DNA from: Olsenella sp. Marseille-P4559 | GTDB lineage: Bacteria; Actinomycetota; Coriobacteriia; Coriobacteriales; Atopobiaceae | DNA length: 64,000 nt | Assembly (NCBI RefSeq): GCF_900605015.1 | Contig: NZ_LR027574.1 | Span: forward strand, 228,076 to 292,075 | Direction of reading: 5' to 3' | Shown here: in pieces, positions 1 to 64,000 of the stretch | Position numbering within the stretch: position 1 is the first letter of the stretch | How the letters are laid out: the number at the start of each line of letters is the position of its first letter | The notes under the pieces: generated by a model | Seen by the model: only the letters and a program-made list of their open reading frames with translations | Told to the model about the DNA's origin: nothing | Databases searched by the model: none | Position numbers and translations under genes: made by a program

Positions 1-827
1 GTCACCTGCCCCTGTTCTTGGGCTATGTGGGCGATGGTCTGATTGACGGTTGCGGCGTTGGCGGAGTGTTCCAGTCTCCCTCTGCCGAGCAGATCTACAA
101 CATCGCCAAGGAAGTCGAGGCTGGAGCGGGGGTTCTCTGCCTCTACGGCAACTACACCGGCGACATCATGAACTTTGACATGGCGTCCGAGATGCTCGAG
201 ATGGATGACATTGAGTGCAAGTCGCTCGTAGGAGCTGATGACGTTCTCTCGAACGAGAATCCCGAGGCTCGTCGTGGAGTTGCGGGCATATTCTTCATGT
301 ACAAGGCTGCTGGTGCTAAGGCCGACCAGGGCGGTGCGCTCGATGAGGTGTATGCAGCTGCAAAGAAGGCCGGGGACAATGTGAGGACGGTGGGTTTTGC
401 TCTCACGCCTTGCATCGTTCCCGAGGTTGGCCATTCCAACTTCGAGCTCAAGGACGATGAGATGGCCTTCGGCATGGGCATTCACGGCGAGCCCGGCGTT
501 TGGAATGGTCCTATCAAGACCGCAGACGAGCTTGCAGAGGAATCGGTGGGGGAGATTTTGAAGGACATGCCCGTTGCCTCGGGAGAAGAGGTTGCCCTTC
601 TCGTTAACGGGCTTGGCGCCACTTCCGTCGAGGAGCTCTACATCCTTAGTAACTCCGTGAGGAAGCGGCTCAAGGCCAAGGGAATCAAGGTGTGGCGCTC
701 TTGGACGGGGGAGTACGCGACCTCTATGGAGATGGCAGGTGCCTCCATCTCCGTCTGCAAGGTCGACGAGGAGCTCAGGGGATACTTCGAACACCCTGTA
801 AACACCCCCTTCATCTGCCAGAGGTAG
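1..827 (+). CDS. dhaK: DhaK-type ketose kinase subunit, 5' end cut by window edge
   Basis: Partial gene; 274 residues are visible, read from base 3, and the family is about 330 long. The first visible codon is the His of the family's GSGH loop, followed by LPLFLGYVGDG. The substrate-anchoring His that forms the covalent hemiaminal is present in MGIHGEPG (about base 478). DhaK subunits bind dihydroxyacetone or a related ketose and receive phosphate from DhaL. In the DHA-specific enzymes I know, the GSGH His is followed by Glu-Pro; here it is Leu-Pro, a form I associate with tetrulose kinases, so the substrate may not be dihydroxyacetone. The dhaL-like gene follows 37 bases later, which suggests one operon. 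A PTS-type phosphodonor DhaM is not in view. Confidence 0.9.
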   Translation, partial: HLPLFLGYVGDGLIDGCGVGGVFQSPSAEQIYNIAKEVEAGAGVLCLYGNYTGDIMNFDMASEMLEMDDIECKSLVGADDVLSNENPEARRGVAGIFFMYKAAGAKADQGGALDEVYAAAKKAGDNVRTVGFALTPCIVPEVGHSNFELKDDEMAFGMGIHGEPGVWNGPIKTADELAEESVGEILKDMPVASGEEVALLVNGLGATSVEELYILSNSVRKRLKAKGIKVWRSWTGEYATSMEMAGASISVCKVDEELRGYFEHPVNTPFICQR

Positions 828-864
828 GCACCTTGGCCCATTCGATGCTTGGAGGCATCTAGGG

Positions 865-1515
865 ATGGAAAAGATCACAGCAAACGATGTTCCGGCAATG
901 TTCGATTGTGTCAGCAAACTATTTGCCGAGAAGAAGGACGAGCTCTGCCAGATGGACGCGGTAATGGGAGACGGTGACCTAGGCCTCACCATGAGCAAGG
1001 GCTATGGCGCACTCCCTGGGTTCCTTCGCGACTTCACCGGCGAGGGAGACATCGGCAAGATGCTTTTCAAAGGCGCAATGAAGATGCAGAACACCGTCCC
1101 GTCGACGATGGGAACCCTCATGTCGTCAGGTGTCATGCAAGCCGGGAAGTCCTTCAAGGGAAAGACCGAGCTGGTTCCCCCTGATATGGCTACCTACATA
1201 GAATCGTTTGCCGAGGGAATCAAGAAGCGCGGCAAGTGTGAGCTTGGGGACAGGACGATTCTCGATTCCGTCGATGCCGCAGCAAAGAGTGCACGCGCCC
1301 TCGTCGACCAGAATCCTGAGGCAAGCTTCCGCCAAGTCATGGATGCGGCTGTCGAGGGAGCAAAGGCAGGCTGCGAGGCGACGAAGGACATGCTGCCCAG
1401 GTTTGGGAAGGCTGCCGTTCATGCTGCAAAGGCGAAGGGCGTGATTGACCAAGGCGCGCTTGCCGGACAGTATATGCTTCAAGGGCTCCGCAATTACTTT
1501 GCAGATAACCAATAA
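865..1515 (+). CDS. dhaL: DhaL-type kinase subunit (nucleotide-binding)
   Basis: 216 aa, the normal DhaL length of about 210. DhaL carries the ADP/ATP-Mg site and passes phosphate to the ketose held by DhaK. The Mg-binding Asp cluster is visible near residue 31 (DAVMGDGDLG) and the second nucleotide loop near residues 75-95 (TMGTLMSSG). The canonical motif is GDxDHG; here the His is replaced by Leu. The C-terminal DMLPRFGKAAVH segment matches the family's ending. The start ATG is preceded by a weak purine stretch (catctaggg). It lies directly downstream of the DhaK-like subunit, so both probably act as one kinase. Whether the donor is ATP or a PTS protein cannot be told from this window. Confidence 0.87.
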   Translation: MEKITANDVPAMFDCVSKLFAEKKDELCQMDAVMGDGDLGLTMSKGYGALPGFLRDFTGEGDIGKMLFKGAMKMQNTVPSTMGTLMSSGVMQAGKSFKGKTELVPPDMATYIESFAEGIKKRGKCELGDRTILDSVDAAAKSARALVDQNPEASFRQVMDAAVEGAKAGCEATKDMLPRFGKAAVHAAKAKGVIDQGALAGQYMLQGLRNYFADNQ

Positions 1516-1555
1516 CAGCGACATGAGGACGGGACACTCCGCCCAATAGGGGGAG

Positions 1556-1594
1556 CGGGCGGAGAGGGAATCCATCTTCCCGCCCGTCTTTTTT
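1556..1594 (+). terminator. Rho-independent terminator after dhaL
   Basis: Seven-base perfect stem (CGGGCGG at 1556-1562, CCGCCCG at 1580-1586) followed within two bases by a run of six T. It separates the dhaK-dhaL pair from the fused kinase downstream, so the latter may have its own promoter or depend on read-through. Confidence 0.75.
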
Positions 1595-1604
1595 GAAGGG
1601 ATGC

Positions 1605-3317
1605 GTGAGATCCATGCTCTGCAACGATCCAAAGAGCTTTCGCGAGGACATGCTGAGGGGCTACGTGGCCGCATATCCGAAGTATGTTGCCCAGGTGCCC
1701 GGGGGAGTCGCCCGTGCGACGAGGATGCCCGCCGACAAGGTCGCAGTCATCAACGGAGGCGGCTCCGGTCACTACCCGGCCTTCTGCGGAATCGTGGGCG
1801 ACGGGTTCATGGACGGGACCGTGGTCGGCAACGTGTTCACGTCGCCCTCGGCCGAAGACGTCCTCGGGGTCGCCCATGCGGTCGAGCAGGGGACGGGGCT
1901 CCTCATCGTCGGCGGCAACTATGCCGGTGACAAGATGAACTTCGACATCGCCCGCGACCGCCTGCGCGGAGGCGGCGTCGACTGCCGCACCGCCTACGTC
2001 ACCGACGACGTGAGCTCCGCCGCACCGGAGGAGGCGTGCAAGCGCCGTGGGAACGTGGGGACGTTCATGGTCTTCAAGGCCGTGGGCGCCGCGGCCGCGG
2101 CGGGGCTGCCCCTCGACGAGGTGGAGAGGGTGGCGAGGGAGGCGAACGACTCCACCAGGACCATGTCCGTGGGGTTCCGCGGGTGCACGCTCCCGGGCGA
2201 GGACGCTCCGCTCTTCCACGTCCCGCACGGGCGCATGGAGGTCGGGCAGGGCATCCACGGGGAGCCCGGCGTCGGGGAGGCCGACCTCGAGAGCGCCGAC
2301 GGGATAGCCGGCCTGCTCGTCGACCGCGTCCTCGCGGAGGCGCCCGAGGGCGGCAGCAAGAGGGTCGCAGCTATTCTGGACGGGCTCGGCTCCACCAAGT
2401 ACGAGGAGCTCTTCGTGGTCTGGGGCACGGTGAGGAGGCTCCTCGAGGACAGGGGCTACACCCTCGTCCACCCGTTGGTCGGGGAGTACGTGACGTCGCT
2501 CGACATGGAGGGGATAGCGCTCGCCGTGGAGTTCCTGGACGACGAGCTGGAAGGGTACTGGCTCGCCCCGTGCGACACGGCGTCGTACCGCCTTGGTGGA
2601 GGGACGATGGCCTCGCAATCGCGTGCGACCTACGAGACGGGGCCAGGGGTGGAGGAGTCCTTTGGGCGCGGCTCCGCCGCGTCCGAGGCTGCCGCAGGGT
2701 ATGTGGTGGGCGCGCTTGCCCGCATGCGCGACGCGGTAGCCGCCGCCGAGCAGGACCTCGCCAGGATCGACGGGGTGGCCGGCGACGGCGACCACGGACG
2801 CGGGATGGTGAAGGGGGCCACCTTCGCCGCCGAGGCTGCCGTGGCCGCGCACGCGCGCGGCGCTGCGCTCGGCTCCACCCTCCGCGAGGCGGGCCGAGCC
2901 TGGGCGGCCAAGGCCGGCGGTACCTCCGGGGTGCTCTGGGGCTCGGCGCTCGAGGCCGCTGGTGGTGCGCTGGGCGATGACGCGGATGCTTATGGCACGA
3001 CTGACGCGGCAAGGGCGGCGAGGGCTGCACTTGCCAAGATGGAGGAGCTCGGCGGTGCACGCCCCGGCGACAAGACCATGCTCGACGCCCTCGGCCCGTT
3101 CGCTGACGAGCTTGGGCGCCAGGCGGAGGCAGGGGCCTCCCTCGGGAACGCCTGGGCCGCGGCCGCGGCGGTCGCCCAGAAGGCTGCCGAGGCGACCAAG
3201 GGCCTCGTCCCAAAGGTCGGGCGCGCCCGCCCGGCGGCAGAGCGCAGCCTTGGGACACCCGATGCGGGTGCCATCTCGATGGCGCTGTGCATGAAGGCGG
3301 TGCTTCCAAAGAAGTAG
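1605..3317 (+). CDS. Fused DhaK-DhaL ATP-dependent ketose (erythrulose-type) kinase
   Basis: 570 aa from the GTG at 1605, chosen because GAAGGG lies four bases upstream; an ATG at 1614 is the alternative. Residues about 1-330 form the DhaK half (GGGSGHYPAF loop, covalent-site His in GQGIHGEPG) and about 355-570 the DhaL half (GVAGDGDHGRG Mg-binding cluster with His intact, AGGTSGVLWG nucleotide loop). One polypeptide with both halves is the ATP-dependent arrangement of eukaryotic DHA kinases and bacterial L-erythrulose kinases. The GSGHYPAFCGIVG sequence resembles my recollection of the erythrulose-kinase branch, so a tetrulose substrate is my preferred reading. It lies behind the terminator at 1556-1594, downstream of a split DhaK/DhaL system. 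Confidence 0.85.
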   Translation: MRSMLCNDPKSFREDMLRGYVAAYPKYVAQVPGGVARATRMPADKVAVINGGGSGHYPAFCGIVGDGFMDGTVVGNVFTSPSAEDVLGVAHAVEQGTGLLIVGGNYAGDKMNFDIARDRLRGGGVDCRTAYVTDDVSSAAPEEACKRRGNVGTFMVFKAVGAAAAAGLPLDEVERVAREANDSTRTMSVGFRGCTLPGEDAPLFHVPHGRMEVGQGIHGEPGVGEADLESADGIAGLLVDRVLAEAPEGGSKRVAAILDGLGSTKYEELFVVWGTVRRLLEDRGYTLVHPLVGEYVTSLDMEGIALAVEFLDDELEGYWLAPCDTASYRLGGGTMASQSRATYETGPGVEESFGRGSAASEAAAGYVVGALARMRDAVAAAEQDLARIDGVAGDGDHGRGMVKGATFAAEAAVAAHARGAALGSTLREAGRAWAAKAGGTSGVLWGSALEAAGGALGDDADAYGTTDAARAARAALAKMEELGGARPGDKTMLDALGPFADELGRQAEAGASLGNAWAAAAAVAQKAAEATKGLVPKVGRARPAAERSLGTPDAGAISMALCMKAVLPKK

Positions 3318-3339
3318 CGAGCTTCCTGTGGGAAACGGC

Positions 3340-3510
3340 CGGGAACGAATTGTGAAATGGTTCCCGTAGCTTCTTGGGACAATGCGTTGCGTTGCCGGGA
3401 TGACACCGTCCCGGCAACGGCCCCGACATTGCTGGGAAACAGTCACCAAGTCGTGAATTCTCGACAGTCAAACACGCTTAACCTTCAAAATATCACGACT
3501 TGGTGACTGT
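3340..3510. repeat. Cluster of three inverted repeats between convergent genes
   Basis: This stretch holds three successive perfect inverted repeats: 7-bp arms (3340-3346 / 3360-3366), 10-bp arms with an 8-base loop (3391-3400 / 3409-3418), and 18-bp arms with a 36-base loop (3439-3456 / 3493-3510). It lies between the convergent kinase and hydrolase genes. None is followed by a T-run, so a simple intrinsic terminator is not obvious. A bidirectional terminator or a remnant of a mobile repeat are possible. Confidence 0.7.
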
Positions 3511-3553
3511 CTCGTATAAATTCGCCGGTTAGCCGGTCTTAAACGGCGAAATA

Positions 3554-4408
3554 CTACGGGACGAGAAGGGAGAGGAGCTCGCGGCTCACGTCATCGGGGG
3601 CGCACTTGGGCAGCACGTGGTCGGCCCCGGGCACCACGACCTTGCGCGCGTAGGGAATTGCGTCGACAATCCGCTGCGTCTCGGCGGGATTGATGCAGTC
3701 GAACTCACCTACCATCACGGTAACGGGGCAGCCAATCGAGCCAAGCGACTCCGCCGGAATGTGGGGTTCGTCCAACATGAGGCGCATAAGCTGGGCGGTC
3801 ATTCTCGCCTCCTCGATACTGGGGGTCATGATAGAGGGGTCAATGCCCTCAGGTCCGTCTTCCAGCCATGCCGCCCATGCCTCGCTCTGCTCGGCGGTGC
3901 CTTCTATGTCCCAGTCGTCTTCCGCAAGCACGCCCTCGGGCGTGAGGTTTGCGCCCATCGAGAGCACCGAGGCCACGCGCTCTGGATGGTCACGGGCCAT
4001 GAGTAGGGCTTCTATGGCACCGTCCGAGAAGCCCACTACGTGCGCACGCTGCACCCCCAATGCACCGAGCACGAGAAGCGCGTCGTCTGCCATGAGCTCA
4101 TAGGTGAGGGGGGAGCTTCCGCGCGTGGACGCACCCTGTGCGCGCGAGTCCACGCCAATGGCGCAGCGCCCTTTATCGACGAGGGCGTCTATCTGCGCGC
4201 CAAAGATGCCGTGCTCCTCTCCGTTGCCGTGGAGGAAGAGGACCGGATCCGCTTCCACCCGCCCCTCGACCGGGCCATACACGAATGTGGCAATCTGGGC
4301 CCCATCGCCAGTCTCGACCTTGCGCGCCACACGGGGCGCGACGGTGGGGCGCAGATAGTAGCTGGGGAAATGCGGCTGAGGCGGAATGGGCGCTACGGTG
4401 CTCGGCAT
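3554..4408 (-). CDS. Alpha/beta hydrolase
   Basis: 284 aa. Start at 4408 because AGAGGAAG stands just upstream on the minus strand; an upstream in-frame ATG at 4462 lacks such a site. Alpha/beta-hydrolase fold features: oxyanion-hole HGNGE after a hydrophobic strand, nucleophile elbow GFSDG, acid in GEFDCINP and the catalytic His in GADHVLP near the C-terminus. No signal peptide, so cytoplasmic. The natural substrate cannot be read from sequence. It converges with the kinase gene and diverges from the ABC importer operon starting at 4573. Confidence 0.87.
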   Translation of the reverse strand: MPSTVAPIPPQPHFPSYYLRPTVAPRVARKVETGDGAQIATFVYGPVEGRVEADPVLFLHGNGEEHGIFGAQIDALVDKGRCAIGVDSRAQGASTRGSSPLTYELMADDALLVLGALGVQRAHVVGFSDGAIEALLMARDHPERVASVLSMGANLTPEGVLAEDDWDIEGTAEQSEAWAAWLEDGPEGIDPSIMTPSIEEARMTAQLMRLMLDEPHIPAESLGSIGCPVTVMVGEFDCINPAETQRIVDAIPYARKVVVPGADHVLPKCAPDDVSRELLSLLVP

Positions 4409-4572
4409 GGGCTTCCTCTCTATGACGACGAGAACGACGGCATGGCTGCCCAAGTTCTTCATTTCGTTGCTATGCCAACAGAAACACGAGCGTTTGAGCA
4501 GATATCATTAAGCCATCTGCGTGGCTACAGGACAAGGCGACTCTGATATCACACTACCATGTGGGAGGGCCC

Positions 4573-5484
4573 ATGCTCGAGAGAAGAGATTTCCTGCGCT
4601 TGTCAGCGCTTCTGGGTTGCGGGCTTCTCACCGGGTGTGCTACGCAGCCAAGTGCGGACACCGCACCGCCACCGGACTCGACTGGGACCGCAGATGCCGT
4701 CGACGAAATGCGCATCATTGCCACCTCTCGCTCGCTTGCCCAGATGGCGGTCCTTGCCGGCATGCCGCCCGTGGGCGTCACCGAAGATGCCACCGGTCTC
4801 GACGGCCTACCCGAAGACGTGGAATCTGTGGGCACCATCGCGCAGCCGAGCCTCGAGAAGATCGTTGCGCTCAAGCCCACGCTCGTGCTGCTCACTGCCG
4901 AGATCCCCGCGCAGAAGGAGCTCGAGTCCGGCCTGGACGGTGCGGGCATTGCGTGGCGCGACGTCGACGTGAACAGCTTCGACGACTACGCAAGCAACAT
5001 GGCCGCACTTACCGAGACGAGCGGGCGAGACGACCTCTACCAGGCCAACGTCACGGACGTCTCGAATGCCATAAGCGGGGTCGAGGCAAGCGCGGCAGGC
5101 CTGCCCCAGGTGAGCTACCTGGCGCTTCTCATCTCGTCTACCAAGGCAAAGGTCGCCAAGAGCGGCTACTTTGCCTGCGAGATCTTCGACAACCTGCAGA
5201 TGGCGAACATCGCCGAGGACGACTCCTCGTTGGATGACCTCTCGGTCGAGGCAATCGTTGCCGCCGACCCCTACTACGTCTTTGTCATCCCTCGCGGGGA
5301 CGAGGATGAGGCCAAGGGGGTCTTCGAACAGGATTTCCAGGCTCAGCCGGCATGGTCGTCCCTCTCGGCGGCTCAGGCGGGCAGGGTCAACGTCCTGCCC
5401 AAGGACCTCTTTGAGTACAAGCCAAACGAGCGCTGGGCAGAGGCCTACTCCTACATCCTCAGCGTGCGAGAGCAACAGGGGTAG
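4573..5484 (+). CDS. Iron-siderophore/cobalamin ABC transporter substrate-binding lipoprotein
   Basis: 303 aa. The N-terminus has a twin-arginine-like signal (RRDFLRL) running into a lipobox LLTGC, so it is probably exported folded and lipid-anchored. The mature part is a periplasmic-binding-protein type III fold (FecB/BtuF/FhuD family), with the typical VGTIAQPSLEKIVALKPTLV block at about residues 90-110. Ligands of this family are ferric siderophores, heme or cobalamin; the exact one is not evident. GGGAGGG precedes the ATG closely; a GTG four codons upstream is an alternative start. First gene of an apparent three-gene operon with the permease 2 bases downstream and the ATPase overlapping that. 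Confidence 0.88.
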   Translation: MLERRDFLRLSALLGCGLLTGCATQPSADTAPPPDSTGTADAVDEMRIIATSRSLAQMAVLAGMPPVGVTEDATGLDGLPEDVESVGTIAQPSLEKIVALKPTLVLLTAEIPAQKELESGLDGAGIAWRDVDVNSFDDYASNMAALTETSGRDDLYQANVTDVSNAISGVEASAAGLPQVSYLALLISSTKAKVAKSGYFACEIFDNLQMANIAEDDSSLDDLSVEAIVAADPYYVFVIPRGDEDEAKGVFEQDFQAQPAWSSLSAAQAGRVNVLPKDLFEYKPNERWAEAYSYILSVREQQG

Positions 5485-5486
5485 TC

Positions 5487-6548
5487 GTGTCCAACGGTGA
5501 AGAGGGGCGATACGAGAGGAGCCACTGGGCGTGCGTTCTGGGTGCCGTCGCGCTCGCGCTCGCCTCGCTCGCCTCGCTACTCAAGGGCACCTCGGCGCTC
5601 GGCTCGTCCGAGGCGTTTCAGACGCTTGGCCTCCTCGTCACCGGCCGCGCTGCAGATCCCACGGCAACGCTCGTCCTTATGGGTGTCCGCCTGCCTCGTG
5701 TGGTTGCGGGGGCGTTCTGCGGCGCGGCGCTGGCATCATCGGGCCTCCTCCTGCAGGCGTCGCTCGACAACGACCTTGCCTCGCCGGGTGTGATGGGCGT
5801 CAATGCCGGGGCGGGCCTGCTCTGGCTTGTCGCAGCCCTCTGGCTGCCAGGACACCCTATCCTGAGACAGGCCATGGCCTTTGCCGGCGCGCTTCTCGCC
5901 ACGCTTCTGGTGTACCTGGTCTCGCGTCGAGCGGGGAGCGGCCGCAGCACTGTGGTCCTTGCCGGCGTTGCGGTCTCGAGCCTTATGGCGGCAGCCATCG
6001 ACGTGATTGTGGTCGTGTGGCCGGAATCGGTCACGGACCGCGTGTCCTTTACGCTTGGCGGGCTTTCCGGGGTGACCTACCAGAGCCTTGCGGTGAGCCT
6101 TCCTGCCATGGCGGTGGCGCTTGTGGCCGGGGCCTGCCTCGGCCGTGGCATAGACCTGCTTGCACTGGGTGACGAGGCCGCGCACGGCCTTGGTCTTAAT
6201 GTGCGCGCCTGCAGGCTGGGAGCCATTGTCTGCGCCGCGCTTCTCGCCGCCTCGGCCGTATCCATCTGCGGCCTACTCAGCTTTGTTGGCCTTATCGTTC
6301 CCAATCTCATCCGCATGTGGGCGAGACCCACGACCCGCCAGGGGCTCGCACTTTGCGTCGTGTGGGGCTCGGCCCTGCTGGTTGCATGCGACCTCGTGGC
6401 ACGGACCATCGCATTTCCCTACGAGCTTCCGGTCGGCCTGGTGCTCGCACTTCTCGGCGCGCCGTTCTTCCTAGGGCTTCTGTCGCGGCGCAGGTGCAGG
6501 CATGGCTCACATTCTGTCACGGCGCGTCGCAGGGGTGATGCCGCATGA
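5487..6548 (+). CDS. FecCD-family ABC transporter permease
   Basis: 353 aa, GTG start two bases after the preceding stop, with AGGGG upstream. Multiple hydrophobic segments along the whole length fit the ten-helix BtuC/FecCD fold. Family sequences are clear: MGVRLPRVVAGAFCGAALASSG near residue 60 and GLLSFVGLIVPNLIRMW near residue 260 (the loop that contacts the ATPase). It moves the metal chelate or corrinoid delivered by the preceding lipoprotein. The stop overlaps the start of the ATPase gene by four bases, indicating translational coupling. Confidence 0.92.
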   Translation: MSNGEEGRYERSHWACVLGAVALALASLASLLKGTSALGSSEAFQTLGLLVTGRAADPTATLVLMGVRLPRVVAGAFCGAALASSGLLLQASLDNDLASPGVMGVNAGAGLLWLVAALWLPGHPILRQAMAFAGALLATLLVYLVSRRAGSGRSTVVLAGVAVSSLMAAAIDVIVVVWPESVTDRVSFTLGGLSGVTYQSLAVSLPAMAVALVAGACLGRGIDLLALGDEAAHGLGLNVRACRLGAIVCAALLAASAVSICGLLSFVGLIVPNLIRMWARPTTRQGLALCVVWGSALLVACDLVARTIAFPYELPVGLVLALLGAPFFLGLLSRRRCRHGSHSVTARRRGDAA

Positions 6549-7306
6549 TTGACGTGCGGGGCCTCTCGTTTGTGCGCGAAAGCGGCTTCTCCCTTGCCGT
6601 TGACTCCCTCGAGCTCAACGACGGCCAGGTGAGCACCCTCGTGGGCAAGAACGGCTGTGGCAAGTCCACGCTTTTGCGCTGCCTTGCCGGCGTGCTCCCG
6701 CACGAGGGGAGCGTGGTCGTGGACGGACTTGACTTGGGGAAGCTCAGCCACCGGGAGCGGGCACGCCACCTTGCCTATCTACCCCAGAAGCTCGGCGCTC
6801 CGCGTATGGATGTCTACACCCTGGTGTGCCACGGTCGTTTTGCCACGCTCGGTGCTGTAAGGACGCTGGGCGAGAAGGACCGTAGCCTGGTGCGTCACGC
6901 CATGGAGCTCACGGGCGTGTGGAAGCTTCGTGACCGGCTCCTCGGGGATGTATCGGGCGGCGAGTTGCAATGCGCCTATCTTGCTATGGTTGTCGCCCAG
7001 GACGCAGGGACACTCCTTCTCGACGAGCCGTCCGCGCACCTTGACGCCCACAGGCGCTGGGAGCTCGCCACGCTCTTCCGCCGCCTTGCAGGAGAGGGTC
7101 TGGCGGTGGTGGTTGCGACCCACGACGTGGAGTCGGCCTTCTCGTATGCTGACAAGGTCTGCCTCATGGCCGAGGGGCGCGTGGTTGCCCAAGGACCGCC
7201 AGGCCTTGTCGTCATGAGTGGAGCCGTGCCGACGGCGCTGGGCGTTGGCATGGCAGAGCAGGACGACCCGCAACTCCTGTGGAGGTATGTGCTCACGCAC
7301 GCGTGA
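6545..7306 (+). CDS. ABC transporter ATP-binding protein (FecE/BtuD type)
   Basis: 253 aa. Walker A GKNGCGKST (about residue 37), Q-loop LPQKLG, signature VSGGE in place of the usual LSGGE, Walker B TLLLDEPSAHLD and H-loop ATHD. It powers the FecCD-type permease encoded just upstream, with which it overlaps by ATGA. No ferric-uptake box or riboswitch was recognised in front of the operon, so regulation is unknown. Confidence 0.92.
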   Translation: MIDVRGLSFVRESGFSLAVDSLELNDGQVSTLVGKNGCGKSTLLRCLAGVLPHEGSVVVDGLDLGKLSHRERARHLAYLPQKLGAPRMDVYTLVCHGRFATLGAVRTLGEKDRSLVRHAMELTGVWKLRDRLLGDVSGGELQCAYLAMVVAQDAGTLLLDEPSAHLDAHRRWELATLFRRLAGEGLAVVVATHDVESAFSYADKVCLMAEGRVVAQGPPGLVVMSGAVPTALGVGMAEQDDPQLLWRYVLTHA

Positions 7307-7366
7307 GCGCCGCACTCACAAGAAAGAGGATGCGTCCCGGCCGGGACGCGGAAGAGAGGGGAGACC

Positions 7367-8443
7367 ATGGGATACGTGCTTGATGGGGAGGGGCTTGACG
7401 GGCTGGTTCGCGAGCTTGCCCGTGACCACCTCGTCTTTGCTCCGGTGAGAAGGGTGGGTGCAGGGCGCTTCACCGACGTTGACCAGGTAATCTACGATTT
7501 CGTGGATGACGCCTCGCAGGTCGAGCTCGACGCGAAGAGCGACTACTCGTTCAAGGAACTGCTCACACCGCTCTCGCAGACGCTCTTCTACTACACCGAG
7601 GACCAGGTGAGAGAGGCTAGCGACGTTGGTGCAGCCAACGACTCCGCCGTGCGCGGTGACGCCCGCGAGGTTCTCGTGCTCATGCGCGCCTGCGATCTCC
7701 ATGGCGTGAAGCGCCTTGACGCGATGTATCTGCACAACGGCCCCGAGGATAGCTTCTACCGTCGCATCCGCGACCGCGTTCGCTTTGTGCTTCTCGGCTG
7801 CCCACAGACCTTCGAGCACTGCTTCTGCGCAGACATGGGCACAAGCGTCGCACCCGACTGCTGGGAGTTCTCGCTCGAGCGCTTGGGCGACGGCTACGCC
7901 TGTGCCGTGGCAAACAAGTCCTTCCGACCGCTCTTCGAGCGTCATGCCGCACGCAGCCAAGACGTTGTTCCCGCGCACGTCAGCACAAACGAGGTGCACG
8001 TGCGCGTCCCCAAGTCCGTGCCCTTGGAGCTTCGCTCCAGTGACGTGTGGGACGAGTACAACCACCGCTGCATCGGCTGCGGCAGGTGCACCATCGTGTG
8101 CCCCACCTGTACGTGCTTCACCATGCAAGACGTGGCCTACACCGAGAATGGTAGGGTTGGCGAGAGGCGCCGTGTGCAGGCCAGCTGCATGATTGACGGC
8201 TACTCGACGGTTGCCGGCGGGGCAAGCTACCGCAAGCAGCACGGCGAGCGCATGCGCTTCAAGGTGCTCCACAAGGTGTGCGACTTCCGCCAGCGCTTTG
8301 GCTACGACATGTGCGTGGGCTGCGGGCGCTGCGACGACGTATGCCCCGAGTACATCAGCTTTGCCGCGTGCGTCAACAAGCTCACCGACGCCGTTGACGA
8401 GTGGGACGCCCAGCACGAGGGGAGCGTGGCCTGCGATGCCTAG
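7367..8443 (+). CDS. asrA: Anaerobic sulfite reductase subunit A (AsrA, iron-sulfur)
   Basis: 358 aa, the usual AsrA length. Two [4Fe-4S] ferredoxin-type clusters are marked by CIGCGRCTIVCPTC (about residue 232) and CVGCGRCDDVCP (about residue 312). AsrA passes electrons to the catalytic subunit AsrC in the NADH-dependent reduction of sulfite to sulfide. GAGAGGGGAG lies upstream of the ATG. The 3' end overlaps asrB by eight bases. Gene order A-B-C matches Salmonella and Clostridium asr operons. Confidence 0.94.
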   Translation: MGYVLDGEGLDGLVRELARDHLVFAPVRRVGAGRFTDVDQVIYDFVDDASQVELDAKSDYSFKELLTPLSQTLFYYTEDQVREASDVGAANDSAVRGDAREVLVLMRACDLHGVKRLDAMYLHNGPEDSFYRRIRDRVRFVLLGCPQTFEHCFCADMGTSVAPDCWEFSLERLGDGYACAVANKSFRPLFERHAARSQDVVPAHVSTNEVHVRVPKSVPLELRSSDVWDEYNHRCIGCGRCTIVCPTCTCFTMQDVAYTENGRVGERRRVQASCMIDGYSTVAGGASYRKQHGERMRFKVLHKVCDFRQRFGYDMCVGCGRCDDVCPEYISFAACVNKLTDAVDEWDAQHEGSVACDA

Positions 8444-9233
8444 CAACAATCCATACCTACCCTTTGCCTCGAAGGTGATCGAGATCATCAAGCACACCGA
8501 GAAGGAATACACCTTTCGCATGGGCTTTGGCGGAGAGGTTTGCCCCGGCCAGTTCTTCGAGGTCTCCGTCCCTAAGTACGGTGAGGCGCCCATCAGCGTG
8601 AGCGGCATTGTGCCCGGCGAGTCGGTCGACCTCACCATTCGCCGCGTGGGCGTGGTGACCAGCGAGGTCTTCGAGGCCTACGAGGGCTCGACGCTGCTTT
8701 TGCGTGGGCCCTACGGAAACGGCTTCGAAGTCGAGCGCTACCTAGACGGGGAGTGCGTTGTTGTGGCCGGTGGCACGGGTGTGAGCCCCGTGAGGGGAGT
8801 CGTCGAAGCCTTGGCCGCAAGCGCCACACCCAAGGACAAGCACGTGATCGTGGGCTTTCGCAGTCCCTCCGACATGCTCTTCCGCGATGACCTTGCACGC
8901 TGGGATGGTCTTCTGGACCTCACCCTTACCGTGGACGGCGCACCTGACGGCTACGAGGGCAACGTTGGCTTGGTAACCAAGTACATCCCCGGGCTCCCTC
9001 TGCGTGACCCCTCAATGGCGCAGGCAATTGTCGTAGGCCCGCCGCCCATGATGCGCTTCTCCGTGAAGGGCCTTCTCGAGCTGGGCCTTGCAGAGGAGAA
9101 CATCTGGGTGAGCCAGGAGCGAAAGATGTGCTGTGGCCTGGGCAAATGCGGTCATTGCCGCATAGGTGAGAAGTACGTGTGCCTGGATGGGCCCGTCTTC
9201 AACTACACCCAGAGCAAGCAGTTGCTGGACTAG
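8436..9233 (+). CDS. asrB: Anaerobic sulfite reductase subunit B (AsrB, flavoprotein)
   Basis: 265 aa from the ATG at 8436 inside the end of asrA. Ferredoxin-NADP reductase fold: a FAD-binding barrel, then VVVAGGTGVSPVRG (NAD/flavin pyrophosphate loop, about residue 107) and a C-terminal cysteine cluster MCCGLGKCGHC that binds a [2Fe-2S] centre. It takes electrons from NADH and hands them to AsrA. The eight-base overlap with asrA implies coupled translation. Confidence 0.94.
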   Translation: MPSNNPYLPFASKVIEIIKHTEKEYTFRMGFGGEVCPGQFFEVSVPKYGEAPISVSGIVPGESVDLTIRRVGVVTSEVFEAYEGSTLLLRGPYGNGFEVERYLDGECVVVAGGTGVSPVRGVVEALAASATPKDKHVIVGFRSPSDMLFRDDLARWDGLLDLTLTVDGAPDGYEGNVGLVTKYIPGLPLRDPSMAQAIVVGPPPMMRFSVKGLLELGLAEENIWVSQERKMCCGLGKCGHCRIGEKYVCLDGPVFNYTQSKQLLD

Positions 9234-9242
9234 GAGGCCGTC

Positions 9243-10232
9243 ATGATTCAGGACATCGACGTCAAGGCCATGAAGAAGAACGCGTTCCGCGTGAGCAAGG
9301 AGCGCGGCATGGCCGCCAGCCGCGTGCGCGTGCCAGGCGGCCTTGTGAGCGCCAAGAGCATGGCGCGCATCGTCGAGATTGCCGAGGAGTACGGCAGGGG
9401 GGAGATATTCCTCACCAACCGCCAGGGGGTGGAGATCCCGGGCATCCACATGGAAGACATGCCCAAGGTAAACGAGAAGCTCAGGGCCATCATCGAGGAC
9501 ACAAAGATCAACCAGGAGGACACCTCCCAGGGCTATCTGGCCAGCGGCACGCGCAACGTCGTCGCCTGCCCGGGCAAGCGCCTGTGCCCGTTTGGCTGCT
9601 ACGACACCACCGCATTCGCGCAGCGCATGGACCACGAGATCTTTCCCAACAACCGGCACGTGAAGGTGGCCTTCACCGGCTGCTCAAACGACTGTGCGCA
9701 CGTGGCTCTCAACGACTTTGGCATCATCGGCATGACCGAGCCCCAGTACGACCCTAACCGCTGCATCGGCTGTGGGCAGTGCGTCGACTGGTGCCAGCGG
9801 CGCTCGGTGAGCGCCTTGAGGCTTGAGAAGGGCAAGGTCGTGCGCGACGAGGACCGCTGCATAGGATGCGGCGTGTGCGTGGTCTACTGCCCCACGCGCG
9901 CCTGGACCAGGAGTCCCGAGCACTATTTCCGTCTCAAGATCATGGGACGCACGGGCAAGCAAAACCCGCGCCTCGCGCAGGACTGGCTGCGCTGGGTGGA
10001 CGAGGGCTCCATCGTGAAGATTGTGAAGAACACCTACGCCTTCATCGAGGAGTACATCGACCCCAATGCGCCCGAGGGCAAGGAGCACATCGGCTACATC
10101 GTTGACCGTGTGGGCTTTGACGAGTTCTGCGCATGGGCGCTCAAAGACGTCGGACTGCCCGAGAAGTGCCAGCGTGCAACACGCGTCTACTGGGACGGCA
10201 AGCACTACGACCGCGACAACAGCCTGCGATGA
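9243..10232 (+). CDS. asrC: Anaerobic sulfite reductase subunit C (AsrC, siroheme catalytic subunit)
   Basis: 329 aa. Catalytic subunit reducing sulfite to sulfide at a coupled siroheme-[4Fe-4S] centre. The cluster ligands appear as CPGKRLCPFGC and TGCSNDCAH (about residues 110-150), followed by two ferredoxin motifs CIGCGQCVDWC and CIGCGVCVVYC. AGGAGG lies six bases upstream of the ATG. Its stop codon sits inside the 5' arm of a 14-bp hairpin. Confidence 0.95.
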   Translation: MIQDIDVKAMKKNAFRVSKERGMAASRVRVPGGLVSAKSMARIVEIAEEYGRGEIFLTNRQGVEIPGIHMEDMPKVNEKLRAIIEDTKINQEDTSQGYLASGTRNVVACPGKRLCPFGCYDTTAFAQRMDHEIFPNNRHVKVAFTGCSNDCAHVALNDFGIIGMTEPQYDPNRCIGCGQCVDWCQRRSVSALRLEKGKVVRDEDRCIGCGVCVVYCPTRAWTRSPEHYFRLKIMGRTGKQNPRLAQDWLRWVDEGSIVKIVKNTYAFIEEYIDPNAPEGKEHIGYIVDRVGFDEFCAWALKDVGLPEKCQRATRVYWDGKHYDRDNSLR

Positions 10233-10259
10233 GACAAAGGGAGTTTCCCTTTGTCTCAT
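10229..10259 (+). repeat. Perfect 14-bp palindrome overlapping the asrC stop codon
   Basis: Arms 10229-10242 and 10246-10259 around a three-base loop, core GAGACAAAGGGA. It has no T-run and is followed immediately by a conventional terminator. Related GAGACAAGGGG palindromes occur at 57318-57346 and around 57645-57672, so this may be a dispersed element. Confidence 0.85.
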
Positions 10260-10260
10260 G

Positions 10261-10292
10261 GAAGGGGGCCGCCGCACAGGCGCCCTTCTTTT
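10261..10292 (+). terminator. Rho-independent terminator of the asr operon
   Basis: Stem GAAGGG-GGC (10261-10269) with GCGCCCTTC (10280-10288), one mismatch in nine, followed by TTTT. The remaining 10293-10680 stretch holds a short palindrome (10374-10396) and no gene I can support. Confidence 0.75.
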
Positions 10293-10373
10293 ATCGTCTT
10301 ACTTCTTGTCGGCAATATCTTTGGTGATAGCTCCGGTCTTGCTTTTTAGAGCCTCCTTTTCACGTGAGTTGAA

Positions 10374-10396
10374 TTCTGACAACAGCGTTGTCAGAA
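10374..10396. promoter_or_regulatory. Perfect palindrome, possible operator
   Basis: Arms TTCTGACAAC and GTTGTCAGAA of ten bases around a three-base centre, in the gap about 285 bases upstream of the PRD regulator. No T-run follows. It could be a repressor site or a small hairpin; no known operator is matched. Confidence 0.4.
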
Positions 10397-10680
10397 ACCC
10401 CTCTTTTCTTCTGCACTTGTCGGCACCACTCGAAAAGAACGACGGAGTCTTATTCCTACGTGTTCTCGACGGATGCAACATTATTTCCTTTGGATTGCCT
10501 CTTAGTTTAATTGTCTAACCAAGAGATCATTAGAATGAACGGAGAACTTGGTATTTACGCAGGTTAGACCCTAAGCATCATCTATTAAAGCTCATCTTTG
10601 CCATTTCCTCTGCTCCGATTGGTCATTGTTGCCATATTGAATGGCACGTACATTCTAATCAGGAAGCGGGGTGATGAATT

Positions 10681-12031
10681 ATGTTCGACTTGACGAATCG
10701 ACAGGTTAGCGAACTCAAATGGTTTTGTCGGCAAGATGAACCGGTGCTCGTTGGTGACGTTGCATACCGCTTCCATGTGAGTGTCCGTTCAGTGAGAAAT
10801 GACTTGTCTCAGCTTGAGCAGTTCGCTCATATTCATAACGTGATCCTCGAGCGCAAGCGCGGTAAGGGAATCGTGCTGGTTGGCACTCCAAGCAGCATGC
10901 AGTCGCTTCTCCGGACGCTTGAAACGTATGGCCGACGAATCCTTGATTCCGAAGAGAGATTGTCAGTAATGACCGCGTCTCTTCTGCTTCGTGACTCAGC
11001 GACGTTTCAGCTTCTTGCAAATGATTGTGGAGTGAGTAGACAAACTGCAATCCGTGATTTCCCCGAAGTGGAAGCGGTGCTCAAGAATGAGTGCATTTCG
11101 GTAGTTCGCTGCCAAGGAAAAGGCTTGGCTTTAGAGGCAGACGAATTAAACATACGTCATGCATTTGTTCAGCTTCTTGCTGATAACCCCTGCCCGGACT
11201 GCATTAGTGATTTGGTCTCTCACTATGAGGACATGTGTTTGTGCATGCCCTTCGCAAAGGAAATTGTCCAGCATGCGAAAGCCATCTTGGGCATGGGGGT
11301 TTCTCAACGAGGACTATATCGAAACTCTTGTTTGCTATATTTTGTGCCGCATCCAGCGCCGGCACACCATTCAGTCGGTAAGCTACGAATTTGAACAATC
11401 GTCAAACGCAGAGACGTTAGATTCGCTCCGTATAATGCTCGAGAAGTACGTTTCCCAGCGGGATGAGAGAACCTATCTGGCAACCCTGATTCTCTCGCAG
11501 AGAATAGGTCCGCTGCCATCCCAAAGAGAACGCACAGAGGCTGACGCCATGAACGGAGAGGCGGAGAAGCTCTCGAGACAACTGGTTGACGCACTCAGTA
11601 AGTATCAGCAAATTGATGGCGTCGCAGTCAAGGATGTCATCTCGATGCTTACGGAACACATTCGAGCGGCGCTCTATCGAAAGCATAACAATATTCAGTT
11701 GCATGATGAGAAGATGGAGTCCTATCTTCGCCTCACCTCTCCACTCATTCTTGAGTTCACATCAAGCACTCTTGAAGAATGCGGAGTTGAATTTCCTCCA
11801 AGCGAAATAGCCTACATAGCGATGTATCTTACGTCCATTTTTGAGGCAAGCGGAGGAGAGGATCTTGTCCCAACTATCCTCTTTGTCTGCTCTTTCGGCC
11901 TTGCAACTAGCGTGTTACTGAAGTCACGTTTGGAAAGACTGCTATTTGGATGCCGGCTTATTGGCCCAAAATCTCTTGAAGAGGCAAAAGAATACCTGCA
12001 GCGTAATGATGTCGATTTGATAATTGCCACC
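10681..12031 (+). pseudogene. PRD-containing transcriptional regulator (BglG/LicR type), 5' part, frameshifted and split by island
   Basis: N-terminal HTH segments (residues about 1-60 and 105-130, including NDCGVSRQTAIRD), two PTS regulation domains and the start of an EIIB-like domain with a phosphorylatable Cys (ILFVCSFGLATS, base 11878). Such regulators control a PTS operon and are phosphorylated by it. A G5 run at 11295-11299 shifts the frame: removing one G joins AILGMG to FLNEDYIETLV. At 12031 the host sequence stops and the island begins; the rest of the gene is at 32701-33300. The local open frame runs on to a stop at 12064 in island DNA. The gene is very probably inactive as a full-length regulator. 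Confidence 0.88.
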
Positions 12032-12038
12032 TGGGAGT
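12030..12038. repeat. Left island junction direct repeat
   Basis: CCTGGGAGT here and CCTGCGAGT at 32699-32707 (8 of 9 identical) flank the island. The host regulator frame reads correctly up to ACC at 12029-12031 and again from TGC at 32701. Whether the repeat is an attachment site or chance cannot be decided from nine bases. Confidence 0.55.
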
Positions 12039-12079
12039 GTTCTTCTTATGTAAATACTTTTTGAGCCTTATACAAAGCA

Positions 12080-12105
12080 AAAGCCACCTTGGATGGAGTG
12101 GCTTT
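12080..12105. terminator. Terminator-like hairpin at the island's left end
   Basis: Eight-base perfect stem AAAGCCAC / GTGGCTTT with a ten-base loop. It lies 31 bases beyond the 3' end of the carboxylesterase gene (minus strand), for which it may be the terminator, with GTATAAGGCTC beyond the stem in that direction. Confidence 0.5.
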
Positions 12106-12136
12106 CGTTCGTATCTTATATCCTTGCACCTGTTGA

Positions 12137-13645
12137 CTATACTTTGCCGGTAGGCTCAGACATATTCATAATGTAGCTGTGGCGATTTTGTTCTGGCAGA
12201 TCTGTTTTCAGCAGTTCCTGTATGAATTCTTTGTGTGGAAAGTCGATGCTTTTTATCTTTTTGTCATAAAAGGTGATGAGTCCATGCTCGTTATATTTCT
12301 CTCTATTCGGGATTTCGCCGTTTTTGATAAATGAGATCCAGTCGTTTTGTATGATGGAAGCCTGCCTCTTGTTTTCCTCCGTGACAGGGATTCGCATTTT
12401 ATCAAAATTATTGAAAAAGTACACCAGTTCCGCTCCATGATAGGCTCCGCGAAGCCCCTTGTATAAGGCGGGAACATAACTTAGCCGATAGCCGTATACA
12501 GGGCATTTCCGGCTGATCTGTTCCATCATCTGAAAAGCGGATGTATGAAAGACGAGCAGCTCCATGATTTTGACCTGTAAATCAATTCCACTCTGTGCCT
12601 CTGACCATATCTCGTCTTTCAACTCTTTTCCGTATTCCTTGTACTTTTTCTCCAGTGCGGCATCAAGATCCTTCTCTTTTGTGGTGATCCCAAGGAAGCG
12701 GTAGTACATTGGCAACTCAATCATGGAGAATTCATCCGCATTGGTTCCGATCAGAACCGGCATGTTCGGAAATCTTTCCTCTTTCAGGAGAGTATTCGGA
12801 TCGTCAATGAAAAACGCATCGTCAAACACATCACTCTGCCCAATTCGGCTGTGTCCCAAGAAAGCTTTCGCAGGGAGGTTTTGTAGCTCGCTAAGGCTGC
12901 TGACCTTATAGTGCTGCAGAGAACTTTGGTACATTTCCTTTGCAGTCTTACGGTCAATCAGGGAGGGGAGGTTGCCGCAAAGCATCATGAGCTTGTGGAA
13001 GCATTGGCTGCTTGTTGGATTAAGAAATTGATAGAGAGCCGCAAGCCCCCCTCCGCAATGTCCGACCAAAGTGATGTTGTCAGGATCACCGCCAAAATAT
13101 TGGATATTATCCCGTATCCAAAGAAGCGCCGCCTGCTGATCCAGATAAGCCAGATCCGCGTTCATGAGGTTCCCGTCAAATGTCGGCATGTATCCAAAGC
13201 TTCCGATGCGGTACGTAACCGTAACCGCCACAACGCCTTTCTTTGCAAGATTATCCCCTTTGTACATGGGGACGGTGCCGCTCCCCTCTCCACCGCCGTG
13301 CAAAAAAACAGTGACCGGTTTGTTTCCCTTTAAATCATCCGTCCAGATGTTAACAACAAAGGCGTCTTCCGTCTGCGCATCCTTAGTAGGAAGAAATTCA
13401 GGGCGCATCATGTGGTGCTTCATGAACACATTCATCCATAGCGGGTACCCATGCTGTGGGAAGCAAACCGTTTCTTCCCGGTTTATGATTCCCCCTTTTG
13501 GATATTGGGTAATCCGTTCCGGCTTTTCGAAGCGTTTGGCCCTGGCATAAGGAATGCTGTGAATTTCGTAAACTGTTTTTCCGTCATCAGATGTTCCACA
13601 TGGTTTCCCATAAACGGATCCCAGCTTTGTTGTAAGCGTGATCAT
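12137..13645 (-). CDS. Type-B carboxylesterase with Cys at the nucleophile position
   Basis: 502 aa, the normal length for para-nitrobenzyl-esterase relatives. Family landmarks: TVFLHGGGEGSG oxyanion hole (about residue 110), YLDQQAALLWIRDNI with the following GGDPDNITL block (about residue 175), and YHGAELVYFF carrying the catalytic His (about residue 403). The nucleophile elbow, normally GESAGG, reads GHCGGG, so Ser is replaced by Cys. The acid is probably a Glu/Asp near residue 300 (GTNADEFS). Either a thiol esterase or an inactive or binding form is possible. It is transcribed away from the ECF operon. Confidence 0.85.
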   Translation of the reverse strand: MITLTTKLGSVYGKPCGTSDDGKTVYEIHSIPYARAKRFEKPERITQYPKGGIINREETVCFPQHGYPLWMNVFMKHHMMRPEFLPTKDAQTEDAFVVNIWTDDLKGNKPVTVFLHGGGEGSGTVPMYKGDNLAKKGVVAVTVTYRIGSFGYMPTFDGNLMNADLAYLDQQAALLWIRDNIQYFGGDPDNITLVGHCGGGLAALYQFLNPTSSQCFHKLMMLCGNLPSLIDRKTAKEMYQSSLQHYKVSSLSELQNLPAKAFLGHSRIGQSDVFDDAFFIDDPNTLLKEERFPNMPVLIGTNADEFSMIELPMYYRFLGITTKEKDLDAALEKKYKEYGKELKDEIWSEAQSGIDLQVKIMELLVFHTSAFQMMEQISRKCPVYGYRLSYVPALYKGLRGAYHGAELVYFFNNFDKMRIPVTEENKRQASIIQNDWISFIKNGEIPNREKYNEHGLITFYDKKIKSIDFPHKEFIQELLKTDLPEQNRHSYIMNMSEPTGKV

Positions 13646-13922
13646 CTGCCCACCTGCTTTCTATTGTCCCAAAATATACTTCAGGCTTGTTGTACAAATC
13701 TGAAGTTTCTCCTATAACGCACAAAAAATATTTTCCTTTGCGATGGAGGAATCTCAACATAGTTTGTTGAGACTAACAACGGTCGTGGAGAAAGTCGATG
13801 CTATATGGAACAAAAATAACAAAATGGGATATAAACCAGAGTTAGACTATGCTAACTTAGAAGAGCTCCGAATGATCGGTTGCAAAAGATACACTGCATT
13901 AGCCAATAGGAGGGATCGTTTC
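13646..13922 (+). promoter_or_regulatory. Leader/intergenic region before the ECF operon
   Basis: AT-rich 277-base gap between the divergent carboxylesterase and the transporter operon. It holds a weak dyad GTTAG-N6-CTAAC (13841-13856, arms extending to 13840 and 13857) and a related ACTAAC sequence at 13772-13777. These could be operators for the AraC protein encoded in the operon or for a metal repressor, but no known box is matched. Confidence 0.35.
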
Positions 13923-14513
13923 ATGAATCAAAATAAGCTTCAGGTAAGAGATTTTATCACAATCGGTATTTTCACAGCAATCCTCTGGGTCGTCCAGATG
14001 GTTATCATGTACCTGGGTTTTCTTTCCCCGTTTATTGTGGCAGGGTATGCGGTTCTGATTCCCATTGTCACCGGTATTCCCATGATGCTCTACTATGCAA
14101 AGATTGAGAAATTCGGCATGATTACTATCACCTCTGTCATTGTTGCCATTCTTCTCTTTATCTTCGGAATGGGACTGACCGGAGCTCCTATCTGCATCGC
14201 GGCGGGTTTGATTGCTGATCTGATTGCTAAATCCGGAAATTATAAGAGCTGGAAGAAGACTTTCGTGAGTTATGGCGTATTCAGCTTGTGGGTAGTGGCC
14301 AGTTATCTGCCGCTGGTGCTTACGGCGGACTCTTATAAGCAGAGCCTGCTTGAAGGCGGCTATGATGCTTCCTTTGTAGATACGCTGTTTACCCTGGTCA
14401 CTCCGAAGACCTATCCAGTTATTATTGTGATCTGCTTTATCTCTGGCATGGTCGGCGCAGTGATCGGTAAGGCTGTCGTGCGGAAGAATTTTGAAAAAGC
14501 TGGGATCGTGTAA
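13923..14513 (+). CDS. ECF transporter S component (MptD / Trep_Strep family)
   Basis: 196 aa. Start at 13923 with AGGAGGG nine bases upstream; the open frame extends further 5' without a better start. Five to six hydrophobic segments, with the early FITIGIFTAILWVVQ helix and GLIADLIAKSG near residue 100 as in this S-component family. S components bind the substrate within the membrane; this branch is found with iron-siderophore or unknown-substrate systems. Its stop abuts the T-component start with no gap. Confidence 0.82.
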   Translation: MNQNKLQVRDFITIGIFTAILWVVQMVIMYLGFLSPFIVAGYAVLIPIVTGIPMMLYYAKIEKFGMITITSVIVAILLFIFGMGLTGAPICIAAGLIADLIAKSGNYKSWKKTFVSYGVFSLWVVASYLPLVLTADSYKQSLLEGGYDASFVDTLFTLVTPKTYPVIIVICFISGMVGAVIGKAVVRKNFEKAGIV

Positions 14514-15260
14514 ATGGATGAAGGAAAGAAGAGAAAAGAAATAACCGGCTGGCTCTACCTGGATCCGAGAAGCAAGCTTCTTATCCTAGTCTTATTTTCT
14601 GTCGTGGTGATGATTGATGTTGTGGATGGCCCGGCCTATATTGTCCGGGCCATCATGACATTTGTCCCGGTTTTTCTGGTTTGTTTGGAAGGCAAGCTTC
14701 ACATCGGAGCACGTTTTACCGTTCTGTTTATTGCAGCGTCCGTTCTGCAGAATTATGCACAGCGCCACTTCGGCGGGGCGCTTGGCATGCTGGTTCTCTT
14801 CCTGTGTTATATGGTCACACAGTTTGCGCCGACTATGATCACCGTCTGGTACTGCATTTCCACGACGAAAATCAATGAGTTTATGGCAGCGATGAACCGC
14901 ATGCACGCACCGCAGGGATTATCCATATCGATTGCCGTGATGATGCGCTTCTTCCCGACTCTGGCAGAGGAATACCGCTCGATCCGCGATGCCATGAAGA
15001 TGAGAGGGATCCAATTTGGCGGTGGCAAGGTGACGAAGATGGTGGCCTACCGGCTGATCCCGCTTCTGTTTTCCAGTGTGAACATTGGCGACGAGCTGTC
15101 CGCCGCAGCGGTTACCAGAGGTCTTGGGGCACCGGTGAAACGGACCAATGTCTGTGACATCGGCTTTCATGCGTGCGATTTTCTGATTGTGTCCGTTATG
15201 AGCATACTGACCATTTTCTATGTATGGCTCTCGTTGCAAAGTGGGGTGAAACTGCTGTGA
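14514..15260 (+). CDS. ECF transporter transmembrane T component (CbiQ/EcfT)
   Basis: 248 aa. Hydrophobic N-terminal half after LDPRSKLLIL, then the coupling helices characteristic of EcfT: ARG-type motifs appear as DAMKMRGIQ (about residue 160) and AVTRGLGAP (about residue 200). It links the S component to the paired ATPase domains. The ATG follows the S-component stop directly and the stop overlaps the ATPase start, so all three are translationally coupled. Confidence 0.86.
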   Translation: MDEGKKRKEITGWLYLDPRSKLLILVLFSVVVMIDVVDGPAYIVRAIMTFVPVFLVCLEGKLHIGARFTVLFIAASVLQNYAQRHFGGALGMLVLFLCYMVTQFAPTMITVWYCISTTKINEFMAAMNRMHAPQGLSISIAVMMRFFPTLAEEYRSIRDAMKMRGIQFGGGKVTKMVAYRLIPLLFSSVNIGDELSAAAVTRGLGAPVKRTNVCDIGFHACDFLIVSVMSILTIFYVWLSLQSGVKLL

Positions 15261-16768
15261 TCAAAATTCAAAATGTGAACTTCCACTACAACGGCCTGGA
15301 ACGGGGCGGACTAAAAAATATCAATCTGACCATAAAGGACGGGGAATGTGTTCTTCTGTGCGGAGCTTCCGGATGCGGAAAGACAACACTGACACGGCTG
15401 ATCAACGGCCTGATCCCCCATTTTTATAAAGGCGAACTGACAGGAAGAGTGGTCGTAAATGGTAAGGCAATTCGAGAACAGGAACTGTACTCCCTCGCAG
15501 GGCTGGTTGGAAGCGTTTTCCAGAACCCCAGAAGCCAATTCTTCTCTGTAGATACCGACGGGGAAATCACCTTTGGCCCGGAAAACATCGGACTCCCCGA
15601 AAGGGAAATCCTGGCAAGGAAGGGGCGCATCGTCGCGGAGCTGAACCTTCAGTCCCTCATGAACCGGAGCCTGTTCCGGCTTTCCGGGGGAGAAAAGCAG
15701 AAAATCGCCTGTGGTTCTGTCGCAGCGCTTCTGCCGGAGATCATCCTGCTGGATGAGCCGTCCTCCAATCTGGACTGGAGCGCGATCCGTGACCTCCGGG
15801 ACATGCTGAAGCTATGGAAGGCCCAAGGAAAGACCATTGTGATTTCCGAGCATCGGCTATGGTACTTGAAGGAAGTGATCGACCGCGCAGTTTATATGGA
15901 AAAAGGGGAGATCGTTCGGGAGTGGGATCGTGAAGAATTCGCGTCCTTATCCGAAAGTGAACTTGCGGCATATGAGCTTCGTCCGGTGAATCTGGAAGAA
16001 CGGTACATCAGGGAATATTCCGGTACAGAGTCGGCATATGAACATTTTCCATATCAGGTCAATGAAGCGCCCCGTGATGAACCGTACAAAAACAACGACA
16101 TCCTGCTCAAGAACTTCTATTTTACCTATCACCCGCAGAAATACCTTTTCTTTAAGAAAAAACTATCTCCGAAAGACGCACCTATATGCACGATACGAAT
16201 TCCCTCCCTGCAGGTAAAGCCGGGAGAAATCGTGGGCATCACAGGTGGCAACGGCTCCGGGAAATCTACCTTTCTCCGTTGTCTCTGTGGGCTTGAGAAA
16301 ACCTGTATCGGGAGCGTCTGGATGGACGGGCAGCAGTATGCAGGCAAGAAGCTGACAAAACTATGTTACATGGTCATGCAGGACGTGAACCATCAGCTTT
16401 TCACGGACAGTGTCCTCTCGGAAGTGCTTCTGTCGATGGAAAAGCCGGATGAAACCCAAGCAAAGGAGATTTTGGCAAGCCTTGATCTGCTGGAATACAG
16501 GGAGAAGCATCCGATGGCACTATCCGGCGGGCAGAAGCAGCGTGTGGCGATCGCGTCGGCCATAGCTGCCAATGCCAAAATCCTTCTTTTTGATGAGCCC
16601 ACCTCCGGCTTGGATTACCGGCACATGAAGGAGGTGTCTCTATTGCTGAAAGAATTGGCGAAACGGGGAAAAACGATATTTGTATCCACGCATGACCCGG
16701 AGCTTGCGGCAGAGTGCTGTGACCGGACAATCCGGATCAAGGATGGACGCATAGCTCAAATCAGTTGA
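15257..16768 (+). CDS. ECF ATPase with two ABC domains in one chain
   Basis: 503 aa from the GTG at 15257, which overlaps the T-component stop. Domain 1: Walker A GASGCGKTT, signature LSGGEKQ, Walker B IILLDEPSSNLD. Domain 2: Walker A GGNGSGKST (about residue 335), signature LSGGQKQ, Walker B ILLFDEPTSGLD. In most ECF systems the two ATPases are separate proteins; a tandem fusion is known for CbiO/YkoD-type members. It energises uptake through the upstream S and T components. Confidence 0.88.
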   Translation: MIKIQNVNFHYNGLERGGLKNINLTIKDGECVLLCGASGCGKTTLTRLINGLIPHFYKGELTGRVVVNGKAIREQELYSLAGLVGSVFQNPRSQFFSVDTDGEITFGPENIGLPEREILARKGRIVAELNLQSLMNRSLFRLSGGEKQKIACGSVAALLPEIILLDEPSSNLDWSAIRDLRDMLKLWKAQGKTIVISEHRLWYLKEVIDRAVYMEKGEIVREWDREEFASLSESELAAYELRPVNLEERYIREYSGTESAYEHFPYQVNEAPRDEPYKNNDILLKNFYFTYHPQKYLFFKKKLSPKDAPICTIRIPSLQVKPGEIVGITGGNGSGKSTFLRCLCGLEKTCIGSVWMDGQQYAGKKLTKLCYMVMQDVNHQLFTDSVLSEVLLSMEKPDETQAKEILASLDLLEYREKHPMALSGGQKQRVAIASAIAANAKILLFDEPTSGLDYRHMKEVSLLLKELAKRGKTIFVSTHDPELAAECCDRTIRIKDGRIAQIS

Positions 16769-16794
16769 ATCATATAAGGAAGGTCGGTGAGAAG

Positions 16795-17796
16795 ATGAAG
16801 GATGCTGTCACAAAACGATTCGCAAAGGCTGGAGCACTGATCTCTAAAGATGGCAGCCGGATGGAAGTGCCTCTCCCTTCCAATATCGGGAAGGCGGAGG
16901 GGAAACTAACGACCGTTTTTCTGGATGACAACTGTCTTTTTATCCTGATTAGAATCTGTTCCACGAAGATCCCGGAGCGTATAGAAGAATCCACAAAAGG
17001 CCTAAGAAAACTAAAAATCAATTATTGCTCCGGGGGAAGATGTGAGCTGCGCCTAAAAAGCGGCGAACGTACCTTCCTGGCCGCTGGGGAGATTGCTGTG
17101 GATACCGGACAGGCTGAAAGCTCCTTTTTCTATCCGGATGGCGAATACACTGGCTTTGAGGTGATTTTCCATGTGGAGGAAGCAAAGCAATTGCCGGAAG
17201 GTGGCAAAACGGTAAGCCTTCCATCTGCTGCGTCCTTTCTCTACCACCATCTCGAAGGGCAAACGAAACCATGGATCAGGACTGCCGGGAAATTTCTATC
17301 CGACTTTTATGATGTATTTCAGTATTATGCGGAAGCACCGTTCGGAAATGAACTGCTCTACATAAAGTGCACGGAGCTGCTGACCTACCTGGCGCATCTG
17401 GACTTTGGGCAGGTGCAGGTGAAAAGAACCTATTATTCCGAGTCACAGGTAGAAATTGCCAAAAGAGCAAAGGATTTGATCTGCTCTGACCTATCCCGCC
17501 GCCATACAGCACGGGAGCTGGCGGAACGGTTCGGTGTCAGCGAGACAAGCCTTAAGAACTACTTCCGAAGCGTCTATGGCTGCGGATATGCTGAGTTTCA
17601 GCAGAGTGCAAGGATGGAAAAGGCTGCAGAGATGCTGCGGTCTACGGAAAATAAGCTTGCGGATATCGGGCTGAAGGTCGGGTTTTCCACACAGGCAAAA
17701 TTCGGCGCTGCCTTCAAGGCCTGTTTCGGAGTTACCCCGCTGGAATATCGCAGGAAATGCAAGCTGCAGAGAGCGTCTGATGCACTCGATGGATAA
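16795..17796 (+). CDS. AraC-family transcriptional regulator
   Basis: 333 aa from the ATG at 16795, with GGTGAG nearby. The N-terminal two thirds is a sensor region without a recognised domain. The C-terminal ~100 residues form the double helix-turn-helix of AraC: HTARELAERFGVSETSLKNYF and the second helix pair around ADIGLKVGFSTQAKFGAAF, ending FGVTPLEYRR. Located between the ECF genes and the ABC half-transporters, like YbtA- and PchR-type siderophore regulators, so it probably activates this operon in response to the transported ligand. That role is inferred from position. Confidence 0.85.
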   Translation: MKDAVTKRFAKAGALISKDGSRMEVPLPSNIGKAEGKLTTVFLDDNCLFILIRICSTKIPERIEESTKGLRKLKINYCSGGRCELRLKSGERTFLAAGEIAVDTGQAESSFFYPDGEYTGFEVIFHVEEAKQLPEGGKTVSLPSAASFLYHHLEGQTKPWIRTAGKFLSDFYDVFQYYAEAPFGNELLYIKCTELLTYLAHLDFGQVQVKRTYYSESQVEIAKRAKDLICSDLSRRHTARELAERFGVSETSLKNYFRSVYGCGYAEFQQSARMEKAAEMLRSTENKLADIGLKVGFSTQAKFGAAFKACFGVTPLEYRRKCKLQRASDALDG

Positions 17797-17849
17797 AGGG
17801 AAAGTAAAAGGTTCCTGATGTATTGGATAGATAAAGGAGAAATTTGATT

Positions 17850-19625
17850 ATGGATGCGAAAACGAGAAAACAAAAAGGCATACTCACCTACATTCTCCAA
17901 TTTGCCGGCGAATACAAAAGCTCTTATATCAAAAGCGTTGTCATTGCCGTGATTGGAGTAGCCTTTTCCCTGGCTCCCTATGTTTTGATGGGAGACATGG
18001 TGAGAAAGCTTTTATCCGGAGAACGGAAGTTCAACGTATACCTTGTAGAAGGGCTGCTCATGGCTTTGTTTTGGATTCTGCGGGTGAGCTTTCACACCCA
18101 GTCTACAAAGACCTCTCACAAGGCGACCTTTCAGGTGATTGGGAATGTGCGGATTGCTCTGGTGGATAAGCTCTCCCGACTGCCTCTCGGTACGGTGCAG
18201 GAAATGCCGTCCGGAGCACTGAAAAATATCATCTGCGAGCGGACGGATTCCATGGAGCCGACACTGGCTCATGTAGTGCCGGAGTTTACCGCCAACCTCT
18301 GCGCGCCGGTCCTGCTGTTTGTCTACATCCTGACCATTGACTGGCGAGTCGCGCTCCTCTCTCTTACTACGCTTCCTGTCGCCGCTATCGCAATGATGTG
18401 GATGATGAAGGACAGCGGCGAAAGATTTCAGAAAACACAGGACACCACGAAGGAGCTGAATGATACGGCCGTAGAATACATCGGCGGCATTGAGGTTATC
18501 AAGGCCTTCGGGAAAGCAGAGAGCTCCTACCAACGCTTCGCAGATGCCGCTGAGGAAAATGCCAAAAGCTTCATCGACTGGATGCAGGCCTGTATCATTC
18601 CTTTTTCTCTCGGCATGGTGATTGCCCCGGCCACGCTCCTCTCTGTCCTGCCTGTCAGTGCACTATTTACCATGCATGGGACGCTGTCGCTGCCGGATTT
18701 CATCATGGTGGTCATCCTCGCCTGCGGACTCATCACGCCGTTAATTACGGTGATGAGCTATAACGACGACATCTCAAAGGCGACTTCCATCTTCGGAGAG
18801 ATCGATGAGGTTCTGGGGCTGCCGGAGCTGAAACGTCCTGAGGCCAGCAAGTATATACCAAAGAACCATGACATCGCTTTGAATCATGTCCGCTTCGGCT
18901 ATGAAGAGAAGGAGGTCCTACATGGCATTGATCTGAAGATTCCAGAGGGCAGTGTGACCGCCCTGGTGGGCCCCAGCGGCAGCGGCAAATCCACCATCGC
19001 AAGACTGATTGCCTCTCTGTGGGATGTACAGGAAGGAAGTATCACCATTGGAGATGTAGATATCAAGGACATGTCCCTTACCGATTACAATTCGCAGATC
19101 GCGTATGTCTCCCAGGACAGCTTCCTGTTTGACACCTCGGTACGGGAAAATATCCGTATGGGTCATCCTTCTGCCTCTGATAGGGAGGTGGAGGAGATTG
19201 CCAGAAAGAGCGGCTATTATGACTTTATCATGAAACTGGAGAATGGCTTTGATACGATCGTGGGTGGCAGCGGTGCCCACCTTTCTGGAGGAGAGCGGCA
19301 GCGGATCTCCATCGCAAGAGCAATGATGAAAAACGCGCCGATCCTGATCCTTGATGAAGCAACGGCCTACACGGATCCAGAAAATGAAGCGATGATCCAA
19401 AAATCGGTTTCCGCGCTTTCCAAGGGAAAGACTCTCATTGTCATTGCGCATAGACTGTCTACGATCACCGATTCTGAACAGATCGTGGTGATCAAGGGAG
19501 GAAATATTGAGGCAAGAGGAACGCATACAGAGCTTCTTACCTCCTGTGCGCTCTACCGGAATATGTGGGAGACCCATGTGTACGCAAAGGATACCGATGA
19601 CACGGAAGGAGGCGTATTCGCATGA
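17850..19625 (+). CDS. ABC half-transporter, permease fused to ATPase (YbtP/YbtQ-IrtAB type)
   Basis: 591 aa. ATG at 17850 with AAAGGAGA upstream. Residues about 1-320 form the six-helix exporter-type membrane domain. Residues about 345-580 are the ATPase: Walker A GPSGSGKST, Q-loop YVSQDSF, signature LSGGERQ, Walker B ILILDEATAYTD, H-loop IAHRLST. The last base pairs overlap the next half-transporter by four bases, so the two probably pair as a heterodimer. Exporter-fold heterodimers beside siderophore genes (YbtPQ, IrtAB) work as importers. Confidence 0.88.
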   Translation: MDAKTRKQKGILTYILQFAGEYKSSYIKSVVIAVIGVAFSLAPYVLMGDMVRKLLSGERKFNVYLVEGLLMALFWILRVSFHTQSTKTSHKATFQVIGNVRIALVDKLSRLPLGTVQEMPSGALKNIICERTDSMEPTLAHVVPEFTANLCAPVLLFVYILTIDWRVALLSLTTLPVAAIAMMWMMKDSGERFQKTQDTTKELNDTAVEYIGGIEVIKAFGKAESSYQRFADAAEENAKSFIDWMQACIIPFSLGMVIAPATLLSVLPVSALFTMHGTLSLPDFIMVVILACGLITPLITVMSYNDDISKATSIFGEIDEVLGLPELKRPEASKYIPKNHDIALNHVRFGYEEKEVLHGIDLKIPEGSVTALVGPSGSGKSTIARLIASLWDVQEGSITIGDVDIKDMSLTDYNSQIAYVSQDSFLFDTSVRENIRMGHPSASDREVEEIARKSGYYDFIMKLENGFDTIVGGSGAHLSGGERQRISIARAMMKNAPILILDEATAYTDPENEAMIQKSVSALSKGKTLIVIAHRLSTITDSEQIVVIKGGNIEARGTHTELLTSCALYRNMWETHVYAKDTDDTEGGVFA

Positions 19626-21357
19626 TTGCTACACTGAAGAAATTCTTTGATTTCTGCGCGGGAGACAACCGCCGGATGTTCTACCAGTCACTGGGGATCG
19701 GCGTGCTGATCGCCCTCTGCGAAGCCGCAAAATTTCCGGCGATCTATCTGGTGCTTGGCGGATTCCTCTCTGATTCCATATCCGACAGCCGGGTGCTTGT
19801 GGGATTTATGATTCTGCTTGTTTCGGTTCTCCTGGAGTCACTCTTCCGCAGCAAGTCGACCATGCTGCAGTGCAGGGCAGGCTATCAGGAGTGTGCGGGG
19901 AAGCGGATCGAGATTGCAGAGCATCTGCGCTATCTTCCCATGGGCTATTTCAATCAAAACAGCCTGGGAGAAATCACTACTGTCACAACCAATGTCATGG
20001 AGCAGCTTGGGGATGTGGCTACGCGTGTAGTCATGCTGACGACGCAGGGGATCTTGAACACAGCCATTATTGTCCTGTTCATCCTCCTCTTTGACTGGAG
20101 GATCGGACTCATCTGCCTTGCCGGAGTGATCGTATTTGCCCTCATCAATCACAGCATGCGAAAAGCCAATGTGGAAACAGCCGCAGCGAAGATTGCCGTT
20201 GATACCAAGGTGATCGAACGGGTGTTGGAATACATTCAGGGCATTTCCGAGGTTAAGGCTTATAACATGACCGGGAAGTCCAGGAAAAAGCTGGACGACG
20301 CCATCAAAGAAGCTGCTGCCACAAATACAAAACTGGAAATGATTTCCAACAAGTACATTCCGTATCAGAATATCGCACTAAAGCTGACGGGTGTGGCTGT
20401 GATTCTTGCGTCCATCGGATTTTATCTACATGGCTCCATGGAGCTACTCATGACCATCATGATGATGATCATGGCCTTCTTTGTTTTCACCGGACTGGAA
20501 TCCATGGGCTCCTACTCCGCGCTGCTTAGAGTCGTGGGATTGTGCGTAGATCGTGGGAAAGAGGTACTAAGCCTTTCCCCGATGGATATTTCGGGGAAAA
20601 ATGTGACTCCGCTGACACACAACATTAAAGTGTCCGGCATTGATTTTGCCTATGGAAAAAAGAAGATCATCGACGATGTATCGCTTTCCGTGCCGGAGAA
20701 AGGAACTGTAGCTTTTGTAGGACCATCCGGCGGAGGCAAGACTACGCTCTGCCACCTGATCGCACGGTTCTGGGATGTGGATAAAGGAGTAATCACTCTG
20801 GATGAGAGAAATGTAAAGGCCTACTCCATGGACTCCCTGATGGAGAACTTCAGTTTCGTGTTTCAAAACGTCTACCTCTTCCACGATACGATAGCCAATA
20901 ATATCCGCTTCGGGCGGCCAGATGCATCCATGGATGAAGTAATTGCCGCTGCGCAGAAAGCCTGCTGCCACGATTTCATCATGGCTCTGCCGGATGGATA
21001 TGATACGGTCATCGGGGAACACGGCGCTTCGCTGTCCGGCGGGGAGCGGCAGCGGATCTCCATTGCAAGAGCTATCATGAAGGATGCTCCGGTCATTATT
21101 CTCGATGAAGCCACTGCCAATGTCGATCCGGAAAATGAGAAGGAGCTCATGGAGGCGATCGAGGCATTGACGAAGAAAAAACAATTCTGATGATTGCCCA
21201 CCGCTTGAAGACGGTGCGAAATGCAGATCAGATCTTTGTCGTAGACAGAGGGCGTATCGTGCAGCGCGGAACGCACGAGGAACTGATGATGCAAGAGGGT
21301 GTTTACAGACGCTTTGTCAATTCCAGAAGACAGGCCATTGGCTGGAAGATCGGATAA
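19622..21357 (+). pseudogene. Second ABC half-transporter, single-base frameshift near the 3' end
   Basis: The first 522 residues read in frame: membrane domain, Walker A GPSGGGKTT, signature LSGGERQ, Walker B VIILDEATANVD. At an A6 run (21176-21181) the frame then hits TGA at 21188. A one-base shift (seven A, or a -1 slip) gives KKTILMIAHRLKTV and runs to TAA at 21355, a full-length ~578-residue protein. Without it the switch-loop His in IAHRL is lost. Possible explanations are a real mutation, a sequencing error, or slippage on the A-run. Partner of the preceding half-transporter. Confidence 0.8.
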
Positions 21358-21374
21358 AATAATTCGCCCCCAAA

Positions 21375-21418
21375 AACAAGCCGTACCGATTCTCAAGAAA
21401 GAGTTGGTGCGGCTTGTT
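21375..21418. terminator. Bidirectional terminator between convergent island operons
   Basis: Twelve-base stem (21375-21386 with 21407-21418, one G-U-type mismatch) and a 20-base loop, with pyrimidine-rich TCTTATC after it on the + strand and TTTTTG beyond it on the minus strand. It closes the ABC operon and the minus-strand enzyme operon. Confidence 0.65.
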
Positions 21419-21498
21419 CTTATCTGATCTTTGAATCTTTTGTCTGGAAACTGTTCCCTTTTCTGTCTTATAAACAGCATCTTCCTGATTTCTCATGA

Positions 21499-22248
21499 CT
21501 AACGGCACATGTCCTGTTTCAGTATATCCGCATAGACTTCCGGCTCTTTGATGAGTTTTTCACAATGCCCATATCCAGGCCAAACCATGGTGCCTGCAAA
21601 CGGGTATACTTCTGGGATTATCTTCATGGCTTTTTTATAGTCGAAGTCCTTTTCGCCGTAAGTGAAGGTGCATTTCTTCTGTGTTTTCTCCTCCAGCCTC
21701 GGCAGATCCACAAAGCCGCAGTCGTGCACGATATTGACTATGCTTTCCTTCTTCATTCGGATCAGATTGTTTGTCATCTCCTCCGCACATTCCGCCCCAT
21801 ACAGTGACGTCATCTTCTTCATTGCCAAAGCCGGATTCTTCACGGCGTTTCTGTGCGCAAACAAAAAGGCTAACCTGAAAATCCGGTACATGAATGTTGC
21901 GTCTGTAAAGAAGCTCATTCCCTCAAAGAATAGGTGGTCAATATCAAGATCTTTATACTCCAGAAGTTCCAGCAGGACAACACCGCCCAAGGATGCCCCA
22001 TAGGCCAGCTTCAGATGCGTTACATCTTCTGAGATAAGGTACGAATGGATCGCCTTCGCCTCGTCAGCAGCACTTCGATAGGTTTCGTTTCCTGCTGCTC
22101 CATGGGCGGACAGGTCCGGCACAAGATATCGGTGGCAATCTCCCAGATAGTCCGTAAGGCAGCTCCTGACCAGTGCCGCCGATGCGAGCATGGGATGAAT
22201 CAGCAGGATTGCCTCTGGATTTTCGGTATTCCAGTCATGCATGATCAT
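21499..22248 (-). CDS. Alpha/beta hydrolase
   Basis: 249 aa (or 247 from a second ATG two codons in). Hydrolase-fold landmarks: ILLIHPMLASA after the first strand, nucleophile elbow YGASLGG (about residue 84), acid region GEKDFD (about residue 198) and the His in GYGHCEK (about residue 227). Substrate unknown. It ends the minus-strand enzyme operon of the island and overlaps the preceding short frame by four bases. Confidence 0.82.
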   Translation of the reverse strand: MIMHDWNTENPEAILLIHPMLASAALVRSCLTDYLGDCHRYLVPDLSAHGAAGNETYRSAADEAKAIHSYLISEDVTHLKLAYGASLGGVVLLELLEYKDLDIDHLFFEGMSFFTDATFMYRIFRLAFLFAHRNAVKNPALAMKKMTSLYGAECAEEMTNNLIRMKKESIVNIVHDCGFVDLPRLEEKTQKKCTFTYGEKDFDYKKAMKIIPEVYPFAGTMVWPGYGHCEKLIKEPEVYADILKQDMCR

Positions 22249-22430
22249 AGGCTTGTCGCCTCGTCCCTATATGGCTTTCGCGCCACTAGGTGCATCCTCA
22301 TACCGTTCTGGATCTCGTTCGTCAAAATAATCATGCCTTCTTTTTCCAATCCCGCTTGTACTTCTTCGCGATGTAAAACATCCACATCCCCGTGTCCTAA
22401 GAAATGCGCTGCGGGCATTTCTATTTTCAT
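22245..22430 (-). CDS. Short frame resembling the C-terminal tail of a methyltransferase
   Basis: 61 aa from the ATG at 22430. The pattern HGDVDVLHREEVQAGLEKEG followed by NGMRMHLVARKP looks like the last strands of a class I SAM-dependent methyltransferase, without its SAM-binding part. It overlaps the end of the methyltransferase gene upstream and the start of the hydrolase gene downstream by four bases each. Probably the remnant of a second methyltransferase gene; a functional small protein is possible. Confidence 0.45.
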   Translation of the reverse strand: MKIEMPAAHFLGHGDVDVLHREEVQAGLEKEGMIILTNEIQNGMRMHLVARKPYRDEATSL

Positions 22431-22886
22431 CTGTTTTTTCCTCTCATACACTCCGTATATATCATCACCATCCGTGCGGTCATCTCATGCTTTATGGTCA
22501 CCTTCCATCCATTTGCTTCCAGGAAATGCAGGTACTCATCTGCTGTCCATCGGTGTTCAAACCGCACACCCGCTATGTGTAAAATTCCCGCCCAGATGCG
22601 GCTGGGCAAGGTCCCTTTGTGTTCTACAAAGTTCGGCGCAATCAGGATGCCGCCCGGGCGCAGCACACGGGCGATTTCCTGAAGCACCTTTTCCGGGTCA
22701 GGCACGATGTGCAATGCATTGGCAATTAACACTACATCGAAGGAGTTGTCTGCGTAAGGCAGGCTCATAGCGTCCGCAACTTCGAAAGTGAGGTTAGCTG
22801 GATATTCACCTTTCTTTGCTTCTGCGATTATCCCTACAGAATAATCTGTTGCTATCATTCTCTTTGCAGCAAAAGCTATATTTTTT
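22427..22886 (-). pseudogene. SAM-dependent methyltransferase, 3' part (interrupted by ISL3 element)
   Basis: Contains the second half of a class I methyltransferase: VADAMSLPYADNSFDVV and the RVLRPGGILI strand, ending ECMRGKNR. The glycine-rich SAM loop lies in the other fragment at 27348-27499. Removing the insertion and one 8-bp duplication restores the frame exactly (LLAKNIAFAAKRMIATDYS). Within the island this enzyme would have methylated a small molecule of unknown identity. Confidence 0.85.
22879..22886. repeat. Target-site duplication of the ISL3 element, left copy
   Basis: TATTTTTT here and TGTTTTTT at 27340-27347, 7 of 8 identical. Eight-base duplications are typical of ISL3-family insertion. 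Confidence 0.75.
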
Positions 22887-22964
22887 GGCTCTTCGGTAGT
22901 TCCTGTGGGCGGGATTTCGGTCCGGCCCCAGGCAGCGGCGGCAAAGCACGCGATATGAAGGAGA

Positions 22965-22984
22965 ACGGCCCCTTTCGGGGCCGT
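22965..22984. terminator. Stem-loop in the ISL3 left end
   Basis: Perfect eight-base stem ACGGCCCC / GGGGCCGT with a TTTC loop, upstream of the transposase. Such hairpins often insulate IS elements from outside transcription; no T-run follows, so terminator function is uncertain. Confidence 0.45.
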
Positions 22985-23046
22985 CTCCGTGCCGGGCAGG
23001 GTAGGATTGCGTCTGCTACAACAACCTACGAGAAGGGCCCTGGCAC

Positions 23047-24240
23047 ATGGACAGGATACTACGCCACGCGCTCGCGCTGGCGCATGCGGTCATCGAATGT
23101 GCACGCATCGAAGGGGACGCGGTGGTCGTCGGGGCGAGGCCCTGGAAGAGCCATGCGCAGCGGTGCCCGGCCTGCGGCGGGAAGTGCGCATGCTACGACG
23201 GGCCGCCGTCTCCCGGAAGGCGGCGTGCCATGGACCTGGCCAGGTCGGAATGCTTCCTCGAATACAGGCCCAGCCGCGTCTCCTGCCCGGAGCACGGCGT
23301 GCTGGTCGAAGCGGTGCCATGGGCGCGGCGCGGATCGCGCCTCACGCGCGGTTTCGAGGACTGGGCGGCATGCCTCGCGGTACGGTGCACCGCAAGCGCC
23401 GTCGCCGGGCCCGCGCGCGTCGAATGGCGTGCCGCCGGGGGCATCTGCACGCGCGTCTATGCAGGGCTGGAGGCCGCACGCGGATGCGGGCGGTTCGACG
23501 GAGTGAGGCGCATAGGGATAGACGAGGCCTCCTGCAAGAAGGGGCACAAGTGCCTGGCCGTCGTCGCCGGCCACGACCGCGGGTGCCTCATATGGGCCCA
23601 CGAGGGATGCGGGAGGGAAGTGCCGGGCCTATCCTTCGGCGGGCTCACGCGGGAGCAGAGGCGCGCCATCGAGGCCGTGACGGCCGACGGCGCGAAATGG
23701 ATCAGGGCGCCGGCGAGGCGCAGATGCCCGAACGCCCGGTGGGTGATGGATCCGTTCCATGTCGTGCAGTGGATGAACGACGCGCCCGACGGCGTGAGGC
23801 GCGAGGGGTGGCAGGCGGCGAAGGGGGCTGCCCGCGATGCCATGCCCAGGCGCAGCAGGCCAGGCAGGCCGAAGAAGGGCGAGGAGGCCCCTACGGAGGC
23901 GAAGGCGCCGAAGGAGGCCGCGGACTCCATCAAGGGGAGCCGCTTCGCCCTGGCGAAGAATCCGGAGAGCCTCACCGACGCCCAGCGCGCCAGGCTCGAG
24001 TCCCTGAAGCGGAAGGCCGGCTCGCGCCTGTTCAGGGCATGGGGGCTCAAGGAGGACCTCAGGGCCGTGTCCAGGACGGAGACGGCCGGAGAGGCGGAAG
24101 CGCTGCCGGATGCATGGCTCCATGATGCCGCCTACTGCAGGATCGCGCCTGTCGTCGCCGTCGAGGAGAAGGCCCGCGGGCGCAGGGCCGGCATCGTGGC
24201 CGCGGTCGAGCCCGGCATCGGGAACGGGCGCGTCGAGGCG
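23047..24240 (+). pseudogene. ISL3-family transposase, 5' part (split by IS21)
   Basis: 398 codons before the break. N-terminal zinc-finger region (CPACGGKCACYDG, later CPEHG), then the DDE domain: RIGIDEASCKKG (first Asp, about residue 158) and MDPFHVVQWMND (second Asp, about residue 236). The catalytic Glu is in NGRVEA at the very end, two codons before the IS21 insertion. The local frame runs on three codons into IS21 and stops at 24252. Removing IS21 and one 7-bp duplication gives 444 aa, the normal family length. Inactive as it stands. Confidence 0.88.
24234..24240. repeat. Target-site duplication of IS21, left copy
   Basis: CGAGGCG here and at 27157-27163, identical over seven bases and directly abutting the element ends. 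Confidence 0.85.
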
Positions 24241-24293
24241 TGTGTTTGTTAACGTCGTGATTGCGGGTTTGAGCACGTAGGTCTTTAGCTTTC

Positions 24294-24316
24294 GAGCACG
24301 AAAACTTTTGGGGTTT
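24294..24316 (+). repeat. IS21 subterminal inverted repeat, left copy
   Basis: 23-base sequence centred on TTTTGGGGTTT, repeated in inverted orientation at 27081-27103 with two mismatches. Probably a transposase-binding site; the left copy lies just upstream of istA and could also carry its promoter. Confidence 0.7.
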
Positions 24317-24396
24317 AAGCAAGGCCACGTCGACCGGCCCAATTGCCTCTAACGTTGTCGGTGCCGTTGTATCCGACACGAGAAAGGCAGAAAGGA

Positions 24397-25905
24397 ATGA
24401 TCGACGTGGACAAGATAGAGGATATACGCAAGAGGGTGAGGCATGGCCAGCCCGTCGCCCAGATCGCGCGGGAGCTGCATGTCTCCGAGCCGACGGTGCG
24501 CAAGTACCGCGACATGGAGGACCTATCCGTGCAGCCGAAGCCCAAGCAGAATCCGCAGTTCCCGACCCTCGAGGGGTTCAGGGAGACGATCGACGCATGG
24601 CTCATCTCCGACACCAAGCAGTGGCGCAAGCAGCGCCACACCGCAACCAGGGTCTACGTGCGTCTGCGCGAGGAGGAGCACTACGAGGGCAGCTACTCCA
24701 CCGTGCAACGCTACGTGCGCTGGAAGAGGGAGCAGATGGCCATTGAGCGCGACCAGCGCGACGCCTCAGGGTACCTGCTGCTCAGGTGGCTGCCCGGTGA
24801 GTGCCAGGTGGACTTCGGCGAGGCGGACTTCAAGGTGCGTGGCGTCACCATTCGCGGCAAGTACCTCACCGTCAGCTTCCCCCATTCGAACGTCGGCCTC
24901 ACGCAGGTCTTCTGGGGCGAAACCTCGGAGTGCGTGTGCCAGGGCCTGCGCAACGTGTTCGAGTTCGTCGGCGGCGTTCCCGTGCGCGCGGTCTTCGACA
25001 ATGCCACGGAGGTCGGCCGCCGCTTCGGCGCCGAGATCCGCGTCAGCAAGATGTTCAAGCTCTTCGCCTCCCACTACGGTCTCGACTACAGCTTCACCAA
25101 CCCCCACTCCGGAAACGAGAAGGGCAACTGCGAGAACATGGTGGGCGCCCATCGCCGCGCCCTGTTCGTTCCCGTACCGAGCTTCCACGACGTCGTGAAG
25201 TTCAACGAGCGCCTGCTCAAGGACAGCCTCGACCTCTCCGACAAGCGCCACTACCGCCTCGGCGTGCCCCAGCTCGAGCTCTTCGAGGGCGACCGCGAGG
25301 CCCTGCTCCCACTTCCGGCGGCGCCGTTCTCCTGCGTGAGGTGGGAGGCGATGGCGCGCCGCGCCAACAAGCAGGGCGAGGTGGTGCTCGGCGGCATACA
25401 CCGCTACAACGTGGGGCCCGCGATGGCCGGGCGCGAGGTGACGGTCGGCCTCGGCGCCTTTGACGTCACGTTCGTCGACGCGATGACCGGGGAGGTCCTT
25501 GCCGCCTACGAGCGCGAGTGGGGCCCCGTGCCCACCAGCAGCGCCGACCCGACCCTGCAGCTCAAGCTGCTGTGCATGCGCCCCGGCGGCTGGCGCGACT
25601 CGGTGGTGCGCGACTCCCTGCCGGACGAGCTCGTGGCGTTCCTCGACGCGGAGGACGCCGCAGGCCTCTCCGCCGATCTCAGGACACTGCGCGACGCCGC
25701 CGAGAGGAGCGGCTTTCGCGCGGCCGTGGAAGGCATGGTTCGCTCCCTCTCGGCCACCGGCTCCCTCGGCGCAGCGAACGTGGAGCTCTCCGCCGCCGTT
25801 GCGGCCTCGGGGGACGAGGCAATCGTCTACGACAAGCCCGTCGACCTCAGCGTCTACGACGAGGCCTGGCGGGTGCTCGGCGGGGGTGGTCACGATGTCG
25901 CTTAG
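24397..25905 (+). CDS. istA: IS21-family transposase IstA
   Basis: 502 aa from the ATG at 24397 (AAAGG just upstream). N-terminal helix-turn-helix IARELHVSEPTVRKY (about residues 28-42). RNase-H-type DDE core: VDFGEAD (about residue 145), VFDNATEV (about residue 206) and NEKGNCENMV (about residue 244). IstA cuts and joins the element ends. The gene overlaps istB by 11 bases, which couples the two products as in other IS21 elements. Confidence 0.94.
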   Translation: MIDVDKIEDIRKRVRHGQPVAQIARELHVSEPTVRKYRDMEDLSVQPKPKQNPQFPTLEGFRETIDAWLISDTKQWRKQRHTATRVYVRLREEEHYEGSYSTVQRYVRWKREQMAIERDQRDASGYLLLRWLPGECQVDFGEADFKVRGVTIRGKYLTVSFPHSNVGLTQVFWGETSECVCQGLRNVFEFVGGVPVRAVFDNATEVGRRFGAEIRVSKMFKLFASHYGLDYSFTNPHSGNEKGNCENMVGAHRRALFVPVPSFHDVVKFNERLLKDSLDLSDKRHYRLGVPQLELFEGDREALLPLPAAPFSCVRWEAMARRANKQGEVVLGGIHRYNVGPAMAGREVTVGLGAFDVTFVDAMTGEVLAAYEREWGPVPTSSADPTLQLKLLCMRPGGWRDSVVRDSLPDELVAFLDAEDAAGLSADLRTLRDAAERSGFRAAVEGMVRSLSATGSLGAANVELSAAVAASGDEAIVYDKPVDLSVYDEAWRVLGGGGHDVA

Positions 25906-26665
25906 CAGCGCGGAGCGCGATGCCGTCTTTGCCGCCACGAGGGCCGCTGCCCGCGCCCTCTACATCTCGAACGACGTGATCGACCAGTTCCTGGAGACCT
26001 CGACCCCGACCCAGATCGCCGGGTGCAGGGCCATGCTGGAGGCCGAGATCGCCCACCGCGACGCGAGCAGGCGGGCAAGGCTGCTCAGACAGGCGAGGCT
26101 TCCCGTCCACCAGTCGGTGGAGGACTTCGACTGGACCCACGTGCGCTTCCCGGACGGCTGGGGCAGGGACGACATGCTGTCCCTGGCCTTCGTCGGATCC
26201 TGCGAGAACCTCGTGTTCTTCGGCCAGACTGGCAGGGGAAAGTCGCACATGGCCATAGCGCTCTCCATGCGCGCCGCGGCAGCCGGCATCCCCGTGAGGT
26301 TCTGGCAGACGGCCCAGCTGGTGCTCGAACTCGGCAATGCCAAGCGCGACGGCACCCTCGCCAAGGTGCTGGGCGACATATCGCGCTCGAGGCTCCTGGT
26401 GCTGGACGAGTTCGGGTACGTGCCCTTCGACGTGGACGGAGCGCGACTGCTCTACCAGGTCATCTCCGAGAGCTACGAGCGCCGCGCGATCATATTCACC
26501 ACAAACATCGAGTTCTCCAAGTGGGGCACCGTCTTCGCGGACGACAAGCTGGCCCAGGCCATCGTCGACCGGGTGGTGCACCACGGCCGCCTGGTCGAGT
26601 TCGCGGGCCCCAGCCATCGCCTCGAGAACTCGCTGATGCTGGGCAAGGGAGGTGCCGTCGCATGA
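25895..26665 (+). CDS. istB: IS21-family helper ATPase IstB
   Basis: 256 aa from the ATG at 25895 inside the istA end. AAA+ ATPase: Walker A GQTGRGKSH (about residue 112), Walker B LLVLDEFGY (about residue 169), and TTNIEFSKW sensor region. IstB assembles on target DNA and activates IstA. Its stop overlaps the next start (ATGA). Confidence 0.94.
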   Translation: MSLSSAERDAVFAATRAAARALYISNDVIDQFLETSTPTQIAGCRAMLEAEIAHRDASRRARLLRQARLPVHQSVEDFDWTHVRFPDGWGRDDMLSLAFVGSCENLVFFGQTGRGKSHMAIALSMRAAAAGIPVRFWQTAQLVLELGNAKRDGTLAKVLGDISRSRLLVLDEFGYVPFDVDGARLLYQVISESYERRAIIFTTNIEFSKWGTVFADDKLAQAIVDRVVHHGRLVEFAGPSHRLENSLMLGKGGAVA

Positions 26666-26988
26666 TCGCGCTGGACGGGGACGCGCTGGGGGCGATCGTC
26701 CGGCTCATGGGCGACGAGGTGCCGGTCGGCTTCGAGGAGCTCGCGATGCTCAGCTACGGGCCGGGCTCCGCGTGGGCCCGGACGGAGCCCTACGACGGGC
26801 CGTGCCTGCACGATGCGCACTGGGGCATTCAGTGTGGCTCGTGTCCGCACGAAGGGGAGTGCGGGCCGTTTCCCTCGACCTTCGAGCTGCTGGTACTGGA
26901 CTACCTGGCGGCAACCGGCAGGCAGCCTGCCAAACTCGAGCCGCATGCCCGCGACGAAGGGGGTGAGCCGGAGAAGCTTCCGTTCTGA
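26662..26988 (+). CDS. Third IS21 gene, uncharacterised 108-aa protein
   Basis: Starts at ATG 26662, overlapping the istB stop by four bases, so its translation is coupled to the transposition genes. No family recognised. It has a Cys/His group (CLHDAHWGIQCGSCPHEGEC) that could bind a metal, and an acidic C-terminal tail. Standard IS21 elements encode only IstA and IstB. It could be an accessory or regulatory protein of this IS21 branch; function unknown. The stretch from its end to 27156 holds the element's right-end repeats and no gene. Confidence 0.7.
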   Translation: MIALDGDALGAIVRLMGDEVPVGFEELAMLSYGPGSAWARTEPYDGPCLHDAHWGIQCGSCPHEGECGPFPSTFELLVLDYLAATGRQPAKLEPHARDEGGEPEKLPF

Positions 26989-27080
26989 TGGCAATGGGCG
27001 CCATGCTGCGATGGCCGCGGAGCGGCGTGGCGCCGTCACGATTGTCTGCCGCGGATAGGTACTGCCGTGTCGGCGTGACG

Positions 27081-27103
27081 AAACCCCAAAAAGTTTCGTG
27101 CTC
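27081..27103 (-). repeat. IS21 subterminal inverted repeat, right copy
   Basis: Inverted partner of 24294-24316, 21 of 23 bases identical, located 53 bases inside the right end. Confidence 0.7.
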
Positions 27104-27156
27104 ACACTCTAAAGAAGTCTTTGCACATTTCCGAAAAGGGGACTTGACTAAACACA

Positions 27157-27163
27157 CGAGGCG
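27157..27163. repeat. Target-site duplication of IS21, right copy
   Basis: CGAGGCG, identical to 24234-24240. In the reconstructed ISL3 transposase only one copy is needed. Confidence 0.85.
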
Positions 27164-27304
27164 ATCGACAACAAGGTAAAGGTCACCGTGAGGATGGGCT
27201 ACGGCTTCCGGAACACGGACAATCTCGTCTCCCTGCCGATGCTGCGCTGCTCCGACTGCAGGCCCCGGCTTCCCGGAAGGCAGGCGGCGAAGAAGGCGGC
27301 CTAG
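27164..27304 (+). pseudogene. ISL3-family transposase, 3' part
   Basis: 46 codons and a stop. Continues the frame of 23047-24240: after the catalytic Glu the family sequence INNKVK appears here as IDNKVKVTVRMGYGFRNTDN, and it ends with a basic QAAKKAA tail. It has no start of its own. Confidence 0.85.
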
Positions 27305-27339
27305 CCGGAACCCCTACCCACAGGAACCAACGAAGGCTC

Positions 27340-27347
27340 TGTTTTTT
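27340..27347. repeat. Target-site duplication of the ISL3 element, right copy
   Basis: TGTTTTTT, partner of 22879-22886 with one mismatch. Confidence 0.75.
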
Positions 27348-27499
27348 GCCAAAAGTCCGGGTCCCGCGGCAATTTCCAACACCTCCTTGCCGCGGATCAC
27401 CTCTGGGATGCGGGCGTACATGTATTCATAGGTTGTGCGGTCTGCCTGCATGGCACGCTTGTAGATCGGTGCATACAGATCCCAGATTTTCTCCTTCAT
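27348..27499 (-). pseudogene. SAM-dependent methyltransferase, 5' part
   Basis: Begins MKEKIWDLYAPIYKRAM and contains the SAM-binding loop EVLEIAAGPGLLA before the ISL3 insertion. An upstream GGTGGAG supports the start. The rest of the gene is at 22427-22886. The whole protein would have been about 200 aa, a normal length for ubiE-like small-molecule methyltransferases. Confidence 0.85.
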
Positions 27500-27511
27500 G
27501 AAGACTCCACC

Positions 27512-27703
27512 TCATCGTTTTTTCGTGCGGGCGATGCGTTTTTCCTCTATTGCATATTCCTCGGTCCAAGGTCGTCCGCATGGGAGGGCAGCTTTCTGTA
27601 CTCCTGTCTGCCACGGCGAATAGAGCGTTCTGCCAGTTCCTTTCCAAACCGATTTGTTATGCTTTTCTTCATGATTGATGCAAACAGCGTCCGGTAGATT
27701 CAT
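27512..27703 (-). CDS. Small protein of unknown function
   Basis: 63 aa from the ATG at 27703 (a longer frame starts at 27727). Hydrophilic, with a basic C-terminus (EEKRIARTKKR). No family recognised. It fits tightly between the two methyltransferase genes on the same strand, which argues for a real gene, but a remnant of a degraded gene is equally likely. Confidence 0.4.
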   Translation of the reverse strand: MNLPDAVCINHEEKHNKSVWKGTGRTLYSPWQTGVQKAALPCGRPWTEEYAIEEKRIARTKKR

Positions 27704-27731
27704 TTCATGCTTTCCTCCGCCCGCCAATCAC

Positions 27732-28493
27732 TTACTTCTTTCCTGTCAGGATGGCGGATCCCTTCAACTGCATCCAAACTGCTTCGCGAGACGACATAAA
27801 CATGCCATTGCAGGTCGTGATTAGCTTTACTTCCTGATAGCCCCTTTCCTTTAGTTTTTGTACAAACCGGGTCATATCGCCATACTTTATGGACGAGAAG
27901 ATATCATGTATCGCAAAGGTTCCGCCTTTCTTTAAAACCCGTAGCGTTTCCAAGATGATTTCCTGCCTGTCCTTGGAAGGAATGTTGTGATAGACATAAT
28001 TGCTTGTGACCGCATCGAAGCTCTCATCCGGAAAATCCAGCGAAACCGCATCTCCCTGCACGAAACGGACATTTGCCACGCCTTCGGCCACTGCATTTCG
28101 CTCACAAAGCTTCTGGCTGAAGGAGGCGTATTCCTTGCCCCAGCGGTCCAGTCCTGTGATCTGCGCCTTGGGATTTCTCTTTGCACAGGCAATGGAAAGT
28201 GCCCCGCTGCCGCAGCCGATATCCAGGCATTTTCCTCCCTCAGGCACGTTGACGTATCCGGCAACGCCTTCAATGATCTGCCTCGACATCTGGCGCTTTC
28301 CATGGTAATCAAATGCACGGTACATTGCGAACATCCACCCCGCAGCGGCGAATAGAAGCACACAGAGAATGCCGGAAGCAATCCGCACCGGCCTAAAAGG
28401 CACAAGCAGACAAAGGAGCGCAGCGGCTGCCCCCGCCACCGCAGTCCCCAGAATCATTCCCTTTGGCATCCAGTTTTTGTAATCTACAACCAT
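27732..28493 (-). CDS. Membrane-anchored SAM-dependent methyltransferase
   Basis: 253 aa. Two hydrophobic segments at the N-terminus (about residues 12-32 and 36-57) followed by a class I methyltransferase: SAM loop CLDIGCGSGAL (about residue 90), acid GLDRWG, VQGDAVSLDFPDESFDAV and the RVLKKGGTFA strand. AAAGGAG precedes the ATG on the minus strand. The anchor suggests it works at the membrane, perhaps on a compound handled by the island's transporters. Confidence 0.85.
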   Translation of the reverse strand: MVVDYKNWMPKGMILGTAVAGAAAALLCLLVPFRPVRIASGILCVLLFAAAGWMFAMYRAFDYHGKRQMSRQIIEGVAGYVNVPEGGKCLDIGCGSGALSIACAKRNPKAQITGLDRWGKEYASFSQKLCERNAVAEGVANVRFVQGDAVSLDFPDESFDAVTSNYVYHNIPSKDRQEIILETLRVLKKGGTFAIHDIFSSIKYGDMTRFVQKLKERGYQEVKLITTCNGMFMSSREAVWMQLKGSAILTGKK

Positions 28494-28591
28494 TCGTTTT
28501 TCTCCTTTCTGGTCCCCGGGCTCAGAATCTGCAATCTTTATTTCAGCAAGCAGGATCTTTCGTTAAAGTTCGGTGAAATCAGGGAAGGGCA

Positions 28592-29434
28592 TCATTCATC
28601 CACTCGGCAGCAGGCCACAAACATCTCGCAAAAGCGATCCGGAAAAAGTGTAAACGACTCGCCATGTCCCATCCCCGCATTTTCCTGTATCCTCGCCCAG
28701 GGAAGGTTCTTCCTGATATAAGCAAGATCCCATCTGCGGTCTTTTTTCTCCTCTTCCCCGTACCAGTAAAATACTTTTCCTGCCGGCTTTTGTATGGGAA
28801 GAGCGACATTGTAATTGTTGGTTTGGTAAAAGCCCCGCCATATCGTGCGGTTACTCATGCCACGCAGGCAATCCTTCACATAGGCAATGTCCTTTTCCGT
28901 ATATTTGTCCGGGTTCATCACCTCTCGTAGGGACTTGAGACTCATGTGCTTTGCGGTCCAGATCATCAGGAAATCACGGATCCCAATGAGATAGGTCAGC
29001 GGTTTCCAGATTTGATAAGGCGTAATTCCGCCGTCTATGATCCAGACATCCGCGGAGATCCTCCTGTCAGACAACAGCCGGATGGCAATGGCTCCACCCA
29101 TGGAGCATCCGTAGATTCCCTTCACATGGCTGCCGCCATGTTCACACCCCCAGTCTTCTATATTCGCCGCAATCTCTTCAATGGATGTAAAGTCCTGCCC
29201 CGGCTCCTTGGGGTCAAGGCCGGGGATGGTGGGGACAATGAGGTGATAGCTCTGGCTTAAAATGGGTACCACCAAATCAAAAGCATCGGGGCCAAGCCCC
29301 ATTGGCTGCAGCAGCAGGACCGCCTGCAGCTCTTTTGAACCAAATTCCTGAAACCGCATTCTTGCTTCCTCCTGCATCAATCGTGAGCTGTTATATCCGA
29401 TGACACATACGCTTTTACCATTTTCGGATTTCAT
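28592..29434 (-). CDS. Alpha/beta hydrolase
   Basis: 280 aa. Strand LLLQPMG before the oxyanion hole, nucleophile elbow YGCSMGG (about residue 109), acid in YWYGEEEKKD and the catalytic His in GMGHGE (about residue 257). It overlaps the preceding gene's end by 20 bases. One of several hydrolases in this operon; substrate unknown. Confidence 0.82.
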   Translation of the reverse strand: MKSENGKSVCVIGYNSSRLMQEEARMRFQEFGSKELQAVLLLQPMGLGPDAFDLVVPILSQSYHLIVPTIPGLDPKEPGQDFTSIEEIAANIEDWGCEHGGSHVKGIYGCSMGGAIAIRLLSDRRISADVWIIDGGITPYQIWKPLTYLIGIRDFLMIWTAKHMSLKSLREVMNPDKYTEKDIAYVKDCLRGMSNRTIWRGFYQTNNYNVALPIQKPAGKVFYWYGEEEKKDRRWDLAYIRKNLPWARIQENAGMGHGESFTLFPDRFCEMFVACCRVDE

Positions 29435-30330
29435 CCGCTAACAGGGAGTCAAGCTGCTTCCTGGCATCTTTGCATTCGTTACCATTCCTTCTGCCTGAGC
29501 GGAACAGCTTAACAACGAAGGCAGCAATATCAAAAGGTCCGATCCTGCCAGCGTTGTATGGGAGCAGCAGGTGTGTGCCGTATGAATATATCATTGTCTC
29601 GGCTTCAGATGGATGGGGCAGAGATGCAAGCCTTCGCTCCATGCGCTTCGCATATTTCTCCGATTCCCACATGGAATCATCCGCTGCCGCGATAATAAGC
29701 AGCCTGCCGTGAATCCGTTCAACCGGGATGAAGCAGTTCTCCGGAATCTCCCGTTTTTCTGCATTCTGAAACAACTCCCTGGAGCGTAGTTCATGGTGTT
29801 CCTTACAGCTTTTCACAATCCTGTCATAATACTCGTGTTCTGAAAGCCCGTAAGGCAGATATGGCAGGGCCTCTCCGCGGAAAGTAAATGTGGATTTACC
29901 GCAGCACCATTCACTCATGCCTTCCTTTTTCCCTTCTTCAAAGCCTTCCATAACGATATCAATTGCTTCGCAGGCAATGGTTAACGTAATATCCGGATAC
30001 AGGGAGGCGGCCATCAGTGCCATGTTGCCGCCAAAAGAGATGCCGTAAAGGCCGAATTTTTTAATCCCATGCCCCTTAAGCCATTCCATCGCTTTTCCAA
30101 AATATTCGAGCGGCCATTCGTGCAGCCCGTCTCTCTGCGTATGGTCCTGCCATTTCCCGAGGCCAAGAGAACAGCAGCCATGTTGATTGAACCAGCGTGC
30201 CAGCCCCTTGTTGGCTATATTATTGCCTTTTGATTCGACCAGTGTGATCACACAGCGGTCAGACTCCCTAGATGGGAAAAACCAGCCTTCAAAACCTTCT
30301 TTTTTTCAATTCAGTATGGATTGATTTCAT
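29415..30330 (-). pseudogene. BAAT-type alpha/beta hydrolase with a frameshift near its start
   Basis: Most of the gene reads in frame from 30251. It has a YGISFGG nucleophile elbow, AAADDSMW acid region and YGTHLLLPY with the His, as in acyl-CoA thioesterase/bile-acid acyltransferase C-terminal domains. The true start appears to be ATG at 30330 with AGGAG nine bases upstream. Its first nine codons connect to the rest only if one base is removed from a seven-base run (T7 on the + strand, 30300-30306), giving LKKEGFEGWFFPSRESDRC. Natural mutation, slippage or sequencing error are all possible. Confidence 0.78.
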
Positions 30331-30439
30331 ATTGTTTTGCTCCTGTTCCTGACTGTCATCCTCTCTCCATCGGGAGGATGACTTCCTGTTCAAAACGCAC
30401 GCCAGTGCATCGGACGGCTTGAACTCTGTTTTTCTTTTA

Positions 30440-30919
30440 TCAGAAAAGCAGGACCACTAATCCGGCTACAACCGCTGCGCCGATAATCCAGACCAGTGTC
30501 AGGATCCCGCGCTTTTTGATAACCTGCGCCCACGTCTGTACAAAAGGAAGATCCTCCGTTCCGGGAAGAACCCAAAATCTGCTGTGTCCGACCCAAAGCT
30601 TGTCGATCACGATGCCGTCGTACCGGTTCATGACCTCCAGGAACAAGAGCGCCTGCAGATAGGCTGTCCGAAAATCACTTACGCCATTCAAGCATCCAAT
30701 GATCAGAAGGAGGGAGGCAAGCATGACAATCATAAAGGGGAGCATGAAGCATTTTCGTTTCCGCTGCATTGTCTCCCGACTCATCAGCCCAAGGGAAATT
30801 GCGCGCTCCTGCACCGGCTTGGGATAAAAGTACAGTCCATTCACGGCCCCGCCTAAGACGTCAATCCGCACCATTCCTGTAAACAGAAGGCAAAATAGTA
30901 GCAGCTCCAAAACAATCAT
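30440..30919 (-). CDS. Integral membrane protein of unknown function
   Basis: 159 aa with hydrophobic segments at about residues 3-20, 58-78, 85-98 and 138-158. Between them are GLYFYPKPVQERAI and MNRYDGIVIDKLWVGH, which look like conserved loops. No enzyme motif. It is part of the minus-strand operon, 13 bases after the SRPBCC gene. Confidence 0.7.
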   Translation of the reverse strand: MIVLELLLFCLLFTGMVRIDVLGGAVNGLYFYPKPVQERAISLGLMSRETMQRKRKCFMLPFMIVMLASLLLIIGCLNGVSDFRTAYLQALLFLEVMNRYDGIVIDKLWVGHSRFWVLPGTEDLPFVQTWAQVIKKRGILTLVWIIGAAVVAGLVVLLF

Positions 30920-30932
30920 CCTGCACCTCCCA

Positions 30933-31478
30933 TCATTGAAGGTTTTTTAATTCCTCTGCCGGCGTATGGTTTTTCAATTCACCCTCCGGAAAGCGCTCAG
31001 GATACCTGCCTTCTGCTAATATCCTTTTCAGATACAGATTGTCCAGTTTCATGTCATCCTGTATCAGGCCAAAGTCTGCCTTCTTTCTGTACAACACCTT
31101 GAAAATGAGGAAATTCATGACTGACCCGATGACGGGCGTCGTCAGGCCAAAGGATTCCGTATGGGAGAAGCGGCATCCGTTTTCCGTACGCATTCCTTCA
31201 AAAGTGATGAAGGCTGTCTTCTTGTCGCTTTGAAATTCAATCAGAAAATGGTCTTTCTCCAGATTGCTTTGGATCAGCGCCCCGGTCACGTCATAGTCAA
31301 GCCCCATAACAATCTCGTAGAAGCGGACCTTGCTGCCAGCTGCGATCGAATGGTCAAGCAGCTGGCATTCCAGATGGAAAGGGCTCCATTTGACGAATTC
31401 TGTCTCAAAATTGTGAAGCCAGTTTTCCAGCTTTTCATAGGAAGCCGGGATATCAATTTGTTCCCTGAGCGTAATCAT
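30933..31478 (-). CDS. SRPBCC-fold protein (DAPG-hydrolase/PhlG-like)
   Basis: 181 aa. The pattern FVKWSPFHLECQLLDHSIAAGSKVRFYEIVMGLDYD is typical of SRPBCC ligand-binding proteins related to the polyketide hydrolase PhlG. Residues HxxC and Glu in this part could bind zinc as in PhlG, but I cannot confirm this. It overlaps the MBL gene by four bases. Likely acts on an aromatic or polyketide-like ligand (inference). Confidence 0.65.
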   Translation of the reverse strand: MITLREQIDIPASYEKLENWLHNFETEFVKWSPFHLECQLLDHSIAAGSKVRFYEIVMGLDYDVTGALIQSNLEKDHFLIEFQSDKKTAFITFEGMRTENGCRFSHTESFGLTTPVIGSVMNFLIFKVLYRKKADFGLIQDDMKLDNLYLKRILAEGRYPERFPEGELKNHTPAEELKNLQ

Positions 31479-32365
31479 GATGCGTCTCCCCTTTGCGCCT
31501 CATAGGCTTTTGGAAGTCGGTTTACCCGCGCTTTTTCTTCGGTGTCGTCTGCTTCGTTATATCCGTCAAGTGGGGCGGTTGGATCAACAGGTGTCTGTAT
31601 TTTCTTCCATGCATTGCAGACCTGGTCGATATGCCGGAAGGCAAATTCGAAATGATCTGTCCAGCCGGTATGCCCGGTACAGATGATCGGGCGGATGTTC
31701 CGTTCTACAAGCAGATCACGCAGTTTTGCCAGCGACCGGCTTTGTTCCTTAATATTGTCCGCAAGCCCATTGATGAAGCCGTACCCGCCATCCGCGCCGA
31801 GCCAGAGGGCGTCTCCGGTAAAGAGATACTGGTTATCAATCAGGTAGACCATGTGGCCTCTGGTATGTCCCGGGCAGAGAATCGCTTCCACCTGGATCCC
31901 GCCGATCTGGAAGGTTTCCCCATCTCTTAACAGGACCTTCTCGTTGTCAATTCTGACCCGGGGCAGGGTATACAGATGAAAAAACACCTTGCGTTTTGCT
32001 TCCCCGGTCAGGTACCGGTTCTCAATCTCGCCAATGTACAACTTTGTCTGCCGGAACAGCCCCGGGCTGTCCCGCTCTACAGCCCCGACATGATCGGTAT
32101 CCTGGTGGGTAATGAGGATGTGTTGAATGGACGAAGGCTCAATATCCAGCCAGCACATTTTCTCCGCCAGGCGGTCATAATTGTATCCGGCGTCGATCAT
32201 GATAACCATGCCACCTTTTTTGTAAAAATAGACATTGGCAATCCACTCGCGCACGGACGCTACGTGCTCGTCAATCCATCCGGTACCAAGTGGTTTGAAA
32301 ATTCCTTTTCCGCGATAGGTCTTTGCCATAACCTTCCGCTGAAATTCCGTTGCACACTTCGACAT
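31475..32365 (-). CDS. MBL-fold metallo-hydrolase
   Basis: 296 aa. Metal-binding motif THQDTDHVG (about residue 87), second His in CPGHTRGH (about residue 165), Asp in FTGDALWLG (about residue 182) and His in CTGHTGW (about residue 230). A dinuclear zinc hydrolase, possibly of a thioester, lactone or lactam; substrate not evident. Second gene of the minus-strand enzyme operon. Confidence 0.85.
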   Translation of the reverse strand: MSKCATEFQRKVMAKTYRGKGIFKPLGTGWIDEHVASVREWIANVYFYKKGGMVIMIDAGYNYDRLAEKMCWLDIEPSSIQHILITHQDTDHVGAVERDSPGLFRQTKLYIGEIENRYLTGEAKRKVFFHLYTLPRVRIDNEKVLLRDGETFQIGGIQVEAILCPGHTRGHMVYLIDNQYLFTGDALWLGADGGYGFINGLADNIKEQSRSLAKLRDLLVERNIRPIICTGHTGWTDHFEFAFRHIDQVCNAWKKIQTPVDPTAPLDGYNEADDTEEKARVNRLPKAYEAQRGDAS

Positions 32366-32374
32366 ATTCTCCTC

Positions 32375-32700
32375 CTACTGCGGATTGTCCGTCCTATCGC
32401 CCACGACCCAGTAGTCGCAGACCGCATCGCCGCCTGCAATCGTATGCTCCCGGTGTAATTTTCCGTGCTGATATCCAAACATTACTGGATCCGTTGCACA
32501 CAGGGCAGTCATGATCTCGCCCAGCCCCTTGCCGGTCAGATAGCTGCAAATCGGGCAGACAGAAAAGTAATAAAAGCTGCCGTCCCGGTGCAGGCTCTCA
32601 TCGAAATGAACCTTCCAGGTCGTGGGGTATTTTTCGCCGTTTCCGGCGTCATACCACTTCTCGTATTTTTTCATGCCGCGATACCACTTGTCAGGCGTCC
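32375..32700 (-). pseudogene. ATC-hydrolase-like protein, N-terminus cut at the island edge
   Basis: The C-terminal part shows the conserved cysteines of the L-2-aminothiazoline-4-carboxylate hydrolase family: CPICSYLTGKG, ALCATDPVMFGYQHG and GGDAVCDYW. Family members are commonly over 200 aa; only about 108 island-derived codons remain before the junction at 32700, and the open frame then continues into host DNA up to 32746. An internal ATG at 32674 could still start a short product. It suggests the island once extended further right. Confidence 0.65.
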
Positions 32701-32707
32701 TGCGAGT
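32699..32707. repeat. Right island junction direct repeat
   Basis: CCTGCGAGT, partner of 12030-12038 (one mismatch). Host regulator sequence resumes at 32701. Confidence 0.55.
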
Positions 32708-33300
32708 TCTCGACGTCGGTGGCGCCTGTATTACGTGTAAATCCAATGCTTACACAAGTCGATATCGATTGAGTGAAGGGGTACGTTAACCAACTTCCCT
32801 ACACCAAAATGAGCTCTCAGTTTGTCAAACACTACACTGAGCAGAAACATGAGAAAACGTTTCATCGTGTGACGGACTACGTCTTCGATGATGATATTCA
32901 GGTAATAGACGCATGTGAATCTTGGCAGGATGCAATTCGGTTGGCAGCCATGCCATTAGTCCAGCGTGGACTAATGGAGCCTCGCTATGTCGACACAATG
33001 ATTCGCGCTGTATGCGAACTTGGCACATATATGGTGCTAACCCCGGGTACCGCATATGTGCATGCCGGTGTAAATGACGGCATCTCAGATGACTGCGCAG
33101 CAATTCTTGTATCCCGCTCGCCAATTAAATTCGGAAGCGAGAACGCAAAAAATGTCCGCGTGATTGTTGTTCTTGGAATAAAGCACCAAGACAAGAGCGA
33201 TTTGTTGGCGCTTGCCTCGATATTTGGGGCCTCGAGCAATCTGGAGAGTCTCGCGAGGCCAGATATCACCACCAAGACCATTACACTAATGCATGACTAA
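32701..33300 (+). pseudogene. PRD transcriptional regulator, 3' part (end of EIIB and EIIA-like domains)
   Basis: Continues the frame of 10681-12031 after the island: APVLRVNPMLTQVDID is the end of the EIIB-like domain, then an in-frame TGA at 32770 (a single change from CGA), then VKGYVNQ and an EIIA-like domain with the phosphorylatable-His region GTAYVHAG. From the GTG at 32773 a 175-aa protein could still be made and act as a free EIIA-like domain. Downstream gene order (EIIA, EIIB, EIIC, SIS) fits a regulator leading its PTS operon. Confidence 0.85.
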
Positions 33301-33332
33301 AAGCAACGAAGAGACTGAAGAAAGAGTTGCTG

Positions 33333-33782
33333 ATGCAATCGCAATCTCCCGTGAGTGTCGGAATTGACAATATCCGTATCGGCCTCAAAGCAAACGATTG
33401 GGAAGACGCTATCAGGCAAGCGTCAGAGCCGCTCGTTGGGTCAGGGGCAATTCGCAGCAGATACGTTGACTCCATGGTCAATAGCGTCAAGGAACTCGGC
33501 CCTTACATTGTCTTAATGCCAGGATTCGCGCTTGCCCATACCGCCCCATCTTCTGAGGTATTGCGCACGGACATCTCAATCGCCGTATTCGATTCTCCCA
33601 TTTTCTTCAATTCTGAAAATGACCCAGTGTTTGTGGTGATGTGTCTTGCATGCAAGGACAAGGCATCTCACCTCGAGAGACTGCAGCACGTCGCACGCAA
33701 ATTCCTCGATGACGCTCATCTTGTGAGGCGTATTCGAGAGTGCAAGACCTGTGACGAGCTCTCCACTCTGCTCAATGAGTAG
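33333..33782 (+). CDS. PTS EIIA component (ascorbate/mannitol-fructose EIIA-2 type)
   Basis: 149 aa. The phosphorylated His is in MPGFALAHTAPS (about residue 69), the typical EIIA-2 position. It takes phosphate from HPr and passes it to the EIIB encoded next. Starts at ATG 33333 with a weak AAGAAAGAG upstream. Its sequence resembles the last domain of the neighbouring regulator, as is usual for such pairs. Confidence 0.87.
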   Translation: MQSQSPVSVGIDNIRIGLKANDWEDAIRQASEPLVGSGAIRSRYVDSMVNSVKELGPYIVLMPGFALAHTAPSSEVLRTDISIAVFDSPIFFNSENDPVFVVMCLACKDKASHLERLQHVARKFLDDAHLVRRIRECKTCDELSTLLNE

Positions 33783-33830
33783 GGAGTTGGAATACAACGA
33801 GGGGCCATTGCCCCGGAAGGAGGCAGTACG

Positions 33831-34133
33831 GTGAGACGCGTTCCCAAGATTCAAGCGGTGTGTGGTTTTGGGTGTGGTTCTTCTCTCATGCTGCGCATGA
33901 GCATAGAAGAAATCGCCAAAAAGCACGGGGTGGAAGTCGTGGTGTTTTGCGGTGACGTTTCCACGTGCTCCGCAAATACGTGCGATGTCATCTTTTGCTC
34001 GGTTGACCTTTCCGATCGGGTCCGCCAGCACGCGAAGGTGCCGGTTGTTGCCATCAATCGTCTTATGGACAAGCAGGAGGTCGAAGAAAAGTTTCTGAAG
34101 TTTATTGATGAATTCGAGGGAAAGGGTGAGTAG
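33831..34133 (+). CDS. PTS EIIB component (ascorbate/galactitol type)
   Basis: 100 aa, GTG start with AAGGAGG seven bases upstream. The phosphocysteine lies in AVCGFGCGSSLM (about residue 11-15), the P-loop of SgaB/UlaB-like EIIB proteins. It is followed two bases later by the EIIC gene. Confidence 0.88.
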   Translation: MRRVPKIQAVCGFGCGSSLMLRMSIEEIAKKHGVEVVVFCGDVSTCSANTCDVIFCSVDLSDRVRQHAKVPVVAINRLMDKQEVEEKFLKFIDEFEGKGE

Positions 34134-34135
34134 CA

Positions 34136-35410
34136 ATGGCCGTACTCAGTTTCATCGTTAACGACATCTTTGGGCAGGGCGCGATCTTCATTGCTCTTAT
34201 CGCAATGATTGGCCTGATATTGCAGAAAAAGCCTTTTGGTGAGATTGTCCGCGGAACGGCGATGACCGCAATTGGCTTTTTCATTCTGACAACAGGAACG
34301 GGGATTATCACCGGAAAGTCAATTGATGGCATTTCTGCTGCATTCAATGCAGTCATGCCCCAAGCCGTTCCCTCGACGACGGTGGATATCAGCGCCGAGT
34401 ATGGCACGCAAATCGGTATCGTCATGATATTGGCCTTTGCGATTAACCTGCTTGTTGCGCGCTTCACAAAGTGGAAGAGCGTGTTCCTCACTGGCCACAT
34501 GCTGTATTGGTTCCCCTTTGTCTTCATCGCTGCCGGTGTCGATGCGGGCCTCTCCGGCGTGAAGCTCATCGTGCTTGCGACTGTGTTCACTGCTCTGTAC
34601 ATGGTTGTCTCGCCCAACCTCATGCGTCCGTTTGTGAAGGGCGTAACCGGGAGCGATGACTTCACGATTGGCCACCCCACGACATGTCTTTCGGTGATCT
34701 CGGGGCTCCTCGGAAAGGCGTTGGGGGATAGATCTCGCTCGACTGAGGATCTTAACGTTCCCAAGTCGCTGAGCTTCCTGCGCGAGATTTCGATCACTGG
34801 CTCCATTGCGATCGCTATCACCTATCTCATCATGTACTTCCTGCTTCTGTCCAACGGTATGGATCCCGCAGCCGTTTGGGGATATGCTGACACGACCACC
34901 GATGCGTTTGTGTACATATTCCAGCATTCGATCATGTTTGGCGTAGGCATCACTGTCATGCTTCAAGGTGTGCGCATGCTCATCGCGGAAATCGTTCCCG
35001 CATTCAAGGGAATTGCCGACAAGGTCGTCCCCGATGCTATTCCAGCTCTCGATTGCCCTGTCGTTTTCCCGTACGCACCCAATGCGCTGACCATTGGCTT
35101 CCTTGTTGCAATGGTTACGAGTGTCATTACCATTCTTCTTACGAACGGAATATTCCCCACCGTGGTCATTCCACTCATCTCCACATGCTTCTTTGAGATT
35201 GGCACTGCCGCAATTATTGGAAATAGCACCGGTGGAGTTCGTGGCGCAGTCATCGGATCCGCCGTTGCGGGAGTCCTCGCCGTCTTCTTGGTTGGTTTTG
35301 GAGCCTACTTCTTCAACAACACGATTCAGCAGTGGATGCTGGTTTACGGTGGCCAGGACTTTGACCTCTGGGGTATTGTTTGCGGCTCTATTGCTCGACT
35401 CATTGCTTAG
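34136..35410 (+). CDS. PTS EIIC component (UlaA/SgaT family permease)
   Basis: 424 aa, about ten to eleven hydrophobic segments, no soluble domain. Family blocks include QKKPFGEIVRGTAMTAIGF near residue 35, HMLYWFPF near 120 and FPYAPNALTIGFL near 310, as in ascorbate-specific EIIC proteins. The substrate is probably ascorbate or another sugar acid or pentitol; the downstream SIS gene suggests a ketose/aldose phosphate product. Confidence 0.9.
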   Translation: MAVLSFIVNDIFGQGAIFIALIAMIGLILQKKPFGEIVRGTAMTAIGFFILTTGTGIITGKSIDGISAAFNAVMPQAVPSTTVDISAEYGTQIGIVMILAFAINLLVARFTKWKSVFLTGHMLYWFPFVFIAAGVDAGLSGVKLIVLATVFTALYMVVSPNLMRPFVKGVTGSDDFTIGHPTTCLSVISGLLGKALGDRSRSTEDLNVPKSLSFLREISITGSIAIAITYLIMYFLLLSNGMDPAAVWGYADTTTDAFVYIFQHSIMFGVGITVMLQGVRMLIAEIVPAFKGIADKVVPDAIPALDCPVVFPYAPNALTIGFLVAMVTSVITILLTNGIFPTVVIPLISTCFFEIGTAAIIGNSTGGVRGAVIGSAVAGVLAVFLVGFGAYFFNNTIQQWMLVYGGQDFDLWGIVCGSIARLIA

Positions 35411-35437
35411 AGACGGGTTCTCATGGGAGAGGCAACG

Positions 35438-36181
35438 ATGGAGTTTGAGTACTTCGACCACGTCGAGGCAATTCTAAAGAAGGTCAGGTCTAGTGAGACG
35501 GCAAACATGCGTGCCGGCGTTGACCTGTTGGAGAAATGCGTGGTGGGTCATGGTTCGATTTACATCTTCGGCGCATCCCATGCGGGAATCCTTAGTCAAG
35601 AGATGTTTTACCGTGCCGGCGGTTTGATGCTAATCAATCCAATCTTTGGCAAGGAGGTGTCGGTCGAAGCGAGTCCGATTACCCTAACCAGTGATATGGA
35701 ACGCCTCGTCGGATATGGAACCGCACTTGCCAGGCACCGTGCGGATTTTCGGAGGGGTGATGTGCTCATCGCGCATTCGGTATCAGGGCGCAATCCGGTC
35801 ACGGTCGAGGTTGCCCAGGCTGCAAAGGACGCAGGGGCAAGCGTGATCGCTTTGACCAACCTCTCCTACTCCAAGACGGTCTCCTCGCGTCACCCCTCTG
35901 GAAAGCGACTCTTTGAGCTTGCCGACGTGGTGATAGATAACCACGGTGATGTGGGAGACGCGACAGTTCCAATCACCGGACTTGAACAGAAAGTTGGACC
36001 GACGTCGACCGTTGTGGGCGCTGCGGTTCTGAATGCGATGATCGCCGAGCTCGTTCAGCGCCTTGTCGATGGGGGAATGAAGACGCCGCCAGTCTTCTAC
36101 AGCGCGAATATCGATGGAGGCGATGAGCTCAACCGTTCGCTCTACGAGAAGTATCGGGATAACATCAAATACGCATTCTAG
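35438..36181 (+). CDS. SIS-domain sugar-phosphate isomerase-like protein (UPF0309 type)
   Basis: 247 aa from the ATG at 35438, preferred over 35423 because GGGAGAGG sits five bases upstream. SIS fold: SIYIFGASHAGILSQEMFYRAGG (phosphosugar site, about residue 37) and VLIAHSVSGRNPVTVEVA with the second Ser-rich loop (about residue 108). Last gene of the PTS operon, so it likely acts on the imported sugar phosphate. Confidence 0.85.
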   Translation: MEFEYFDHVEAILKKVRSSETANMRAGVDLLEKCVVGHGSIYIFGASHAGILSQEMFYRAGGLMLINPIFGKEVSVEASPITLTSDMERLVGYGTALARHRADFRRGDVLIAHSVSGRNPVTVEVAQAAKDAGASVIALTNLSYSKTVSSRHPSGKRLFELADVVIDNHGDVGDATVPITGLEQKVGPTSTVVGAAVLNAMIAELVQRLVDGGMKTPPVFYSANIDGGDELNRSLYEKYRDNIKYAF

Positions 36182-36272
36182 GGAGCTTTGCAGTAATTCC
36201 TCGACAATGTCGCTCTATCGGAGCGGCCAAAAGAGGAGCCGCTGCCAAGCATTGCTCTGGGTACCACGCACA

Positions 36273-36305
36273 AGAAGAGGGGCGCCTTGCTGGTGTCCCT
36301 CTTCT
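36273..36305. terminator. Bidirectional terminator between the PTS operon and metG
   Basis: Nine-base stem (AGAAGAGGG at 36273-36281 with CCCTCTTCT at 36297-36305) around a 15-base loop, lying between two convergent genes. The T-tract is poor. Confidence 0.55.
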
Positions 36306-36311
36306 CTCGTC

Positions 36312-38357
36312 TTACTTCTGGCTTGGGTGCCTCTCGAAGAAGTCGAAGCGAGGCGGCAGCTCGGGCAGCGCGTGCTCGGCAGGGTTCTCGCCAAGCGCCT
36401 GTGCCAGCTGCGCGGGGGTCTCGAACGCGTGGTCCCACGAGAAGAACGCGTCTGCCGAGAAGCCCAGGTGCTCGCAGATCTTCTCGCAGCCAGCCGGCAC
36501 CGCAGGGTGCATGAGCAGGGTCACCGTGCGTAGCGCGGCAAAGGCGTTTGCCAGCGCGTGCTCGTAGGCGGCATCGTCACCCTTGGCGGCCTTGGACTCG
36601 TCGCCCCAGCGGCGGTTGGCGTCACGGCAGAAGCCCTCGGCGACAGCAAGCGCACCGTGGGCGTCGAAGGCGTGAGTGTGGCGCTCGTAGGCAAGCGCCG
36701 CCTCTCGGCAGGCATCAAGGACATCAGCGTCTGCCTCGACTGTGGGCAGGTGTCCTCCACAGACGTTCTGCGCGCCGTAGATGCAGCTTCTGGCCAGGCG
36801 GTTGAAGATGTTGGTGAGAAACGCGCTCTCCTTGAGGGCGGGGTCGACCACGCGCGGGTCGTCCTTCACCAGGACCTCCTCGCCGGTTGCCTTGTCCTTG
36901 TGGCTCACGGAGGTGTCGTAGGGCTTGGGCGAGAAGCTCACGGCCTTCTGGTCGAGGCCAAGGCTCAGCCAGTGGCAGCGCAGCTGCTCGGCGGTGTAGT
37001 GGTCGAGGAGCTCGGCTGCCATGGGCGGGCGGATCTTGCCCGAGCTCGAGGCCTTCTTGTTCATGAACAGGATGTGGTAGTTGGCCACGGGAATGTCCTG
37101 CGTGAGGCCCCAGTCCAGGGCCTTCCACATGGCGGGCTGCGCCACACAGTAGAAGTAGATGTTGTCCTGGCCAATGAACTGATACACCTTGGCGTTGTCT
37201 GCGCACCACCAGTCGTGCCAGTCGTCAGACGAGAAGCGCGTGCCGCCATTCTCCTCGTCCAGCGCAAGCGCGGTCTGCGTGAAGCTGATGGGTGCCCAGA
37301 GGCTCTCGGGCCAGCACCACACGGTGAGCCCGGTCGTGTCCTCAAGCTCCGGCGCGGGCACGCCCCACCCGATGTTGCCGGTGATGCGGAAGGGCAGAAG
37401 CGTCTTGCCGGTGCGGAAGCGCACGCCAGCCGTCTCAAGAACGTTGCGGGCCCCATCACGGTCGCGCCAGTTGGCAAACTCTACGGAGAAGGATTGCTGG
37501 CCCCTCTCGGCCTCGTGGAGCTTGTGGGCGGGGAGCCTGTCCTCCACAGCGTTGAAGCCCTCACGGAACTTGCCCTGGATGTAGACGACGGGCGGCACGA
37601 GAGACTCGCGTACTGTCTTGGTCACGATGGGCCTCACCTGCGGGTCCACGTCCCATTCGTCCATGAGCTCCTTGAGCTGCGACTCAAACGCCGGCAGGTC
37701 AAAGTACCAGTTGTCAACAGGGCGCAGCTCAGGCGTGGTGCCGGTGAGTGCCGAGACGGGATTGATGAGCTCCTCGGGGTCAAACTGGTGGCCCATGTCG
37801 CACTCGTCGGCGTAGGCCTTCTCAGACTTGCAGCCACGTACGGGGCAGCGGCCTATGACCTGGCGTCCGTTCAAGAACTGGCCGACCTTGACATCGTAGA
37901 ACTGACGGGTGCCCATCTTGTGCAGAAGGCCGCGGCCATGGAGGCGGCGCAGGACCTCGGTGGTGAAGCGGGCGTGGAAGTCGCGTGCCGGCTCAAGGCC
38001 AGAGCCTGCGAAGAGGTCGAGCGAGATTCCGTAGGCGTCAAGCGCCTCCTTCTGGGCGTCGTGGTTGGCCTGGACGTAGTCGGTGATGGTGCCCTGGTAG
38101 CCTTCCTGCTCCACCTTCTTGCGGTAGCCCTCCATGATGGGTGAGCCGTAGCAGTCCGTACCCGAGACAAAGATTACGTTCTTGCTCCCGATGCGGTCGC
38201 GAAGGAATCGCGCGAAGAAGTCCGCGGGCACAAAGACACCGCCGATGTGGCCAAAGTGCAGGTTCTTGTTGCCATACGGCATGCCCCCGGTGATGACGGC
38301 ACGAGCGGGAAAGCTCGGGCGCTCGACGGTTGGGGCGTTCTGGGAATTGTGTGCCAT
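36312..38357 (-). CDS. metG: Methionine-tRNA ligase
   Basis: 681 aa, class I synthetase that charges tRNA-Met. HIGH motif HFGHIGG (about residue 34), zinc-binding region CPVRGC...ADEC (about residues 170-186), VWCWPESLWAP tryptophan cluster near residue 345, and the KMSKS position reads KKASSSGK (about residue 433), so the second Lys is replaced by Ser. The C-terminal anticodon-binding helical domain is present; no separate EMAP/Trbp111 domain is seen. Confidence 0.92.
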   Translation of the reverse strand: MAHNSQNAPTVERPSFPARAVITGGMPYGNKNLHFGHIGGVFVPADFFARFLRDRIGSKNVIFVSGTDCYGSPIMEGYRKKVEQEGYQGTITDYVQANHDAQKEALDAYGISLDLFAGSGLEPARDFHARFTTEVLRRLHGRGLLHKMGTRQFYDVKVGQFLNGRQVIGRCPVRGCKSEKAYADECDMGHQFDPEELINPVSALTGTTPELRPVDNWYFDLPAFESQLKELMDEWDVDPQVRPIVTKTVRESLVPPVVYIQGKFREGFNAVEDRLPAHKLHEAERGQQSFSVEFANWRDRDGARNVLETAGVRFRTGKTLLPFRITGNIGWGVPAPELEDTTGLTVWCWPESLWAPISFTQTALALDEENGGTRFSSDDWHDWWCADNAKVYQFIGQDNIYFYCVAQPAMWKALDWGLTQDIPVANYHILFMNKKASSSGKIRPPMAAELLDHYTAEQLRCHWLSLGLDQKAVSFSPKPYDTSVSHKDKATGEEVLVKDDPRVVDPALKESAFLTNIFNRLARSCIYGAQNVCGGHLPTVEADADVLDACREAALAYERHTHAFDAHGALAVAEGFCRDANRRWGDESKAAKGDDAAYEHALANAFAALRTVTLLMHPAVPAGCEKICEHLGFSADAFFSWDHAFETPAQLAQALGENPAEHALPELPPRFDFFERHPSQK

Positions 38358-38554
38358 GTGGGACGTGCTTCCTCTTGGTCGTGTGTGGTGCAGGTGATGC
38401 CCGTCGTCATGCCGTGCATGCCGCAGGCCACGTGATTATCCCACAACGGACGTATGCACGCGTGGTCTGGAACGGCATTGGTTGGGTACGTTGGAGGGTA
38501 TGCGGGTGCGATTCTGGCGCTCGTCGCATCCTGGGTGCATCGAAGGGGGGCAGC

Positions 38555-39331
38555 ATGTCCATCGATAAGGTCATTGTCGCGGAGCCTCTGCTCTGGGGCG
38601 GCAAGGGCTTTGACATGTTTGGCCCGTGGCACCTGCTCTGGCTTGTCATCTGCGCAACGGTCATTGGGCTTCTCGTGCACGGGTACCGCAGCCTTCCCGC
38701 AGACGGTTTGCGGCATGGAGGGAGGCGCCGGCTCGTCCTCATCACCGCTATCGTTCCCAATGCGCTGCTGCTCTTGGGAGACATTCTCAAGGTGCAGACC
38801 GGGACCTTCTCGCCTGACTGGTGGCCGCTTCACGTGTGCAACATCGTCGAGTACATCTGTCTGTGGCATGCGCTTGCGCCATCGCGCGTGACCCGCGAGC
38901 TGCTGCTCTGCTTTGGGCTTACGGGTGGGCTGTGCGCCATGCTGTTTCCGGGATGGACGTACTGTCCGCCGTATACCCTGCCCTGCATCAGCGGCTTCAT
39001 GGAGCATGCATTCTCATTCGCCGTGTCGCTCATGGCGCTCGACGACCCACGCGAGGTTCCCCGGTGGCGTGATGCCTGGATATCTCTGGTGGCCTCTGTG
39101 GTCTACCTGGTGTCTTTCCGTTGGTTCAACGGCGTGTTCGATACGAACTTCGGCTTCGTGACCAGTCCCGCTGCAGGCTCGCCGCTCGAGTGGTGGGAAA
39201 GCGCCTTGGGCAATCCCGGCTACCTCGTCCCATACATGGCCGCGTTTGTCGTTACCGTGGTGCTACTCCATGCCTGGCAGGGCGCCCGCCGCCGTGCCCT
39301 TGGGGTGTCACCGAGGAGAGGCGCCTCGTGA
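38555..39331 (+). CDS. YwaF-family integral membrane protein
   Basis: 258 aa from the ATG at 38555, with AAGGGGGG upstream. About seven hydrophobic segments. FGPWHLLWLVICA at the start, WWPLHVCNIVEY near residue 90 and FVTSPAAGSPLEWW near 200 match the TIGR02206/YwaF family. Function unknown. Its stop overlaps the GTG of the next gene, indicating a two-gene operon. Confidence 0.82.
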   Translation: MSIDKVIVAEPLLWGGKGFDMFGPWHLLWLVICATVIGLLVHGYRSLPADGLRHGGRRRLVLITAIVPNALLLLGDILKVQTGTFSPDWWPLHVCNIVEYICLWHALAPSRVTRELLLCFGLTGGLCAMLFPGWTYCPPYTLPCISGFMEHAFSFAVSLMALDDPREVPRWRDAWISLVASVVYLVSFRWFNGVFDTNFGFVTSPAAGSPLEWWESALGNPGYLVPYMAAFVVTVVLLHAWQGARRRALGVSPRRGAS

Positions 39332-39879
39332 GGGGCGTAGGGACTCTCGACATCCTGGGCGACACGCCGCTTGCTCGCCACATGCTGTATCTCTCGGCGG
39401 CACTTCTCGCCGCGGGCTTTGTGGGCGTCATCTTCATGCTTGTGGCCTGGGGCTGGGGCGTGGGCATTGACGCGTGGCTGGTGGTCTATGCGGTGGCAAC
39501 GCTCGTCGCGCTGCCCGTTCACGAGCTGGTACACGCGGCTACGTTCCTGCTGCTCGGGCGTGGACGGGTGCACATTGGCTTTGGCTTTACGGGCGGGATG
39601 CTCTACACCAGGGCCGAGGGCGCCACTCTTGCACGGAGTCGCTTCGTGGCGGTGCTTCTGGCGCCATCCGTGGTGGTGACGGCAGCGTTGGCCGTGGTGG
39701 GCAGCCTTGTCGCCGGGCCAGCGCTTGCCTGGGCGCTCGCGTGGACGCACCTCTCGGGGTGCGCCGGTGACCTGGCCATGGTTGCGGGGATTCTCCGCAC
39801 GCCCGGCTGCACACACGTGCGCGATACGGACGCGGGCGTGGAGCTGCTTGCCGCCGATCCTGGCGATGCCTTGCGCTAG
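39328..39879 (+). CDS. DUF3267-type membrane zincin protein
   Basis: 183 aa, GTG start overlapping the preceding stop, with GAGGAGAGG upstream. Four hydrophobic segments and an HELVH motif (PVHELVHAATF, about residue 65) at the end of the second, as in putative intramembrane or membrane-bound metalloproteases of the DUF3267 family. Substrate and activity are unknown. Confidence 0.72.
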   Translation: MRGVGTLDILGDTPLARHMLYLSAALLAAGFVGVIFMLVAWGWGVGIDAWLVVYAVATLVALPVHELVHAATFLLLGRGRVHIGFGFTGGMLYTRAEGATLARSRFVAVLLAPSVVVTAALAVVGSLVAGPALAWALAWTHLSGCAGDLAMVAGILRTPGCTHVRDTDAGVELLAADPGDALR

Positions 39880-39994
39880 AGTGTCTGTGGTCCACGTATC
39901 CCCTATGGTCTCCTTGTGTGCTTCTCATGCAGGAATTGCTTTGGCTGCAGTATCTTATGCAGGCAAGGCTGGCGACAAGGACACGGGTAACCGC

Positions 39995-40813
39995 ATGATC
40001 AAAGCTAACTTCCACACGCACACGACGCTCTGCGACGGGAGAAACACACCGCAGGAGATGGCGCAGGCGGCATTTGGCGCGGGCCTTTTCGCCCTTGGGT
40101 TCTCTGGCCACATGGACCATGACGTCCATATGGATTGGGATGCCTACCTAGCTGCGATTCGAGGGCTTCAGGAAGAGTACCGCGGGCGCATGGACATCCT
40201 TCTCGGCGTGGAGCTGGACGCCCTGTACGACCCCTCGTGCTGCCCCGGGGCAGAGTTCAGGATTGGCTCGACGCACTTCGTGGACGTCGATGTGCCATGC
40301 AACACGTCGGTCGATTGGTCGCCCGAGAAGCTCGAGGCCCTTTGCCAGGAGGCGTTTGGCGGCAACTGGACAGCGCTTGTCCGCGCCTATTACGAGCTCG
40401 AGGCCACAGCCTACGATCGCACGGAGTGCACCTTCGTGGGCCACTTCGATCTGGTGAGCAAGTTCAACGAGGGCGGCAAGTACTTTGACGAGACGTCTGA
40501 GGAGTACCTCTCGCCTGCGCTTGAGGCCATGGAATACCTGGTGGGGGAAGGCGTGCCCTTCGAAGTCAACTGTGGCGCCCTGGCACGCGGGCTTAGGAGC
40601 CAGCCCTACCCCAGGCGCGAGCTTTTGAGTGCGCTGCACAAGATGGGAGGCCGCATCCTCGTGAACTCCGATGCCCACAGCACAGGCCTTCTCTGCGGCT
40701 GCCTGGACGAGGGCGCATGCTTTGCGGCGTCGTGTGGGTTCACGTCAGCGCTTGTCTTGGGACATGACGAGCGTGGCGAGGTCGTTATGCGGGAGGCGCC
40801 GCTCGGGGGATAG
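39995..40813 (+). CDS. PHP-domain histidinol-phosphatase-like phosphoesterase
   Basis: 272 aa. PHP metal ligands: NFHTHTTLCDG at the N-terminus, FSGHMDHD (about residue 38), GVELD (about 74), VGHFDLV (about 148) and NSDAHS near the C-terminus. Closest in layout to HisJ-type histidinol phosphatases, but no his genes are nearby, so another phosphoester could be the substrate. The 231 bases after it hold no recognised feature. Confidence 0.82.
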   Translation: MIKANFHTHTTLCDGRNTPQEMAQAAFGAGLFALGFSGHMDHDVHMDWDAYLAAIRGLQEEYRGRMDILLGVELDALYDPSCCPGAEFRIGSTHFVDVDVPCNTSVDWSPEKLEALCQEAFGGNWTALVRAYYELEATAYDRTECTFVGHFDLVSKFNEGGKYFDETSEEYLSPALEAMEYLVGEGVPFEVNCGALARGLRSQPYPRRELLSALHKMGGRILVNSDAHSTGLLCGCLDEGACFAASCGFTSALVLGHDERGEVVMREAPLGG

Positions 40814-41044
40814 CGGGGCTGGCGGGCGCAGGCCTCATCGCTCCTCGAGCGTCCCGGGGGTAACATCGTGCTGCGTGACCCTGCTGACATAAACAAGCGT
40901 GTGCCTGCACATTCTCGGGCAGATTGCATGCTTGAGGAGGACGCTGCCGGTCGCATCCGCCTGCTCTCCGCGCTATCATGATGGCCGCAGACAGCGGTGC
41001 CAAGAAGAGTGGCGTCACGTCAGGGGCAGAACACGGAGGTGCTT

Positions 41045-41758
41045 GTGAACACGGAAGAGACGCGTGACGTTCGTACGCCGCTCCTCCTGCACGCGTGCTG
41101 CGGCCCCTGCTCGATAGAGCCTGTGGAGCTCCTGCGTCGCGAGGGCTTCGAGCCCACAATCTGCTGGACCAACCCAAACATCCAGCCCGTGACCGAGCAT
41201 GACCGCCGACTTGCCACACTGCGCACCTGGGCGGCAGACGTCGCGCACGTCGACGTTGTTGTTGCCGCAGACAACCGTGCCGCGTGGGAGGCGGGTGTCG
41301 CCCCGCACGGCTTCGACCGCGCCGCCCGCTGCCGCGCCTGCTACGCCCTGCGCCTGGCCGAGGCCTGCCGCACCGCGCGCAACCTTGGCTTTACTTACGT
41401 CTCCACCACGCTTGCTGTCTCGCCGTACCAGCTCTTCGAGACCTGCGGAGACGCGCTTGCCAAAATCGCTGCCGCCTACGGCCTCACGCCGGTCTGGCGC
41501 GACTTCAGGCCCTACTACCCCGAGGCCACCGAGGCTTCTCGCGATCTGGGCATGTATCGCCAGAACTACTGTGGCTGCCGCTTCTCGGCCGCAGAGGCCG
41601 CCATCGAGCGCCACGAGGACCGTGACCGTCGCAAGGCCGGGCGTGAGCCGCCCGGGCCGCTGCCTGCGCTGGCTGCGAACTTCCCGCCGCGCGCTAGAAT
41701 GGGCAGCCGGCGCACAACGCGCCGCACGTCACCTCACCACAGCAGCCCTAGGGCATGA
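41045..41758 (+). CDS. queH: Epoxyqueuosine reductase QueH
   Basis: 237 aa from the GTG at 41045, chosen because GGAGG lies five bases upstream. QueH reduces epoxyqueuosine to queuosine in tRNA. Iron-sulfur and metal ligands: HACCGPCS (about residue 17), CRACYALRL (about 97) and YRQNYCGC (about 170). The C-terminal ~45 residues are Arg/Pro-rich and not part of the domain. Its stop overlaps an ATG just before queA. Confidence 0.9.
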   Translation: MNTEETRDVRTPLLLHACCGPCSIEPVELLRREGFEPTICWTNPNIQPVTEHDRRLATLRTWAADVAHVDVVVAADNRAAWEAGVAPHGFDRAARCRACYALRLAEACRTARNLGFTYVSTTLAVSPYQLFETCGDALAKIAAAYGLTPVWRDFRPYYPEATEASRDLGMYRQNYCGCRFSAAEAAIERHEDRDRRKAGREPPGPLPALAANFPPRARMGSRRTTRRTSPHHSSPRA

Positions 41759-41772
41759 GGAGAGCCACACAC

Positions 41773-42939
41773 ATGCGCACCGACGACTTTGATTACCCGC
41801 TACCAGACGGGCTCATCGCACAGGCACCGGCAGACCCTCGCGACTCCTGCCGCCTCCTCGTGCTCAACCGCGAGGACGGCTCGCTCGAGCATCGCCGCTT
41901 CACCGACGTGATCGACTACCTGGGTTCGGGAGACCTTCTCGTTGCCAACAAGACGCGCGTCATGCCGGCCCGCCTCGTGGGCCACAAGCGCGGAACCGGT
42001 GGCGTGGCCGAGACGCTTTTGCTCAAGCGCCGAGAAGACCTGGACCCCTTGGGACACGTGTGGGAGTGCCTCGTGAACCCCGGCAAGCGCCTCCGTCAGC
42101 CCGGGACCATCATCGAGTACCGCGCGGGCGGCTTGCATGCGCCCCTCTCCGCCGGGGTCGTGCTTACGGGAGAGATCGCCGACTTTCTCGAGGGCAACCG
42201 TGGCGGGCGCCTGGTTCGCTTCGAGCCGCAGGGCGACCGTACGCTGGACGCTGCCATCCACGAGGCGGGGCACGTGCCGCTTCCGCCCTACATCACCAAA
42301 TACGAGGGCGACCCCGAGAAGTACCAGACCGTCTACGCCATGCACGAGGAGCACTCCGCGGCGGCGCCTACGGCAGGCCTCCACTTCACGTCTGAGCTCA
42401 TCAAGAGGATCGAGGACAAGGGCGTTGGATGGAAGACGGTAGAGCTCGAGGTGGGAATCGACACTTTCCGCCTGGTGACCGAGGACGACCCCACCAAGCA
42501 CGTGATGCACACCGAGCGCTACCACGTCCCGCAGGATGTGGTCGATGCCGTTCACGCGACAAAGGCCGCTGGGCATCGCGTGGTTGCCGTTGGCACCACG
42601 GCCGTGCGCTCGCTCGAAAGCGCCTGGGACCCCGAGGCGCCTGCGTCGAGGCCCGCCGTCACGGCTCGTCGCTTCGAGGACGCACCCGATTCCGCGTCCG
42701 CCACGGGCTGCGGTGACATCGTCGAGCGCCGCGATGCAACCACGAGCCTCTACCTCATGCCGGGTTCCACCTACCACGTGGTGGACGCCCTTATCACCAA
42801 CTTCCACGTGCCCCGCTCGACGCTCATGATGCTTGTCTCGGCGCTTGCCACGCGCGAGCAGATCATGGCTGCCTACCAGGCAGCCATTGACGAGGGGTAC
42901 CGATTCCTCTCGTTTGGCGACGCCATGCTCATCAGGTAG
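41773..42939 (+). CDS. queA: S-adenosylmethionine:tRNA ribosyltransferase-isomerase QueA
   Basis: 388 aa. Adds the epoxycyclopentane ring from SAM to preQ1 in tRNA. Family blocks: FDYPLPDGLIAQ at the start, GDLLVANKTRVMPARL (about residue 56), EHSAAAPTAGLHFT (about residue 197) and TNFHVPRSTLMMLVSA near the end. ATG at 41773 with AGGAG eight bases upstream. Together with queH and tgt (44938) it covers the late queuosine pathway; preQ1 synthesis genes are not in this window. Confidence 0.95.
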   Translation: MRTDDFDYPLPDGLIAQAPADPRDSCRLLVLNREDGSLEHRRFTDVIDYLGSGDLLVANKTRVMPARLVGHKRGTGGVAETLLLKRREDLDPLGHVWECLVNPGKRLRQPGTIIEYRAGGLHAPLSAGVVLTGEIADFLEGNRGGRLVRFEPQGDRTLDAAIHEAGHVPLPPYITKYEGDPEKYQTVYAMHEEHSAAAPTAGLHFTSELIKRIEDKGVGWKTVELEVGIDTFRLVTEDDPTKHVMHTERYHVPQDVVDAVHATKAAGHRVVAVGTTAVRSLESAWDPEAPASRPAVTARRFEDAPDSASATGCGDIVERRDATTSLYLMPGSTYHVVDALITNFHVPRSTLMMLVSALATREQIMAAYQAAIDEGYRFLSFGDAMLIR

Positions 42940-42985
42940 GGCGCCGGATTCGCGAACATGCGACACGGCGTGGCCGCCGGCGCCG

Positions 42986-44251
42986 CTACTGCCCAGCGAA
43001 CATCGAGACGGCAAGAACCACCACGATCGCCACGATGACGAGAAGTATCGCCATGACGGCAATGCGCACGGTGCGGGTGCGCTGGCGCAGGTCGCGCTCG
43101 GCATGGCCCAGTTTCTCCACCTGCGCGCGCTTGGTCGCAAGCTCCCGCTCTCGCTCCGCTATCGAGCCGCGCAGCTGCTCGGTTGCCTGCGGCGTGTCGT
43201 GGATGCTTCTTGCCTCGGCGAGAAGGTCGCTTGCCTTGGTGGCATCCGTTCGGGCGCTGTCGCGCAGGCGGTTCGAGCGCTCGATTTCTGCCTTGTGGCG
43301 CTCGATGTCGTCGGAGACCTTCTTCTGCCGCGCGTCCGCCTTGGCGCAGAGGTCGTCGTACTCGTCCCTGCGCTCCTTGGCCTCTGCCTGTATGGACTCG
43401 GACTCGCGCTGGGCGGTCTCGAGGGACTGCTTCTGGGTCCAGAGGTGCGTCTGGGCATTATCGACCGAGGACTGTGCCTCTGAGGTTGACCTGGTCACGG
43501 CCGACTCGGCGGCGCTTACGTGCGAGGCCTCGGCCGCAAGCTCCTGGCGCACCTGCGCGATTGCGTCGCTCTTGGCGGACGGATTGCCGAGCAGCTTGTC
43601 CAGCTCGCCTTGGACCTTGCGCTGGCGCTCCTTCGAGTTGTCGAGTGTGCGGTTTGCCGACGCTATGGCCTGCTCGCGGCGGTCTGTCGCATCCTTCACC
43701 TGGCCCTCTGCCGTACGCACCGCGCGCTTCGCTTCGGCAACCGTGCGCGTGGCATCGTCCGCGCGACCCTTTGCCGACTCGGCGAGCTGCTTGTAGGGGC
43801 GTAGTGCCTGCTCGTCGTCGGCGCGCATCTTAGTGAGCTGGGCCTCGAGGTCTTGCAGCTCATGCGAGAGCTGAGCGGAGCGGCGCACTGCGTCGGCTGC
43901 GTGCTTCTGGGCATCGGCGAGCGCTGCGGACTGCGTGGACACAATGCTGTCATAACCACTCTCGATGCCCTCGCGGTGCTTGAGTGCCGCACGCCGTGCC
44001 TCGAGGTCCTTCTCTATGGATTCCTGCTGTGCTTTTGCGGAGGAGTATTGGCGTGACGCATCCCGTACGTCGCGAAGGGCCGTGAAGCCCGCGGCAATGC
44101 CCCTACCGGCTCCGCGTGCAGCTCCGGCAGCGGCACTTGCCGCTCCGCGTGTGGCACCTGCTGCAGCTCCGGCAGCCGTGTTCGCGGTGCCCGCCGCCTT
44201 GCCCTTCTCGACAGTGCCCTGCTCGTCTGTCTTGTCTTTGCCCCAAGCCAT
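42986..44251 (-). CDS. Coiled-coil protein with C-terminal membrane anchor
   Basis: 421 aa from the ATG at 44251 (AGGAG six bases upstream on the minus strand). An Ala/Gly-rich stretch (residues about 15-50) with glycine-zipper character is followed by roughly 330 residues of Ala/Glu/Lys/Arg/Gln-rich coiled coil, and one hydrophobic helix at the very C-terminus (IAVMAILLVIVAIVVVLAV). No enzymatic motif. A tail-anchored structural or envelope protein is likely; not further identified. A similar layout in miniature is seen in the protein at 60843. Confidence 0.72.
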   Translation of the reverse strand: MAWGKDKTDEQGTVEKGKAAGTANTAAGAAAGATRGAASAAAGAARGAGRGIAAGFTALRDVRDASRQYSSAKAQQESIEKDLEARRAALKHREGIESGYDSIVSTQSAALADAQKHAADAVRRSAQLSHELQDLEAQLTKMRADDEQALRPYKQLAESAKGRADDATRTVAEAKRAVRTAEGQVKDATDRREQAIASANRTLDNSKERQRKVQGELDKLLGNPSAKSDAIAQVRQELAAEASHVSAAESAVTRSTSEAQSSVDNAQTHLWTQKQSLETAQRESESIQAEAKERRDEYDDLCAKADARQKKVSDDIERHKAEIERSNRLRDSARTDATKASDLLAEARSIHDTPQATEQLRGSIAERERELATKRAQVEKLGHAERDLRQRTRTVRIAVMAILLVIVAIVVVLAVSMFAGQ

Positions 44252-44508
44252 GAAGGCTCCTCTCGAAGGCGCACCTTGACGTTGCGCGCTATCTGCTGTG
44301 GATGCGATGGCGCTGTGGCCTTGCGGGCCACGCGCCTCTCCATTTTGCCGCAAGAGTCCGCACGTGGTGCCAATCGAGTCGCTTCAGAAGAGTTTGTTCG
44401 TCGGCTGTCCATTAAGTGTGTAAACTATACGGACGTTTGGTACGATATAGGCAATTCGGGGAATCACTCCCCGAGCTTAGTCAGGGAGTCTAGAAGGGGA
44501 GTTCTACT

Positions 44509-44781
44509 ATGGTTTCCAAGCAGACTACGATCATCAACGCTACCGGTCTCCACGCCCGTCCCGCATCCGTCTTTGTGACCGAGGCCAAGAAGTACCAGTC
44601 CAACGTCACCATCAAGAATGTCGACAAGGACACCGCTCCCGTCAACGCTAAGTCCATCATGATGATTCTTGCTGCCGGTCTTGGCACTGGCACCAAGATC
44701 GAGATCTCTTGCGACGGCTCCGACGAGCAGGAGGCCCTCGACGCCCTCATCGCCCTCGTCGACTCCGGCTTTGGCGAGTAG
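44509..44781 (+). CDS. ptsH: Phosphocarrier protein HPr
   Basis: 90 aa. The EI-phosphorylated His is in GLHARPAS (residue 15) and the regulatory Ser in NAKSIMM (about residue 48). GAAGGGGAG precedes the ATG. Carries phosphate to EIIA proteins such as the one at 33333. EI (ptsI) is not adjacent. The codon choice is strongly biased, as for a highly expressed gene. Confidence 0.96.
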   Translation: MVSKQTTIINATGLHARPASVFVTEAKKYQSNVTIKNVDKDTAPVNAKSIMMILAAGLGTGTKIEISCDGSDEQEALDALIALVDSGFGE

Positions 44782-44810
44782 GCGCACATAAATACGCATG
44801 TGTGAGCAGG

Positions 44811-44836
44811 CGGTCCGGGTCTCCCGGGCCGTTTTT
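44811..44836 (+). terminator. Rho-independent terminator after ptsH
   Basis: Nine-base stem CGGTCCGGG / CCCGGGCCG (one G-U pair), three-base loop, then TTTTT. ptsH is therefore probably monocistronic. Confidence 0.85.
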
Positions 44837-44937
44837 CATGAGGCGAGGGGGGGCACGGCCGTTCGCGGTCGTGGCAACCGCACTGGCCTGGCGTCCGAAG
44901 GCCGAGAAGCCCGAGTCTCGCGAGAGGAGCAAAAGAC

Positions 44938-46077
44938 ATGGAGCCCGAGTGGTTCTCCTACGACATCGTCGCCGAGGATTCCGCTACGCATGCGCGCACG
45001 GGCGTCCTGCACACCCCGCACGGTGACGTGCCCACGCCCATCTTCATGCCCGTGGGCACAAAGGGTACGGTGAAGGGGGTTCTCGCCCCGCAGCTTTCCG
45101 AGCTGGGGGCAAAGATCGTCCTTGCCAATACCTACCACCTCGCCATGCGTCCTGGCGCCGACCTTGTCGCTGAAATGGGCGGCCTTCACGCCTTTACGCG
45201 CTGGGAGGGCCCCATCCTCACGGATTCCGGCGGCTTTCAGGTCTTTAGCCACGAGGAGTTCTGCAAGCTCTCCGCGGACGGCGTGCGTTTTCGCGCGGTT
45301 GACTACGACGGGCGCTGGTTTATGTGGACGCCCGAGGAGAACATGGACATCGCCCAGAAGCTGGGTGCTGACATCGTGATGCAGCTCGACCAGTGCGTGG
45401 GCTATCCCGCGCCGCGCTCAAAGGTCGAGCGCGCGGTTGAGCTCTCTGCGATGTGGGCCGAGCGTTGCTGGAAGGCGCATACTCGCTCTGACCAGGCTCT
45501 CTTTGGCATCGTACAGGGTGGCATGGACCTCGCGCTGCGTCGGCGCTCGCTTGAGCACCTGCTTGACGTGGGAGACTTCCCGGGCTTTGGCATCGGCGGC
45601 TACTCGGTGGGAGAGGACCACGAGACCATGTTCGAGAGCCTCGAGCCGCTGGCCTCGCAGTATATGCCGCGCGAGAAGCCCCGTTACCTCATGGGCGTGG
45701 GCAATCCCACCACACTCGTTCGCGGCGTGGCGTGCGGCGTCGACATGTTCGACTGCGTGCTTCCCACCAGAACCGCCCGTATGGGAACAGCCTTCTCGAG
45801 CGAGGGGAGGCTCAACTTGCGCCACGCACGCTTCGCCCACGATGCCGGGCGGCTCGACCCCGCCTGCACCTGCCCTGTTTGCCAAGGCGGATATTCTCGC
45901 GCCTATCTGCATCACCTGGTGCGTCAGAAGGAGATGGCCGGCTCGATTCTGCTGTCGCTGCACAACCTGCACTTCCTGCTCGACCTTATGCGTCGAGCGC
46001 GCGAGTCGATCGTTGCGGGTACGTACGGCGGGTTTGTCTCGCGCTGGATGGACTCGCCGGCAGCGAGCGACTGGTAG
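44938..46077 (+). CDS. tgt: tRNA-guanine transglycosylase
   Basis: 379 aa, normal length. Exchanges guanine 34 for preQ1 in Asp, Asn, His and Tyr tRNAs. Catalytic regions: LTDSGGFQVFS (about residue 94) and the nucleophile loop FDCVLPTRTARMGT (about residue 270). Zinc ligands CTCPVC plus the His in RAYLHHL (about residues 310-328). The region up to secD (46078-46617) holds a terminator and repeats but no gene. Confidence 0.96.
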   Translation: MEPEWFSYDIVAEDSATHARTGVLHTPHGDVPTPIFMPVGTKGTVKGVLAPQLSELGAKIVLANTYHLAMRPGADLVAEMGGLHAFTRWEGPILTDSGGFQVFSHEEFCKLSADGVRFRAVDYDGRWFMWTPEENMDIAQKLGADIVMQLDQCVGYPAPRSKVERAVELSAMWAERCWKAHTRSDQALFGIVQGGMDLALRRRSLEHLLDVGDFPGFGIGGYSVGEDHETMFESLEPLASQYMPREKPRYLMGVGNPTTLVRGVACGVDMFDCVLPTRTARMGTAFSSEGRLNLRHARFAHDAGRLDPACTCPVCQGGYSRAYLHHLVRQKEMAGSILLSLHNLHFLLDLMRRARESIVAGTYGGFVSRWMDSPAASDW

Positions 46078-46118
46078 GGGGCGGCAGGCATGCGGGCGGC
46101 TGGCGAGAAATCCCGCTC

Positions 46119-46287
46119 GTGCGTACGCACCATCCGCATCCGTTGGCAGGACCTTCTCGCCCAACTGGGGAAACGCTGGCATGCCGTCAGAAAACGGGGT
46201 TGGTGCGCACGCACCTTGGCTCATTTCTGCCCGAAAGGCCCCTCAGCGGGGCCGTTTTGTCAGAAAACCCGAGTGGTGCGCACGCAC
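46119..46287. repeat. Three copies of a GTGCGYACGCAC palindrome
   Basis: Copies at 46119-46130, 46203-46214 and 46276-46287, spaced 84 and 73 bases, with partly repeated flanks (GGCATGCCGT, GTCAGAAAAC, GAGAAATC). They lie in the 540-base gap between tgt and secD. Could be protein-binding sites or copies of a short dispersed intergenic repeat. Confidence 0.65.
46237..46258 (+). terminator. Rho-independent terminator downstream of tgt
   Basis: GGCCCC / GGGGCC stem with a five-base loop followed by G and TTTT. It lies 160 bases after tgt, within the repeat cluster. Confidence 0.65.
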
Positions 46288-46617
46288 AACGCAGGATTTC
46301 TGACAAGGGCGTCTTGCGACCGGACGGCATGCCGTGATTTCTCGCCGGTTAGACCTCTCTAAGCGTTCGTCTTTTCCAAGACCGTTACCCATTCTGCGGA
46401 TCATGCCCGCCCATGAATCCGGCGCGCGCCTGAATGTGCCAAATGATGTCATGTCGATCATGAGCCCGGCATGCAGGCCCCATGCCGTCCCCGCCCGGGC
46501 CCCCGCAGCGGCAACCATCGGCAAACCTCTATAATGGCCTTCGGAAAAGAAAACAACCACAGTCAGGCGTCTCCCTCGCCTGGACGGCATGTCTGCCGCA
46601 AAACGGAAGGTTTGCAC

Positions 46618-48153
46618 ATGACCCAGAAGCAAGACCACGAGGCTCCTAAAACGGGCCTCGGCCGGTGGAACGCTACCGAGTCGAAGCCGCGTGGCTCAAA
46701 GGATGCCCGCGCTGCTCGTCCCGGTCGCACCAAGCGACGTCGCATGAATCCCACCGTGCGTCACTACGTGTCAACGCTCGTGGTGACGGTCGCCGTCTGC
46801 GTGGCGTGCATCTTCTGCTTCACGCCGCTCAGCGAGCGCATCACCACCGGCCTTGACATCCAGGGCGGCGTCTCGGTAATCCTCACCGCGTCGAAGCAGG
46901 ACGGCTCCACGCCCACCGTAGACGAGATGAACACCGCCAAGACTATCGTCGAGAAGCGCGTGAACACGCTTGGTGCCTCCGAGGCAACGGTGCAGATCCA
47001 GGGGAGCAACTCGATTCTGGTCCAGATTCCCGGTGCCACGGACGCCGACTCCGCAGTCCAGACCATCGGACAGACCGGACACCTCGAGTTTGTCCGCCTC
47101 GATGACATCGGCGACGCCGATGCGCTCGCAAAGATCGAGGCCGGTGCCTCCAACGCGACGCTGGAGCAGGGTACCTACACTGCCTTTCTCGACGGCTCCT
47201 ACATCGAGTCCACCTCCGTCGCGCAGTCCTCGACCTCCGTTGGCACCTACGCCGTGAACATCACGTTCAATTCCGAGGGCGCCGACATCTTCGGCCAGGT
47301 CACCAAGGAGCTTGCCCCCACCAATGGCCAGATCTGCATCGTCCTCGACGGTGTCGTGCAGTCTGCGCCTGCCGTCCAGGAGGAGATTTCGGGCGGCAAG
47401 GTTTCCATCACAGGCAACTTTACCAGTGCCGAGGCCCAGGAGCTCAAGACCGTGCTCGACTCTGGCTCGCTGCCTGTTACCCTTAACTACTCCGAGAGCC
47501 GTGTGGTCGGTCCCACGCTTGGTCAGGACTCGCTCAACCAGGGCATTCTCGCCCTGGTCATTGGTGTGGCCTTTGTTATCGTCTACCTGTTTGTCTTCTA
47601 TCGTGGCCTGGGCTTGCTCACGCTTGGGTCCCTTGCGGTATTCGCAGTCCTTTACCTGGGACTTCTCGCCATTCTTTCTCACTACGGCATGTTCTCGCTG
47701 TCGCTTCCTGGCCTTGCGGGCATGGTCCTCACCACGGGTTCGGCCGCAGACTCCTCGATTCTGGTGCTCGAGCGCTTCCGCGAGGAGGTCCGCATGGGCC
47801 GCACCGTCAAGAACGCCTCGGTCTCGGGCGCGCGCCACGGCATCATGACCTCGCTCGACGCTGACATCGTGACGCTCGTCACCGCACTTGCCCTCTTCTT
47901 TGTGGGGGCCGGTACCGTCAAGGGCTTTGGTCTCACGCTGGCGCTCGGCGTTGCCTGCGACATCGTGACCATGTTCGGCTTTAAGGCGCCCGCGCTGAGG
48001 CTCCTTGCCACCCATGCGATTCCCTCTCACCCAGGCTTCTGGGGCGTTGACCAGGACATCGCCGAGGCAGAGCGCAAGTCCCAGGAGGCCCAGAAGGCGA
48101 GAGGTGCCAAGGCGCCCTCCTCGTCCGCGAAGGGGGGTGAGGCTCGTGCGTAG
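46618..48153 (+). CDS. secD: Protein translocase subunit SecD
   Basis: 511 aa from the ATG at 46618 with GGAAGG seven bases upstream. Residues about 55-75 are the first membrane helix; GLDIQGGVSV follows it as in all SecD proteins. The large extracytoplasmic P1 domain comes next, then five membrane helices in the last third, with GPTLGQDSLNQG at the start and MVLTTGSAADSSILVLERFREE inside. SecD with SecF uses the proton gradient to help export through SecYEG. The first ~45 residues form a basic cytoplasmic extension. Confidence 0.94.
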   Translation: MTQKQDHEAPKTGLGRWNATESKPRGSKDARAARPGRTKRRRMNPTVRHYVSTLVVTVAVCVACIFCFTPLSERITTGLDIQGGVSVILTASKQDGSTPTVDEMNTAKTIVEKRVNTLGASEATVQIQGSNSILVQIPGATDADSAVQTIGQTGHLEFVRLDDIGDADALAKIEAGASNATLEQGTYTAFLDGSYIESTSVAQSSTSVGTYAVNITFNSEGADIFGQVTKELAPTNGQICIVLDGVVQSAPAVQEEISGGKVSITGNFTSAEAQELKTVLDSGSLPVTLNYSESRVVGPTLGQDSLNQGILALVIGVAFVIVYLFVFYRGLGLLTLGSLAVFAVLYLGLLAILSHYGMFSLSLPGLAGMVLTTGSAADSSILVLERFREEVRMGRTVKNASVSGARHGIMTSLDADIVTLVTALALFFVGAGTVKGFGLTLALGVACDIVTMFGFKAPALRLLATHAIPSHPGFWGVDQDIAEAERKSQEAQKARGAKAPSSSAKGGEARA

Positions 48154-49135
48154 CCACTTCTCCCACGAGATTTCGTTCATCGGTCACCGCAGGCAGTTCC
48201 TCACGCTCTCGTGCGTCCTTGTGATCCTCTCGGTTGTGGGCCTTGTCGCGCGCGGCTTGGTCTTTGGCATCGAGTTCACAGGCGGCACCGAGATAGACTT
48301 CTACGAGACGAACACCATCACCATCGAGCAGATGCGTGGCGCCCTCGAGTCAGCAGGGGAGGGCGCGGCCACCGTCCAGACAACCGCCACGCAGGGCGAG
48401 GCGGGCTTCCTCGTGCGTTCCGACACCACCGACCCCACCACCGCCAATGCGCACGCGCAGGCGGCGGCCGAGTCGCTCGGCCTCACGACCGATAACTACA
48501 CCGTGACAACTATCGGCCCCGACTGGGGCGCCGACACCACGCGCTCCTCGCTCATGGCCTTTGGCGTGGCAATCCTTCTCATCATCGCCTACGTCTCGTT
48601 CCGCTACGAGTTCAAGATGTCCATCACGGCCGTCATCGCGCTCCTGCATGACCTCATCATCACGCTGGGCGTCTACGCATGGTTCCAGATTGACATCTCG
48701 CCCAACGTGATTGCGGCCCTGCTCACCATCATGGGCTACTCGCTCTACGACACCGTGGTCGAGTTCAACCGCATGAACGAGAACGCCAAGCAGCTCCGTG
48801 ATGGCGTGCATCACACCTACTATGAGATTTGCAACTACTCGATCAACGAGGTCATCATCCGTACGATCAACACCACGGTCGTGACGCTCGTGCCGGTCAT
48901 CTGCATGCTGGCCATCGGTGGGGCGACGCTCAAGGACTTCGCCTTCGCCATCCTGGTCGGCGAGATTCTGGGCACCTATTCCAGCTTCGCCGTGGCGTCG
49001 CCGCTCCTGGCCATCTGGAAGACGCGCGAGCCCAAGTGGGCCAAGCTCGAGGCCAAGTACGGCAACGTCGAGGCGGCCTCGGCTGCGCCTGCCACGGGTA
49101 ATCATGCCGAGAAGAACGAGCCCAGGGAGAGCTAG
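48146..49135 (+). CDS. secF: Protein translocase subunit SecF
   Basis: 329 aa, GTG start eight bases inside the secD end, with AGGGGGGTGAGG upstream. GIEFTGGTEIDF (about residue 37) and GYSLYDTVVEFNRMNEN (about residue 200) are family landmarks; the usual SINDTVV is SLYDTVV here. Six membrane segments. Partner of SecD. Confidence 0.94.
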   Translation: MRSHFSHEISFIGHRRQFLTLSCVLVILSVVGLVARGLVFGIEFTGGTEIDFYETNTITIEQMRGALESAGEGAATVQTTATQGEAGFLVRSDTTDPTTANAHAQAAAESLGLTTDNYTVTTIGPDWGADTTRSSLMAFGVAILLIIAYVSFRYEFKMSITAVIALLHDLIITLGVYAWFQIDISPNVIAALLTIMGYSLYDTVVEFNRMNENAKQLRDGVHHTYYEICNYSINEVIIRTINTTVVTLVPVICMLAIGGATLKDFAFAILVGEILGTYSSFAVASPLLAIWKTREPKWAKLEAKYGNVEAASAAPATGNHAEKNEPRES

Positions 49136-49136
49136 G

Positions 49137-52100
49137 GTGCCCGGGCTTCTCGATAGCCGCCGTTGGGACGTCCTTGACGCGGACCCCCGCGCCGAGGCGT
49201 CCCTTGCCGATGCGCTGGGCGTTTCCCGCCTGGTGGCCCGGGTCCTCGTGGCCCGCGGCATCACCGGCGTCGAGGAGGCCCGCGCCTTCCTCACCCCCTC
49301 GCTGGATCGCGACTGGGCAGACCCGCTGCTCATTCCTGGCATGCCGGAGGCCGCAGATCGTGTTGAGCGTGCCGTGCGGACAGGGGAGGGCATCGCCGTC
49401 TTTGGCGACTTCGACGTCGACGGCATGAGCTCCACCTGCATCCTTGCACTTGGCCTGCGTAAGCTGGGCGGGCATGCCCGTGCCTACATCCCGCACCGCT
49501 TTGGCGAGGGCTACGGCCTTACGAGGGCCGCGCTCAACCGTGTGCTGGCAGACGGCAAGCCTGACCTCATCGTGACCGTCGACAACGGCATTGCTGCCCA
49601 GCACGAGGTTGATTGGCTGCTCGAGCAGGGGGTGGACGTCGTGGTGACCGACCACCACGAGCCCGCGGATCTGGTACCCCAGGGCGTTCCCGTGACGGAT
49701 CCAAAGCTCGCGGCCGACGGCCCCTCTCGCGACCTTGCTGGCGCAGGCGTGTCGCTCAAGCTCCTGGCTGTGTTGGGCGAGCGTCTTGGCAAGCCCAACG
49801 TCTGGCGCTCCTACACCGACGTTGCCGCCCTGGGCACCCTCTCGGACATGATGCAGCTCTCGCGCGAGAACCGCGCCCTGGTCGCCGATGGCGTAGGGCG
49901 GCTGAGAAGAACCTCTCGTCCCGGCCTTGTGGCCCTTGCGGCCTGTGCCGGTCAGGACATATCCGAGGCCACCGCGGACTCGCTGCCCTTCTCGATCATC
50001 CCGCGCCTCAACGCCGCCGGTCGCATGGGCACCACTGACATCGCCATCGACCTGCTCATGACCAACGATCCCGCCCAGGCGCCAGTCCTTGCGGGGCAGC
50101 TCGAGGACATCAATAGGCAGCGCCGCGATATCGAGTCGGCCCTCACCGAGGAGGCGCTCGCGAAGGTCGCGGCCACATGGCGCGGCGGGCGCGTCATCGT
50201 TGTCGACGGCGAGGGCTGGCACGAGGGCGTCAAGGGCATCGTGGCAAGCCGCATCGTGAATCGCTACCACGTGCCTGCCATTCTCTTCACCATCCAGGAT
50301 GGGATTGCACGCGGGTCTGGCCGCTCGGTTGGCTCGGTCGATCTGTTCCGCGCCGTCGAGCAGTGCTCCGACATGCTCGTCCGCTTTGGCGGGCATGCGG
50401 GTGCTGTGGGAGTGACCTGCGAGGCGTCGCGCCTCGACGAGTTCCGCGGTCGTCTGGAGGCTGTGCTCGACGCACTGCCTGCCGAGCAGTTTGAATCGCG
50501 CGGCGAGGTCGCCGCGGTTGTGCGCCTCTCCGAACTCACCATCTCCTCCATTGCGTCGCTCGAGACGCTGCAGCCCTTTGGACAGGGCAACAAAAGGCCC
50601 CTCCTCGCCGTGCGTGGCGTCACCATGAGAAATCGCTCTCGTGTTGGTGCCGATGGTGCCCACCTGCGCTTTATTGCCACAGACGGCACCTCCTCGGTGC
50701 CCGCCATCATGTTTCGCGTGCCAGACTGCTCGCACGCCTGCGCTACGGACAGCGTGGTCGACCTGGTCTTTGAGGCCGTGGACGAGACCTGGCAGGGGCG
50801 TACGAAGCCAAAGCTCATGGTCAAGGACATCCTCTACCGCGACGGCGAGGATGAGGCGCCCGCCGGTCCGGGCTTCGTGGACGGCCTCTTCGCGCGCGAG
50901 GAGGGCGAGAAGGACGCGGTCGCGGGCCCCGCGGCACTCAGCGCGCCCGGAGAGCCCGCTGTGCCAGCACCCGAGGTTTTGCCCCAGGACTACGACGCCC
51001 TTACGAACAGCCTGGTACGTGCCCTCATCGGAGAGAAGGCGCTGCTGCCTGCGCAGCGCGAGGCGCTCTCGCGCCTTGCCAACGGCCGCTCGACGCTCTG
51101 TGTGATGGCAACGGGTCGCGGCAAATCGCTCGTCTTCCACGTCCATGCGGCTCGCACCGCCCTTTCGCGGCATCGTGCGAGTATCTTCGTGTATCCGCTG
51201 CGCGCCCTTGTCGCAGACCAGGCGCACCACCTCTCCGACGAGCTTGCGCCTCTTGGTGTGGGCGTGGCTGTGCTCACGGGCGAGACGTCCGTCGAGGAGC
51301 GCGCCCGCGTCTATGCGGGCCTGGCCTCCGGCCTGGTTGACATCGTTCTCACCACACCTGAGTACCTGGCCCTCCACGCCGATGACCTTGCGCGCTCCGG
51401 CCGCGTGGGCTTTCTCGTGGTCGATGAGGCGCACCACAGCTCGCCCTCTGGCTCTGGCTCGCGCGACGCCTACCGCGACCTGCCTCGCGTTCGCGCTCTT
51501 CTCGGCGAGCCCGTCGTTTTGGCCGTCACGGCCACGGCCTCGGCTGAGGTGGCTCGCGACATCTGCGACCTCTGCGGCATTGCCGCCCAGGACGCGATTG
51601 TAGACCCTGCTGTACGTGACAACCTCAGCCTCGACGACTGCCGCGACCTGCGCGACCGCGACGCGGCGCTTGCCTCGATTGTGGCCGAGGGCGAGAAATG
51701 CATCGCCTACGTGAACTCCCGCGCCCGCTCGGTGACGCTCGCGCGCCTGCTTCGCCACCAGGTGCCAGAGCTTGCGCCCCGGGTCGCCTTCTACAACGCG
51801 GGGCTCCCGCGTGCCGACCGCATGCGCGTCGAGCGGGCGTTCCGTATGGGCGAGCTTTCGTGCATCGTCTCCACCAGCGCCTTTGGTGAGGGAGTGAACA
51901 TCCCCGACGTGCGCAGCGTCGTGCTCTACGACATGCCGCTGGGACGCGTCGAGTTCAACCAGATGAGCGGGCGGGCCGGTCGCGACGGAGGCGATGCCCG
52001 CGTGCACCTGCTCTTCGGCCGGCGCGACCTTGCCTCCACGCAGCGCATCCTGAGCCAGGTGGCACCCACGCGAGACGAGCTCGTCGCGCTCTACTGCGCA

Positions 52101-52472
52101 CTGCGGGGCGTCTCCCGGAGCGCCGCTCAGGTGGGGAAGGCGTCATTCTCGGCGTGTGACTCCCAACTCGCGGCCATGGCCACGGTGAGGGGCCGTCCGC
52201 TTTCGGAAGCTACGGTCACCTGCGGTATACAGGTCTTCGAAGAGCTGGGACTTCTTTCGCTTGTGGGCTTTGGAGACGCACGTCTCATTACCATGACGGA
52301 GAGTCCCGCGCGCGTCAATCTTGAGGCCTCTGCCCGCTACCTCGAGGGCATTCGCGAGCGTCAGGCGTGCGGCGAGTTTGGCGAATGGGTACTCTCATGT
52401 ACTGAGGAAGAGTTGCTCTCTGCGATTAACAGGCCCATTGCGCCAAACTTTGGCGTGTGTGTGGGCGAGTAG
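49137..52472 (+). CDS. recJ: RecJ exonuclease fused to a RecQ-like DNA helicase
   Basis: 1,111 aa, about twice the usual RecJ. GTG at 49137, one base after the secF stop. Residues ~1-560 are RecJ: GDFDVDGMSS (about 89), TVDNGI, the DHH motif TDHHEP (about 171), RLNAAGRMG, EGVKGIVASRI and GGHAGAVG, plus an OB-like end. Residues ~610-1000 are a superfamily 2 helicase: ATGRGKS (about 658), DEAHH (about 763), AVTATAS, ECIAYVN-type motif IV (as KCIAYVNSRARS), AFGEGVNIPDV and QMSGRAGRDGG (about 941). RecJ degrades 5' ssDNA ends and is normally paired with a separate RecQ; here both may act from one chain. Confidence 0.9.
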   Translation: MPGLLDSRRWDVLDADPRAEASLADALGVSRLVARVLVARGITGVEEARAFLTPSLDRDWADPLLIPGMPEAADRVERAVRTGEGIAVFGDFDVDGMSSTCILALGLRKLGGHARAYIPHRFGEGYGLTRAALNRVLADGKPDLIVTVDNGIAAQHEVDWLLEQGVDVVVTDHHEPADLVPQGVPVTDPKLAADGPSRDLAGAGVSLKLLAVLGERLGKPNVWRSYTDVAALGTLSDMMQLSRENRALVADGVGRLRRTSRPGLVALAACAGQDISEATADSLPFSIIPRLNAAGRMGTTDIAIDLLMTNDPAQAPVLAGQLEDINRQRRDIESALTEEALAKVAATWRGGRVIVVDGEGWHEGVKGIVASRIVNRYHVPAILFTIQDGIARGSGRSVGSVDLFRAVEQCSDMLVRFGGHAGAVGVTCEASRLDEFRGRLEAVLDALPAEQFESRGEVAAVVRLSELTISSIASLETLQPFGQGNKRPLLAVRGVTMRNRSRVGADGAHLRFIATDGTSSVPAIMFRVPDCSHACATDSVVDLVFEAVDETWQGRTKPKLMVKDILYRDGEDEAPAGPGFVDGLFAREEGEKDAVAGPAALSAPGEPAVPAPEVLPQDYDALTNSLVRALIGEKALLPAQREALSRLANGRSTLCVMATGRGKSLVFHVHAARTALSRHRASIFVYPLRALVADQAHHLSDELAPLGVGVAVLTGETSVEERARVYAGLASGLVDIVLTTPEYLALHADDLARSGRVGFLVVDEAHHSSPSGSGSRDAYRDLPRVRALLGEPVVLAVTATASAEVARDICDLCGIAAQDAIVDPAVRDNLSLDDCRDLRDRDAALASIVAEGEKCIAYVNSRARSVTLARLLRHQVPELAPRVAFYNAGLPRADRMRVERAFRMGELSCIVSTSAFGEGVNIPDVRSVVLYDMPLGRVEFNQMSGRAGRDGGDARVHLLFGRRDLASTQRILSQVAPTRDELVALYCALRGVSRSAAQVGKASFSACDSQLAAMATVRGRPLSEATVTCGIQVFEELGLLSLVGFGDARLITMTESPARVNLEASARYLEGIRERQACGEFGEWVLSCTEEELLSAINRPIAPNFGVCVGE

Positions 52473-52483
52473 GAGGAGGGGCC

Positions 52484-54955
52484 ATGGGCGATGACGGCAT
52501 GATGGCCGAGAAGGCCCAGGATACATTGGCTGCGGCGTCTGTGGGGGGAGCTGCCGTACCGGCTCCCGTCGATGGGGCGACTGCGGCCCCGGCCGCCCCG
52601 CTCGCACCGGCGACCGCGGCCGCGACCCCCATGCCCGCCAAGAAGCCGACCGTTCCCGATGCGGCAAACTTCCGCGTCCTCGAGGAGGCTGCGCGCTCCT
52701 ACCTCAACGACAAGGAGTGGGCAAAGATTGACCGCGCCTACCACTTTGCGGCCAACTACCACCGCAATCAGCGCCGGCGTTCGGGTGAGCCCTACATCAA
52801 CCACCCTGTCGAGGTGGCTCTCATCCTCTGCAAGGACCTCCACATGGACGAGGACACCATCTGCGCCGCGCTTCTGCACGACACGGTGGAGGACACGCCC
52901 GCCACGCTCTCGCAGATCTCGTCGCTCTTTGGCGAGACGACGGCCGAGCTGGTGGATGGCGTCACCAAGCTCACGTCCATCAAGGTCACCTCGATGGACG
53001 AGAAGCAGGCCCTCAACCTGCGCAAGATGTTTCTCGCCATGTCCAAGGACATCCGCGTGGTCATTATCAAGCTGGCCGACCGCCTGCACAACATGCGCAC
53101 CCTGGCGGCACTGCCTCCTGATCGCCGCCTCTTCAAGGCGCGCGAGACCATGGACGTGTACGCGCCTCTCGCCGATCGCCTTGGCATCTCCTCCATCAAG
53201 TGGGAGCTTGAGGACTTGGCCTTCTTCTGGCTCGAGCCCGAGGAGTACCAGCGCGTGGCCCGTATGGTCCAGGACTCGCGCGCACAGCGCGAGGACGACA
53301 CCGAGGCAGCCATCAAGACCCTGGATGACGAGCTCAAGCGCGTGGGCCTCAAGAACTACCAGATTACCGGCCGCCCCAAGCACCTCTGGTCCATCTACCA
53401 AAAGATGACCCGCAAGGGCCGGGACTTCTCGGACATCTACGACCTTATCGCCCTGCGTATCATCACGCAGACGGTGGGGGATTGCTACTCGGCGCTGGGG
53501 GCTGTCCACACGCTCTGGCACCCCATGCCCGGGCGCTTCAAGGACTACATCGCCACACCCAAGGCAAACCTCTACCAGTCGCTCCATACCACCGTAGTGG
53601 GGCCGGACGGCAAACCCATAGAGATCCAGATTCGCACGGTCGAGATGCACGAGGCCTCTGAGTACGGCGTTGCCGCCCACTGGCTCTACAAGAAGGCGGG
53701 CAACTCCCGGGGCAAGATGTCGGCCGAGGACCGCTCAATCGACTCCACAATCAACTGGATTCGCAAGAGCCTCGATTGGGCCGTCGAGGATGACATCGAC
53801 GACCCCCACGAATTCCTGAACAGCCTCCGCGTGGACCTCTTCGAGCACGAGATCTTTGTCTTCACGCCAAAGGGCGAGGTCATGAGCCTGCGCCGTGACT
53901 CGACGCCGCTTGACTTTGCCTACGCCGTCCACACCGAGGTGGGCAACCACTGCGTGGGCGCCAAAGTCAACGGGTCGGTGGTCCCACTCACCTACAAGCT
54001 CAACATGGGTGACCGCGTGGAAGTCCTCACCAATAAGAACGCCAAGCCCAGCCGCGACTGGATGAACATCGTGGTCACGCCCTCGGCGCGCGCCAAGATT
54101 CGCAAGTACTTCTCGGTGGAGACGCGCGCGGACGACGCCGAGCAGGGCAGGAGCGACCTTGCCCACGAGCTGCGCCGCCGTGGCTATGGCATCTCGACGC
54201 AGCGTACCGTAAAGGCAATCGAGCGCGTGTACCCGCAGTTTGACTATCGCTCCGCTGACGACCTGTTTGCCGGCATCGGTACGGGCAAGGTCTCGTCCAA
54301 GCAGGTTGCCAACCGTATCGAGGAGGTCCTTGAGGAGGGCTCGCCCGAGCAGCTCGAGGCTGCGCGCAAGGAGGCGGAGCGCCAGGCCAGGGTCGAGCAG
54401 GCCATCAAGGAAAACAAGCCCCTCATGCAGTCCTACGCCATCACGCAGACTGCGAGGGGAGCGAGGCGTCGTAGCAACTGCGGCGTGGTCGTGAAGGGCG
54501 ATGCGGACCTTCTCGTGCATCTCGCGCACTGCTGCAACCCCGTGGCCGGTGACGATATCGTGGGTTTCATCACGCGCGGCCGCGGCGTTTCGGTGCATCG
54601 CGCCAACTGCCCCAACGTGCACGACCTCATGAACCACCCCGAGCGCATGATCCCTGTCGAGTGGGACACTTCGGGTGCCACGGAGTTCCGAGTCGAGATT
54701 GTGGTCGAGGCTACGGACCGCATGGGGCTTCTCAAGGACGTCACCATCGCGATTGGCGACGCGGGCGGGAACATCCTCTCCGCTGCGACGCAGACGGGCA
54801 AGCGGGGCATCGCGCGCCTGCGCTTTATCGTGGCCATCTCGGACGCAAGCCTTCTGGACGCACTGCTCGCCAGCGTTTCTCGCGTGCCTTCCGTTTACGA
54901 TGCACGGCGCATCATGCCCGGTGAGGGTGCCAGCCAGATGAAGAGAAGGGTGTAG
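52484..54955 (+). CDS. rel: Bifunctional (p)ppGpp synthetase/hydrolase (Rel/SpoT)
   Basis: 823 aa from the ATG at 52484 with AGGAGGAGG upstream. After an Ala/Pro-rich N-terminal extension of ~55 residues come the HD hydrolase (INHPVEVAL at about 104, LLHDTVEDT at about 130), the synthetase (RFKDYIATPKANLYQSLHT, about 349), the TGS domain (EIFVFTPKGEVMSL, about 456), the zinc-finger/helical part with HCCNPVAGDDI and HRANCPN, and a C-terminal ACT domain. Both active sites look intact, so it makes and degrades the stringent-response alarmone. Confidence 0.95.
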   Translation: MGDDGMMAEKAQDTLAAASVGGAAVPAPVDGATAAPAAPLAPATAAATPMPAKKPTVPDAANFRVLEEAARSYLNDKEWAKIDRAYHFAANYHRNQRRRSGEPYINHPVEVALILCKDLHMDEDTICAALLHDTVEDTPATLSQISSLFGETTAELVDGVTKLTSIKVTSMDEKQALNLRKMFLAMSKDIRVVIIKLADRLHNMRTLAALPPDRRLFKARETMDVYAPLADRLGISSIKWELEDLAFFWLEPEEYQRVARMVQDSRAQREDDTEAAIKTLDDELKRVGLKNYQITGRPKHLWSIYQKMTRKGRDFSDIYDLIALRIITQTVGDCYSALGAVHTLWHPMPGRFKDYIATPKANLYQSLHTTVVGPDGKPIEIQIRTVEMHEASEYGVAAHWLYKKAGNSRGKMSAEDRSIDSTINWIRKSLDWAVEDDIDDPHEFLNSLRVDLFEHEIFVFTPKGEVMSLRRDSTPLDFAYAVHTEVGNHCVGAKVNGSVVPLTYKLNMGDRVEVLTNKNAKPSRDWMNIVVTPSARAKIRKYFSVETRADDAEQGRSDLAHELRRRGYGISTQRTVKAIERVYPQFDYRSADDLFAGIGTGKVSSKQVANRIEEVLEEGSPEQLEAARKEAERQARVEQAIKENKPLMQSYAITQTARGARRRSNCGVVVKGDADLLVHLAHCCNPVAGDDIVGFITRGRGVSVHRANCPNVHDLMNHPERMIPVEWDTSGATEFRVEIVVEATDRMGLLKDVTIAIGDAGGNILSAATQTGKRGIARLRFIVAISDASLLDALLASVSRVPSVYDARRIMPGEGASQMKRRV

Positions 54956-54962
54956 TTCCAGC

Positions 54963-55640
54963 ATGACGGGCTACTTCCGCGACGCGGGTTCATTTGAAGT
55001 TTCTTCTGGCGGTGACGTGGTGCGCGTCTTTGTCGTTGGGCCCATCCAGACCAACTGCTACGCTTACGTCTCTGCCGGCGAGGCCCTAATCGTCGATCCC
55101 GGTGCGGCAGGCGTGCGGGTGGCTGCGGCGCTTTCTGGCGAGAAGGTCGTCTGCGTGGTGGGGACCCACGGCCACGGAGACCATGTGGGTGGCGTAGCAG
55201 CGCTTGTCTCGGCAACAGGTGCGCCCTTCGAGCTTGCGGCACCGGACGTCGAGATGGCCGAGCACGCCAGCAACCCACGCCATTCCGGCTCGGGAGTCTC
55301 CTACGACAACGATGCCCCCGCACCTTCTCGGCTGCTTGTCGAGGGCGACGTAGTCAAGGTGGGTACGGCGCAGTTCCGCGTGATGGAGACGCCTGGTCAC
55401 ACGCCAGGTGGAATCTGCCTGGTGGGGGAGGGCACGGCCGACGGCATCGCCTTCGTGGGCGATACGCTCTTTCCGGGATCCTGCGGGCGCACCGACCTCG
55501 ATGGTGGTGACCCAGACGCCATGCGCCAATCGCTCTCGCGCATGGGCCGCGAGATCGCTCCAAAGACGGTCTTGCTCTGCGGGCACGGCCCTGCGACCAC
55601 GATGGCCGAGGAGCTTGAGAACAACCCCTTCGTGCAGTGA
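54963..55640 (+). CDS. MBL-fold hydrolase (glyoxalase II-like)
   Basis: 225 aa. Metal site THGHGDHVGG (about residue 62), second His in TPGHTPGG (about 143), Asp in FVGDTLFPGSCGR (about 163) and His in LCGHGPATT (about 207). N-terminal GPIQTNCYAY is typical of YcbL-type hydroxyacylglutathione-hydrolase relatives. Starts seven bases after rel, a common gene pair. Confidence 0.9.
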   Translation: MTGYFRDAGSFEVSSGGDVVRVFVVGPIQTNCYAYVSAGEALIVDPGAAGVRVAAALSGEKVVCVVGTHGHGDHVGGVAALVSATGAPFELAAPDVEMAEHASNPRHSGSGVSYDNDAPAPSRLLVEGDVVKVGTAQFRVMETPGHTPGGICLVGEGTADGIAFVGDTLFPGSCGRTDLDGGDPDAMRQSLSRMGREIAPKTVLLCGHGPATTMAEELENNPFVQ

Positions 55641-55686
55641 GGTATTTGCTGGCGCATCTGGTATAGTTCTCAGGTGCGCATGGCGC

Positions 55687-55772
55687 GCCCGAGTGGCGGA
55701 ATGGCAGACGCGGAGGTCTCAAAAACCTCTGAGGGAAACCTCGTGTGGGTTCGACCCCCACCTCGGGCACCA
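55687..55772 (+). tRNA. tRNA-Leu (anticodon CAA)
   Basis: 86 nt with encoded CCA. Acceptor stem GCCCGAG pairs with CTCGGGC. The anticodon stem-loop reads GAGGT-CTCAAAA-ACCTC, placing CAA at 34-36 (decodes UUG). A long variable arm (TGAGGGAAACCTCGT) and TGGGTTCGACCCCCA T-arm fit the class II Leu type. Confidence 0.96.
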
Positions 55773-55955
55773 GTTATCCTGGCGTTTCTCGGTAGCATGT
55801 TGTCTCGATGGAGACGTGCGTCTCGAAAGAGGGTCGTTGCGCTAGCTGGTTGGCTGGGGTACTATCATCCATGCGTGAACATGCGAAGCGGGGCATACTG
55901 TCCCCACCTGAACGGCGCCCACGCGGCAGCTGTCTGGTCAGACAAAGAGTTCTCA

Positions 55956-56016
55956 CCACCCAGGCATGGGTGGCCCTTGTCTCCCGACGGCTGTGTGTCA
56001 TCGGGAGTTGTTTTTT
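55956..56016 (+). promoter_or_regulatory. infC leader with attenuator hairpin
   Basis: Two stems: CCACCCA / TGGGTGG (55956-55973) and CTCCCGA / TCGGGAG (55981-56007), the latter followed by TTGTTTTTT like an intrinsic terminator. It lies only ~45 bases before infC and after the tRNA gene. In many bacteria infC-rpmI-rplT is controlled by a leader that L20 or translation status switches; this looks like that kind of attenuator. Mechanism inferred. Confidence 0.62.
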
Positions 56017-56059
56017 GTTCGCGGCGCCAGGCGCCGCAGAGAGAGGAAGGTGTAGAGAG

Positions 56060-56632
56060 ATAGCCAGAAACGATGGTCCTCGCGTCAACGGGGAAATCAC
56101 CTCACGCACGTGCCGCCTCATCGGTGTCGATGGCTCGCAGCTGGGCCTGTTTGGCGTGCGTGACGCCTTGCGCATCGCGCAGGAGCAGGGGCTTGACCTC
56201 GTGGAGATCGCGCCCAACGCGAACCCTCCGGTATGCAAGGTGCTCGACTACAGCAAGTACAAGTACGAGCAGGATCGTAAGGCCAAGATGGCGCGCAAGA
56301 ACCAGGCGCGCATCGAGGTCAAAGAGATGAAGTTCCGCCCCAAGATCGACGTGGGTGATTACGAGACCAAGAAGGCCCACGTGATGCGCTTCCTCAAGAA
56401 GGGCGCAAAGGTCAAGATCACGATCATGTTCCGCGGTCGTGAGATGGCCCACCCCGAGCAGGGACGCATCGTGCTCGACCGTCTTGCCGAGGACCTCAAG
56501 CCTTGGGCCACCGTCGAGCAGCAGCCCCTCATGGAGGGCCGCAACATGCACATGCTCATTGCCCCCATCAAGGGTGCGTTCGATGTGACGCCCCAGGGCG
56601 GCGAAGACACGAGTGAGAAGAAGGAGAAGTAA
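56060..56632 (+). CDS. infC: Translation initiation factor IF-3, probable AUA start
   Basis: 190 aa if started at ATA 56060. IF-3 homology begins at [20 protein letters not shown]; no ATG, GTG or TTG stands in frame close before it, while GGAAGG lies nine bases upstream of the ATA. Rare start codons (AUU in E. coli) let IF-3 repress its own synthesis. The N-domain, the Lys-rich linker ([20 protein letters not shown]) and the C-domain ([17 protein letters not shown]) are complete. A longer frame starting at 55808 would include the attenuator and is unlikely. Confidence 0.92.
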
Positions 56633-56633
56633 C

Positions 56634-56831
56634 ATGCCCAAGATGAAGACGCACAAGGGTACCGCAAAGCGCTTCCGTCGCACTGGTACCGGCAAGATTA
56701 TGCGTGCCAAGGCCTTCAAGAGCCACATCCTGTCCAAGAAGTCCCAGAAGCGCATTCGCAACTTCCGCAAAGAGGCGGTGCTCGCTCCCAGCGACGTCAA
56801 GGTTGTCTCCCAGCGCATGGGTTCCAAGTAG
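56634..56831 (+). CDS. rpmI: Ribosomal protein bL35
   Basis: 65 aa, [21 protein letters not shown] start typical of bL35, highly basic. The ATG is one base after the infC stop, with AAGGAG upstream inside infC. Part of the large subunit. Confidence 0.97.
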
Positions 56832-56877
56832 GCGCTTCGCGCGTCCCGATTTTCCCTCAACGAGGAGTTGATTAGAT

Positions 56878-57243
56878 ATGTCCCGAGTCAAGCGCGCAGT
56901 CGCTGGCCGCAAGAAGCGTCAGACCCTGGTCGAGCGTACCAAGGGTTATTACGGAACTTCCTCTCGTACCTTCCGCGGCATGAAGGAGCAGGCTCAGCAC
57001 TCTGGCCAGTATCAGTATCGTGATCGCCGCAACAAGAAGCGCGACTTCCGCAGCCTGTGGATTCAGCGTATCAACGCTGCTGCCCGCATGAACGACCTTT
57101 CCTACAGCACCTTCATGCATGGCCTCAAGCTTGCCGGCGTCGAGCTGGACCGCAAGGTTCTCGCCGAGATTGCCTACGGCGACGAGGAGGCATTCGCTGA
57201 CCTCGCCGGCGTTGCCAAGAAGGCCCTCGCTGACGCAGAGTAG
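56878..57243 (+). CDS. rplT: Ribosomal protein bL20
   Basis: 121 aa, normal length, basic. [26 protein letters not shown] and [23 protein letters not shown] are family blocks. GAGGAG lies upstream of the ATG. Last gene of the infC operon; L20 usually represses it. Confidence 0.97.
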
Positions 57244-57285
57244 CTCTACGGCATGCACTAGCACTAGCTCTTTGGTTTGACTGAT

Positions 57286-57318
57286 AGCGGCAGCGGGCTT
57301 GTCCCGGTGCCGCTTTTT
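57286..57318 (+). terminator. Rho-independent terminator of the infC-rpmI-rplT operon
   Basis: Seven-base stem AGCGGCA / TGCCGCT with a GC-rich inner loop, then TTTT. Confidence 0.82.
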
Positions 57319-57672
57319 GAGACAAGGGGATAGCCCCCTAGTCTCATCCCATTGGTTGTGCGATGCCACTTTGCACAAAAGTGCTCTATCGCGGGGAAAT
57401 TGGTGACTCGTTGCACAAAAGCGGGCTATCGCGGGGCGTTTTTGGTGCCGTATCATCAAATTATTAACTACGTTTACAGTAAAATGCATAAAATTAAACA
57501 TTAATTCGAAACCATGCATTCAATATTACATATTTGATATCAGAGTGAGAAAATCACCCAGCGATAGCCCGCTTTTGTGCACAAGACTCCCAAAACCCCA
57601 TCGATAGAGCCACTTTGTGCATTGTGGGACAAGGGTGTGGGACGAGGGGACTGTCCCCTTGCCTCTTGTCTC
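57318..57672. repeat. Composite inverted-repeat element with AT-rich centre
   Basis: Two direct copies of a ~25-base unit TGCACAAAAG...CTATCGCGGGG (57372-57396, 57412-57436) face two inverted copies (57561-57581, 57601-57621). The ~125 bases between the two halves are strongly AT-rich (57437-57560). Outside them lie palindromes with GAGACAAGGGG (57318-57346) and AGGGGACTGTCCCCT (57645-57659) plus TTGTCTCA. The whole gap 57319-57678 has no gene. It looks like a miniature inverted-repeat-type element or a structured intergenic repeat. Confidence 0.72.
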
Positions 57673-57678
57673 ATTCTG

Positions 57679-58917
57679 TTAGCCTTGGCGACCGTTGCCC
57701 TTGCTGTCGGAATGGACGCCGAGAAGCTCTTCGCGTCCTTCTTCGTGGCGTTCACGCGCTCTCGCAGATTCTTCCGCAAAGGCCGGGTCATCCGGTCCTA
57801 CCAGCTCGTCATCACCGGTGTGCGGATCTTTATGGTGGCGCAGTACGGGCTCAAAGAGATGCAGGTGGCTGGCGAAGGCCCCGGAAATCACGAGTAACAA
57901 CAGGAAAATGCAGATGCGTGGCACCGTAGTCACCTGCGTCATGACCAGCGCACCCGCACAGAGAAGCGCCGTCCACGCGTACACCACGAGCACAGCTTGT
58001 CGTTGGTCAAAGCCCTCGGCCAGAAGGCGATGGTGGATGTGTCCACGATCCGCTCGACCGACGCTCACGTGAGCCCTGGTGCGGCGAACGATTGCGGAGA
58101 ACGTGTCGATGATGGGGATGCCCGCAATCACAAGGGGCACGATGATTGTGGTAAGGCCAGCAATTCTTGTCACCGAGAGAAGCGAGATCGTCCCTAGTGC
58201 AAAACCCAAGGTAAGTGAGCCGGAATCACCCAGAAAGATACTTGCTGGGTGGAAGTTGTAGTGGAGAAAGCCAAGCGTCGAACCAGCAATTGCACAGGCA
58301 AGCGCAGCAGCGTCGAGACGCCCCGCCCAGATCGAGAGCACAAACATCGTCACAGAGGCAATGCACGAGATGCCCGAGGCAAGTCCGTCCAACCCGTCGA
58401 TGAGGTTGGTGATATTCGCGTAAGCAACCAGATAGATGATGGTTGCGGGGTAGGTGAGCCAACCAAGCTCGATGAACTCCCCGGGTTCAAAGGGGTTTGC
58501 AATCACGCCGATAACTAGACCGCCCAAAGCAGCAACGGTGGCGGCAAGCACCTGCCCGGCGAGCTTCGCCTTGGGGGAGAGCGAGTATTTGTCGTCGAGA
58601 AGTCCGGTTGTGAAGATGATGACAAATGCTAGGACGAGCATCCAGTAGTTCACCGAGAGTCGCGGCGAGGGGACGAGAACAACCGGCCAGTCAAAGTAGG
58701 TGGTGCCAATGTACTGGACTGTGAAAGCGGCAACGATTCCTGCAAAGATTGCGATACCGCCCATGCGGGGGATAGGCGTCTTGTTCACGCGGCGCTTGCT
58801 GGGATAGTCGATGGCGCCAATCCTAACGGCAATCTTTCTAGCAAGGGGCGTGACTGCAAGCGCACTAGCGAGAGAGGCGGCAAACAAGCAGAAAAATGAT
58901 AGCCAGTACCTGGGCAC
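57679..58917 (-). CDS. Undecaprenyl-phosphate sugar-1-phosphate transferase (WecA/TagO/MraY family)
   Basis: 412 aa from the GTG at 58917, preferred because GGGAGAGG precedes it on the minus strand; an ATG at 58986 lacks such a site. About eleven hydrophobic segments. Family motifs: TPIPRMGG, GLLDDKYSLSPKAKL (catalytic Asp pair), NLIDGLDGLASG, FLGDSGSL and the HIHHRLL signature of the GlcNAc-1-P transferases. Starts a polymer such as teichoic acid, O-antigen or arabinogalactan-like glycan on undecaprenyl phosphate. A hydrophilic acidic tail of ~60 residues follows the last helix. Confidence 0.92.
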   Translation of the reverse strand: MPRYWLSFFCLFAASLASALAVTPLARKIAVRIGAIDYPSKRRVNKTPIPRMGGIAIFAGIVAAFTVQYIGTTYFDWPVVLVPSPRLSVNYWMLVLAFVIIFTTGLLDDKYSLSPKAKLAGQVLAATVAALGGLVIGVIANPFEPGEFIELGWLTYPATIIYLVAYANITNLIDGLDGLASGISCIASVTMFVLSIWAGRLDAAALACAIAGSTLGFLHYNFHPASIFLGDSGSLTLGFALGTISLLSVTRIAGLTTIIVPLVIAGIPIIDTFSAIVRRTRAHVSVGRADRGHIHHRLLAEGFDQRQAVLVVYAWTALLCAGALVMTQVTTVPRICIFLLLLVISGAFASHLHLFEPVLRHHKDPHTGDDELVGPDDPAFAEESARARERHEEGREELLGVHSDSKGNGRQG

Positions 58918-59154
58918 CGTCCGACACCTCTCCCTTCTCGCTACCTTCCCTCGCCAGACATCATACACAGAAACGTTCGAAAACATGCCGTTAGGCAGCT
59001 ATGGGTGAAATGGGCGAAGGGATGGAACGGTTGTTTACTTGGACTTTATTCGGACCCCTCTTGAATGCTGCGCAAAAAAGCCCCAATACATCTATTGTGT
59101 ATGCACCGCTCGCCGTGTCAAGACTGGTATCCAGATGCCCATTCGCCTACATTG

Positions 59155-59330
59155 GAACTGTCGTCCCCCTGCGGTACAAACTGGGTGAACCGACAAGCGT
59201 TACGAGGGAGTCCAACATCTCGTTCTGAAAGGGGATCCTCCGTTGCTGAGGAAGCCGGAAGGGGCGATGAGGACACCCACCTTCTGAAGGTGGGTTCATA
59301 ATCGTATCCGCAGGGGGCGGCTTTCCTGTC
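59155..59330 (+). ncRNA. ssrS: 6S RNA candidate
   Basis: Located in a ~540-base gap without protein genes. The closing stem pairs CCCCCTGCGG (59165-59174) with CCGCAGGGGG (59308-59317). The interior follows the E. coli 6S RNA layout: CCTCCGTTGCTGAGGAAGCC resembles its terminal loop segment, and GACACCCACCTTCTGAAGGTGGGTT (hairpin 59275-59295) matches the GACACATTCACCTT hairpin on its 3' side. Length (~175 nt) fits. 6S RNA binds RNA polymerase holoenzyme by mimicking an open promoter. Ends are approximate; no promoter assigned. The rest of the gap (58918-59154) shows nothing I can support. Confidence 0.72.
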
Positions 59331-59456
59331 TTCTCTCGCATGCGCCATAGCAACGGCACCGTAGGTGCGCCATGTGCTTGTCTTCCGCAATTACCGTACT
59401 TTGGCGTTGACACGGGCACCGCAAATTGCGACAATGGCTCCCGCGCATGAGCGTCT

Positions 59457-59532
59457 GGGGATGTAGCTCAGTTGGGAGAGCGCTGCCTTCGCAAGGCAGA
59501 GGCCGAGGGTTCGAATCCCTTCATCTCCACCA
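59457..59532 (+). tRNA. tRNA-Ala (anticodon CGC)
   Basis: 76 nt with encoded CCA. Acceptor GGGGATG / CATCTCC (one G-U), D-arm GCTCAGTTGGGAGAGC, anticodon stem-loop CTGCC-TTCGCAA-GGCAG with CGC at 34-36, T-arm GAGGGTTCGAATCCCTT. Confidence 0.96.
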
Positions 59533-59543
59533 GAGACAGATAG

Positions 59544-59577
59544 GCGAACACCTCTATCTCGGGGTGCTCGCTTTTTT
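59544..59577 (+). terminator. Rho-independent terminator after tRNA-Ala
   Basis: Nine-base stem GCGAACACC / GGTGCTCGC with one mismatch, followed by six T. Confidence 0.8.
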
Positions 59578-59783
59578 GTTCGACGCCGGGTCTCTTGCGC
59601 GCTCTGCCGACTCCGGAAGGCGCGTTTGCGCAGCAGCTCCGTCGCGAATCGGGCTTCCGGTGCCAATCCGGTGCCGAGGCAAGAGTTGCCGGACAGTGCC
59701 GCCCCTTGCCCCCGGATGACAACCGATTGGCTACGAGATAGACTAGCAGCGCATAATTCGAGTCTGATGGGAGCATGGCAGGG

Positions 59784-60785
59784 ATGGAGGATCTCATCGC
59801 CAAGCTGGACGCATCCTCCTACGACGTCTGCGGGCTTTGCCCGCGCCGCTGCGGAGCCGCACGTTCCAAGGGCCGCGCTGGCAGCTGTGGAGCCACCTCC
59901 ACCCCGCGCGCCGCCAGGGCTGCGCTTCACTTCTGGGAGGAGCCGCCCATCTCGGGCGAGGTCGGCTCGGGAGCCATCTTCTTCACGGGTTGTCCCCTCC
60001 GTTGCTGCTTCTGCCAGAACCACCTCATCTCACAGGAGGGCTTCGGCCTTGCCGTCTCCACTTCGCGCATCGCCGAGATGATGCTCGAGCTTCAGGCCCA
60101 AGGTGCTCTCAACATCAATCTTGTGACCCCTCTGCACTTTGCGCCAACCGTCCGCAAGGCGGTGCTCCTCGCTCGCGAGAATGGCCTTGCCCTGCCTATC
60201 GTCTGCAACACCTCCGGCTACGAGCTGCCCGAGGTCGTACGCGCGATGTCCGACGTCATCGACATCTGGCTCACCGACTTCAAATACGCAAGCCCCACCT
60301 TGGCAGGCAAGCTCTCCGCCGCACCAAACTACCCGAGCGTTGCGGCAGCAGCCCTGCAGGAGATGGTCGCCTCCGTGAGCGCCGCAGGCGGCCGCGAGCT
60401 GGGCGAAGACGGTGCGATGAGGCGCGGGGTCATCGTCCGCCACCTGGTGCTGCCTGGCCACGTGGATGACTCCTGCGCGGTTCTCGACTGCGTCTGGGAG
60501 GCCTGTGGCAATGCGGCTGACCTCTCGGTCATGAACCAGTACACGCCCAATGACATCTGCCGCAAGGCGGGCGGCGACCTTGCGCGCGGCGTGACGGACG
60601 AGGAGTACGAGATAGTCCTCTGCCACGCGGACGACCTCGGCTTCGAGAACATCTGGTGGCAGGAGGGCGACACCGTCTCCGAAAGCTTCGTGCCCGAGTT
60701 CGACGCCACCGGCGTCGAGGGGCCAGAGCTACAAATCGCGCAGGCATCCGCCCCCGTAGCGCCCGATGGCCGCAAAGGGGTATAG
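59784..60785 (+). CDS. Radical SAM protein (PflA-like, COG1313 type)
   Basis: 333 aa from the ATG at 59784; an ATG at 59775 sits too close to its GGGAG to be preferred. The [4Fe-4S]-SAM motif CxxxCxxC is FTGCPLRCCFCQN (about residue 70). An N-terminal cysteine cluster CGLCPRRCGAARSKGRAGSC (about residues 12-33) and HFWEEPPISG match the family of uncharacterised radical SAM proteins related to pyruvate formate-lyase activases. The target is unknown and no partner enzyme is adjacent. Confidence 0.85.
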   Translation: MEDLIAKLDASSYDVCGLCPRRCGAARSKGRAGSCGATSTPRAARAALHFWEEPPISGEVGSGAIFFTGCPLRCCFCQNHLISQEGFGLAVSTSRIAEMMLELQAQGALNINLVTPLHFAPTVRKAVLLARENGLALPIVCNTSGYELPEVVRAMSDVIDIWLTDFKYASPTLAGKLSAAPNYPSVAAAALQEMVASVSAAGGRELGEDGAMRRGVIVRHLVLPGHVDDSCAVLDCVWEACGNAADLSVMNQYTPNDICRKAGGDLARGVTDEEYEIVLCHADDLGFENIWWQEGDTVSESFVPEFDATGVEGPELQIAQASAPVAPDGRKGV

Positions 60786-60842
60786 ACTCTCAGACAACTG
60801 TACGCAATCGCGTGCCCGCCACGCGTCCACCATGGAGGTCCC

Positions 60843-61154
60843 ATGCCAGAGAACACGCCACTCTCCGACGAGGAGAGGTCAGAGCTGGAGAGGCTCCGCG
60901 CCGAGAAGGCCGCCCGCGAAAGGGCCCAGGAGGCCGCCCGTGAGCGCGCAGAGTTCGAGCGCCTGAAGGCCGAGAAGGCCACCAGCGAGAAGGACGCTGC
61001 CGAGCAGCAAAGAATCGCCGTGGCGCGCGAAAAGGGCCGTCAGCTCATGGAGCCCGACGACGATGACCTCCGCATGCCCAAGGGCCAGAAGATCGTTATC
61101 GCCATCGTGGTCGTAGTGGCGGCGGTGTGGCTTCTCGCCATGGCGCTCGGCTAG
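60843..61154 (+). CDS. Small coiled-coil protein with C-terminal membrane helix
   Basis: 103 aa. Residues ~8-65 are an Ala/Glu/Arg/Lys-rich helix with heptad character; residues ~82-102 are hydrophobic (IVIAIVVVVAAVWLLAMAL). Tail-anchored layout, no known family. GGAGG is upstream of the ATG. It precedes pncB by 74 bases. Confidence 0.7.
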   Translation: MPENTPLSDEERSELERLRAEKAARERAQEAARERAEFERLKAEKATSEKDAAEQQRIAVAREKGRQLMEPDDDDLRMPKGQKIVIAIVVVVAAVWLLAMALG

Positions 61155-61228
61155 GCGCGCAACCACATGGAAGTCCGGCGCAGGGCAGCCCCCATGCCCG
61201 CGCCAGCAGACGGGAGGAAGTAGCAGCA

Positions 61229-62722
61229 ATGTCGCTCACGGACCGCACCAAGCCAACAGATGTCTCGCTCAACACCGACCTCTATGAGCTCACGATGGCT
61301 CAGGGATTCTGGGAGTCGGGCCTTGTCGACACCCAGGCAACCTTCAACGCTTTCTTCCGCGAGAACCCCTTTGGCGGTGGCTATGCGGTTGCCTGCGGTA
61401 TGGGGCAGATTACGGATTTGGTCGAGAACTTCGTCTTCGACGACGAGGACATCGCCTACCTGGCCAGCATCCCGGCACCGGGTGGTGGCCACATGTTCAA
61501 GCCGGGTTTTCTCGACTACCTTCGCGACCATCGCCTTGATCTTACGATCCATGCCGTCCCCGAGGGGGACGTGGTCTTTCCGCGCGAGCCCATAGTGCGC
61601 GTTCAGGGCCCTCTCGTCGACTGCCAGCTCATCGAGACGGCCCTGCTCAACCTTGTGAACTTCCAGACCCTCGTGGCAACGAAGGCCTCGCGCGTGGTTC
61701 GCGCGGCCGAGGGGCATCCGGTGTCTGACTTTGGCCTGAGGCGTGCCCAGGGTCCCGACGGCGGCCTTGCCGTTGCTCGCGCCTCCTACATTGCCGGCGC
61801 AAGCTCCACATCGAACCTGCTTGCGGGCAAGGTCTACGGCATCCCTGTCTTTGGCACCCACGCCCACTCCTGGGTCATGGCATTCCCCACGGAGCTCGAC
61901 GCCTTCCGTGCGTTTGCCAAGTCGAGTCCCAAGAACTGCGTGCTGCTCCTCGACACCTACGACGTCCACCAGGGTATCAAAAACGCAATCATAGTTGCCA
62001 AGGAGATGGAGGCCGCGGGCGAGCGCTTGGCCGCAATCCGCATCGACTCGGGCGATCTTGCCAAGCTCACCAAGGAGACGCGCGAGGCCTTTGACGACGC
62101 CGGCCTGCCCTACGTGAAGATCTCGGCCTCGAACGACCTGGACGAGTACACCATCCAGTCGCTCTACGCGCAGGGTGCGCCCATCGACTCATTTGGCGTG
62201 GGCACCAAGCTCGCTACCTGCGACCCGCAGCCCTCGCTCGGCGGCGTCTACAAGCTCTCGGCCGTTCGCGATTCGGCAGACGCCCCGTGGAACCCTGTCA
62301 TCAAGCTCTCCGAGCAGGCCTACAAGCGCACGGTCCCGGGTGTCCAGCGCGTCCTGCGCTTCTTGGACGACGACCACTGCCCGGTGGGCGACATGATTCT
62401 GGATGACTCCTACGTGCGTGGGGATGCCACGGCAACCGCGAGGATGGAAGACATCCTCGATCCCTTCTCGTCCTACGAGCTTTCCGGCACGCCGCGCGAG
62501 CTTCTCGCCTGCTATGTCGAGCATGGTGAGCGTGCGGGCGAGCCGGTGGACATCGAGGAGTCGCGCTCCCGCTGTCACAACGCGCTCATGCACCTTGATC
62601 CGGCAGTGGCCCGCTTCCTCAACCCGCAGATCTACCCTGTAGGCCTGGAGCCGGGTCTTGCAGCGCTTCGTCGCGACCTCGCGGAGAAGGAGCGTAGCGA
62701 GTCATCGCGCGTCAAGCGCTAG
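61229..62722 (+). CDS. pncB: Nicotinate phosphoribosyltransferase
   Basis: 497 aa. Converts nicotinate and PRPP to nicotinate mononucleotide in NAD salvage. Landmarks: NTDLYELTMAQGFWESG at the start, FGLRRAQGPDGG (about residue 170), GTHAHSWVMAF (about 210), the phosphate-binding IRIDSGDL (about 270) and FGVGTKLAT (about 322). GGGAGGAAG lies nine bases upstream of the ATG. Confidence 0.95.
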   Translation: MSLTDRTKPTDVSLNTDLYELTMAQGFWESGLVDTQATFNAFFRENPFGGGYAVACGMGQITDLVENFVFDDEDIAYLASIPAPGGGHMFKPGFLDYLRDHRLDLTIHAVPEGDVVFPREPIVRVQGPLVDCQLIETALLNLVNFQTLVATKASRVVRAAEGHPVSDFGLRRAQGPDGGLAVARASYIAGASSTSNLLAGKVYGIPVFGTHAHSWVMAFPTELDAFRAFAKSSPKNCVLLLDTYDVHQGIKNAIIVAKEMEAAGERLAAIRIDSGDLAKLTKETREAFDDAGLPYVKISASNDLDEYTIQSLYAQGAPIDSFGVGTKLATCDPQPSLGGVYKLSAVRDSADAPWNPVIKLSEQAYKRTVPGVQRVLRFLDDDHCPVGDMILDDSYVRGDATATARMEDILDPFSSYELSGTPRELLACYVEHGERAGEPVDIEESRSRCHNALMHLDPAVARFLNPQIYPVGLEPGLAALRRDLAEKERSESSRVKR

Positions 62723-62817
62723 CATCTGCGCTTCGGCGGCGCACGGCGCCTCTGTTACACTGCTCGCACACGTAGGCGTGCCAGGGGGCGCGCAGGTATC
62801 CAGGAAGGACGAGGCAC

Positions 62818-64000
62818 ATGCCCGAGAAGATTGAGGAGCTCGTCAGGAAAGCCGTCGCAGATGCGCAGGAGGCGGGAGACCTTCCTGCCTTCGAGGTGGG
62901 GGACCTTGGCCTTGAGCGCCCCGCCGACGCCGAGAACGGTGACTGGACCACCACGCTTGCCCTGCGCTCCGCACGTCTCGCACACATGGCGCCCCGCGCG
63001 ATTGCCCAGGCCATTGTGGGCCACATGGCAAGTGACCCCGGCGTCCCCAAGGTCGAGGTCGCAGGTCCCGGCTTTGTGAACTTCTACCTCTCGGCGGCCG
63101 CCAACAACGAGATTTTCCGCACGGTGCGCGAGCAGGGTCATGACTTTGGCCGCTCGAACATTGGCGTTGGCGAGAAGGTCCAGGTCGAGTTCGTGTCGGC
63201 AAACCCCGTGGGCCCGCTCCACATTGGCCACGGTCGCTGGGCGGCACTGGGCGACTCGCTCTGTCGCGTGATGGAGCACGCCGGCTACGACGTTGAGCGC
63301 GAGTACTACATCAATGACCATGGCAGCCAGATGGACGTCTTTGGCAACTCTGTCGCCGAGCGCTATCTGCAGCTGGCGCAGGTGATGGGGGAGCGTGGCT
63401 GCTCGCTCGACGAGGCCGTGAAGGTGCTGCTCGATGACCGCAAGGCCTTCGTGGCAGACGAGGAGGACGCTTGTCCCGAGCTTCACCCCTTCGCTGACTC
63501 TTTCAACAGGAACCTGGGTGGCAATGCCTATGGCGGAGACTACATCGTCGACGTTGCCCGTCACTTCATGGAAGTCGACGGCACGTGTTGGGTGGACGCA
63601 GATCCCCAGGAGCGCATGCTCGAGTTCCGCGAGCGCGGCTATCGGCTCATGCTCGAGACGATCAAGAACACGCTCGACGAGTCCCGCTGCCACTTTGATA
63701 TGTGGTACTCCGAGCGCTCCCTCTACGCGAAGGGCGAGGATGGCACCTCGGCCGTCGGCCGTGCCCTCGCGCGTCTGGATGAGATGGGCTACCTCTACCG
63801 CGACGAGGACGGTGCGCTGTGGTTCCGCTCAACCGCCCTTGGTGACGACAAGGACCGCGTGCTCATCAAGACCAACGGCGAGTACACCTACTTTGCCTCT
63901 GACGTGGCATATCACTGGAACAAGTTCCAGCGTGTCGACCACGTGATTGACATTTGGGGTGCCGACCACCACGGCTACATCAAGCGCGTCGACTCCGCCT
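62818..64000 (+). CDS. argS: Arginine-tRNA ligase, 3' end cut by window edge
   Basis: 394 codons visible of about 560-590. ATG at 62818 with AGGAAGGACGAGG upstream. N-terminal additional domain (recognises the tRNA D-loop), then the class I signature SANPVGPLHIGHGRW (HIGH, about residue 135), YYINDHGSQMDVFGNS, and IWGADHHGYIKRV just before the edge. Charges tRNA-Arg. Confidence 0.96.
   Translation, partial: MPEKIEELVRKAVADAQEAGDLPAFEVGDLGLERPADAENGDWTTTLALRSARLAHMAPRAIAQAIVGHMASDPGVPKVEVAGPGFVNFYLSAAANNEIFRTVREQGHDFGRSNIGVGEKVQVEFVSANPVGPLHIGHGRWAALGDSLCRVMEHAGYDVEREYYINDHGSQMDVFGNSVAERYLQLAQVMGERGCSLDEAVKVLLDDRKAFVADEEDACPELHPFADSFNRNLGGNAYGGDYIVDVARHFMEVDGTCWVDADPQERMLEFRERGYRLMLETIKNTLDESRCHFDMWYSERSLYAKGEDGTSAVGRALARLDEMGYLYRDEDGALWFRSTALGDDKDRVLIKTNGEYTYFASDVAYHWNKFQRVDHVIDIWGADHHGYIKRVDSA

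Follow-up and report, generated by a model that had tools for sequence, protein, structure and literature searches.

In the textbook RecF pathway, RecQ and RecJ form a pair of separate proteins. In the stretch of 64,000 nucleotides from Olsenella sp. Marseille-P4559 analysed here (the window), one gene appears to encode both a RecJ nuclease and a RecQ-like helicase. Is this a real fusion, is its helicase a RecQ, and where did the combination come from? In the present study, we give a probability of about 70% to the reading that the gene encodes a single-chain motor-nuclease, descended from an ancestral RecJ-HIRAN-helicase-winged helix protein whose motor has decayed in relatives into the PF10141 tail. 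The architecture, conservation, distribution, homology and decay series were computed, and from them we infer the activities, their polarity and coupling, and the cellular role. The gene and its neighbours are as follows:

46471-48153, forward strand: secD, ahead of secF (ORF extent)
48005..49135, forward strand: secF, upstream neighbour (ORF extent, start unrefined)
49124..49130, forward strand: AGGGAGA, ribosome-binding-like, 6 bases upstream of the GTG start (from the sequence)
49137..52472, forward strand: recJ-helicase fusion gene, open frame of 1,111 aa plus stop
52457..54955, forward strand: relA/spoT-like gene, downstream neighbour (ORF extent, start unrefined)

The start is GTG 49137, with the stop codon of secF (49133-49135) just ahead, and the same GTG is the start codon in seven relatives of the genus. 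The initial annotation described all RecJ motifs and a full set of SF2 helicase motifs in a single uninterrupted frame, and this was borne out by the 1,111 open codons, the Pfam domains and the invariant motifs. A frameshift, a two-gene arrangement or an assembly artefact was ruled out, since many independent genomes show the same single frame. Furthermore, the secDF-recJ-relA locus has been kept, with relA in 43 and secF in 32 of the 44 fusion-survey loci that have full flanks.

The RecJ half contains these features:

49392..49838, forward strand: DHH domain, aa 86-234 (Pfam DHH, 67.9 bits)
49404..49424, forward strand: motif GDFDVDG, aa 90-96 (G90, D91, D93, D95 and G96 invariant in 62 fusions)
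49650..49658, forward strand: DHH motif, aa 172-174 (invariant in 62 fusions)
50187..50468, forward strand: DHHA1 domain, aa 351-444 (Pfam, 49.8 bits; GGH 418-420 invariant)
50514..50828, forward strand: OB domain (RecJ_OB), aa 460-564 (Pfam, 77.8 bits)

The Pfam matches of the window protein to DHH, DHHA1, RecJ_OB, DEAD and Helicase_C all exceeded their cut-offs, and the recJ equivalog model TIGR00644 (NCBIfam) scored 457.2 bits against a cut-off of 396.9. The catalytic residues (GDFDVDG, VDxG, DHH, D237, NxxGR and GGH) are invariant in the 62 aligned fusions. From its sequence, this part is predicted to be a 5'-3' ssDNA exonuclease, the ordinary RecJ of the locus. It has the same whole core and catalytic motifs as known RecJ (TIGR00644; S. 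aureus 8y30, D. radiodurans 5f54) and lies at the same secDF-recJ-relA locus as the recJ of Bacillota. The difference is that known RecJ either ends or carries a tail of 170-200 residues, whereas the fusion adds a helicase module of 490 residues:

51048..51551, forward strand: helicase RecA1 / DEAD domain, aa 638-805 (Pfam, 78.3 bits)
51108..51128, forward strand: Walker A, ATGRGKS, aa 658-664 (conserved in aligned fusions)
51423..51437, forward strand: motif II, DEAHH, aa 763-767 (the aromatic-rich loop of RecQ is absent after it)
51669..51989, forward strand: helicase RecA2 / Helicase_C, aa 845-951 (Pfam, 76.3 bits; motifs TSAFGEG and GRAGRD)

All SF2 motifs (Walker A, DExH, III, V and VI) are present in the window protein, and across the 62 aligned fusions the residues of Walker A, DExH and motifs V/VI show little or no variation. 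Among the NCBIfam helicase models, those of RecQ scored best, but under their cut-offs (TIGR00614, recQ_fam, 176.6 bits against 219.8; TIGR01389, 181.4 against 640.2). The absence of an evident HRDC at the C-terminus, as first noted, was confirmed, as Pfam matched neither HRDC nor RecQ_Zn_bind (PF16124) in the protein. In addition, the aromatic-rich loop SQWGxDFRP that follows DEAH is replaced, reading DEAHHSSPSGSGSRDAY in the fusion against DEAHCVSQWGQDFRPAY in the RecQ of the same genome, and its loss could mean a changed coupling or polarity. Trees and profiles were built on chosen locus subsets, the trees on 74 rows, 34 rows (RecJ core) and 29 rows (helicase). In the helicase tree, from which L096 was left out as not passing the motif filter, 25 fusions and one stand-alone helicase formed one clade against three RecQs (100/100). 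We therefore class the helicase as RecQ-like rather than as RecQ, because it scores below the RecQ cut-offs, falls outside the RecQ rows and has no aromatic-rich loop. Overall, it shares the RecA1-RecA2 core with RecQ (TIGR00614, TIGR01389; 4tmu/1oyw, RecQL4, RECQL5, WRN), which gave the best structural matches of aa 615-1104, but it lacks the zinc module, HRDC and the loop, forms a separate clade and is attached to RecJ.

The AlphaFold2 model of the window protein (mean pLDDT 89.1, pTM 0.80) was used for a structure search, in which RecJ chains matched residues 7-568 and RecQ-family chains residues 615-1104. RecQL4 matched with Z 28.0 (rmsd 7.6, 451 aligned) and DrRecQ with Z 27.3 (rmsd 3.2, 374 aligned). 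The helicase is under purifying selection, with dN/dS of about 0.12; from 28 pairs of eight genus genomes, the values were 0.061 for RecJ, 0.127 for RecA1, 0.111 for RecA2, 0.124 for the C-terminal domain and 0.348 for the linker. The suspected joining of RecJ to a RecQ-like helicase is real and the helicase part is conserved, as judged from the invariant motifs and this selection. Two further regions complete the protein:

50832..50993, forward strand: linker, aa 566-619 (site of HIRAN in relatives; fast evolving, low pLDDT)
52059..52448, forward strand: winged-helix-like C-terminal domain, aa 975-1104 (conserved)

In the linker, residues 591-611 have a pLDDT under 50. HIRAN, which is known from human HLTF, binds forks and ssDNA. 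The window protein has no Pfam match to it (PF08797), and both relatives scanned exceeded the cut-off of 24.7 (L099, 34.9 bits; L121, 58.1 bits), as did L253 and the stand-alone helicase L316. A HIRAN between the two halves is usual in the fusions of Ca. Oleimmundimicrobium and Bacillota (Orenia, Thermincola); it has been lost in the genus of the window. The C-terminal domain of the model has the DSSP order helix-helix-helix-strand-strand-helix.

The fusion is widespread in the class Coriobacteriia, with a match at E<=1e-40 in 244 of 246 genomes. When 34 less clear genomes were re-examined, 26 had both halves in one frame (1,047-1,332 aa), four were apparently split by contig ends (part of these checked), two were RecJ-only (G106, G174) and two had no RecJ. 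By a five-motif text search, all patterns were found in 66 of 72 class loci, 72 of 80 in the fusion-survey set, 16 of 20 Bacillota loci and 10 of 15 Bacillota regions. Most failing loci miss one pattern of this strict search; L128 and L129 are RecJ-only, L257 is dead, and L254, L122 and L140 have a variant letter or are ambiguous. Outside the class, intact fusions occur in Ca. Oleimmundimicrobium and in Bacillota (Orenia, Thermincola), where at least 25 of 348 genomes have full frames. The suggestion that the fusion is a lineage trait is supported by its conservation within the class, but it is not an invention of that class, since these outside groups have it.

The survey also spoke against the expectation that Coriobacteriia lack a stand-alone recQ. 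By RecQ_Zn_bind, a true RecQ is found in 167 of the 246 class genomes, including that of the window (L002, one match), whose own RecQ rules out the fusion as its substitute there. Such a substitution is possible in the other 79 genomes, which have no RecQ_Zn_bind match and include one-contig genomes (G042, G047, G072, G024). Likewise, PDDEXK_1 genes of AddAB type, assigned to AddAB by the size and adjacency of the pairs, were found in 96 of 99 class genomes, with two matches in that of the window, and their presence alongside rules out the fusion as the only resection motor.

In other Bacillota and Actinomycetota, the same gene has a dead helicase or only the second half of one. L252 has Helicase_C and HIRAN over the cut-off and DEAD below it; L257 has Helicase_C at 50.8 bits and has lost Walker A; L250 has Helicase_C (29.6 bits, cut-off 23.5) directly after RecJ_OB and no DEAD; and L249 is a bridge, with a weak Helicase_C match and a PF10141 match of 26.5 bits (cut-off 26.4). 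Intact fusions fall below the latter cut-off (L099, 14.6 bits; L253, 22.3 bits, its genome reaching 25.8 in a separate search), and PF10141 has no match in the genome of the window. By hhalign, the fusion helicase was compared with five sets of RecJ tails that are either decayed or of PF10141 type, and matched them with probabilities of 91.9-100 and scores of 55-325, against at most 24.3 in 60 column shuffles per set; the strict PF10141 set (L298-L300) reached only 91.9, and five PF10141 members 99.1. A HMMER profile of ten PF10141-type tails alone found 8y30 and no helicase in the PDB, and the link between tail and helicase runs through the intermediates. The alignment of S. aureus RecJ 8y30 reaches RecA2 and runs past it (residues 6-1062 of the model, 4-721 of the chain), covering 630 residues with Z 51.3, but with an rmsd of 17 A. 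With a C-terminal AlphaFold2 model alone, the best 50 matches listed were helicase RecA2 chains, and 8y30 or other RecJ were not among the matches listed. For RecJ of D. radiodurans and Thermus, structural alignments ended at 568 in five of six chains with Z over about 48, and 2zxr reached 852; for this tail, the Deinococcus authors are reported to have had no homologue by HHpred (PMC4663267).

From these profiles, PF10141 (ssDNA-exonuc_C), the tail of Bacillus/Staphylococcus-type RecJ, is judged to be a homologue of the RecA2 and winged-helix part of the fusion, in the same order and position after the OB domain but without RecA1 or any ATPase motif, and it looks like the decayed remains of a helicase. 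Forcing the decayed rows into one clade was rejected (AU p 6e-51, 34-row tree), and the trees call for several decay events. We are inclined to believe that the ancestor of the RecJ of Bacillota and Actinomycetota consisted of RecJ, HIRAN, a RecQ-like helicase and a winged helix, that the motor died repeatedly, leaving the tails of B. subtilis, S. aureus and many Actinomycetota as a protein-docking fossil, and that Coriobacteriia, Oleimmundimicrobium, Thermincola and Orenia keep the working machine. Deep RecJ-core branches are weakly supported, so the fusion may stem from a shared ancestor of both phyla or from transfer between them. The fused recJ or its helicase part may have crossed phyla and replaced tails several times, with the intact forms as re-acquisitions and not survivors. 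The patchy presence in Bacillota and a same-clade stand-alone HIRAN-helicase on a mobile-element-like contig fit this. As a candidate donor, the stand-alone helicase was considered too; it lies among the Bacillota fusions in a polytomy, with 60% identity to Orenia. We consider such spread unlikely, as the RecJ-core and helicase distances correlate across 32 intact fusions (r 0.80, reached in 0 of 2000 shuffles), the Actinomycetota fusion helicases form one clade (98/99) and the locus is conserved; transfer of the whole gene may still have occurred.

In the motor-nuclease reading, a RecJ with RecA1, RecA2 and a winged-helix-like domain at its C-terminus would derive from the ancestral layout at the secDF-recJ-relA locus, the genus of the window having lost HIRAN and retained a helicase with all motifs, and decay of the motor in many relatives would leave RecA2 plus winged helix as the PF10141 tail. 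The helicase would spend ATP to open the duplex beside a gap, fork or end, and the exposed 5' strand would then be digested by RecJ of the same chain, so that the work done in trans by RecQ and RecJ as separate proteins would here take place in cis. Its main role is more likely to be the widening of gaps and the processing of stalled forks than the resection of breaks, as the genome also encodes AddAB and RecQ. The RecJ-only G106 and G174, which do without the helicase, count against this reading. It is quite improbable that the helicase half serves, even with intact motifs, as a DNA-tethering or scaffold module and not as a working motor. Replacement of the aromatic-rich loop, tolerance of motor death in many relatives that keep RecJ, and the reported binding of SSB-Ct by the D. 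radiodurans RecJ tail (PMC4846377) would suit such a module, but the motor residues, unlike those of decayed forms, vary little or not at all in 62 fusions, and selection on them in the genus is purifying. The least probable alternative is a single fusion in Coriobacteriia or a near ancestor, with the likeness to other RecJ tails due to RecA-like and winged-helix folds that are both common, and with strict PF10141 alone detecting no helicases by HMMER; it is already strained by full-length dead intermediates, and against it stand HIRAN-bearing intact fusions in Bacillota and Oleimmundimicrobium, Helicase_C over the cut-off in RecJ tails without RecA1 or Walker A (L250, L252, L257), collinear hhalign matches well beyond shuffles, and the shared locus.

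A description of the fusion or of an origin for PF10141 was not found in our literature searches, which covered openly available papers, and among the titles listed none dealt with RecJ-HIRAN. As a single-chain motor-nuclease, the protein would make the coupling of unwinding and 5' digestion addressable by single mutations. The decay series would give a concrete origin to PF10141, whose function is unstated in the literature found, and predicts the descent of B. subtilis and S. aureus RecJ from a motor-nuclease. Like RecBCD, AddAB and AdnAB, and like RecQ plus RecJ in trans, the fusion would combine a motor and a nuclease making 3' single strands, but it joins a DHH-kind 5' exonuclease to a RecQ-like motor in one chain, and it coexists with AddAB-type genes in class genomes. 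The HIRAN-bearing relatives place HIRAN in a bacterial RecF-pathway enzyme and, like HLTF/Rad5, join it to an SF2 motor; HLTF/Rad5 have a SWI/SNF motor together with RING and lack a nuclease, and the window protein has no HIRAN. Finally, in PADLOC the helicase half matched DpdF best (197.7 bits), a helicase of Dpd phage defence encoded by a stand-alone gene, whereas the fusion lies at the housekeeping recJ locus.

In the present study, one gene of the window was analyzed at its locus and in its relatives:

49137-52472, RecJ-helicase fusion gene in one uninterrupted frame, 1,111 residues, between secF and a relA/spoT-like gene

The initial annotation had placed a RecJ and a RecQ-like helicase in one protein without an evident C-terminal HRDC domain; this observation was confirmed, and its interpretation was supported in part only. 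Besides the open frame, the evidence comes from the NCBI RecJ model, which accepted the protein (457 bits, cut-off 397), and from the Pfam domains, in which the RecJ part (DHH, DHHA1, OB) ends at residue 564 and is followed by DEAD (638-805) and Helicase_C (845-951). The NCBI RecQ models gave strong matches, yet under their cut-offs. Neither the RecQ zinc module nor HRDC was found by Pfam, and the fusion differs from the same genome's own RecQ in lacking the SQWGxDFRP loop. The protein is a variant of RecJ. An AlphaFold2 model built with 62 sequences (mean pLDDT 89.1, pTM 0.80) showed disorder at 591-611 only; residues 7-568 resembled RecJ structures and 615-1104 RecQ-family structures, including RecQL4 (Z 28.0, rmsd 7.6, 451 aligned) and D. 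radiodurans RecQ (Z 27.3, rmsd 3.2, 374 aligned). In PADLOC, residues 620-979 were best matched by models of the phage-defence helicase DpdF (197.7 bits); a housekeeping recJ-helicase gene could therefore be mislabelled in automated searches for defence genes. The window also carries tRNA-Leu (caa) and tRNA-Ala (cgc) genes at 55687-55772 and 59457-59532.

The helicase part proved to be conserved. Across 62 aligned fusions, its invariant residues are T659, R661, G662, K663, S664, D763, E764, H766, H767, A799 and T800 in the first domain and T913, A915, F916, G917, E918, G919, Q942, G945, R946, G948 and R949 in the second; the RecJ catalytic residues are likewise invariant. Among eight genomes of the genus (28 pairs), dN/dS was 0.061 for RecJ, 0.127 for RecA1, 0.111 for RecA2, 0.124 for the C-terminal domain and 0.348 for the linker, and because the three helicase values are low, purifying selection is acting on this half. 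The suggestion of a lineage trait also held, as matches to the fusion were found in 244 of 246 Coriobacteriia genomes and 100 of 101 Atopobiaceae. The window's genus is a near relative of Tractidigestivibacter (Atopobiaceae), whose species T. montrealensis and T. scatoligenes carry fusions with 86% identity to the window's. Both halves shared one frame in 26 of the 34 less clear class genomes; four were apparently broken at contig ends (part of them checked), two had RecJ only and two had no RecJ seen. The RecJ-only genomes G106 and G174 (loci L065/L128 and L063/L129) encode proteins of 568 and 566 aa, with no further match at E<=1e-15, RecQ included, and these are sister to the fused L115 in the RecJ-core tree.

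Outside the class, the fusion occurs in Ca. Oleimmundimicrobium (L140) and in Bacillota such as Orenia metallireducens and Thermincola ferriacetica, with full frames, of no fewer than 1,122 aa, in at least 25 of 348 Bacillota genomes among the matches listed. A further fusion (L157, genome G504), recorded as Slackia heliotrinireducens, shares just 41-44% identity with that of the window. Its genome falls outside the class, in a different family of the same phylum, and the species label therefore seems to be wrong. A pattern search of named genomes gave 568 matches, 537 of them encoding relatives, from which 80 loci were kept. In relatives, the OB and helicase parts are separated by about 110 extra residues that form a HIRAN domain (34.9 bits in L099, 58.1 in L121; cut-off 24.7). 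Judged by length, this insert is missing in 8 of the 70 kept proteins above 1,080 aa (L177, L185, L199, L203, L206, L212, L213, L216), both named members of the window's genus among them. Since forms with and without HIRAN are intermingled within Coriobacteriales in the RecJ-core tree, the sequences suggest its repeated loss there.

Searching Bacillota with the helicase half returned RecJ proteins of 822-874 aa that match over RecA2 and the C-terminal domain only (G829, G561, G680; E as low as 3.5e-31 in the latter two). The longer L251, L252 and L257 have lost Walker A and DEAH. By Pfam, L252 keeps HIRAN and Helicase_C over cut-off with DEAD under it, L257 scores 50.8 for Helicase_C and 25.8 for DEAD (cut-off 26), L250 has Helicase_C directly following RecJ_OB (29.6, cut-off 23.5) and no DEAD, and L248 reaches 21.0 for Helicase_C. 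In L249, Helicase_C (14.3, 601-703) overlaps PF10141, the tail domain of Bacillus/Staphylococcus-type RecJ (22.5, 650-838; 26.5 against a cut-off of 26.4 in the genome search), and the intact fusion L253 matches PF10141 weakly across its C-terminal domain (22.3 bits). With hhalign, the intact helicase profile matched L248-L250 (probability 100, score 325), five PF10141 members (99.1, 141), two Actinomycetota sets (98.8, 122; 98.0, 105) and three Bacillus-type tails (91.9, 55); sixty column shuffles per set reached at most 24.3, and the reversed profile and RecJ core yielded no match. A 13-tail profile leaving out intact helicases found S. aureus RecJ 8y30 first (E 2e-11), with RecA2 domains of RecQ and DEAD-box proteins next (E from 3.7e-4); without L248-L250, helicases were no longer matched. 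The 8y30 chain (4-721) aligned with the full model (6-1062) over 630 residues (Z 51.3, rmsd 17.2 because the domains are set differently), unlike D. radiodurans RecJ (four entries) and 2zxo, whose alignments end at residue 568. PF10141 is probably a decayed helicase, a statement not found in the literature searched, largely without subscription papers. A stand-alone HIRAN-helicase-winged-helix gene of the fusion helicase clade (L256 in G690; L316:4578-6524 on an IMG/VR contig) sits on a contig resembling a mobile element, with a dndC gene (PADLOC DndC, 623 bits) 3.4 kb downstream of it. In the RecJ of that genome, L257, the helicase is dead.

Seven changes, three of them forced by starred branches, were required in a RecJ-core tree built carefully from 34 selected rows, of which 19 were decayed. 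Decayed forms as a single clade were rejected (AU p 5.8e-51). Dead L252 is sister of intact L261, and L248/L249 cluster with intact L255/L259; for dead copies with HIRAN and Helicase_C traces, such as L252, decay is an easier reading than a precursor state. Distances in the RecJ core and in the helicase agreed in 32 intact fusions (r 0.80) and weakly after 15 decayed forms were added (r 0.36; 0/2000 shuffles each). Against three RecQs, the fusion helicases formed one clade, with those of Actinomycetota as one subclade. The order secDF-recJ-relA is kept (relA in 43/44 and secF in 32/44 full-flank loci), also at decayed and PF10141 loci where the fetched stretch permits. A single ancestral fusion followed by many losses fits best, with transfer of the whole gene between the phyla as a less likely alternative.

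According to PMC4846377, E. coli RecJ degrades 5' tails unaided, requires RecQ (3'-5') at blunt or 3'-tailed ends and is stimulated by SSB. The fused motor would enter the duplex along the 3' strand with the RecJ part digesting the 5' strand, both moving the same way, and the winged helix, or HIRAN where carried, would choose the site; human HLTF HIRAN binds ssDNA and fork-like DNA (PMC4666394). The expected absence of a stand-alone recQ was not borne out, RecQ being present in 167 of 246 class genomes, the window's included, and AddAB-type nucleases occur in 96 of 99. Because both coexist with the fusion in the same genomes, our analysis makes a gap and fork processor more likely than the main break-resection engine. 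A recQ duplication or repeat is suggested at G169:C13:70555-73802, where frames of 633 aa and 316 aa each hold a RecQ_Zn_bind match; the two matches score equally and are separated by 3 kb.
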